From positions 1-29,355 of the IMG/VR virus record IMGVR_UViG_3300048928_000083: 29,355 bases of DNA. One strand, 5' to 3'. The stretch comes from a virus. The position numbers and the translations under genes are program-made. Of the stretch, positions 1-29,355 are shown in pieces. Each line of letters starts with the position of its first letter. Position 1 is the stretch's first letter. The notes under the pieces were generated by a model. That model saw only the letters and a program-made list of their open reading frames with translations. It made no database searches and had not been told where the DNA came from.

Positions 1-23
1 GCCCCAATAACGTCGTCAGTCAT
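1..23 (-). CDS. Possible 5' end of a host or flanking gene (partial)
   Basis: An ATG on the minus strand at 23 opens a reading frame (M-T-D-D-V-I-G) that runs off the left edge of the window. A purine-rich GGGAAA lies about 5 nt upstream and could act as ribosome binding site. Because it lies beyond the integrase and the hairpin at 93-118, it may be the chromosomal neighbour of the prophage. Seven codons are too few to identify a product, so this is tentative. Confidence 0.25.
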
Positions 24-92
24 AACGATTTCCCGGTGATAATCCAGTATGCAGCGTTCTACATTAGCACGGGATGAGCGGGGTCGAAAGAA

Positions 93-118
93 AACAGCCA
101 GCGGGTTCGCTGGCTGTT
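93..118 (-). terminator. Strong hairpin, likely terminator of leftward transcription
   Basis: A perfect 10-bp stem (AACAGCCAGC / GCTGGCTGTT) encloses a 6-nt loop. Read on the minus strand it is followed by TTCTTTC, a T-rich tail, so it would stop transcripts coming leftward out of int. It could equally be a host terminator next to the attachment site. Confidence 0.6.
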
Positions 119-201
119 GGATTATGTGTTGCTGGTAGAAGATTGCTTGTGGAACAATTCGATGATTTTTATTTTATTGTTTTATAAGGTTAATTTTTCT
201 T

Positions 202-238
202 CCCCAAATCATCCCCAAAACATATCCCCAAAACTCAT
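202..238 (-). repeat. Three tandem copies of CCCCAAA(A)-N-CAT, candidate integrase arm-type sites
   Basis: Copies begin at 202, 213 and 226, spaced 11 and 13 bp, about one helical turn each. They lie just downstream of the int stop codon. Lambda-family integrases bind short direct repeats in the P and P' arms through their N-terminal domain, and the position and phasing fit that role. The attL core itself cannot be placed without attR or the empty host site. It probably lies in the AT-rich stretch around 120-200. Confidence 0.45.
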
Positions 239-285
239 ATAACTCCAGCTTATCATTTGGCACTTTCTAAAAGTTATCCATCTCG

Positions 286-1428
286 CTAAATCACAAGTTT
301 GTTCCATTCCAGACCACGATCATCTCCATACATTGTGCTCATCGCTTCAGTTTTATGACCAAGCAAAGTTTTGACATCAATGCCCTGTGCTTTATAGGTT
401 CTAGATGAAAGTGATCGCTGCTCATGAAATGGGGGCAGGGCAATACAATCCTTTGGCCAGTCAATATTTGCTTTATCTCTCGCTTCTTTGAAATACTTAG
501 ATATTGTTTTTTCAGGAACGTGAGAACCAGCTTTACCGTAAGCATGATGTTTCACATGGTGTATCAGGTATGGACTAACAACTCGGTCTCGACACTTACT
601 TACTACTTCAGCAAGCGTCATGCCAATAGCATCACACCGTAAATTTAAAGGAATAGCTAACTTCATTCCTGTTTTACTTTGAGTTATATGAAGATGATTA
701 TCCCATATATCACTAAACTTCATCGCCACTATGTCACCAATACGTTGACCCGTCACCAAAGCCAATAGCATGGAATTCTGAGCGCATGGTGGCAATGTTC
801 CCGCGCTTTCATAGATTAGCTTCCATTGTTCGATACTGAGCCTGCTTCGCTTGACCTTTGCTATCGGATTTTTAACTGCTAAAGCAGGATTGTAGCCGGG
901 TTCAACCTCCCCAGCATGTTGAGCCTCTTTAAATACGTCGTTAAGTACGCTCCTAATCAGCTGACCCATTCGATGTTTACCTTCAGACTTATATTCATCA
1001 ATAATTTTTGCGATTAACTTCGTGTCAACATCTTTTAGGCGAACGTTAGGAGCTCTGTCAGCCAGAACTTGAGCACATAACCTCCTAGATTTTACGGTCG
1101 GTTTTTTTATTTCTCCGTCACGCATCCTTTCCATCTGAATATCTACGTACCTTTTAATCCAATCTGCAACACGAATTCCTTGTTCTTTCTTTTCGGTACT
1201 CTTCATAGCCATATCAATCAGTGCGAAAGATTGACGAGTTTCCTGCTCAGAGGTTATCCGATTCAGCTCAGTTGCAGCGGCCTTTGCTGCCTCTTCATCG
1301 GTTCCGAAACCTATAAACGTTCCAGTGACAGGATGGCGATATTGCCAGTAAATTTTTGATGTACGTTTATCCAACTTGCAATAAAGGTTGGGTATTTTAA
1401 CGTTATGCTTTCTGGGGCGAGCTGCCAT
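286..1428 (-). CDS. int: Tyrosine recombinase, phage integrase
   Basis: This 380-residue site-specific recombinase would integrate and, with Xis, excise the prophage. The full catalytic set is visible: R229 in TGQRIGD, K252 in SKTG, H335-x-x-R338 in FHEQRS, H358 in LLGHKT, and the nucleophile Y367 in STMYGDD. The N-terminal 60 residues (PNLYCKL... YWQYRHP) match the arm-binding domain of lambda-type integrases. The length is typical. The gene overlaps xis by 26 bp, so it is probably translated from the leftward early transcript, and it sits at the edge of the prophage beside candidate arm sites. Function is confident; the attachment target is not determined. Confidence 0.97.
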   Translation of the reverse strand: MAARPRKHNVKIPNLYCKLDKRTSKIYWQYRHPVTGTFIGFGTDEEAAKAAATELNRITSEQETRQSFALIDMAMKSTEKKEQGIRVADWIKRYVDIQMERMRDGEIKKPTVKSRRLCAQVLADRAPNVRLKDVDTKLIAKIIDEYKSEGKHRMGQLIRSVLNDVFKEAQHAGEVEPGYNPALAVKNPIAKVKRSRLSIEQWKLIYESAGTLPPCAQNSMLLALVTGQRIGDIVAMKFSDIWDNHLHITQSKTGMKLAIPLNLRCDAIGMTLAEVVSKCRDRVVSPYLIHHVKHHAYGKAGSHVPEKTISKYFKEARDKANIDWPKDCIALPPFHEQRSLSSRTYKAQGIDVKTLLGHKTEAMSTMYGDDRGLEWNKLVI

Positions 1429-1666
1429 TTATTGCTTTCTCCACTAACTGGCGAGCCTTGTCTGATAACGATGATGAAATATCAACATTGCCTACCATGC
1501 CAATAAAACGAGCGTCCTCATCAATAACCCAGCGGCGACCTTGCTTTAAAGCTGGTGGGAAAGTTTGCTTGGTCTTGGCTATTTTGTTTAGTGCTGAGTT
1601 GCTTAATGGATATTTGAACCCATTAGGACCCGACGCCCACTCATGTAGTGTTACTAACTGCCCCAT
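1403..1666 (-). CDS. xis: Excisionase (recombination directionality factor)
   Basis: This small basic protein of 87 residues is encoded directly upstream of, and overlapping, int. That is the standard position of Xis, which bends attR/attL DNA and steers integrase toward excision. The N-terminus (VTLHEWA...) and the RRWVIDEDARF segment resemble winged-helix excisionases of the PF07825 type. A GGAG ribosome site precedes the ATG. The identification rests on position and weak motif resemblance. Another small DNA-binding regulator is the main alternative. Confidence 0.8.
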   Translation of the reverse strand: MGQLVTLHEWASGPNGFKYPLSNSALNKIAKTKQTFPPALKQGRRWVIDEDARFIGMVGNVDISSSLSDKARQLVEKAINGSSPQKA

Positions 1667-1698
1667 ACGTTGATCTCCACTTAACCGGCTGCACCCGG

Positions 1699-1968
1699 CT
1701 ATCTCTTATAGAAAATGCATGATGAGCAACCACCACGGAGCCCATCATTGCAGGTACGACATCTTTTTGTTTCGGTGTAATAAAGCTGGTGGACCATTTC
1801 CTTTGGCATGAGAACTGGCATCGGCACGCGGATAACCAGATTCTTCAGTCTGTCTACTTCTCCGGCCAGATCCAGCATGCGGGAGCGGCAATACTCTGCC
1901 TCCTCTCTCCACCATGCCACATCGGCTTTGAGGCGGCGCATGCGCCGCTGTTTGAGTTTGCTTGGCAT
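1699..1968 (-). CDS. Small phage protein with C-terminal zinc-knuckle-like cysteines
   Basis: This 89-residue protein has a very basic N-terminus (KLKQRRMRRLK), a helical middle that could form a short coiled coil, and a C-terminal CRTCNDGLRGGCSSC cluster with two CxxC pairs. The pairs suggest a small zinc-binding fold. The start codon overlaps the upstream gene's stop (TGATG), indicating translational coupling in the leftward operon. I do not recognise a characterised homologue. A role in nucleic-acid binding is inference from charge and cysteines. Confidence 0.7.
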   Translation of the reverse strand: MPSKLKQRRMRRLKADVAWWREEAEYCRSRMLDLAGEVDRLKNLVIRVPMPVLMPKEMVHQLYYTETKRCRTCNDGLRGGCSSCIFYKR

Positions 1969-2684
1969 CAGGCCTCCGGCTTGGGGGCTGCGGCGAGCAT
2001 TGCTTGATACCGGGTATTAAGCGCTCGGGCCGTCCAACCTTTAACTAGGCAGAGTTCTGCAAGCATTTCCTCTGTCGGCTCGACAGGCACCAGTGCCCAA
2101 CCATCCGGAATCACCGGAGAGTTGCCATCGGCACCCTGAAGCATGGCGGCGCGGCAGGCGTCAAATACCGCATTGTTAAACTTCACACCTTCAAAGAGGA
2201 TTTTCCCATTATGCTCAAACCAGAACTCTGCCTTCTCGGCATCAGGTAAGAGCCCTTTCAGTACATCATCCGGCACAGATACCGGCGCTGGCTGATGAGC
2301 AGATGAATCCGCAATAGCCTGCTTAGCGCTTGCCAACAGGCTACTGTCACCAGCCATACCCAAATCCCACGACTCGATATATTCTTTGGCGAATTCTAGA
2401 AGCGGGTGAATATTATCCACCGGAGCTGGCTGGGACGCGTAGAGAGGCGTTTCGACCTTGCAGCAGATAGCAAACGTCTTATCATCGCAGCACTCCTCGC
2501 GCTTCACCACTTGCCCGCTGCGGTGCATGTACGCCACAGGCTCCGCTTCGAGCGATGCCAGCGCGATACGCAGCGCCGCCAGAGTGTTGGTTCCATCTTC
2601 GCCAAGTCCGAACGGGATATCATCGCGGGTGGCTTCCATGTCGGCAATTTTCTGCTGCAGCCATTCTTTGGTAATAGTGCTCAT
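1968..2684 (-). CDS. Hypothetical early protein, lambdoid accessory family
   Basis: This is an acidic, soluble 238-residue protein with no membrane segment. The N-terminus (ITKEWLQQKIADMEATRDD) and the motif PDGWALVPVEPTEEM near residue 200 recur in many modular early proteins of lambdoid prophages. Those proteins share the segment even though the flanking parts differ. It overlaps the HNH gene stop by 4 bp and is coupled to the downstream small zinc protein. No biochemical role is known to me. It probably belongs to the non-essential early accessory set. Confidence 0.75.
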   Translation of the reverse strand: MSTITKEWLQQKIADMEATRDDIPFGLGEDGTNTLAALRIALASLEAEPVAYMHRSGQVVKREECCDDKTFAICCKVETPLYASQPAPVDNIHPLLEFAKEYIESWDLGMAGDSSLLASAKQAIADSSAHQPAPVSVPDDVLKGLLPDAEKAEFWFEHNGKILFEGVKFNNAVFDACRAAMLQGADGNSPVIPDGWALVPVEPTEEMLAELCLVKGWTARALNTRYQAMLAAAPKPEA

Positions 2685-3046
2685 GCTGTCGCTCCTTCCT
2701 GATACTGTTCAAACCAGAACACAACCGGATCGGGCTTCATCTCAACCAGCCCCATACGAACCAGCGCCTTTCCCTTGCCTGACCGCAGAAACTCCCGGCG
2801 ACCGTCGTCAATAATTCGGCGGTAATCATCCAGGCTGCTACAGTGCTTATGCAAGTTGCATGGGTGGCAGGCCGGTACCAGGTTGGCAATGTCATCGCGC
2901 TCCTGGTGAAGCATCTGCCCATTGAAACGAATGACCGGCTTAACGTGGTCGGCGTGCCATTTGTCGCCAAGCTCGCACCCGCAATAAGCACAGCGACCTC
3001 CGAATTTCATGCGCAGCTCTGCGCGCTGTTTTTTTGTCAGTGCCAT
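2681..3046 (-). CDS. HNH endonuclease
   Basis: This 121-residue HNH nuclease has CAYCG near residue 20, the HADHVKP active-site histidine-aspartate-histidine, a conserved ANLVPAC turn and a second zinc pair CHPCN. These form a complete His-Cys metal finger. The frame stays open farther upstream, but the ATG at 3046 has a strong AGGAG site and sits 2 bp from the preceding gene's stop, so I chose it. It could be a free-standing mobile nuclease, or could serve phage recombination or host DNA attack. The sequence alone does not tell. Confidence 0.85.
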   Translation of the reverse strand: MALTKKQRAELRMKFGGRCAYCGCELGDKWHADHVKPVIRFNGQMLHQERDDIANLVPACHPCNLHKHCSSLDDYRRIIDDGRREFLRSGKGKALVRMGLVEMKPDPVVFWFEQYQEGATA

Positions 3047-3047
3047 A

Positions 3048-3665
3048 TCACTCTCCTTTACCGGCTGCGGCGCGGTAAACTTCGTCAAGCGCAAACTCTG
3101 CGGCATTGTAGAATGTTGCACCTGGTATTCTGCTGCACTTTCCGTGTGCTATTTCGCAAATGGTGTTGCGGGAAATATGCTGAGAGTTATTAGGTGCTGC
3201 CATGTAGAGAGTGTCGTAATCTTCACCTATTGGATTTCCGTACACCCAACAACCGCTATTTTCACCGTTCAGGTAGCGTCCAATGTGACCCTTGGGAGCA
3301 TACGCAACCGGTACAGAGAATTTCGACTCTGCTTTTTCTGCGCGTTCAGCCCATATGTGCATTGCGTCTTCTGTATCGGATAAGTCGTGTTGAGCGACTT
3401 CAAGCTCCCCCTCCAGCACAGCAATCCGCCTGTCTTTGGATTCCAGCTCATTCAGCAGCGCCAGCACGGTGACTGGGTTGGCTGCGGCGATGAAAGTTCC
3501 ATTTAGAGCGGATTGCTCATCGTTGAGATGACCACTACCCATCCTCACAACGACCAACGATGAGGTGTCATCAGTAACGGCACAGTCAAAAGTGGAATAC
3601 TTCCAATCGTCCGGAGTCGCCTTCTCCGCCGCTTCACGTAATGCGCGTTTATCGATGTTGCTCAT
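3048..3665 (-). CDS. Ead/Ea22-like accessory protein
   Basis: This 205-residue protein opens with NIDKRALREAAEKATPDDW and carries FIAAANPVTVLALLNELE before residue 90. These are the hallmarks of the Ead/Ea22 family of lambdoid early proteins (Pfam Ead_Ea22). A short coiled coil follows at about 70-110. The C-terminal part (ISRNTICEIAHGK...) resembles a variable module. Homologues sit in pL operons between xis and the recombination genes and are dispensable, with no settled function. It overlaps the upstream gene by ATGA. Confidence 0.8.
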   Translation of the reverse strand: MSNIDKRALREAAEKATPDDWKYSTFDCAVTDDTSSLVVVRMGSGHLNDEQSALNGTFIAAANPVTVLALLNELESKDRRIAVLEGELEVAQHDLSDTEDAMHIWAERAEKAESKFSVPVAYAPKGHIGRYLNGENSGCWVYGNPIGEDYDTLYMAAPNNSQHISRNTICEIAHGKCSRIPGATFYNAAEFALDEVYRAAAGKGE

Positions 3666-4261
3666 TGGGCAGCCTCCGCTTGGCGAACTGAGTTGATGTA
3701 CGCTTTAAACGCTTCCCCATCATCACGGCTAGTGCCCACATGATTCTCTCCAACAGTCCATGAGGCCTTTGATAATCCACCAGGGAATCTAAAATAAACC
3801 GTGATGTCTTTCTTGTGCCCGATGTAAGCCGTGACGTCTGTAATTCCAGGGAATTTTGCTTCCGCTTCCGCAATGGCGGCCTGCTCTGCTTCATGAGTAC
3901 GCTTGCGCTCCGCTTCGCAATCAAGGCGATGATTAATCCATCGCGCCTCGCACTCCATATCGCAATACACAGAATCGCCACCCCATACGCGGCCTTCTGT
4001 CTCTTCATCAACGTGACAGTTGCAATAGGCGCACTCTTGCCAAAATCCAAACTCCTCAACCAGAACGCGAGGTGGGACACGACCAATTTCTGCGTATTTA
4101 TCAGCCCCAGGTATGCGCTTACACGATACGCAGTTGAATTCCTCTTCCAGCTCGTTCGCACCTTCACGGCGAGCGACCACGTTGCTTTTAGCAAAACGGA
4201 TAATCCCGTACTCATCGCCCTGCACGTAGTAAGCTTTCAGCACTTGAATATTGTTGCTCAT
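3662..4261 (-). CDS. Hypothetical cysteine-rich early protein
   Basis: In this 199-residue protein the first 110 residues hold CVSC, then CAYCNCH, then YCDMECE, a spacing that suggests one or two zinc-binding knuckles. A charged helical stretch (AERKRTHEAEQ...) follows, then a small domain with VTAYIGHKKDITVYF. Junctions with both neighbours are 4-bp overlaps, so it is coupled within the leftward operon. I do not recognise a family with known function. Zinc binding is inferred from cysteine spacing only. Confidence 0.7.
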   Translation of the reverse strand: MSNNIQVLKAYYVQGDEYGIIRFAKSNVVARREGANELEEEFNCVSCKRIPGADKYAEIGRVPPRVLVEEFGFWQECAYCNCHVDEETEGRVWGGDSVYCDMECEARWINHRLDCEAERKRTHEAEQAAIAEAEAKFPGITDVTAYIGHKKDITVYFRFPGGLSKASWTVGENHVGTSRDDGEAFKAYINSVRQAEAAQ

Positions 4262-4461
4262 GGCTGCACTCCTTTTTTCTGCTTGTTGTATACAGCCCAG
4301 CTAAGGGCATCGAGCTTGTCACGGCCTGCTTTGTCGTACATGTGGATACCATCGATACAGGCGTGCTCCTGCTTCACCTGCTCTTCGAGAGCGCTTATCT
4401 CTTCGTAAGACAGGGTTGCAAGCTTGAGGCGATTCCAGCCAAAGTTACGTATGCGTGTCAT
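4258..4461 (-). CDS. Small hypothetical early protein
   Basis: This 67-residue charged protein has a helical centre (YEEISALEEQVKQEHACIDG) and no membrane segment. A longer open frame reaches back to 4569. I chose the ATG at 4461 because it has an AAAGGAG site at proper distance and overlaps the upstream stop as ATGA, matching the other junctions of this operon. The function is unknown. Confidence 0.65.
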   Translation of the reverse strand: MTRIRNFGWNRLKLATLSYEEISALEEQVKQEHACIDGIHMYDKAGRDKLDALSWAVYNKQKKGVQP

Positions 4462-4937
4462 GACTGCACTCCTTTGCGAAGCTGGGCAGCGAAGTCCGTG
4501 CACAGAATTACGATGCTTTTCCACTTTCTCACGCCGGCGCGGTCGTTTACTGATTTGTAACGCTGACATTCATTGCCAGCGAGCGATGCCAATTGTTCCA
4601 CACTCTGCGCCCGCACTTCAGCCAGGAAAGCGTCGGTGGCGGTCGTATCAGCTCGGATGCTGTCACGCAGGATAAAGAACGCATCGAGCATCCCTGTTTC
4701 AGGCGTTTCATCCTGATGCTTCTCATACGCATCAAGAGCCTTCATCATCACAGGTCCGAATGGTTGAGGGTGTGCAGACTTCAGCCCCGCATTCTCCGCA
4801 GCCAGCGCCGCGCATCTGGCTTCAGACTCAGCAAGCTTCTTGCGCAGACCAATCCCGCAATCGTGCGCACCACTGCGACCTTTCTCAAACGAAAATCCGC
4901 AGTCGCAATAAAAAACATTATTTTTTTCGGTAATCAT
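4458..4937 (-). CDS. Hypothetical early protein with N-terminal CxC zinc-like motif
   Basis: This 159-residue protein begins with VFYCDCGFSFEKGRSGAHDC, a possible small zinc ribbon. A coiled-coil-like helix (KLAESEARCAALAAENAGL, about 33-51) and the segment FGPVMMKALDAYEKHQDE follow. A GGAGC site precedes the ATG and the start overlaps the ParB-like gene's stop as ATGA. Relatives with this layout occur in lambdoid early regions and are annotated only as hypothetical. No function is claimed. Confidence 0.7.
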   Translation of the reverse strand: MITEKNNVFYCDCGFSFEKGRSGAHDCGIGLRKKLAESEARCAALAAENAGLKSAHPQPFGPVMMKALDAYEKHQDETPETGMLDAFFILRDSIRADTTATDAFLAEVRAQSVEQLASLAGNECQRYKSVNDRAGVRKWKSIVILCTDFAAQLRKGVQS

Positions 4938-5761
4938 GATGTTGCTCCATGACGCTGAGCGGCTATAGCTTTGTGCTCGTCGATAATTTCCACGACTTCT
5001 GCATGCACCAAACCTTCGAGAGAGATAACTCCTGTGTCGCTTATACCCGCCAGGCTGATCAGCTCTACAAGGCGACGCGCTTTCTTAACGCTAATTTCCG
5101 GAGCTATAACGCTGCGGGTGACTTTCTTCTTACCTTTGGCAGCAGCAGAAGCTTTATCCTTCTGAAGAACCTCTCCGGCCTTTTCGCCGAACTCTTTTAC
5201 TCGGTCAACGGCCACATCTACGGACACGGTTCCGGATTTAACTTCTTTCTGAACGTCGTGATTAGCTGTGCTAAGGAGCAGGAGCTTTTCGACAGTAGGA
5301 ACAGACTTGTTGACCAGTTTTGCGATCTCGCTGGTGGTCTGGTTGAAGGCGTTATGCAGCTCCTGAATAACTGCAGCCTGTTCCATATCGGAGAGAGGCA
5401 ACTGGTTGTTACTGGTCATGATGCGCGCCAGGCGCTGCACATCGTTACCGTTGAACGGCATGATGTGGATGCGGTCTACTGGCTTGCCAGCTTCAGCACA
5501 GCGCGCATAGCATCGGCGACGGCGGTGACCTTCAACAACCCACACTCCACCTTCATCACGAGCGATAACTTCCAGCGGTGGAACAGAACCACCGTTCATC
5601 AGGTAGTTGAACAGGTCATCATCAGCCTGGCGGGTGCGTTCGTCGTCTTCACGCTTATTGAAACCTTCACGAACATGGATATCGGAAAGGGCGATAAACA
5701 TTCCTGTGTCGGTGCGCTTAATGACACCGGCCTTGGTCATCTGCTTGAATGAGTTAGCCAT
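4934..5761 (-). CDS. ParB/Spo0J-like nuclease-domain protein
   Basis: This 275-residue protein has an N-terminal ParB/sulfiredoxin fold. IHVREGFNKR lies near residue 28 and the ParB box II-like EGHRRRRCYARC near 77, followed by MTSNNQLPLSDMEQA. A helix-turn-helix (TSEIAKLVNKSVPTVEKLL) lies near 143-161 and a basic linker near 205-220. Family members act as CTP-dependent partition clamps or as DNA-binding regulators or nucleases. No ParA partner gene is present here, so plasmid-style partition is unlikely. Its start overlaps the upstream stop by one base (TAATG). Confidence 0.85.
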   Translation of the reverse strand: MANSFKQMTKAGVIKRTDTGMFIALSDIHVREGFNKREDDERTRQADDDLFNYLMNGGSVPPLEVIARDEGGVWVVEGHRRRRCYARCAEAGKPVDRIHIMPFNGNDVQRLARIMTSNNQLPLSDMEQAAVIQELHNAFNQTTSEIAKLVNKSVPTVEKLLLLSTANHDVQKEVKSGTVSVDVAVDRVKEFGEKAGEVLQKDKASAAAKGKKKVTRSVIAPEISVKKARRLVELISLAGISDTGVISLEGLVHAEVVEIIDEHKAIAAQRHGATS

Positions 5762-6120
5762 TAGAGAGCAACCTCGTTATTCAGGGAAATTACGACACGA
5801 GGCAGCTCACGCAGTTCTCGCTGAGCTTCCAGCAGATGCATGTTGGTAGGAGTTTTGGTGTGGCGCTCTTCGATGCGGTCGCACTCTTTGGCCCAGCTGG
5901 CGACACCTTCACGAAGGGTAGCGTTCTGCTCAGCCAGTTCCTTACGCTGCGCCAACGCTTCACACAGCGCAACGCTGGTAACATCAAGGCGAGTTGCCAG
6001 TTCGTTAACCAGCCAACCGTAAGCGGCTGGAAGGAGAGGGGCTGCTTTACGAGCTGCGTCAATAAGCTGCTCTCTGGTCATGCGTGGTTGTAACTCGGTG
6101 ACGTTCTGTGTGTTCGTCAT
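5761..6120 (-). CDS. Hypothetical early protein preceding the ParB-like gene
   Basis: This 119-residue protein has the segment REQLIDAARKAAPLLPAAYG and a following coiled-coil region rich in Glu, Arg and Leu (ALAQRKELAEQNATLREGV). The ATG at 6120 is preferred over the earlier in-frame start at 6153 because a GGAG site lies 8-9 nt before it. It is coupled to the ParB-like gene by a one-base overlap and could be its partner. That pairing is inference only. Confidence 0.7.
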   Translation of the reverse strand: MTNTQNVTELQPRMTREQLIDAARKAAPLLPAAYGWLVNELATRLDVTSVALCEALAQRKELAEQNATLREGVASWAKECDRIEERHTKTPTNMHLLEAQRELRELPRVVISLNNEVAL

Positions 6121-6178
6121 GGATAGTTTCTCCGTGTTATATGCGCTCTGCACAGCGCTGAATTCTTGGCCTTACAAC

Positions 6179-6433
6179 TTAGAAGAGGCCGCCTTGGTCT
6201 TTGGGTGAGGTGCGTTTTCTCCGGGTAACTTCAGCTTTTGAAACCTGTTTATCTGCCCAGGCTTTCGCATGCCTCATCACATCGTCGAAAATCGCGCCTT
6301 TCTTACTGGCTTGTGACATGCGCTTATATAAATCAATCGCTTGCCACGCCCCCCCCTGAGCCACCGAAGAGGAAAAGCCTTGCTTAATCAGCTGTTCCCG
6401 CACGTTTTTCTCAATAAATTCGAGGTGGTTCAT
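6179..6433 (-). CDS. Small hypothetical early protein
   Basis: This helical 84-residue protein has a basic C-terminus (RRKRTSPKDQGGLF). The GGAGG site ending 4 nt before the ATG is strong. It is the first well-supported gene after the long leader of the leftward transcript, and is separated from the next gene by 58 bp. Similar small proteins occur in many enterobacterial prophages without known role. Confidence 0.7.
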   Translation of the reverse strand: MNHLEFIEKNVREQLIKQGFSSSVAQGGAWQAIDLYKRMSQASKKGAIFDDVMRHAKAWADKQVSKAEVTRRKRTSPKDQGGLF

Positions 6434-6770
6434 CAGTCCTCCAGTGGAAATATCCGCTGAATTTTGGTTGCACGAATCCCTCGCCAGGTGGCGACAAAAA
6501 ATAAAGGGGTTTCGTTTTAGTAAGCACCCAACCAGGGCACTTAGTGAAACGGACGGCTGCCACCGCCAGTTAGCTTCTCCACAATTGGGAGCGCGTTCTC
6601 CTGAGGTTGATTTAACGACTGAGGCCTCTCAAGGAACCGGCTGAACGCGCTTTCAGTTGTGAAAAGGGGCGGTCGACATTAAGGGATTTAAAACTGCCGA
6701 CCGCCAAGACTACACACAGCATCTGATACAGCGACTACGGTTTACACAACTGGAAGCGCACTCCGTTCGT
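6434..6770. other. Region with no convincing protein gene, rich in inverted repeats
   Basis: No reading frame here has both a good start and protein-like composition. Instead it contains a CGCC/GGCG hairpin near 6482-6493, the repeat arms at 6580-6661, an 11-bp stem at 6668-6705 and the left arm of a second long stem. It acts at least as the untranslated leader of the leftward genes, and probably as part of a structured RNA (separate entry). Confidence 0.55.
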
Positions 6771-6857
6771 TTACTTACCTGTCATCCACAACCGATAGTT
6801 GATGGAGTGCGCTTTCATGTTGTGTGCCGGGATTCCACCGGCTCCCATCTGTTTTTT
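6580..6857 (+). ncRNA. Candidate structured RNA antisense to the pL leader
   Basis: Two long stems share one sequence family: 6580-6598 with 6643-6661 (19 bp), and 6744-6764 with 6804-6825 (about 21 bp with one bulge). A shorter stem at 6668-6678/6695-6705 lies between them. All four non-Watson-Crick positions in the two long stems become G-U wobbles if the RNA is read on the plus strand, but A-C mismatches on the minus strand. The middle stem has one mismatch that favours the minus strand. The array ends in a plus-strand hairpin followed by six T. No clear promoter was found upstream of 6580, so the 5' end is unknown. Confidence 0.45.
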
Positions 6858-6887
6858 AAGCCACTCAGATATCGTCTGGGCTGTCAC
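6771..6887 (-). CDS. Possible 38-residue peptide coupled to the preceding small ORF
   Basis: A GTG at 6887 overlaps the stop of the preceding 65-codon frame as GTGA, a classical coupling arrangement. The product has protein-like composition (TISEWLKKQMGAGG, then KAHSINYRLWMTGK at its end). It runs through the right arm of the long inverted repeat. No ribosome site is obvious beyond the coupling, and no homologue is recognised. It may be a decayed gene. Confidence 0.3.
   Translation of the reverse strand: MTAQTISEWLKKQMGAGGIPAHNMKAHSINYRLWMTGK
6826..6857 (+). terminator. Rho-independent terminator at the end of the structured RNA
   Basis: A GCCGG/CCGGC stem (6826-6830 with 6838-6842) with 7-nt loop is followed after 9 nt by TTTTTT. 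It abuts the right arm of the second long inverted repeat directly. The T-run exists only on the plus strand, opposite to pL transcription. Confidence 0.5.
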
Positions 6888-7081
6888 CTAATCGCCACGC
6901 TGGTGAAACGTCTCTGGCTGTCGTACACAACTGGCTTGCACATTCCGGCTACCCGCTGGATCGGGATACTGTCAAAGGAATCCCCGGACCGCTGCGGCAC
7001 ATGTGCCATATGCCGTACTGCACTTGCTGCCTGTCTTTTCACCACATCAGGCTCGGTGGTATTCTTGGAGTTCTCACACAA
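6884..7081 (-). CDS. Possible small early ORF (65 residues, TTG start)
   Basis: A 65-codon frame opens with TTG, or more plausibly later at an internal GTG or ATG. It has balanced composition (VKRQAASAVRHMAHVPQRSG...) and ends in a GTGA overlap with the next small frame. There is no clear ribosome site before the TTG. It lies in the pL transcript where lambdoid phages often carry tiny regulatory or host-takeover genes. I cannot name it. Confidence 0.3.
   Translation of the reverse strand: MCENSKNTTEPDVVKRQAASAVRHMAHVPQRSGDSFDSIPIQRVAGMCKPVVYDSQRRFTSVAIR
7038..7065 (+). promoter_or_regulatory. Weak candidate promoter for the plus-strand membrane protein
   Basis: TTCACC at 7038 and TATTCT at 7060, with a 16-bp spacer, each match four of six sigma70 consensus bases. 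They end 33 bp before the ATG at 7099. A promoter here would let the membrane protein be expressed in the lysogen while pL is repressed. Confidence 0.25.
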
Positions 7082-7098
7082 CCAAGAAACTGAAAAAC

Positions 7099-7416
7099 AT
7101 GAACAATCCTTTATCCAACCTTCAATTGGATGTTTGGTACAAGGTGATGATCGTCATTTGCACGATCGTATTCCTCTCTACCGCTGGTGGACTGCTACCA
7201 AAATTACCTACAAATTCAGCGCTTCTTATTTCTCTTGGTGGCGTATTTTTTTGCTGTGGTGAATGGAAAAATCACCCACGCTACACAATCGTCGAAGAGG
7301 CCATGGGCCAGAGATTTCTTGGCACTGGCTTTAAGCGCGCCTTCAGTATCACAGGCACCATTCTTTGCTTGCTTGGTGCCTATTTGATTATCAAGGGAGT
7401 CATGCCACTTCTGTAG
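7099..7416 (+). CDS. Small inner-membrane protein, opposite strand within the pL region
   Basis: This 105-residue protein has two strong hydrophobic segments in the N-terminal half (about 14-29 and 37-50) and one at the C-terminus (about 84-104). A polar middle contains GEWKNHPR. The start NNPLSNLQLDVWYK looks like a genuine N-terminus of a small enterobacterial membrane-protein family. It runs against pL transcription, so it would be best expressed in the lysogen. By analogy with lambdoid SieB and other exclusion proteins it could block superinfection, but no motif proves that. Its C-terminal part overlaps a minus-strand frame (7216-7509). Confidence 0.6.
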   Translation: MNNPLSNLQLDVWYKVMIVICTIVFLSTAGGLLPKLPTNSALLISLGGVFFCCGEWKNHPRYTIVEEAMGQRFLGTGFKRAFSITGTILCLLGAYLIIKGVMPLL

Positions 7417-7509
7417 GTGACAACCGCATTTAGGGCACTTGCTATAAACAGGTGTAAACATCATCCCTTTAGGGAGATTTACCATCTTTCTGTTTTCGCT
7501 AGTGCTCAT
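7216..7509 (-). CDS. First pL-proximal ORF, zinc-ribbon basic protein
   Basis: This 97-residue frame has its ATG about 29 nt downstream of the predicted pL transcription start, the place occupied by N in lambda. It contains CPKCGCHLQKW near residue 29, a zinc-ribbon-like knuckle, and a strongly basic C-terminus (KKYATKRNKKR). Only a GGTAGG site precedes it. Two thirds of it lies antisense to the membrane-protein gene at 7099-7416, so one of the two may not be made. An N-like antitermination role is only positional speculation. Confidence 0.4.
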   Translation of the reverse strand: MSTSENRKMVNLPKGMMFTPVYSKCPKCGCHLQKWHDSLDNQIGTKQAKNGACDTEGALKASAKKSLAHGLFDDCVAWVIFPFTTAKKYATKRNKKR

Positions 7510-7544
7510 ACTGCCTACCCACAATGTTCGCTGTTGATGATTTG

Positions 7545-7573
7545 AATATACAAAACGTATTCATCAAGGTCAA
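7545..7573 (-). promoter_or_regulatory. Leftward early promoter pL
   Basis: On the minus strand TTGACC (7568-7573) and TATATT (7545-7550) are separated by exactly 17 bp, a strong sigma70 promoter. Start of transcription is expected near 7538. The -10 is overlapped by one repressor operator and the -35 by the other, so CI should repress it. Confidence 0.85.
7548..7560. promoter_or_regulatory. Repressor operator OL1
   Basis: ATACA-AAA-CGTAT is a 13-bp near-palindrome matching the consensus shared by the sites in the cI-cro gap. It covers the -10 region of pL. Confidence 0.75.
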
Positions 7574-7585
7574 TACGATTTGTAT
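7573..7585. promoter_or_regulatory. Repressor operator OL2
   Basis: ATACG-ATT-TGTAT is the same operator in opposite orientation. Its centre lies 25 bp from OL1, and it abuts the -35 of pL. Confidence 0.7.
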
Positions 7586-7692
7586 ACAAAAAATCGAGGT
7601 TAACATTATGTATTTGTTTATTAACGAAAGAATGGATGAAGATAGATGTGTATAAGACTATTTAGACGTGTAGCGCTGTATGATTCTTGGAA

Positions 7693-7710
7693 CCCAGCCG
7701 GGTAGCTGGG
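7693..7710 (-). terminator. Hairpin just after cI
   Basis: CCCAGC and GCTGGG form a 6-bp stem 13 bp past the cI stop codon. On the minus strand the following bases are only modestly T-rich, so it is at best a weak terminator. On the plus strand a T-run (TTTTT) follows about 10 nt later. The rest of 7586-7692 shows nothing else recognisable. Confidence 0.4.
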
Positions 7711-7722
7711 CATCAGATGTTT

Positions 7723-8382
7723 TTAGAGCAGTCGTAGCTTGGTTTCAACGGCAACACCAATGATTCGACAGTTTCCGTTTATTGGAACAAGAGGCCATTG
7801 CGGATTTAGCCCTTTCAAATATTTTTGACCCCCATCAATGATCAATTTTTTGAAGGTGGCTTCATTTGTATCTGATAATTTTGCGATCACCAAGCTGCCG
7901 TTTATAGGATCTCTTCCTGTATCGAACAAGACAAAGGTACCCTCAGGAATACTAAGGCCAACTGGCGCGGTCATAGAATCACCTTCAACTTCTAGCCAGA
8001 ATGCCTCTCCCTGGATATGTGCATCAGACTCAAGCCATAGATCGATATCTTTCATGGTATAAGCTTCTACAGCTTCTCCCCAGGCCCCAGCTTTGACGCT
8101 GCTTAATACGGGATACTTTTTACCGGGTTTATATCGGCCAATGTACTCAACATCCCCTTTAAGGGTCTCATCAACTATTAAACCACCCGCACCAACAGAA
8201 AAATTTTTTTTCCCTAAAAACTCTAGGATTCGTGCGATCTCCTCCAGGCTGGGCTCACGCCGGGCATTCAACCAATGACTGACTGCACCTTTGGTTATGC
8301 CAAGATGCTCTGCCATCTGCTCTTGAGTAATCCCCTGTGATTTCATCAGGGATTTAGCTAGGTCGTACCATTTCATAGTCAT
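7723..8382 (-). CDS. CI-like prophage repressor, HTH plus S24 self-cleaving domain
   Basis: This 219-residue repressor keeps the lysogenic state by binding the operators at pL, pR and pRM. An N-terminal helix-turn-helix (residues about 19-40, TQEQMAEHLGITKGAVSHWL) is followed by a linker and a LexA/UmuD-type S24 peptidase. The peptidase shows the cleavage site A98-G99, catalytic S136 in EGDSM and K168 in VIAKL. RecA-stimulated autocleavage and SOS induction are therefore expected. The ATG at 8382 (MTMKWYD) lies 7 nt after a -10 hexamer, so the mRNA from pRM is probably leaderless as in lambda. An alternative ATG lies at 8376. Confidence 0.93.
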   Translation of the reverse strand: MTMKWYDLAKSLMKSQGITQEQMAEHLGITKGAVSHWLNARREPSLEEIARILEFLGKKNFSVGAGGLIVDETLKGDVEYIGRYKPGKKYPVLSSVKAGAWGEAVEAYTMKDIDLWLESDAHIQGEAFWLEVEGDSMTAPVGLSIPEGTFVLFDTGRDPINGSLVIAKLSDTNEATFKKLIIDGGQKYLKGLNPQWPLVPINGNCRIIGVAVETKLRLL

Positions 8383-8388
8383 ACCAAA

Positions 8389-8394
8389 ATAATA
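8389..8394 (-). promoter_or_regulatory. pRM -10 element, cI maintenance promoter
   Basis: TATTAT on the minus strand lies exactly before the cI ATG, placing the transcription start at or next to the initiation codon. No good -35 exists 16-18 bp upstream, which fits a promoter that needs activation by CI bound at the middle operator. Confidence 0.6.
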
Positions 8395-8404
8395 CAACCC
8401 GTAT
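8392..8404. promoter_or_regulatory. Repressor/Cro operator OR3
   Basis: ATACA-ACC-CGTAT overlaps the pRM -10. Occupation here would shut off cI, the usual Cro target. Confidence 0.7.
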
Positions 8405-8417
8405 ACTTTTAATCGAG

Positions 8418-8430
8418 TCACAAAACGTAT
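8418..8430. promoter_or_regulatory. Repressor operator OR2
   Basis: TCACA-AAA-CGTAT is a weaker match, 26 bp from OR3. It lies over the expected -35 of pRM and 8 bp upstream of the pR -35, placed to activate pRM and repress pR. Confidence 0.65.
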
Positions 8431-8437
8431 ATCTCAC

Positions 8438-8466
8438 TTGTGGATTTAAGATACAAAATGTATATT
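8438..8466 (+). promoter_or_regulatory. Rightward early promoter pR
   Basis: TTGTGG (8438-8443) and TATATT (8461-8466) have a 17-bp spacer. Transcription should start near 8473, about 17 nt before the cro ATG. OR1 covers the spacer and -10. Confidence 0.85.
8451..8463. promoter_or_regulatory. Repressor operator OR1
   Basis: ATACA-AAA-TGTAT is a perfect 5-3-5 palindrome and the best match of the five sites, inside pR. Confidence 0.8.
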
Positions 8467-8489
8467 TACGTTGTTAACGGGAGAGCGAA

Positions 8490-8714
8490 ATGAATAATCT
8501 TCGAGCAATAAGAACAAAACTGGGCATCACACAAGGGCATTTAGCAAGTGCACTTGGCGTAACAAAAGGGGCTGTTTGTCACTACGAAAACAGCAAAAGG
8601 AAAATGAATATCGATCAGTGCCGTGCAATCGTTTCTGCCCTCAATGATTTCGGTGCAGAAGTAAGTATCGATGATGTTTTCCCACCGCTGCAGTCTACTG
8701 AAACTACTGCGTAA
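8490..8714 (+). CDS. cro: Cro-like repressor
   Basis: This 74-residue protein is essentially one helix-turn-helix domain ([23 protein letters not shown], about 11-33). It is the first gene from pR and divergent from cI. Its recognition helix TKGAVCHYE is close to the CI TKGAVSHWL, consistent with both reading the same operators. A GGGAG site precedes the ATG. It should favour the lytic path by repressing pRM and damping early promoters. Confidence 0.88.
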
Positions 8715-8739
8715 ACATAACTACCAAAGGAAAAACAAC

Positions 8740-9210
8740 ATGGTAGAGCCAAGCCTGAAAGAGGTAGTGAAAGCGATGTGCAAAGCGTACCCAGGTGGCC
8801 GTGAGGCTATGGCTGGTGCTCTTGGCATGTCAGTAACGCAGTTCAACAACAACCTGTACGAGAAGAATGGCTGCCGCTTCTTTGAAGTGAACGAGCTGGA
8901 AGCGATGGAAGACATTTCAAACACGTCTCTCCTGGCTGATTACTTCGCGCAACGTCGCGGCGCTCTGCTGGTGGACGTTCCTCAGCTGGAAGACCTCGAT
9001 CGCGTAGACCTGTTTACCCGCGCCATGAGAACTGCAGCAGCACGCGGACAGGTTGATCAGATTATCCAGAAGGCCCTGGAAGATGGAGTGATTGAACCGC
9101 ATGAAGCTGAAGAGATTCACGAGCATCACCGCCGTCACCTGGCTGCGCGTGAAGAAGAAATCCGCGCGATTGTCGCGCTGTTCGGTCGTAAGAAAAGCCA
9201 AAAGAAGTGA
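8740..9210 (+). CDS. YmfL-like transcriptional regulator
   Basis: The 156-residue sequence closely resembles E. coli e14 prophage YmfL: SLKEVVKAMCKAYPGGREAM, then FNNNLYEKNGCRFFEVNELEA and the C-terminal EEIRAIVALFGR. It sits in the cII position right after cro, as in e14, and has a DNA-binding N-terminal domain. A CII-like activator role is plausible by position but unproven. The ATG at 8740 has an AAAGG site 9 nt upstream; the longer frame reading back into cro is not needed. Confidence 0.85.
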   Translation: MVEPSLKEVVKAMCKAYPGGREAMAGALGMSVTQFNNNLYEKNGCRFFEVNELEAMEDISNTSLLADYFAQRRGALLVDVPQLEDLDRVDLFTRAMRTAAARGQVDQIIQKALEDGVIEPHEAEEIHEHHRRHLAAREEEIRAIVALFGRKKSQKK

Positions 9211-9238
9211 CGCCCGCGAGTGTGCAGCTCCGGGCGTC
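9209..9238 (+). repeat. Perfect 8-bp hairpin across the ymfL-like stop codon
   Basis: GACGCCCG and CGGGCGTC pair around a 14-nt loop, beginning within the stop codon. No T-run follows, so it is not an intrinsic terminator. It could protect mRNA or pause polymerase before the next gene at 9272. Confidence 0.5.
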
Positions 9239-9271
9239 GTGGCGTGTCGTATTCAGTGGAGAAACTAACGC

Positions 9272-9610
9272 ATGAACAGTTTAAACCGATTGAGACCAGC
9301 GAAGCAATTCAGATGCCTTCCACTGGTGGGAAAAGATTCCCCGTTCGGCTATGTGGAGAGATTAAACGACCAGGCTGCCGTGAACAACTACCAGCCTGAG
9401 AACGCGATGGTAGAGGCTTTTGCACAGATGAACGAGAAGGGGCGTGAGGAGTGGCTGAAGTTAACCGGCGATTCAAAGACCACTACGGCGTCCCTGTCCG
9501 TGTCATCAGATGGGAGCCACAGACTCGACGCGTTATATACCTTCGCGAAGGGTACGATCATGAGTGCTTCAGCCCTCTTGAGCAATTCCAGCGTAAATTT
9601 ACAGAGTTAA
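9272..9610 (+). CDS. Hypothetical early protein, C-terminus overprinted by the next gene
   Basis: This 112-codon frame has a GGAG site before its ATG. Its middle (FGYVERLNDQAAVNNYQPEN, then FAQMNEKGREEWLKLTGDSK) is protein-like. From about residue 65 the composition turns to Ser/Thr-rich low complexity, exactly where the DUF4222 gene starts in another frame, so the tail may be a by-product of that overlap. The function is unknown. Confidence 0.55.
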   Translation: MNSLNRLRPAKQFRCLPLVGKDSPFGYVERLNDQAAVNNYQPENAMVEAFAQMNEKGREEWLKLTGDSKTTTASLSVSSDGSHRLDALYTFAKGTIMSASALLSNSSVNLQS

Positions 9611-9663
9611 AGGACGACCATGAGCCTGTTGATGCCATCCCGGCCGATAGTGATAAACCCTGA
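9451..9663 (+). CDS. DUF4222 family protein
   Basis: This 70-residue protein starts with GTG, 8 nt after an AAGGGG site. It shows RRFKDHYGVPVRVIRW and REGYDHECFSPLEQFQRKFT, the pattern of the small phage-restricted DUF4222 domain. It overlaps the previous gene by 160 bp and the replication gene by 44 bp, all in different frames. The role is unknown. Family members lie beside replication genes in lambdoid phages. Confidence 0.65.
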   Translation: MAEVNRRFKDHYGVPVRVIRWEPQTRRVIYLREGYDHECFSPLEQFQRKFTELKDDHEPVDAIPADSDKP

Positions 9664-10546
9664 CCTTGCATACAGCATTGGCCTGAACGAGGCTATTGCG
9701 TTGCAGCAGGTTAACTACTGGCTTAAAGAAACCACCTCCGGACTGGAGCGTGACGGCGTGCGCTGGATTTACAACACCAACGAGCAGTGGCTGGAGCAGT
9801 TCCCGTTCTGGTCTGAGTCTACGCTGAAGCGCACATTCACCCGCCTGAAGCAGCTCGGCGTGCTCAAAGTTGAGCAGCTGAACAAGTCTCAGCGCGACAT
9901 GACGAACTACTACACGATCAACTACGAAAGTGAGCTTTTAGATGAGGTCAAAGTGACCAAATCGAAGGGTTCAAAATGCACTCTTCCATCAGGTCAAAAT
10001 GAACCGATGGAAGAGGTCAAAGTGGAACGCTCCATCGGTTCAAAACGAACCGCTCTCATCAGGTCAAAATGCACTGATGTTCTTACAGAGAATACAACAG
10101 AGAATACTACAGATATTAAAAACCCTATTTGTCCGGTTGCGCCGCAACCCGACGGTGATGTGTTGATCACCGATCAGGCTAAACAGGTTTTAACCCATCT
10201 GAACCAGGTGACCAGTTCGCGTTATCAGGTTTCAACAACCTCCCTGCAAAACATTCGTGCCCGAATCGGGGAAGGTTACACCGTTGAAGAGTTATCGCTG
10301 GTGGTGGACTACTGCAACGCCAAGTGGAGCGAAGACCTGACGATGGCAGCCTACCTTCGACCACAGACGCTTTTCCAGCCTTCCAAATTCCCTGGCTATC
10401 TGAAGTCAGCGAAAAGCTGGGCCAAAGCTGGGCGTCCTCCTCGCGTCAACGGAGAGTGGGCCCGAGAGGATGGCGTGTTCCGTTCCAGCTTCAAGAACAC
10501 TGACTACAGCAAAGTCCCCAACGGTTTCAGAGGAGCGAACTCATGA
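9620..10546 (+). CDS. Phage replication initiator (O-like) with conserved phage C-terminal domain
   Basis: This 308-residue protein has an N-terminal winged-helix region (YSIGLNEAIALQQVNYWL, then TLKRTFTRLKQLGVLKVEQL) that should bind the origin. A polar, repeat-encoded linker follows at about 110-155. The C-terminal module is of Phg_2220_C type (VLTHLNQVTSSRYQVST... LFQPSKFPGYLKSAKSW). The linker DNA holds six iterons, so the protein probably initiates at an origin within its own gene, like lambda O. The start has an AAAGGA site. No helicase-loader gene of P or DnaC type is obvious next to it. Confidence 0.85.
   Translation: MSLLMPSRPIVINPDLAYSIGLNEAIALQQVNYWLKETTSGLERDGVRWIYNTNEQWLEQFPFWSESTLKRTFTRLKQLGVLKVEQLNKSQRDMTNYYTINYESELLDEVKVTKSKGSKCTLPSGQNEPMEEVKVERSIGSKRTALIRSKCTDVLTENTTENTTDIKNPICPVAPQPDGDVLITDQAKQVLTHLNQVTSSRYQVSTTSLQNIRARIGEGYTVEELSLVVDYCNAKWSEDLTMAAYLRPQTLFQPSKFPGYLKSAKSWAKAGRPPRVNGEWAREDGVFRSSFKNTDYSKVPNGFRGANS
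9946..10075 (+). repeat. Six iterons, candidate replication origin inside the initiator gene
   Basis: Copies of GGT(T)CAAARYGNAC begin at 9946, 9968, 9992, 10015, 10037 and 10062, so spacing is 22, 24, 23, 22 and 25 bp, about two helical turns. An AT-rich purine-biased stretch (10076-10130) follows, fitting a DNA-unwinding element. The arrangement matches the lambdoid origin layout. Confidence 0.8.
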
Positions 10547-11037
10547 GCTTTCTCAAAACAATTCAGTTGTTCGTGGCCAATAACCCCGGACTGACGAACA
10601 AGCAGATCGCCGCAGCACTGCCGGAGTACGCATTGCACAGTGTTCAGCGTGCGGTATGCCGCCTGGTCATGCTTAACCGCGCTGAGCGCAAAGGTGTGCG
10701 TCCTAACTTCCGTTACTACGCACAAGCACCGACAGGACCTATTGGGCCGATCATCACACGCGCACCGATCGAAAAAGCTGAAGTAATCGCTGAGCCAAAA
10801 CAGGAAACAGCACCAAACCCGGCTGTCATTGCGATGATGGACAAGGCTAAAGAGTTATCTGACAAGGGGCTTTATCTGCGTGCTGCTACCGTTCTGATGG
10901 AGGCATTCAATCGCTCAAAGAACGAAACCATGCGCGCCAAAATTCTCAAGGAACGTAAGCGCTGCCTGAGTATGGTGCCGAGGGTTAAAACCACCGGTGA
11001 CGGTTGGTGTCTGGCTGGCAGAGCGAGGAACGTCTGA
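10543..11037 (+). CDS. PerC-like regulator with N-terminal winged helix
   Basis: In this 164-residue protein the N-terminal part (NPGLTNKQIAAALPEYALHS, then VQRAVCRLVMLNRAERKG) looks like a winged helix. The C-terminal AKELSDKGLYLRAATVLMEA followed by ILKERKRCL matches the PerC family pattern. PerC-like proteins encoded in prophages can activate host virulence or phage genes. Its start overlaps the initiator stop as ATGA. The regulatory target is unknown. Confidence 0.7.
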   Translation: MSFLKTIQLFVANNPGLTNKQIAAALPEYALHSVQRAVCRLVMLNRAERKGVRPNFRYYAQAPTGPIGPIITRAPIEKAEVIAEPKQETAPNPAVIAMMDKAKELSDKGLYLRAATVLMEAFNRSKNETMRAKILKERKRCLSMVPRVKTTGDGWCLAGRARNV

Positions 11038-11696
11038 TGAAATACTCTCTGATTTACGCTGACCCAGCCTGGGAATATGGCAACACCGTCAGCAACGGCG
11101 CGGCTACTAACCACTACGACACGATGAAGCTGATCGACATGAAGCGTCTTCCAGTGTGGGACCTTGCTGCCGATGATGCTGTTCTGGCCATGTGGTTCAC
11201 CGGAACGCACACCCGCGAGGCTATTGAACTGGCTGAAGCATGGGGCTTTAAGGTCCGCACGATGAAGGGCTTCACCTGGGTGAAGTTCAACCCGCTGGCA
11301 GAGCAGCACATCAACAAAGCTCTTCTGGCTGGTGGAGTAGAGGACTTTTACGACTTCCTCGACCTGCTTAACGAGCAGACCCGCATGAACGGCGGCAACT
11401 ACACGCGAGCCAATACCGAGGACCTGCTGATAGCCACCAGGGGGAATGGACTTGAGCGCCAGTGCGCGAGCATCAAGCAGGTTATCTACAGTCCACTCGG
11501 CGAACACAGTCAGAAACCAGCAGAGGCCCGTTTCAGGCTGGAGAAGCTTTACGGTGACGTTCCGCGCATTGAACTATTTAGCCGCTGCGGTGCGCCAGGC
11601 TGGGACCACTGGGGTAATCAGGCCGAGTCAGCTGCGGTTGAATTGATTCCCGGCGTTGCTGTTCCGCTGACAAATAAGCGGGAGCAAGCAGCATGA
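11037..11696 (+). CDS. MT-A70 family DNA N6-adenine methyltransferase
   Basis: This 219-residue protein has the catalytic DPPW-type motif as DPAW at residues 9-12 in YSLIYADPAWEY. It is followed by MT-A70 features (VLAMWFTGTH, FTWVKFNP, TEDLLIATRG, EHSQKPAEA). It would transfer a methyl group from AdoMet to adenine N6. No restriction enzyme is adjacent, so it is an orphan methylase, probably protecting or marking phage DNA. The ATG at 11037 overlaps the previous stop and has an AGGA site. Confidence 0.9.
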   Translation: MKYSLIYADPAWEYGNTVSNGAATNHYDTMKLIDMKRLPVWDLAADDAVLAMWFTGTHTREAIELAEAWGFKVRTMKGFTWVKFNPLAEQHINKALLAGGVEDFYDFLDLLNEQTRMNGGNYTRANTEDLLIATRGNGLERQCASIKQVIYSPLGEHSQKPAEARFRLEKLYGDVPRIELFSRCGAPGWDHWGNQAESAAVELIPGVAVPLTNKREQAA

Positions 11697-11920
11697 AGAA
11701 GCTATCAACCGAGCAGGAGAACGCGGTGCGTGACGTTGCCCGTCAATGCTCCGATGCCATTAAGAAAGCCCTGAAGAAAAATCCGAAGCCAAGCTGGAAT
11801 GTCGTTGTCCCTCCGATCCTGAAGGAGTACCACGAGAAGGTTAAACCGATGGCTGTAAGCCTGGCGATGTTCAACAGCGTAATCGGACGCCTGAACGGGC
11901 GTTATGGAGTCGAGTCATGA
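11693..11920 (+). CDS. Small hypothetical protein
   Basis: This helical, basic 75-residue protein includes AIKKALKKNPKPSWNVVVPP and FNSVIGRLNGRYGVES. Both ends overlap neighbours by 4 bp, showing it is part of the coupled rightward early operon. Similar proteins appear in this place in lambdoid prophages with no assigned function. Confidence 0.7.
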   Translation: MKKLSTEQENAVRDVARQCSDAIKKALKKNPKPSWNVVVPPILKEYHEKVKPMAVSLAMFNSVIGRLNGRYGVES

Positions 11921-12237
11921 TCGAATTAACGCCGCGTCAGAGTGAAGTGTATGAAGCTATCAAGGTTCATATCGAGAAGGTTGGCTTCCCACCAACGTTG
12001 ATAGAGCTTGCTGAACTGATTGGTTGCTCATCGCAGAACGCTGCTGCTGAGCATGTGAAGGCGCTAAAGAAAAAAGGTTACCTCTCCATTGCTCCTGGCG
12101 CTGCCAGGGGCATTACCGTCGTCAAAACAGAATTGGATGCTGATCCGGTAGCGATCATTAAAGGCCTGCTATCCGGTGGAGACATGGCCAGAGATAACGC
12201 TGTTGAATGGCTGAAAAAACAGGGAGTGAGTTTATGA
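11917..12237 (+). CDS. LexA-type DNA-binding domain protein lacking the protease
   Basis: This 106-residue protein aligns with the winged-helix N-terminus of LexA: TPRQSEVYEAIKVHIEKVGF, PPTLIELAELIGCSSQNAA, then GAARGITVVK. It ends after about 30 further residues with no S24 serine-lysine dyad or cleavage site. It could bind SOS-box-like sites without being inactivated by RecA, or regulate phage promoters. Such truncated LexA-like proteins are known among lambdoid phages. ATGA overlaps occur at both ends. Confidence 0.8.
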   Translation: MIELTPRQSEVYEAIKVHIEKVGFPPTLIELAELIGCSSQNAAAEHVKALKKKGYLSIAPGAARGITVVKTELDADPVAIIKGLLSGGDMARDNAVEWLKKQGVSL

Positions 12238-12623
12238 AACTGGTGCTCCCGTTCCCTCCGAGAGTCAACACCTACTGGCGAGCCCCGAACAAGGGGCCGT
12301 TAAAAGGCCGACATCTTATCAGTGAGAAAGGCAGGGCATATCAGAGTGCGGCATGCGCAGCAATCATTGAGCAGCTGCGTTGCCTTCCAAAACCATCATC
12401 GTCACCAGCTGCGGTGGAGATACTTCTCTTTCCGCCAGATGCTCGCCGCCGTGACATCGACAACTACAACAAGGCTCTGTTTGACGCGCTTACGCACGCT
12501 GGCATCTGGGAGGATGACAGTCAGGTACAGAGAATGCTGGTGGAGTGGGGGCCGAAAGTACCCGGTGGACGAGTAGAGATATCGATCAAGGAACATGAAC
12601 CTCTGGCGGGTGCAGCCGCCTGA
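12234..12623 (+). CDS. rusA: Holliday junction resolvase RusA
   Basis: This 129-residue RusA family nuclease resolves four-way junctions during phage recombination and before packaging. The metal-binding aspartates are visible: D74 and D76 in RRRDIDNYNKALFDAL, and D94/D95 in WEDDSQV. The N-terminus KLVLPFPPRVNTYWR is typical. The ATG at 12234 overlaps the upstream stop and follows a GGGAG site. Length agrees with the family. Confidence 0.93.
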   Translation: MKLVLPFPPRVNTYWRAPNKGPLKGRHLISEKGRAYQSAACAAIIEQLRCLPKPSSSPAAVEILLFPPDARRRDIDNYNKALFDALTHAGIWEDDSQVQRMLVEWGPKVPGGRVEISIKEHEPLAGAAA

Positions 12624-12638
12624 TAAGTGGAGAAGAGC

Positions 12639-13364
12639 ATGAATCAGATGAATATCACCGTAATGTGTCCGACTCACCACGCCGCCGCGATGGGACAGCA
12701 AATAACGATGTCCAGCCGTGAAATTGCTAAGCTGGTCGACTCACGACACAGCAATGTCTGTGTCACCATCGAGCGCCTCATGAATTCTGGCGTTATTGGG
12801 GGGTATGCTGCATTGCAGTACACCCACCCTCAGAACCAGCAGGTTTACCACTACTACGAAGTTAACAAGCGAGACAGCTATGTGATCGTTGCGCAGCTGT
12901 GTCCGGAGTTTACCGCCCGTCTGGTTGACCGATGGCAGGAACTGGAGAACGGGGCCGGGATGGTGGTACCGCAAACACTACCTGAAGCCCTCCGCCTCGC
13001 TGCCGATCTTGCTGAACAGAAGCAACGCCTGAGTGAAGAACTGGCCATAGCAGCGCCTAAGGCTGAATTTGTTGATCGTTATGTCAAAGCCACTGGCTCA
13101 ATGACGTTCCGGCAGGTTGCCAAGCTCCTGAACGCCAAAGAACCAGAGTTCGCGATGTTCCTGATTGAGAACGGCATCATGTACCGGTTAAACCGTGTTC
13201 TTACACCAAAGAGCAAGCACATTGAAGCAGGGCGATTCGAAGTTAAGACAGGGACCACCAACCAGACTAACTACGCATTCAATCAGTCCCGCTTTACTGC
13301 AAAGGGCGTGCGCTGGATTGGCGGCCTGTGGGCTGAACATATTGCTAAGGGGCAAATTGCGTGA
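12639..13364 (+). CDS. Rha-type regulator with KilAC/ANT domain (antirepressor-like)
   Basis: In this 241-residue protein the N-terminal Rha domain (about 25-95) contains SSREIAKLVDSRHSNVCVTI and YYEVNKRDSYVIVAQLCPEF. The C-terminal ANT/KilAC domain (about 125-235) contains TGSMTFRQVAKLLNAKEPEF and FLIENGIMYRLN. Rha proteins interfere with phage growth in hosts lacking IHF, and KilAC domains occur in antirepressors. A GGAGAAGAG site precedes the ATG at 12639. Confidence 0.88.
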   Translation: MNQMNITVMCPTHHAAAMGQQITMSSREIAKLVDSRHSNVCVTIERLMNSGVIGGYAALQYTHPQNQQVYHYYEVNKRDSYVIVAQLCPEFTARLVDRWQELENGAGMVVPQTLPEALRLAADLAEQKQRLSEELAIAAPKAEFVDRYVKATGSMTFRQVAKLLNAKEPEFAMFLIENGIMYRLNRVLTPKSKHIEAGRFEVKTGTTNQTNYAFNQSRFTAKGVRWIGGLWAEHIAKGQIA

Positions 13365-14350
13365 GAGCCATATTGACACCTGAAGTTGCGCCAATGTCCG
13401 GGGTGGTACTGTTCCGCCCAGGCAACGAATTGCTGTGGCTGTTTCGTCGTGGCCGTGTTGTGATTGAAACACCATCCGAAGCAATCCAGCATCTGCCATC
13501 TGGTCTTATTCCGGAAGCGCACCAGCCACTGACAGATGATGCCAGTATGCAGGAGCTTTTCCTGAACGAGCGGCTTATTCATCGTGCTGGTGGGATTAGC
13601 AGTCTTGATGCCTGGCTGGAGCGTAAATTCGAATGTCAGTGGCCCCACAATGACTGGCATTCAAAGGACTTTACGGTAATGCGGCACACACCCGGAAGCA
13701 TTCGCCTTTGTTGGGGCTGTGATAACCAGTTACGTGAACAAACCACTGAAAGACTGGCAAGAATTGCCATGCAGAACCTGGTAAAATGGCTGCTCGAAAG
13801 GGTGAATATTATGCTGGGCTTTAGCGCTGACCACACCCTGACGTTGCCGGAGTTCTGCTGGTGGATGGTACGTAACGATCTGGCTGACCTTATTCCTGAA
13901 TCATTGGCGACGCAGGCACTCAGGATTAAGCCAGAATCACACAGCTCAGTGATGCGGGAAAGTGAGATTGTTCAGTCACCACCAGCTACTGAAATCCTCC
14001 AGGAGAAAGTTAAGAAGATAGTCTCGGTGAAGGTCGATCCTGAATCACCGGAATCTTTCATGCTGAGGCCAAAGCGCCGCCGCTGGGAGAACGATAAGTA
14101 TACCCGCTGGGTTAAGTCGCAGAAGTGCAGTTGCTGCAATAACCCGGCAGACGACCCCCACCACCTGATAGGCCACGGGCAGGGGGGAATGGGTACCAAA
14201 GCGCATGACCTGTTTGTGATACCGCTGTGCAGAGCGCATCACGACGAGTTGCACACTGATCCTGTGGCATTTGAAGCGAAGCACGGCGACCAGTTAACGC
14301 TGCTGTTTCGATTTTTAGATCGTGCGTTGGCAATCGGCGCACTGGCGTAA
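13361..14350 (+). CDS. DUF968 protein with C-terminal HNH-like domain
   Basis: This 329-residue protein starts with a GTG that overlaps the preceding stop as GTGA. The C-terminus holds CSCCNNPADDPHHLIGHGQG and VIPLCRAHHDELH, a His-Cys metal finger of the DUF968 type seen in lambdoid ninB/ninG regions. A recombination or nuclease role is likely. The N-terminal 200 residues (including CWGCDNQL and a helical region) resemble the extended form of this family. No in vivo function is assigned. Confidence 0.8.
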   Translation: MRAILTPEVAPMSGVVLFRPGNELLWLFRRGRVVIETPSEAIQHLPSGLIPEAHQPLTDDASMQELFLNERLIHRAGGISSLDAWLERKFECQWPHNDWHSKDFTVMRHTPGSIRLCWGCDNQLREQTTERLARIAMQNLVKWLLERVNIMLGFSADHTLTLPEFCWWMVRNDLADLIPESLATQALRIKPESHSSVMRESEIVQSPPATEILQEKVKKIVSVKVDPESPESFMLRPKRRRWENDKYTRWVKSQKCSCCNNPADDPHHLIGHGQGGMGTKAHDLFVIPLCRAHHDELHTDPVAFEAKHGDQLTLLFRFLDRALAIGALA

Positions 14351-14363
14351 GTGGAGACGCAAC

Positions 14364-14942
14364 ATGATCAATCCTTCAGAAGTTGGCAAATCCGGCGAGA
14401 TGGTTCGCCTTCGCACTCTCGAAAGCATCTGGGTACAGGGTAAGCTCCGCATGTGGGGCCGCTGGTCATACATCGGTGGTGGTTCAGGCGGGAATATGTT
14501 CAACCAGTTGCTCGCATCCGGAAAAATCACCAAAACCGCAATCAACGATGCGCTGCGCCGCATGAAGAAATCCGGTATCACTAAACCTGAGCTGGAAGCT
14601 TACCTGCGCGAAATCCTGGCCAGCAAAAACAAAAGCGGCCTGGCGTTCTGCTCGGATGAAGAGGGTCTGAAGGTGGATGGTGTTATTGCTTCCGTCCTGA
14701 TGAATGACTACTACCGATCACTTTATGGCGTCATCGTCGACCGCCACCGACTCCGTAAGAGCAAACTGCAGATGGCCAACGAGCTTAATGCAAAACATCC
14801 TGACTGGACCCTTATCACATGCCGCCGCCGAATCGACACATGGATAAGTCTGGCAGAATCGATCCTATACGCTCCACTTTGTGACGCGTTTGGCACAAAT
14901 AGCGACAGATTTAAGTTGCAGAGTGAGCAAGAAAGTGCTTAA
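14364..14942 (+). CDS. DUF1133 protein, Q-like late antiterminator
   Basis: This 192-residue protein has GEMVRLRTLESIWVQGKLRM, WGRWSYIGGGSGGNMFNQLL and ALRRMKKSGITKPELEAYL, characteristic of the DUF1133 family that replaces Q at this position in many lambdoid phages. A helix-turn-helix-like KLQMANELNAKHPDWTLITC lies in the C-terminal half. It is the last gene of the rightward early operon, after which a terminator follows and late genes begin. The GGAG site fixes the ATG at 14364. Confidence 0.82.
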   Translation: MINPSEVGKSGEMVRLRTLESIWVQGKLRMWGRWSYIGGGSGGNMFNQLLASGKITKTAINDALRRMKKSGITKPELEAYLREILASKNKSGLAFCSDEEGLKVDGVIASVLMNDYYRSLYGVIVDRHRLRKSKLQMANELNAKHPDWTLITCRRRIDTWISLAESILYAPLCDAFGTNSDRFKLQSEQESA

Positions 14943-14993
14943 ATTGTGTTAGGCTCGGGACAGTAAAGCGTACTGAGCAACAGAACAAAACAT

Positions 14994-15020
14994 AAACCCG
15001 CCAGAAGCGGGTTTTATTTT
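14994..15020. terminator. Bidirectional Rho-independent terminator between Q and moron
   Basis: AAACCCGC and GCGGGTTT form an 8-bp stem around CAGAA, followed on the plus strand by TATTTTTTT and on the minus strand by ATGTTTTG. It lies just downstream of Q, in the place of lambda tR', and also ends the convergent moron transcript. A late promoter should lie in 14943-14993, but I cannot define its hexamers. Confidence 0.85.
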
Positions 15021-15021
15021 T

Positions 15022-15927
15022 TTAGAGACTCTCAACAAACTCTCTATAACGCTTAACATCTGAAGAACTGATGTTTTTGTTATCTTCCAGTTGAATAATC
15101 AACTGAGAAAGATTTTCCTGTGTAAAAAATACTTTTGCTGTTTCAATTATCTCTTTAACCCTTTCAATTCTTGTGTTCAGAGCTGAGATACCGTTAACAA
15201 TAGGCCGCATTTGGGTTCTTGATAATTTTTCAGGATCTGCATTCTGTAATGCTTGAACTACTCCTCGTAATTGATTTTCATAAAGTTCGGTTAAATCGTT
15301 ATCAGGCGATATAAAATCAATATTTGAAATGAAACCAACAATAACCTCAACAGCCTGAGGTACAGGTTGTCCTGAAGCTTTTGCAAGCTCTATTTCTTTC
15401 GCTGTAGGAGGGCGGGTCGTAGTGACATTGCCATTCCCGTTCGCTTGCATCTCTCTCAAAGCGCGGTAAGCAGCAAGACCAATTACGTCTGATGAGTTTA
15501 TTTTTCTGTATAAATCGATAGCCCACGAGACGTTCTTAGGGCCTACAGCCAGCGCATTAACTTTCTGCCAGTATTCGAAAACACGGGCCTTATTGTCCAA
15601 AATAAAGGCTTTTGCTTTTGCTATTTCGAGGGCATTTAGAAACTCAGATGACATGGTTTCAAATTGAACATCGAAGTATTTTGAGCCGCAGTCATGCCCA
15701 ATGTTGGTTTCTGAGCTGTCGTCTGTTTCAACAACATAACCTTTAAAATGCCTCTTATGGCAATTGGAAAGTCCGCATTTTACTTTTTCAGGTAGCTCGT
15801 AGTAGCCGACAATTCTTTCGAGAGTTCGATCTTTAACTACAAGATTTTCTAAATAGCTTGGCCTGGCACAAACCTTCTGCCAGTCGTCAACCTCAACAAA
15901 TGAATCACCTTCCAGCAGATAAATCAT
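15022..15927 (-). CDS. Reverse-strand moron, putative zinc-binding protein of unknown function
   Basis: This 301-residue protein is encoded against the late genes between Q and the holins, in AT-rich DNA unlike its neighbours. It has its own AGGAGG site and shares a terminator with Q. These features mark a lysogeny-expressed cargo gene. A likely zinc site is C51-x4-C56-H57-x2-H60, continued by H78-x-C80 in NIGHDCGSKYF. A long helical region follows at about 90-300. I do not recognise the family. Superinfection exclusion, defence or host fitness are open possibilities. An earlier ATG at 15990 lacks a ribosome site. Confidence 0.7.
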   Translation of the reverse strand: MIYLLEGDSFVEVDDWQKVCARPSYLENLVVKDRTLERIVGYYELPEKVKCGLSNCHKRHFKGYVVETDDSSETNIGHDCGSKYFDVQFETMSSEFLNALEIAKAKAFILDNKARVFEYWQKVNALAVGPKNVSWAIDLYRKINSSDVIGLAAYRALREMQANGNGNVTTTRPPTAKEIELAKASGQPVPQAVEVIVGFISNIDFISPDNDLTELYENQLRGVVQALQNADPEKLSRTQMRPIVNGISALNTRIERVKEIIETAKVFFTQENLSQLIIQLEDNKNISSSDVKRYREFVESL

Positions 15928-16031
15928 ATAACCTCCTGAAATAAAGGACTTATCATGATAGCACTGGAGATAATAGGTGTATATGTTCATAAAATGATCT
16001 CTGAAGCAAATTCAAATTTTTAAAATTATTT

Positions 16032-16070
16032 CCCCTCATTTCTGAGAGGACTCACGGCAATAAGAGGGGG
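16032..16070 (+). promoter_or_regulatory. Possible RNA structure sequestering the holin ribosome site
   Basis: CCCCTC at 16032-16037 can pair with GAGGGG at 16064-16069, which is the Shine-Dalgarno sequence of the first holin. The same CCTC can instead pair with GAGAGG at 16044-16049. The two foldings are mutually exclusive. Confidence 0.35.
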
Positions 16071-16074
16071 CTAA

Positions 16075-16467
16075 ATGTCCGATCCTGTTTCTGGCACTAC
16101 GGTAGCTGGTGGTCTGATGGGGGCCAGCATGTTCGGCCTGGCAACCGGCATAGATTACGGTGTGGTGTTTGGCGCATTCGCTGGTGCGGTGTTCTACGTC
16201 GCGACGGCGGTTAATATCAGCCGCCTTAAGCTGGTGGGCTACTTCATCACCTCATTCATTTTCGGCGTTATCGGCGCTCCACTGCTTGGCTCTTACTTCT
16301 CCAAATGGACGGGGTATAGCGACAGGCCACTCGATGCGCTGGGCGCGGTAATCGTAGCCGCTATTGCTATTAAGCTGCTGACGTTCGTCAACAGTCAGGA
16401 TTTGGGTAGCCTGTTTGGAATTCTCTCGCGTTTACGTGGTGGAGGGGCCAGCAATGGTAACAAGTGA
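16075..16467 (+). CDS. Putative holin (membrane lysis protein)
   Basis: This 130-residue protein has three or more hydrophobic segments (about 8-24, 27-48, 54-74 and 87-105) and a positively charged, glycine-rich C-terminus (RLRGGG). It is first in the lysis cassette with a very strong GAGGGGG ribosome site. Holins form membrane holes at a set time to release endolysin. A second small membrane protein follows at once, so the pair may be holin and antiholin. Which one forms the hole is not decided by sequence. Confidence 0.75.
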   Translation: MSDPVSGTTVAGGLMGASMFGLATGIDYGVVFGAFAGAVFYVATAVNISRLKLVGYFITSFIFGVIGAPLLGSYFSKWTGYSDRPLDALGAVIVAAIAIKLLTFVNSQDLGSLFGILSRLRGGGASNGNK

Positions 16468-16759
16468 TCCGAGTGCGATGGTGAATGCCCTTATATGTGG
16501 GGTGATCGTCCTTGCTCTGATGTTCTACCAGCGCGGCGGGGCAAGACATCGCCCTCTGATATCGCTGATGGCTTATTTTACGGTGCTGGTATACGCCAGT
16601 GTCCCTTTCCGTTACCTGTTCGGCCTGTACCATGAATCCCACTGGTTTGTGGTGCTGGTGAACGTCCTGATTTGCGCCGCTGTTCTCTGGGCTCGGGGAA
16701 ACGTAGCACGCATTATTGACGTCCTGAGGCATACGCATGACCAAAGACGAAATATTTAA
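16454..16759 (+). CDS. Second holin-like protein, putative 3-TM holin family
   Basis: This 101-residue protein has three hydrophobic helices (about 7-24, 32-50 and 60-79) joined by short basic loops, with a charged C-terminal tail. The pattern resembles the Phage_holin_3_7 group. It overlaps the first holin by 14 bp and the endolysin by 23 bp. The ATG at 16454 has a GGAGGGG site about 9 nt upstream; the longer frame back to 16415 adds non-membrane residues only. Confidence 0.75.
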   Translation: MVTSDPSAMVNALICGVIVLALMFYQRGGARHRPLISLMAYFTVLVYASVPFRYLFGLYHESHWFVVLVNVLICAAVLWARGNVARIIDVLRHTHDQRRNI

Positions 16760-17279
16760 TGCCATCCTCGGCAAAGAGGGCGGCTACGTTAATCACCCAG
16801 ACGACAAAGGCGGTCCAACGAACTGGGGGATCACGCAAGCGGTAGCTCGCGCCCACGGTTATAACGGTGATATGCGCAACCTTACACGCCAGCAGGCGCT
16901 GGATATCCTGACTGCTGACTACTGGACAGGGCCACGCTTCGACCTTGTTTCTGAGGTATCACCAGCCATTGCCGCCGAACTGTGCGATACCGGCGTAAAC
17001 ATGGGCCCATCGGTGCAGACAAAATGGTTTCAGCGTTGGCTGAACGTGTTCAACATTCAGGGAACGCTCTATCCCGATCTGATTGCAGATGGTTTTATCG
17101 GTCCGCGAACTATCAGCGCGCTAAAAAGCTATCTTTCCCGGCGAGGGAAAGAGGGTGAGCTGGTTATACTCCGCGCCCTGAATTGCAGCCAGGGTCAGCG
17201 TTATCTCGAACTGGCAGAACAGCGCAGCGCGAACGAGACGTTTGTTTACGGATGGGTAAGGGAACGGGTGGCAATATGA
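16737..17279 (+). CDS. Endolysin, GH108 muramidase with PG-binding domain
   Basis: This 180-residue murein hydrolase has the catalytic glutamate E14 in ILGKEGGYVNHPDDKGGPTN, the signature of glycoside hydrolase family 108. WGITQAVARAHG follows, and a C-terminal peptidoglycan-binding half begins near residue 80 (AAELCDTGVNMGP... FIGPRTISAL). There is no clear signal peptide, so export depends on the holin. Length and order match lysozymes of enterobacterial phages. Confidence 0.93.
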   Translation: MTKDEIFNAILGKEGGYVNHPDDKGGPTNWGITQAVARAHGYNGDMRNLTRQQALDILTADYWTGPRFDLVSEVSPAIAAELCDTGVNMGPSVQTKWFQRWLNVFNIQGTLYPDLIADGFIGPRTISALKSYLSRRGKEGELVILRALNCSQGQRYLELAEQRSANETFVYGWVRERVAI

Positions 17280-17551
17280 CTATGGAATTGATTATTGGAC
17301 TGGCTGTTGCTGTTCTCGGTGCTATAGCTGCTGCTTTCGGCTTTGGTCATGCTTCAGGAACCTCAAAAACGGAAGCGAAGTTTCAGAAGCAAAATACCGA
17401 AGAAAAAGCCGCAGCAACTGAAGCAGTAGCGGAGCGTCGGGTAGAAGCAACGAAAGAGGCCAGCAATGTACAGCAGACTGTTAACCGCATGCCTGATGAC
17501 GATGTTGATCGCGAGCTGCGTGACACGTGGAAGCGTCCCGGTGGTGGTTGA
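17276..17551 (+). CDS. Rz-like inner-membrane spanin
   Basis: This 91-residue protein has one N-terminal membrane helix (about 4-23) followed by a periplasmic coiled coil rich in Glu, Ala and Lys (about 33-75), the form of an i-spanin. It overlaps the endolysin stop as ATGA, and a lipoprotein gene is embedded in its 3' end in another frame. With that partner it would fuse inner and outer membranes at the last step of lysis. It is shorter than lambda Rz. Confidence 0.85.
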   Translation: MTMELIIGLAVAVLGAIAAAFGFGHASGTSKTEAKFQKQNTEEKAAATEAVAERRVEATKEASNVQQTVNRMPDDDVDRELRDTWKRPGGG

Positions 17552-17693
17552 TACCTCATGTGACTGGGTAAAGCCAATCTACCTGACTGATCACGATATC
17601 GACGTTATGGACCGCCAGACGAAGAAAGACATCCTGGCGCATAACAAAGCGTGGCAGGTTAACTGCCAGAAGGAGAACACTGAAGTGAAGTAG
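17466..17693 (+). CDS. Rz1-like outer-membrane lipoprotein spanin
   Basis: This 75-residue protein starts inside Rz in the +1-shifted frame. It has a signal peptide ending in the lipobox IASC (C18), so the mature o-spanin would be an outer-membrane lipoprotein of about 58 residues. The nested layout is typical of Rz/Rz1 pairs. The C-terminus extends 142 bp beyond Rz, longer than lambda Rz1 and not proline-rich, as in other DUF-type Rz1 proteins. Confidence 0.8.
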   Translation: MYSRLLTACLMTMLIASCVTRGSVPVVVDTSCDWVKPIYLTDHDIDVMDRQTKKDILAHNKAWQVNCQKENTEVK

Positions 17694-17795
17694 CAAAACG
17701 GTAAGACCGCAACCGAAAGGTAATGCAGCAGTCATTATGCTGCCCTGAGTCGCAAAGTAACGCGAGCCTGTGTAGTGATGGGTCAAGGTTCCTAT

Positions 17796-17975
17796 ATGAA
17801 AACAAGCTCCGGTAAAGCAGCGCGAACGCCTGACGCGGACCGGTTATCAGCGGCGATGAAGCGACAGCAACTCAAGGGCATGAGCGTGGCCACTTCGGAT
17901 AGTGGCAACCATTACAAAGCTCACCTGCTGGCGGGATTAATAATGTTTATATATACAGTGATTGAAGTCATCTGA
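17796..17975 (+). CDS. Possible small membrane-anchored protein
   Basis: This 59-residue frame has an AAGG site 7 nt before its ATG. The N-terminus is polar and basic (KTSSGKAARTPDADRLSAAM) and the C-terminus a single hydrophobic helix (LLAGLIMFIYTVIEVI). It lies alone between the spanins and the AT-rich moron. No homologue is recognised. It may be a genuine late accessory protein or a chance frame. The preceding 17694-17795 stretch shows only a 6-bp GCAGCA hairpin. Confidence 0.4.
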   Translation: MKTSSGKAARTPDADRLSAAMKRQQLKGMSVATSDSGNHYKAHLLAGLIMFIYTVIEVI

Positions 17976-17983
17976 TATACACA

Positions 17984-18012
17984 TTGTTTATGTTTTAATT
18001 ACAAATCATAAA
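17984..18012 (+). promoter_or_regulatory. Candidate promoter of the HEPN-like moron
   Basis: TTGTTT (17984-17989) and CATAAA (18007-18012) have a 17-bp spacer in AT-rich DNA, 35 bp before the moron ATG. An independent promoter would allow expression in the lysogen. Confidence 0.4.
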
Positions 18013-18047
18013 TGCTAACGTCTCTTTGTCTAAACAAGGAGACAATT

Positions 18048-18605
18048 ATGGAAGAATACATAGCTTCGATACGTAAATCTCTTGATGATAAAAACTATCA
18101 CGCAGCTCTTTTTATTGCGTTGTCCATTCCTGATATATGTGGAAAGCTTGAAACACCTGATGTTGGTAATGGTGGAAGAGCAAAACGTTGGTTTTCTGAA
18201 AACCTAGGTAGAAAGTATACGGCTGACAACTTGTTTGACTTTGTTCTTGCGCATGAACCTGCGAAAGCTGAAGGGATGCCTGAGTATGTCCGCAATGAAA
18301 TGACAAAAATAAGAAACTTAGCTCAGATAACACCCAAGCTATTTTGGGACTTAAGGAATGCTTTTTTGCACGAAGCATCAGATTTGGCAGGTAAAACCCA
18401 AGTACACATTACTCATAGCAAAACACATATAGGATATGTGAATGGTGATATTTTGATAAGTGCTATAGGGTTCTGTGAGGATATGTGCTTGGCTGCCTGT
18501 GAATGGCTAGAGCGAATGAAAGATAACCCTGAAGTATGGGAAAGAATATCTTCCAGAGCTAAAATTAAAAATTCAATACTGAATGGAATGATTCAAGTCG
18601 AATAA
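18048..18605 (+). CDS. Moron, HEPN-like protein, possible RNase/defence
   Basis: This predominantly helical 185-residue protein is in AT-rich DNA between lysis and packaging genes, with a perfect AAGGAGA ribosome site, a candidate own promoter and its own terminator. Residues 103-108 read RNAFLH, the R-x4-H motif that forms the RNase site of HEPN domains. The N-terminal helix (KNYHAALFIALSIPDICGKL) also fits that fold. HEPN proteins often act as abortive-infection or toxin RNases. Here this is inference from a short motif and context. No antitoxin gene is adjacent. Confidence 0.7.
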   Translation: MEEYIASIRKSLDDKNYHAALFIALSIPDICGKLETPDVGNGGRAKRWFSENLGRKYTADNLFDFVLAHEPAKAEGMPEYVRNEMTKIRNLAQITPKLFWDLRNAFLHEASDLAGKTQVHITHSKTHIGYVNGDILISAIGFCEDMCLAACEWLERMKDNPEVWERISSRAKIKNSILNGMIQVE

Positions 18606-18630
18606 TTGCATCCTGCAATATTCTAACGGT

Positions 18631-18654
18631 GCCTCGCATAAGCGGGGCTTTTTT
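18631..18654 (+). terminator. Rho-independent terminator after the moron
   Basis: GCCTCGC and GCGGGGC form a 7-bp stem (one G-U) around ATAA, followed by TTTTTT. It isolates the moron transcript from the downstream late genes, which must be read through by the Q-modified polymerase. Confidence 0.85.
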
Positions 18655-18694
18655 ATGCGCATCGCACGCGCACATCAAAGAAAGTCTTTCAGCT

Positions 18695-18748
18695 GTGAGT
18701 CTGGGCAAGCCGTTAACTTTCGGTGGCTTTGCCGTGCGACAGGCTCAC
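18695..18748 (+). ncRNA. Conserved-looking leader hairpin before the glycosyltransferase block
   Basis: GTGAG-CTG-GGCAAGCC (18695-18711) pairs with GGCTTTGCC (18725-18733), CAG (18740-18742) and CTCAC (18744-18748). This makes a long, bulged stem whose foot is 18 bp before an ATG. A similar element upstream of late genes in other lambdoid prophages is familiar to me in general form, but I cannot name an Rfam family. Confidence 0.5.
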
Positions 18749-18766
18749 GTCTAAAAGGAAACGCAG

Positions 18767-19009
18767 ATGAGACTTACAGTTCTGGATGATGATCCAGGAA
18801 GAAAGATTGACCTGCGCAATGAGCGCTATCAGGTCTTAGTTGATGGTAAAGAGATAAAAAATGTTTTTAGTGCCGACGATGAAAAAGGTGAGGTCATTGC
18901 AGCAGAGATCGGATCTGACGGCTTTATAGTTGTAGAGAACGGAGAAGTGAGGAGGATAACAATTCACGGCTCAGTTGAAATAAAACAACTTGAAGTGCCA
19001 TGGTGGTGA
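18767..19009 (+). CDS. Small hypothetical protein preceding the glycosyltransferase
   Basis: This acidic 80-residue protein is of predicted beta-rich composition (RYQVLVDGKEIKNVFSADDE, GFIVVENGEVRRITIHGSVE) with no membrane or signal segment. It has an AAAGGA site and overlaps or abuts the glycosyltransferase start, so the two are probably co-translated. Its function is unknown. It could be a small partner of the glycosyltransferase, which is inference only. Confidence 0.65.
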   Translation: MRLTVLDDDPGRKIDLRNERYQVLVDGKEIKNVFSADDEKGEVIAAEIGSDGFIVVENGEVRRITIHGSVEIKQLEVPWW

Positions 19010-19011
19010 AT

Positions 19012-20469
19012 ATGCAGGTAATGATAGACGGTATTCAATATGCGCCTGCCAGCATTCCACGCTCAGCAATTGGCATCGCAATAACTACTCATAACAGGCC
19101 GGAAGTTATTAAGAGAGCCATTGAGCAGCACATGAAGTATCTTCCATGTGGTGCGCTGGTGGTTGTGGTAGACGATGGCTCAAAACCTGCAGCTGTTGTT
19201 ACTGATAACGTAAAGTTTATTCGGCATGAACAATCACGCGGTATTGTCGCTTCGAAGAACGCCAGCCTTGCTGCTCTGATGGCCGCCGGGTGCGAGCATA
19301 TATTCTTGTGGGATGACGATGCCTGGCCCATCGCCGACAACTGGCATCTTCCCTACATCGAATCACCCGAGCCACACCTGGCTTACCAGTTTCTCGATCT
19401 GGCTGGTCGCAATAAGCTGAATGACATTTCGGTGCTTTACCGTGACGATCAGCATGTGGCATACACCGGGCAGCGCGGCGTGATGCTGTATTACCACCGC
19501 AGCGTCATCGAAAACGTGGGAGGATTTGATCCGGTTTATGGTCGCGGCATGTACGAACACAGCGACCTCGCCCTGCGCATTCATAACGCTGGACTGACTA
19601 CGTGGGCTTACGCTGATGTAATAGGTTCAGAAAAGCTGATTCATTCTCTTGATGAGCATGAAGCGGTGGAGCGTTCGGTACCGAGGCCTGACCGCCAGGC
19701 TCTGGTGGAACGTAATGTTAAGATCCACAACGAACGACGTGATAACGGCTTTACCGGTTACGTTGAATATCGGCGTCAGCGCGACGTGGTTATCACTACG
19801 TTACTGACCAGCCAGCCTGACCCGCAGCGCGGTACGAAAATGGCGGCCGCACCTGACATGCTGACCAGGTGGGCTGCCTCGCTTCGTAATTGTGGCCGTA
19901 TTGCGCTGGTGGATGAGCTGCAGACAGCCCCGGCAGACGTTGAGCTGTACCGCGTTCCTGACGTGAAGATGAACGTCTACTTCCGGCGCTGGCTTCACAT
20001 TTGGCAGCATCTACGCGATCACCCTGAATACCGGTTCGTCTGGTGTACCGATGGTACCGATGTCGAAATGCTTCGCGCGCCATGGGATGAAATGCAGCCC
20101 GGGAATGTTTACGTCGGTTCCGAACCGAAGACCTACGCCGACACCTGGGCAAAGCAGAATCATCCTGAGCGTATCTATCAGGAGTTCATTGAAGCGCACC
20201 GCAACGATGTGATGCTTAATGCTGGTCTGCTGGGTGGCACACGCGCTGATGTAATGGCGTTCGCTCACGGCATCATCCGTCTTTACTACCGGATCGAGAG
20301 TTATCGTTTCTGGAAGAAAGAACAGGCTGGCGCAGCGGTGGGGGATATGATCGCTTTTGGCATTGTCGCTAAGTCTTTTGGCGATCGCATCGTTACTGGG
20401 CCACGCATCCATACCGTGTTTAAGACTGATGGACTAGGGAAGGAAGTGGCTTTCTGGCGCCATAAGTAA
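19012..20469 (+). CDS. Two-domain glycosyltransferase
   Basis: In this 485-residue protein the first half is a family-2-like GT-A domain, with IGIAITTHNRPEVIKRAIEQ, VVVDDGS (about 51-57) and the metal-binding DDD of FLWDDDAWPI (101-103). The second half, from about 263, has another nucleotide-sugar fold signature: FVWCTDGTDVEML with a D-x-x-D, YVGSEPKTYADTW, and NAGLLGG near 405. The enzyme would transfer sugars twice, or one domain recognises the acceptor. Acceptors could be virion protein, phage DNA or host surface. I chose the ATG at 19012, after a GGTGGTGA site; 19000 is an alternative. Confidence 0.85.
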   Translation: MQVMIDGIQYAPASIPRSAIGIAITTHNRPEVIKRAIEQHMKYLPCGALVVVVDDGSKPAAVVTDNVKFIRHEQSRGIVASKNASLAALMAAGCEHIFLWDDDAWPIADNWHLPYIESPEPHLAYQFLDLAGRNKLNDISVLYRDDQHVAYTGQRGVMLYYHRSVIENVGGFDPVYGRGMYEHSDLALRIHNAGLTTWAYADVIGSEKLIHSLDEHEAVERSVPRPDRQALVERNVKIHNERRDNGFTGYVEYRRQRDVVITTLLTSQPDPQRGTKMAAAPDMLTRWAASLRNCGRIALVDELQTAPADVELYRVPDVKMNVYFRRWLHIWQHLRDHPEYRFVWCTDGTDVEMLRAPWDEMQPGNVYVGSEPKTYADTWAKQNHPERIYQEFIEAHRNDVMLNAGLLGGTRADVMAFAHGIIRLYYRIESYRFWKKEQAGAAVGDMIAFGIVAKSFGDRIVTGPRIHTVFKTDGLGKEVAFWRHK

Positions 20470-20512
20470 CCTCTATTAAATTTCTTTATTCCTTTTCGTG
20501 GAAGGTGTTCCT

Positions 20513-21031
20513 ATGCCTAAAAAAAGACCGATTGAGGAAAGGTTCTGGGAAAAGGTTGATAAGCGTGGTGACGATGAGTGCTGGATCTGGCTCGGAGCAA
20601 CCATTCAACCCGGTGGCGGAAGACATGTCAAGCCTCAGATATACGGGAAAATAGCGGGGCCGAGAACGCCTGCCGGTCGTGTTTTTTGGTCTTCTCATCG
20701 CCTTTCTTGGTTTCTGAAGCATGGTGACATCCCGCATGGCATGCTTGTTGACCATAAGTGTCATAACACTCTATGCGTCAATCCCTCTCACCTCAGGCTC
20801 GTAACTCCAAAGCAAAACAGCGAAAACCGAGAGGGTCCCGCTATCACAAGGAATTCATCTGGAAAGCGCGGTGTTAGATGGAATCCTCAGGTCGGAAAGT
20901 GGCATGCGTACTACAGCCACAACGGAAAGGCGCACTGTGTAGGCTTCTTCGATGATCTTGAGGAGGCTGCTGAAGCTGCACGACGAGCCCGTAATAAGGT
21001 GTTTACCCATAATGATGCAGACAGATATTAA
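20513..21031 (+). CDS. HNH homing-type endonuclease with AP2 DNA-binding domain
   Basis: This 172-residue protein has an HNH_3 nuclease domain at about 60-105 (SHRLSWFLKHG, MLVDHKCHNTLCVNPSHLRL) with the H-N-H triad. A C-terminal AP2-like domain at about 114-165 (GKRGVRWNPQVGKWHAYYSH) follows. This fusion is typical of mobile, free-standing homing endonucleases in phages. It sits between two glycosyltransferase genes and overlaps the second by 20 bp. A GGAAGG site precedes the ATG at 20513. Confidence 0.9.
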   Translation: MPKKRPIEERFWEKVDKRGDDECWIWLGATIQPGGGRHVKPQIYGKIAGPRTPAGRVFWSSHRLSWFLKHGDIPHGMLVDHKCHNTLCVNPSHLRLVTPKQNSENREGPAITRNSSGKRGVRWNPQVGKWHAYYSHNGKAHCVGFFDDLEEAAEAARRARNKVFTHNDADRY

Positions 21032-21605
21032 GTTTGTTGTGGTTGCCCATCACTCTCGCATAGGTCATGCGCAACGACTTGCGGCGCTGCTGGATGCTCA
21101 TCTGCTTATTGATGACGGTAACCGCGGCGCGAACTGGAATCATCGGCGTGCGCTTGAGTGGGCAGCAGAGCAAACATGCCGGGTAATTGTTGTTGAAGAT
21201 GATGCTCAGCCTTCAAGCAGTCTTACTGAGCTGGTGATAGGACACTGGCTAAACCGCTTCCCTGATTCTCTGGTGAGTTTTTATCTCGGTACAGGCCGAC
21301 CACCTCAGTATCAAATGCAGATAGCCGAGCGGCTGATTGTTGCTGATAAGACTCAGGCTGACTACATCACGCTGCCACGACTGATACACGGGGTGTGCTA
21401 TAGCGTACCTCCGCAACATATCAACCGCGTTTTGTCTCGATGGGATAGCAGTAAGCCCGCTGATTATGCCGTGGGTGATGCGTGGGGCGGTGCAGTGGTC
21501 TATCCGTGTTACTCGCTGGTGGACCATGCAGACTTTGAATCAGTTGAGTGTCACCCTGACTCAGCGCCACGAACAGAACGCCGTCGGGCGTGGAGGTTAG
21601 CCTGA
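21012..21605 (+). CDS. Second glycosyltransferase-like protein
   Basis: This 197-residue protein has KFVVVAHHSRIGHAQRLAAL, then a possible metal site in VIVVEDDAQPSSSL (about 66-79), and LIHGVCYSVPPQHI plus VGDAWGGAVVYPCYSLVDH in the C-terminal part. This is the layout of a compact GT-A transferase similar to LPS-type (GT25-like) enzymes. The start overlaps the HNH-AP2 gene's end and its stop touches the next HNH gene (TGATG). Acceptor and sugar are unknown. Confidence 0.7.
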   Translation: MMQTDIKFVVVAHHSRIGHAQRLAALLDAHLLIDDGNRGANWNHRRALEWAAEQTCRVIVVEDDAQPSSSLTELVIGHWLNRFPDSLVSFYLGTGRPPQYQMQIAERLIVADKTQADYITLPRLIHGVCYSVPPQHINRVLSRWDSSKPADYAVGDAWGGAVVYPCYSLVDHADFESVECHPDSAPRTERRRAWRLA

Positions 21606-21955
21606 TGCCTGCGTTAATACCGAGAGCATGCCGCAAGCGTGGCTGTCCTGGAACAACCACAGACCGCTCTGGCTATTGTCCCAGGCATCTTAACGAAGGC
21701 TGGCAGCAGCATCAGCGAGGACAGAGCAGGCACCAGCGCGGTTATGGCAGTAAGTGGGACAGGCTTCGCCCAATCGTTCTCGACAGGGATAAACACCTCT
21801 GTCAGGAATGCCTGCGAAATGGAAGGTATACACCCGCTGAGACGGTGGACCACATCACCGCCAAAGCAAATGGGGGGACCGATGACCTGTCCAACCTTGA
21901 AAGCCTCTGCAAGCCCTGCCACAGGGCGAAAACAGCGGTCGAAAGACTCAAATGA
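21605..21955 (+). CDS. HNH endonuclease, HK97 gp74-like packaging nuclease
   Basis: This 116-residue protein has an N-terminal zinc-like region (CRKRGCPG, YCPRH). It is followed by a full HNH finger, HLCQECLRNGRY, then AETVDHITAKANGGTDDLSN and LESLCKPCHRAKT. The position directly before terS matches HK97 gp74, an HNH protein needed with the terminase for cos cleavage in phages of this type. The ATG overlaps the preceding stop. Confidence 0.9.
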   Translation: MPALIPRACRKRGCPGTTTDRSGYCPRHLNEGWQQHQRGQSRHQRGYGSKWDRLRPIVLDRDKHLCQECLRNGRYTPAETVDHITAKANGGTDDLSNLESLCKPCHRAKTAVERLK

Positions 21956-22111
21956 CATCAATTCTCATTTGAATCGACCGAGGGGGAGGGCGGGTTGAAA
22001 GTTCAGGAACGACGCGCCAAAGGACCGCCGCCTAACCTCTTTTCACATCGCCGCAGGTTAGAAAACTTTTTTAGGGGTCCCCCATTCGATGATTAATAGG
22101 AGTTTTCGATT
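21956..22111. other. Intergenic region before terS, candidate cos site
   Basis: In HK97-type phages the cos region lies between the HNH gene and terS. Here the 156 bp hold a GC-rich stretch (21979-22034) with a purine-rich tract, CGCCGCC, and a 7-bp inverted repeat CTAACCT/AGGTTAG (22032-22061), then an A4CT6 run and GGGGTCCCC. The exact cleavage position cannot be read from sequence alone. No gene is supported here. Confidence 0.55.
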
Positions 22112-22585
22112 ATGTCTGGACCACCGAAAACCCCGACCCATCTACGTTTGGTGAGGGGTAACCCATCAAAACGCCCAATCAATGAGAACGAACCAAAACC
22201 CGCCGCAGGGGTACCCCCAACGCCGAAGCATTTCGGCAAGCAGGGGAAATACTGGTTTAAACGGATGGCCGAGGAGCTCGATGCTATCGGTGTGATGTCT
22301 CAGCTGGACGCCAGAGCCCTTGAGCTGCTGGTTGAGGCTTATACCGAATACCGGCATCACTGCGACACGCTTGAAGTTGAGGGCTACACCTACCGGACCG
22401 AAACGCAGAGCGGGGATGTGCTGATCAAGGCTCATCCCGCCGCCATCATGAAAGCTGATGCCTGGAAACGTCTGCGCGCCATGCTTGGTGAGTTCGGCAT
22501 GACGCCAGCCAGCCGCTCGAAAGTGAATGCAAAAGGTCCTGATGCGGTTGACCCGCTGGCCGAGTTTATGAAAGCGAGGGATTAA
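22112..22585 (+). CDS. terS: Terminase small subunit, P27/HK97 type
   Basis: This 157-residue protein starts with the classical GPPKTPTHLRLVRGNPSKRP and continues with LDARALELLVEAYTEYRHHC and a C-terminal GMTPASRSKV segment, as in the Terminase_4/P27 small-subunit family. It recognises cos and recruits the large subunit for DNA packaging. An AGGAG site precedes the ATG. It abuts terL by one base. Confidence 0.95.
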   Translation: MSGPPKTPTHLRLVRGNPSKRPINENEPKPAAGVPPTPKHFGKQGKYWFKRMAEELDAIGVMSQLDARALELLVEAYTEYRHHCDTLEVEGYTYRTETQSGDVLIKAHPAAIMKADAWKRLRAMLGEFGMTPASRSKVNAKGPDAVDPLAEFMKARD

Positions 22586-24321
22586 TGGCTAAGGTTGCAG
22601 AAGGCATCCGCTACGCCGAGAGGGTGGTGGCGGGGGAAATTATTGCCTGTGAGTATGTGCGCCTTGCCTGTCAGCGTTTTCTTGACGATCTGGCAAACGG
22701 CGAAGAGCGCGGTATTTTCTTCAGTGAGCCGCGCGCGCAGCACATTCTGAATTTCTATAATTTTGTGCCTCACGTAAAAGGCGCGCTGGCAGGGCAGCCT
22801 ATTGAGCTGATGGACTGGCACGTTTTCATCCTGATTAATATTTTTGGTTTCGTTATCCCGCTGGTTAACGAAGAAACGGGAGAAACCGTCCTGCGTAACG
22901 ACGGCAGCGGTCGTCCAGTAATGGTTCGGCGCTTCCGTACAGCAGATGTTGAGGTGGCCCGTAAAAATGCTAAATCAACTCTTTGCTCCGGCGTGGGGCT
23001 GTATATGGCTGGTGCCGACGGCGAGGGCGGTGCGGAGGTTTATTCCGCTGCAACCACCCGTGACCAGGCGCGAATTGTTTTTGAAGACGCGAAGAATATG
23101 GTCAAGAAGGCGAAAGCCACTCTTGGGCGGATCTTCGAATTCAACAAGCTCGCTATCTACCAGGAGCAAACTGCCTCCAAGTTCGAGCCATTATCATCAG
23201 ATGCGAACAACCTCGATGGTCTGAACATCCACTGCGCCATCGTCGACGAGCTGCATGCTCACAAAACCCGTGACGTCTGGGACGTTCTCGAGACGGCCAC
23301 CGGCGCGCGTCTGCAATCGCTGCTTTTCGGTATCACCACCGCCGGTTTCAACAAAGAAGGCATCTGCTACGAATTGCGTGATTACGCCATCAAGGTGCTG
23401 CGTGGTCTGGTAAAAGACGATACGTTTTTTGCCATCATCTACACCTTAGATGAAGGTGACGATCCCTTTGATGAAAAAGTCTGGCAGAAGGCGAATCCGG
23501 GGCTGGGTATCTGTAAGCGCTGGGATGACCTGCGCCGCCTGGCTAAAAAGGCGAAAGAGCAGGTTTCGGCCAGGATTAACTTTTTCACCAAACACATGAA
23601 TATCTGGGTTACCGCTGAGTCTGCCTGGATGGACATGATGAAATGGGAAAAATGCGAGTTTATCGCCCCGCAGCACGAGCTTAAAACCTATCCCTCCTGG
23701 GTGGGCGTTGATCTGTCAAACAAAATTGATATCTGTGCGGCCGCTAAAGTCTGGCGCGCACCGGATGGACATGTTCATGCGGATTTTAAATTCTGGCTAC
23801 CGGAAGGACGCCTTGAGAAATGTTCACGCCAGATGGCAGAGCTTTATCGTAAATGGGCCGAGATGGATAAGCTGATCCTTACCGATGGGGATGTAATCGA
23901 CCATGCTCAGATTAAGGAAGAGCTACAGGTGTGGGTTGCTGGCGAGAGCCTGAAAGAAATTGGCTTCGATCCGTGGAGTGCGACGCAGTTCAGCCTTGCG
24001 CTGGCAGAAGAAGGGTTGCCGCTGGTGGAAGTACCGCAGACGGTTCGCAATTTCTCTGAGGCCATGAAAGAGGTCGAGGCGCTGGTATACGGTGGTCGTT
24101 TCCATCACAGCGATCACCCGGTAATGAACTGGATGATGTCTAACGTAACCGTCAAACCCGACAGGAACGAAAACATTTTTCCGAACAAGTCCACACCAGA
24201 GGCCAAGATTGACGGCCCGGCGGCATTGTTCACCGCAATGAGCCGCGTTCTGGTTAACGGTGGCAACGACCAGCAGGATCTCTCCGGATTCTTCAACAAT
24301 CCCATCATGGTAGGTTTCTGA
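22585..24321 (+). CDS. terL: Terminase large subunit, HK97 type
   Basis: This 578-residue packaging motor and nuclease has an ATPase with Walker A-like RKNAKST (126-132) and Walker B CAIVDE with catalytic glutamate (217-222). An RNase H-like nuclease domain begins near 372 with D376 in WVGVDLSNKID. Family signatures QRIVFEDAKNMV-like and NVTVKPDRNENIFPNK are present. The start overlaps terS by one base and the stop overlaps the portal start (TGATG). The length is typical of the family. Confidence 0.97.
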   Translation: MAKVAEGIRYAERVVAGEIIACEYVRLACQRFLDDLANGEERGIFFSEPRAQHILNFYNFVPHVKGALAGQPIELMDWHVFILINIFGFVIPLVNEETGETVLRNDGSGRPVMVRRFRTADVEVARKNAKSTLCSGVGLYMAGADGEGGAEVYSAATTRDQARIVFEDAKNMVKKAKATLGRIFEFNKLAIYQEQTASKFEPLSSDANNLDGLNIHCAIVDELHAHKTRDVWDVLETATGARLQSLLFGITTAGFNKEGICYELRDYAIKVLRGLVKDDTFFAIIYTLDEGDDPFDEKVWQKANPGLGICKRWDDLRRLAKKAKEQVSARINFFTKHMNIWVTAESAWMDMMKWEKCEFIAPQHELKTYPSWVGVDLSNKIDICAAAKVWRAPDGHVHADFKFWLPEGRLEKCSRQMAELYRKWAEMDKLILTDGDVIDHAQIKEELQVWVAGESLKEIGFDPWSATQFSLALAEEGLPLVEVPQTVRNFSEAMKEVEALVYGGRFHHSDHPVMNWMMSNVTVKPDRNENIFPNKSTPEAKIDGPAALFTAMSRVLVNGGNDQQDLSGFFNNPIMVGF

Positions 24322-25625
24322 TGAAAAAAAACAAACAGCCAGGCAGGGTGAAAAGCGCTCTGCTTAACTGGCTCGGTGTGCCTATCAGCCTGACTACCGG
24401 CACGTTCTGGGAGGAATGGTTTGGCACCAGTAGCAGCGGAAAGGTGGTAACGGCCGATAAAGCCATACAGCTATCGGCTGTGTGGGCATGCGTAAGACTG
24501 TTAAGCGAGTCTATTTCAACCCTTCCACTGAAAATATACGTTCGACAGCCTGACGGTTCGCGTAAAGCGGCAACCGATCATCCGGCCTATTCGATACTTT
24601 GCCGCCGACCCAATTCAGAAATGACACCATCACGCTTTATGTTGATGGTGGTCGCCAGTATTTGTCTGCGCGGGAACGCCTTTATTGAGAAGAAATTCAT
24701 TGCAAATCGCCTTGTTTCGCTGGTGCCTTTGCTGCCGCAGAACATGGTGGTAAAACGTCTCACTACCGGGGCCCTGGAATACAAATACACTGAAAACGGT
24801 AGCGAACGCGTCATTCCCATCAAAAACATCATGCACATTCGCGGATTCGGTCTGGATGGTGTTTGCGGCATGATGCCAATGAAAACAGGCCGCGATGTGA
24901 TCGGTTCTGCAATGGCGGTAGAAGAGTCTGCGGCAAAAATATTCGAGCAAGGGTTACAAAGCTCTGGATTCCTGACAGCGGAACAAGCATTAAACGATGA
25001 GCAGAGGGAAAGGCTCCGGGAGTACATGGCAAAGTTCACCGGCTCGAAGAACGCCGGAAAAATAATGGTGCTGGAGGGAGGGCTAAAGTACCAGGGCGTT
25101 ACCATGAATCCTGAAGATGCCCAAATGCTGGAAAGCCGCTCTTTCAGTATTGAAGAAATCTGCCGCTGGTTTCGCGTGCCGCCTTTCATGGTTGGACACA
25201 CCACAAAACAAAGCAGCTGGGCATCAAGCCTGGAAGGCATGAACCTGCAGTTTCTGACTCATACACTTCGACCACTGCTGGTTAATATTGAGCAGGAAAT
25301 TGGCCGGTGCTTACTCGACAGTGACGATGAAGTGTTTGCAGAATTCTCTGTTGAAGGTCTACTGCGAGCGGATAGTGCCGGTCGCGCGGCATACTATACC
25401 AGCGCGCTTCAAAATGGCTGGATGTCCCGTAATGACGTTCGTCGTCTTGAGAACATGCCGCCGATTGAAGGAGGCGACATTTACACCGTTCAGCTCAACC
25501 TGACGCAACTGAAAAATCTCGAAAGCAGCAACCCTGCAGTTCAGGCCCTTGCCCTTCGAGAGTTGCATAACCACGTATTCCCCGACATTTCCTTTGAACA
25601 ATCTCCGCTGAAACAGGCCGCTTAG
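24321..25625 (+). CDS. Portal protein, HK97 family
   Basis: This 434-residue portal subunit forms the dodecameric DNA gate of the head. Typical segments are AIQLSAVWACVRLLSESIST, SLEGMNLQFLTHTLRP and NGWMSRNDVRRLENMPPIEG. It starts at the terL stop and precedes the protease and capsid genes, the order of HK97 gp3-gp4-gp5. There is no sign of truncation. Confidence 0.96.
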   Translation: MKKNKQPGRVKSALLNWLGVPISLTTGTFWEEWFGTSSSGKVVTADKAIQLSAVWACVRLLSESISTLPLKIYVRQPDGSRKAATDHPAYSILCRRPNSEMTPSRFMLMVVASICLRGNAFIEKKFIANRLVSLVPLLPQNMVVKRLTTGALEYKYTENGSERVIPIKNIMHIRGFGLDGVCGMMPMKTGRDVIGSAMAVEESAAKIFEQGLQSSGFLTAEQALNDEQRERLREYMAKFTGSKNAGKIMVLEGGLKYQGVTMNPEDAQMLESRSFSIEEICRWFRVPPFMVGHTTKQSSWASSLEGMNLQFLTHTLRPLLVNIEQEIGRCLLDSDDEVFAEFSVEGLLRADSAGRAAYYTSALQNGWMSRNDVRRLENMPPIEGGDIYTVQLNLTQLKNLESSNPAVQALALRELHNHVFPDISFEQSPLKQAA

Positions 25626-25638
25626 GAGCACTTTCCTG

Positions 25639-26487
25639 ATGAGCAAAAAACAACTTCCGGTAGCACCGGCGGGTCGCCCCTGCGCGCGCGTTACCTGTGA
25701 AACATTACCGTCTGCACTGGACCGCTGGGACGGTGGGATCAAAGCGGCGGGCACCGACGATAACAGCATTTCTGTTTTTGATGTTATCGGTCAGGACTAC
25801 TGGGGCGAAGGGGTAACAGCTAAACGAATTGCCGGTGCGCTTCGGGCGATGAACGGTGCCGACGTTACGGTGAATATCAACTCGCCGGGCGGGGACATGT
25901 TCGAAGGTCTGGCTATTTATAACCTGCTCCGCGAATACGAAGGCCGTGTAACGGTGAAGGTGCTGGGCATTGCCGCCAGCGCCGCCTCGATAATTGCGAT
26001 GGCCGGGGATGATATTCAGATTGGCCGCGGTGCCTTCCTGATGATCCATAACTGCTGGGTATATGCGATGGGAAACCGCCATGATTTTGCAGAACTGGCA
26101 CAGTCACTGGAACCCTTCGATACCGCTATGGCTGACATCTACGCGGCGCGCTCCGGCCTTGATATGGCCGCTGTGCAGAAGCTGATGGACGCGGAAAGCT
26201 ATATCGGTGGCAGTGATGCTGTGGCGAAGGGACTGGCAGACAGCCTGCTTTCTGCTGATGCGGTCAGCGACGGCGACGATTCGCCTGCTGCCGCGCTTCG
26301 CAAACTTGATGCATTGCTGGCCAAGACCAACACACCGCGCTCTGAGCGCAGAAAACTCATTAAAGCCTTATCCGGTGGCATGCCTGGCGCTGTCACCACC
26401 AACAACGGTACGCCGGGCGCTGCCGAAGACATCAAACCTGAAACCATCAATTCACTTGAAATCGCCCTGGCGGCGTTAGTCAAATAA
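25639..26487 (+). CDS. ClpP-like head maturation protease
   Basis: This 282-residue serine protease of the ClpP/S14 fold shows NSPGGDMFEGLAIYN (81-95). Nucleophile S114 lies in LGIAASAASIIA and catalytic H137 in FLMIHNCW. An acidic residue is expected near 178-195 (YAARSGLDMAAVQKLMDA... GSDAVAKGLAD). The C-terminal 70 residues are a linker-rich tail. Its task is to remove the capsid's N-terminal scaffolding domain during maturation. It precedes the capsid gene by 9 bp. Confidence 0.93.
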   Translation: MSKKQLPVAPAGRPCARVTCETLPSALDRWDGGIKAAGTDDNSISVFDVIGQDYWGEGVTAKRIAGALRAMNGADVTVNINSPGGDMFEGLAIYNLLREYEGRVTVKVLGIAASAASIIAMAGDDIQIGRGAFLMIHNCWVYAMGNRHDFAELAQSLEPFDTAMADIYAARSGLDMAAVQKLMDAESYIGGSDAVAKGLADSLLSADAVSDGDDSPAAALRKLDALLAKTNTPRSERRKLIKALSGGMPGAVTTNNGTPGAAEDIKPETINSLEIALAALVK

Positions 26488-26496
26488 GGACCCTTT

Positions 26497-27708
26497 ATGT
26501 CTGAAGTAAACGATATTCTGAAAAAAGTCACGGCCAGCATTGAAGAGGCAACCGGCAAGTTCAACGCGAAAGCAGAAGACGCGCTCAAAGAGGCGCAGAA
26601 GTCCGGCAAGCTGTCTGAAGAAACAAAGGCAGCCGTCGATAAAATGGCTTCTGAGTTCAACGCCCTGCGCGAAGCAGAAAAAACGCTGAAGGCAGCTATG
26701 GGCGAACTGGAGCAACATGTTGCCCAGATGCCGCTGGCAAACGCGAAGCATGTTGTGGAGTCAATCGGTCAGCAGGTGATCTCTGCTGAAGCGCTGAAAA
26801 CCTTTGCCTCCGGGGTGGAAGGTGGCAAACGTATCAGTATCCCAGTTAAGGCGGCACTGACTTCTGCTGATGTGCCTGATGGTGTTGTGGAGCCACAACG
26901 CCTGCCGGGTATTGATACGGCACCGAAACAGCGCCTGTTTATCCGCGATCTGATTGCGCCTGGTCGCACTTCCTCCCCTGCTATTTTCTGGGTGCAACAG
27001 ACTGGCTTTACCAACAACGCGAAAGTGGTTCCGGAAAATACACAGAAACCATACAGCGAAATTGAGTTTACGCCGAAAATCACTGGCGTAAGCACCATCG
27101 CTCACCTGTTCAAAGCCTCAAAGCAGATCCTGGATGACTTCGCACAGCTGCAGTCAACCGTTGATGCAGAAATGCGCTACGGACTGAAGTACGCGGAAGA
27201 GCAGGAAATTCTCTTCGGTGATGGTACCGGCGTGCATCTGCACGGCATTGTTCCTCAGGCGTCGGCATTTAACCCGGCGTTTACTGTAGAACAGCAGAGC
27301 GGTATTGACGATCTGCGTCTGGCAATGCTGCAGGCGCAACTGGCGCGCTTCCCGGCATCCGGCCACGTTCTTCACTTCATTGACTGGGCGCGGATCGAAC
27401 TGACCAAAGACAGCCTGGGCCGATACATTCTGGCTAACCCTGCGGCGCTGACTGGACCGACGCTTTGGGGCCTGCCGGTTGTAGCCACGGAAGCGGCGGC
27501 CTTCCAGGGTAAATTCCTGACTGGTGCTTTCAACGCTGGGGCGCAAATCTTCGACCGCGAAGATGCGAACGTGGTTATCTCCACGGAGAACGCCGACGAC
27601 TTCGAGAAAAACATGATCACCATCCGTTGCGAAGAACGTCTGGCGCTGGCTGTGAAACGCCCTGAGGCGTTCGTGTACGGTTCATTCAGCACCGGCGCGG
27701 GGAGCTGA
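26497..27708 (+). CDS. Major capsid protein, HK97 fold with conserved crosslinking residues
   Basis: This 403-residue protein has a helical delta (scaffolding) domain of about 118 residues, rich in Glu, Lys and Ala, then the HK97-fold body from about IPVKAALTSADVPDG. By alignment with HK97 gp5 the three isopeptide-bond residues are kept: K184 (HK97 K169, in ENTQKPYSEIEF), N372 (N356, in EKNMITI) and E379 (E363, in RCEERLALA). Spacing is nearly identical (188 and 7 residues against 187 and 7). Covalent chainmail is therefore likely. Cleavage is expected near K118. Confidence 0.96.
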   Translation: MSEVNDILKKVTASIEEATGKFNAKAEDALKEAQKSGKLSEETKAAVDKMASEFNALREAEKTLKAAMGELEQHVAQMPLANAKHVVESIGQQVISAEALKTFASGVEGGKRISIPVKAALTSADVPDGVVEPQRLPGIDTAPKQRLFIRDLIAPGRTSSPAIFWVQQTGFTNNAKVVPENTQKPYSEIEFTPKITGVSTIAHLFKASKQILDDFAQLQSTVDAEMRYGLKYAEEQEILFGDGTGVHLHGIVPQASAFNPAFTVEQQSGIDDLRLAMLQAQLARFPASGHVLHFIDWARIELTKDSLGRYILANPAALTGPTLWGLPVVATEAAAFQGKFLTGAFNAGAQIFDREDANVVISTENADDFEKNMITIRCEERLALAVKRPEAFVYGSFSTGAGS

Positions 27709-27716
27709 TAAATATT

Positions 27717-27739
27717 GCGGCCTTCGGGCCGCTTTTTTT
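27717..27739 (+). terminator. Intrinsic terminator with TTCG loop after the capsid gene
   Basis: GCGGCC-TTCG-GGCCGC is followed by seven T. The TTCG tetraloop makes it very stable. It lies between capsid and connector genes, so it likely lowers expression of the downstream head-completion genes relative to capsid. Confidence 0.9.
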
Positions 27740-27750
27740 GGGGCAAACAG

Positions 27751-28077
27751 ATGCTTGATCAGAATGTGGTGAAACAGCATTGCCGCATTGATACCGACTT
27801 TACGGGTGATGATGCTCTGCTGGAGATTTACACAGGTGCGGCGGCGCGTTACGTCCAGACATGGACAAGGCGAACGCTCTATGAAAATCAAAGCTCCCCT
27901 GGCTACGCAGATGACCCGGATCCGATTCTACTGAATGATGATGTTAAGGCGGCAATGCTACTGTTGATTGGTCACTGGTATGCAAACCGAGAGGCTGTGA
28001 ACATCGGAAATATTACATCAGCGGTGCCTTTCGCCGTAGAGGCTCTTCTGCAGCCATACAGAATTTACGGGGTATAG
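27751..28077 (+). CDS. Head-tail connector protein, HK97 gp6-like
   Basis: This helical 108-residue protein has VVKQHCRIDTDFTGDDALLE, then a middle YVQTWTRRTLYEN and C-terminal LLLIGHWYANREAVNIG, features of the gp6/Phage_connect_1 family. It would dock below the portal after packaging. The ATG at 27751 has a GGGG site. An earlier in-frame start would lie in the terminator hairpin and is rejected. Confidence 0.88.
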   Translation: MLDQNVVKQHCRIDTDFTGDDALLEIYTGAAARYVQTWTRRTLYENQSSPGYADDPDPILLNDDVKAAMLLLIGHWYANREAVNIGNITSAVPFAVEALLQPYRIYGV

Positions 28078-28086
28078 GAGGACTTT

Positions 28087-28425
28087 ATGCAGGCTGGAAG
28101 ACTGAGAGACAGGGTGGTGGTTCAGAACATCACAACATCGAGAGATCCTTCTGGCCAGCCTATTGAAACTTGGCATGACGGCGCAGAAATCTGGGCAGAA
28201 GTTAAGGGTATCAGTGGGCGTGAACTGGTAGCTGCAGGCGCTGAAACTGCCGTCGCCACTATCAGGGTATGGACACGATTTCGTAGCGATATAACTGCTG
28301 CGTCCAGACTCAGGGTGATGATTGGCCCGTTCAAGGGGGCCATTTTGAATATTATTGGTCCGCCAATCCCTGATTCTCGTGGTATTCAGCTCGAAATTCT
28401 TTGCAAACAGGGGTCCGAAAAATGA
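28087..28425 (+). CDS. Head-tail adaptor, HK97 gp7-like
   Basis: The start of this 112-residue protein, QAGRLRDRVVVQN, and the segments WHDGAEIWAEVKGISGRELV and RVMIGPFKGAILNI match the Phage_H_T_join family. It joins the connector to the tail terminator. An AGGAGG site precedes the ATG. It overlaps the next gene as ATGA. Confidence 0.9.
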   Translation: MQAGRLRDRVVVQNITTSRDPSGQPIETWHDGAEIWAEVKGISGRELVAAGAETAVATIRVWTRFRSDITAASRLRVMIGPFKGAILNIIGPPIPDSRGIQLEILCKQGSEK

Positions 28426-28871
28426 TTGAGACAAGTCTCGATTTTTCTGGGTTGAATGACATCGCAAAGGATCTGGAGGCGCTTAGCCGCGCTGAAAACA
28501 ACAAGGTTCTGCGTGATGCCACGCGCGCTGGCGCCGAAGTGCTTAAGGAAGAAGTGATCGCCCGCGCGCCGGTGCGTACCGGGAAACTGAAAAAAAACGT
28601 GGTAGTGGTTACCCAAAAAAGCCGCCGCCGCGGGGAAATTTCTTCAGGCGTCCACATTCGTGGTGTTAACCCGCGCACTGGGAACAGCGATAACACGATG
28701 AAGGCGAATAACCCGAGAAATGCCTTTTACTGGCGATTCGTAGAAATGGGTACCGTTAACATGCCGCCGCACCCTTTCATTCGCCCCGCGTTCGATGTAC
28801 GCCAGGAGCAGGCGACGGAGGTCGCAATCAAGCGCATGAACCAGGCCATTGACGAGGCGTTAAGCAAATGA
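28422..28871 (+). CDS. HK97 gp10 family tail-completion protein
   Basis: This 149-residue protein contains ATRAGAEVLKEEVIARAPVR followed by TGKLKKNV, and FVEMGTVNMPPHPFIRPAFD, the signature of the HK97-gp10 family (PF04883) involved in head-tail joining. Both junctions are 4-bp overlaps. The ATG at 28422 overlaps the previous stop. Confidence 0.92.
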   Translation: MIETSLDFSGLNDIAKDLEALSRAENNKVLRDATRAGAEVLKEEVIARAPVRTGKLKKNVVVVTQKSRRRGEISSGVHIRGVNPRTGNSDNTMKANNPRNAFYWRFVEMGTVNMPPHPFIRPAFDVRQEQATEVAIKRMNQAIDEALSK

Positions 28872-29215
28872 CGGAAGACGATCTCTATCCTCTGCTGGCG
28901 CCGCTTGCCGGAGGGCAGGTTTATCCTTACGTTGCGCCGCTCGGCAGTGACGGGAAGCCTTCAGTCTCTCCGCCCTGGGTAATTTTCTCGATTATTACCG
29001 ACGTGGCCGCAGACGTTCTTTGCGGTCAGGCTGAATCTGCCGTTTCTGTGCAGGTTGATGTCTATTCCAGCACCATCGCTGAAGCGCGCACGATCAGGAA
29101 TATGGCGCTTGATGCACTGCAGGTGCTGAAGCCGGAAAGCATTGTGAAAACGCCGGGCTATGAGCCAGATCTGCGCTATCACCGGGCAACGCTCGAATTT
29201 CAGGTAACCGTTTAA
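28868..29215 (+). CDS. DUF3168 tail-completion protein
   Basis: This 115-residue protein includes YPLLAPLAGGQVYPYVAP, PPWVIFSIITDVAADVLCGQ and VQVDVYSSTIAEARTIRNMA, which match the DUF3168 family. Relatives are tail terminators placed right before the major tail gene. Its start overlaps the gp10-like gene as ATGA. Confidence 0.88.
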   Translation: MTEDDLYPLLAPLAGGQVYPYVAPLGSDGKPSVSPPWVIFSIITDVAADVLCGQAESAVSVQVDVYSSTIAEARTIRNMALDALQVLKPESIVKTPGYEPDLRYHRATLEFQVTV

Positions 29216-29233
29216 CTTTACCCACCATAATAA

Positions 29234-29256
29234 ACCGCTCCGGCGGTCTTTTTTTT
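29234..29256 (+). terminator. Terminator-like hairpin before the tail tube gene
   Basis: ACCGC and GCGGT form a short stem with TCCG loop, followed by C and eight T. It resembles the element after the capsid gene, so both high-copy structural genes have a terminator beside them. Confidence 0.75.
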
Positions 29257-29269
29257 AACTGGAGAAACC

Positions 29270-29355
29270 ATGACCAGTAAGTATGAAGTCACAAAGGGGA
29301 TGACCTTTGCCGTCTCCGACGCACCCGTAACCGCCGAGGATTTTAACGCCTCAGG
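29270..29355 (+). CDS. Major tail tube protein, 5' end only
   Basis: An ATG at 29270 with a GGAGA site opens a frame (start TSKYEVTKGMTFAVSDAPVT) cut by the window edge after 28 codons. The position after DUF3168, a preceding terminator and strong translation signals fit the major tail protein of HK97-like phages. Too little sequence remains for a family check. Confidence 0.6.
   Translation, partial: MTSKYEVTKGMTFAVSDAPVTAEDFNAS

Follow-up and report, generated by a model that had tools for sequence, protein, structure and literature searches.

The locus considered here raises the question of what is encoded in the leader of the predicted early leftward promoter (pL) of a phage. The window, i.e., the whole stretch of 29,355 nucleotides that was analysed, had been described in a first-pass annotation as carrying an unannotated structured non-coding RNA locus in this leader. 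That description was upheld by the structured elements found there, namely the modules E and G, the terminator M and the long hairpins. Comparison with related loci gives good support for reading the locus as an array of folded non-coding RNAs encoded leftward, on the strand opposite to the one called earlier. The features, in leftward order, are as follows:

7545–7573, minus strand: predicted promoter pL (TTGACC-17-TATATT), a candidate from the consensus scan only.
6886–7017, minus strand: structured RNA module G, from homologues, covariation and a CM match.
6826–6884, minus strand: structured RNA module E, from covariation, G-U bias and a CM match.
6743–6825, minus strand: long hairpin H2 (arms 6825–6804 and 6764–6743), its own pairs being strand-neutral.
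6662–6705, minus strand: leftward intrinsic terminator M, with a T-run kept despite replacement of the stem in relatives.
6580–6661, minus strand as a candidate (its own mismatches favour plus): long hairpin H1, directly past M, from pairing in 16 relatives.

The leader thus runs G, E, H2, M and H1, and E starts about 650 nt from the predicted pL. A predicted promoter (TTGACT-17-TATATT, a consensus match) also lies upstream of E in the relative L004. The closest relative found is phage mEp390, and the layout of the leader is retained in the E. coli prophages L004 and L005. The consensus scan detected no sigma-70-like promoter on the plus strand within 6380–7850. Counts of promoters on the opposite strand came from stretches that differed in length and were left out of account. 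The phage of the window encodes a LexA-type protein repressor. A rightward ORF of 105 aa (7099–7416) lies inside the pL leader and had no family match in PHROGs, Pfam, NCBIfam or PADLOC; other phages carry different rightward genes at this position, that of L005 being an ECs1072-family gene. In addition, a ParB-like protein is encoded in the early leftward operon of the window (4934–5761), and an annotated ParB-like gene is present in the same operon of some relatives.

The stretch 6826–6884, designated E (59 nt), was found in about 100 phage records, and pattern scans yielded 136 E loci. The first scan pattern fixed part of the sequence, and invariance in that part is therefore partly imposed. 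E contains a helix, S1 (6882–6879 with 6862–6859), and a hairpin, GCCGG-UGGAAUC-CCGGC (6842–6826), with a T-loop-like loop. In an alignment of 48 distinct sequences, 97.9% of cells were paired and covariation was 0.192, compared to 0.004–0.051 in slid controls. One S1 pair is variously CG, UA, UG, AU or GC, and less constrained scans revealed further S1 changes (ACTC/GAGT in L158 and AGAC/GTCT in L166); on these alignments S1 is regarded as firm. The T-loop-like hairpin showed changes on both sides in three of its five pairs, with the loop UGGAANC in nearly all sequences. Non-Watson-Crick pairs read in the leftward sense comprised 20 G-U and 1 A-C, and the consensus fold scored −15.0 leftward and −11.0 rightward. 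The window contains a single copy, with a CM match of 91.6 bits. A proposed pseudoknot helix, S2, was disrupted in 7 of the 48 sequences with no compensation, and a nested CAGA/UCUG helix competes with it for the middle helix of E. Lacking covariation in S2, E as a proven H-type pseudoknot was withdrawn.

Module G (about 130 nt) has 59 homologues. The window segment 6886–7017 matches epsilon15-type Salmonella and Enterobacter phages, a Stenotrophomonas phage and Klebsiella phages. An alignment of 28 sequences contained 25 predicted pairs, 10 of them with changes on both sides, and the consensus fold again scored better leftward (−18.6) than rightward (−14.8). G lies on the strand of E in all 49 loci that carry both, and its CM match in the window reached 146.5 bits in a single copy. 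Among 5,426 E. coli genomes, 46 carry G and 41 carry part of the region 6500–6900, and E was found in 3 of 198 genomes of one family. This low prevalence points to a phage module and not a host gene. Searches against Rfam 15, both the gathering-score search of the window and the E-value searches, returned no match to E or G, and no literature on modules of this type was found. E and G are two new RNA families that are common to many unrelated phages.

The inverted repeats reported in the first-pass annotation are real, as computed from arm complementarity: 84% for H1 (6580–6598/6643–6661), 91% for the middle stem (6668–6678/6695–6705) and 93% for H2 (6751–6764/6804–6817, within 6743–6825). On either strand, no shuffled sequence folded as well as 6560–6870 (z −4.65 on plus and −3.48 on minus). 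Pairing between arms of different hairpins had also been suggested, and 6647–6665 and 6741–6759 are indeed 89% complementary; such cross-pairing is strong only in close relatives. The earlier strand call relied on wobble pairs, and the H1 and H2 mismatches in the window are G-T when read rightward as was stated, but the argument does not generalise across H2-type hairpins. In 45 distinct strong hairpins of all families, read leftward, 57 A-C and 49 G-U were counted, so strand assignment from H2 wobbles was rejected as neutral. H1 of 16 distinct close relatives, read in the same sense, showed 33 A-C and 4 G-U; this bias favours the rightward strand, contrary to E, with few independent changes behind it. 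The arm sequences of H2 are unrelated in other phages and the pairing is kept, as in hairpin 2 of L004, which shares the pairing and none of the sequence of the window H2. H2 has a bulged A after CACAAC, and the bulged base is conserved. As a guess, this bulge and the A-C pairs close to CACAAC may interrupt the leftward hairpin for a functional reason. The 11-bp repeat TACACAACTGG is present twice (6743 and 6924), as had been noted, against a chance expectation estimated at about 0.06 in 701 nt. The copy at 6924 falls in a linker of G that varies and has another sequence in most relatives, and the repeat is weak evidence. Hairpin arms of L049, L050, L052 and L053 are frequently the boxA-like TGCTCTTA or TGCTCTTT, which may reflect chance or common descent. 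A boxA/nut site was considered and rejected: TGCTCTT(T/A) occurs in the arms of some phages, yet boxA-like matches in the window do not exceed chance frequency, with none within 6580–7021.

The middle stem of the first-pass annotation exists as described and is reread here as a leftward intrinsic terminator, M. The U-run comes straight after a G+C-rich stem, an arrangement that relatives keep. Across about 35 distinct loci the stem is swapped for other complementary sequences and a leftward run of T4–T8 stays. In the window M has four T only and is unlisted by a strict scan (5 T, loop 3–8). The box GTGTGTAGTCTTGG precedes M in the window (6717–6704) and usually in relatives. A known case from a lambdoid prophage, DicF RNA and the dicF leader, likewise has a hairpin/terminator within a leader of pL type. 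M resembles DicF weakly (16.3 bits, far under the curated cut-off of 48), and identity was rejected; unlike DicF, the M stem is freely replaced in relatives.

E and G recur in about 140 phage and prophage loci, within non-coding arrays of which some hold tRNAs. Carriers include N4-like, SopranoGao-, DS8- and epsilon15-type phages, and the modules extend over unrelated hosts and phage groups (N4, PBM-3, DS8, SopranoGao, phi_KPN_H2, KP13-27, SPN1S and ST512-KPC3phi13.3). When all loci were scanned with ARAGORN and the models of seven modules, the counts were E 138, G 58, J 37, K 23, V 21, T 20 and F 9. In this survey, whose loci are not independent relatives and include the same phage twice in a few cases, 306 modules and 40 tRNAs shared one strand and 1 tRNA was opposed. 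The order is G first, then mostly J/K/T, E, V and tRNA-Arg. A tRNA was detected near 30 of the 136 E loci; in N4, E lies inside the tRNA array and on the tRNA strand. tRNA-Arg(UCU) abuts H2 in L004, L005, L034 and L070, and in the first two it is a minus-strand gene (4259–4335 and 3927–4003, respectively) between the middle stem and hairpin 2. ARAGORN and Rfam detected no tRNA in the window. In SPN1S and ST512-KPC3phi13.3 the array opens with a promoter-like sequence, continues with G, a hairpin and tRNA-Arg, and closes with a terminator; it is flanked by terminase and by the portal/connector gene on the opposite strand. Sequence comparison shows that E, G and M are encoded leftward, in the direction of the tRNAs, that their structures are conserved and that the modules come in a fixed order.

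The other modules were noted in the same arrays. Module F (L002 minus strand, about 2660–2830; L049 2984–3141; L053 2090–2200; L024) is tmRNA-like, with a pseudoknot-like stretch followed by a short, proteolysis-tag-like frame (ANDDVVLMAA, ANEEAYLMVA or ANEEMYLAVA, each with a stop); it occurs in N4-like phages, DS8 and KP13-27 and has weak Rfam tmRNA matches (E 0.11–1.3). Module T is tRNA-like, with a D-arm-like GCGCAGGCTGATGCGC, a T-arm-like hairpin and a long acceptor-like stem without CCA. Its 20 matches, all co-directional with E/G, include L050 570–680, L049 2495–2620 and, in Pseudomonas phage D3, L054 1520–1630. D3 also has a partial E-like hairpin (L054 1479–1523, 24.6 bits) in its tRNA region, on the tRNA strand. 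Modules J, K and V (37, 23 and 21 matches) occur in the same arrays on the same strand, in L057, L070, L076, L124 and others.

The first-pass annotation had proposed a rightward RNA of about 6580–6857, antisense to the pL leader, that stops at a rightward terminator and has a regulatory or immunity role. In its favour, the wobbles of H1/H2 in the window, and those of H1 in close relatives, are G-U when read rightward. However, the stem 6826–6830/6838–6842 and the T-run 6852–6857, although they exist, are 9 nt apart, and the terminator scan made no rightward call at 6825–6857. The T-run is the complement of an A-rich segment of E, and the supposed terminator is E read backwards. The antisense strand is likewise contradicted, because E, G, M and the tRNAs of relatives share the leftward direction of a pL transcript, and no plus-strand promoter was found within 6380–7850. 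The modules are also carried by virulent N4-like phages, and epsilon15-type phages have them outside the immunity region; an immunity RNA opposing pL therefore cannot be their general function, and the rightward reading retains very little probability. P4-type RNA immunity relies on repeated complementary segments in a leader, and the leader of the window has such segments too. A P4-like immunity was nevertheless rejected since the H1–H2 cross-pairing is not conserved past close relatives (the score falls from 47 to 30 in L034 and L093). Unlike P4-type immunity, the modules are present in virulent phages, and the phage of the window has its protein repressor.

A leader acting in cis only, in which G, E and the hairpins would control the early leftward genes by acting on RNA polymerase or M (put-/nut-like antitermination, or attenuation), is supported by the position in the pL leader ahead of M and by the same position in many relatives. 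In HK022, put RNA alone brings about antitermination through the beta' zinc-binding domain. It is about 70 nt with two stem-loops, putL lying just after pL and putR after pR (PMC9378689). E is similar in being a structured RNA in a pL leader but lies about 650 nt past pL, in one copy and with another sequence and structure. Identity with put was rejected, as E and G are single-copy in the window and not placed after both pL and pR. The presence of E within the N4 tRNA array and of the SPN1S G array away from the pL/pR region, ending in a tRNA and terminator, also makes a purely cis-acting leader unlikely. If the alternating hairpins were instead DNA-level recombination or transposition sites (attC- or REP-like) for module swapping, the shuffling of modules and tRNAs between hairpins and the conserved bulged base would be accounted for. 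The arms, however, are wholly different between phages with pairing alone kept, E has a strand bias indicative of RNA, and no recombinase gene occurs among the neighbouring annotations examined; this is the least probable of the explanations weighed. Decay of tRNA- or tmRNA-derived sequence with no present function would agree with the tRNA- or tmRNA-like modules T and F and with a window that has no tRNA. It is highly improbable given the 90% mean column identity of E across very different phages, which is accompanied by compensatory changes.

The nearest kind to E and G is represented by GOLLD and ROOL, structured RNAs of unknown function that phages and prophages frequently encode close to tRNA islands (PMC12286853). 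Many GOLLD members are longer than 800 nt and the family has a profile of its own, whereas E and G are short modules in a fixed-order array; identity with GOLLD or ROOL was rejected as no Rfam model matched. The record of epsilon15 annotates an RNaseIII processing site over a hairpin beside a G remnant and a repressor site near a promoter. This hairpin is likewise long and lies in an array with the G remnant. The epsilon15 array differs in being located between the terminase and portal genes, with G truncated and E absent. The truncated G (L145 1501–1590) is fused to a terminator.

Overall, this region of the window is probably an early operon that is read leftward and made up of modular structured RNAs, in which the long hairpins would serve in processing or insulation and E and G would act in trans. 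RNA polymerase would start at pL and transcribe G, E and H2 in turn, followed in several relatives by tRNA-Arg UCU. Transcription would then reach M, with some transcripts continuing past it, across H1, to the early genes. The long hairpins are most likely processing or insulating stems subject to RNase III-like cutting, a role suggested by stem length and the epsilon15 annotation only. Such cutting would release E, G and the tRNA as separate stable RNAs. We infer leftward transcription from pL, processing, RNA stability and function in trans, the last because the modules occur outside pL leaders. E and G would probably act on the tRNA/translation side of infection.

More tentatively, the arrays could constitute an unrecognised operon type that is shared and reshuffled among phages, in which structured RNAs of seven or more families (E, G, J, K, T, V and the tmRNA-like F) are set in a fixed order together with tRNAs. 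Its RNAs would be made early and would target tRNAs or ribosomes in trans, e.g., as decoys that divert host defences based on tRNA cutting. Apart from the tRNAs themselves, phage tRNA regions and early leaders are generally taken for empty spacer. E and G indicate that this spacer holds conserved, covarying RNAs missing from Rfam in N4, in epsilon15-type and lambdoid phages and in several Klebsiella phages. N4 and epsilon15-type phages serve as laboratory models, which makes the function of RNAs of the E/G type directly testable.
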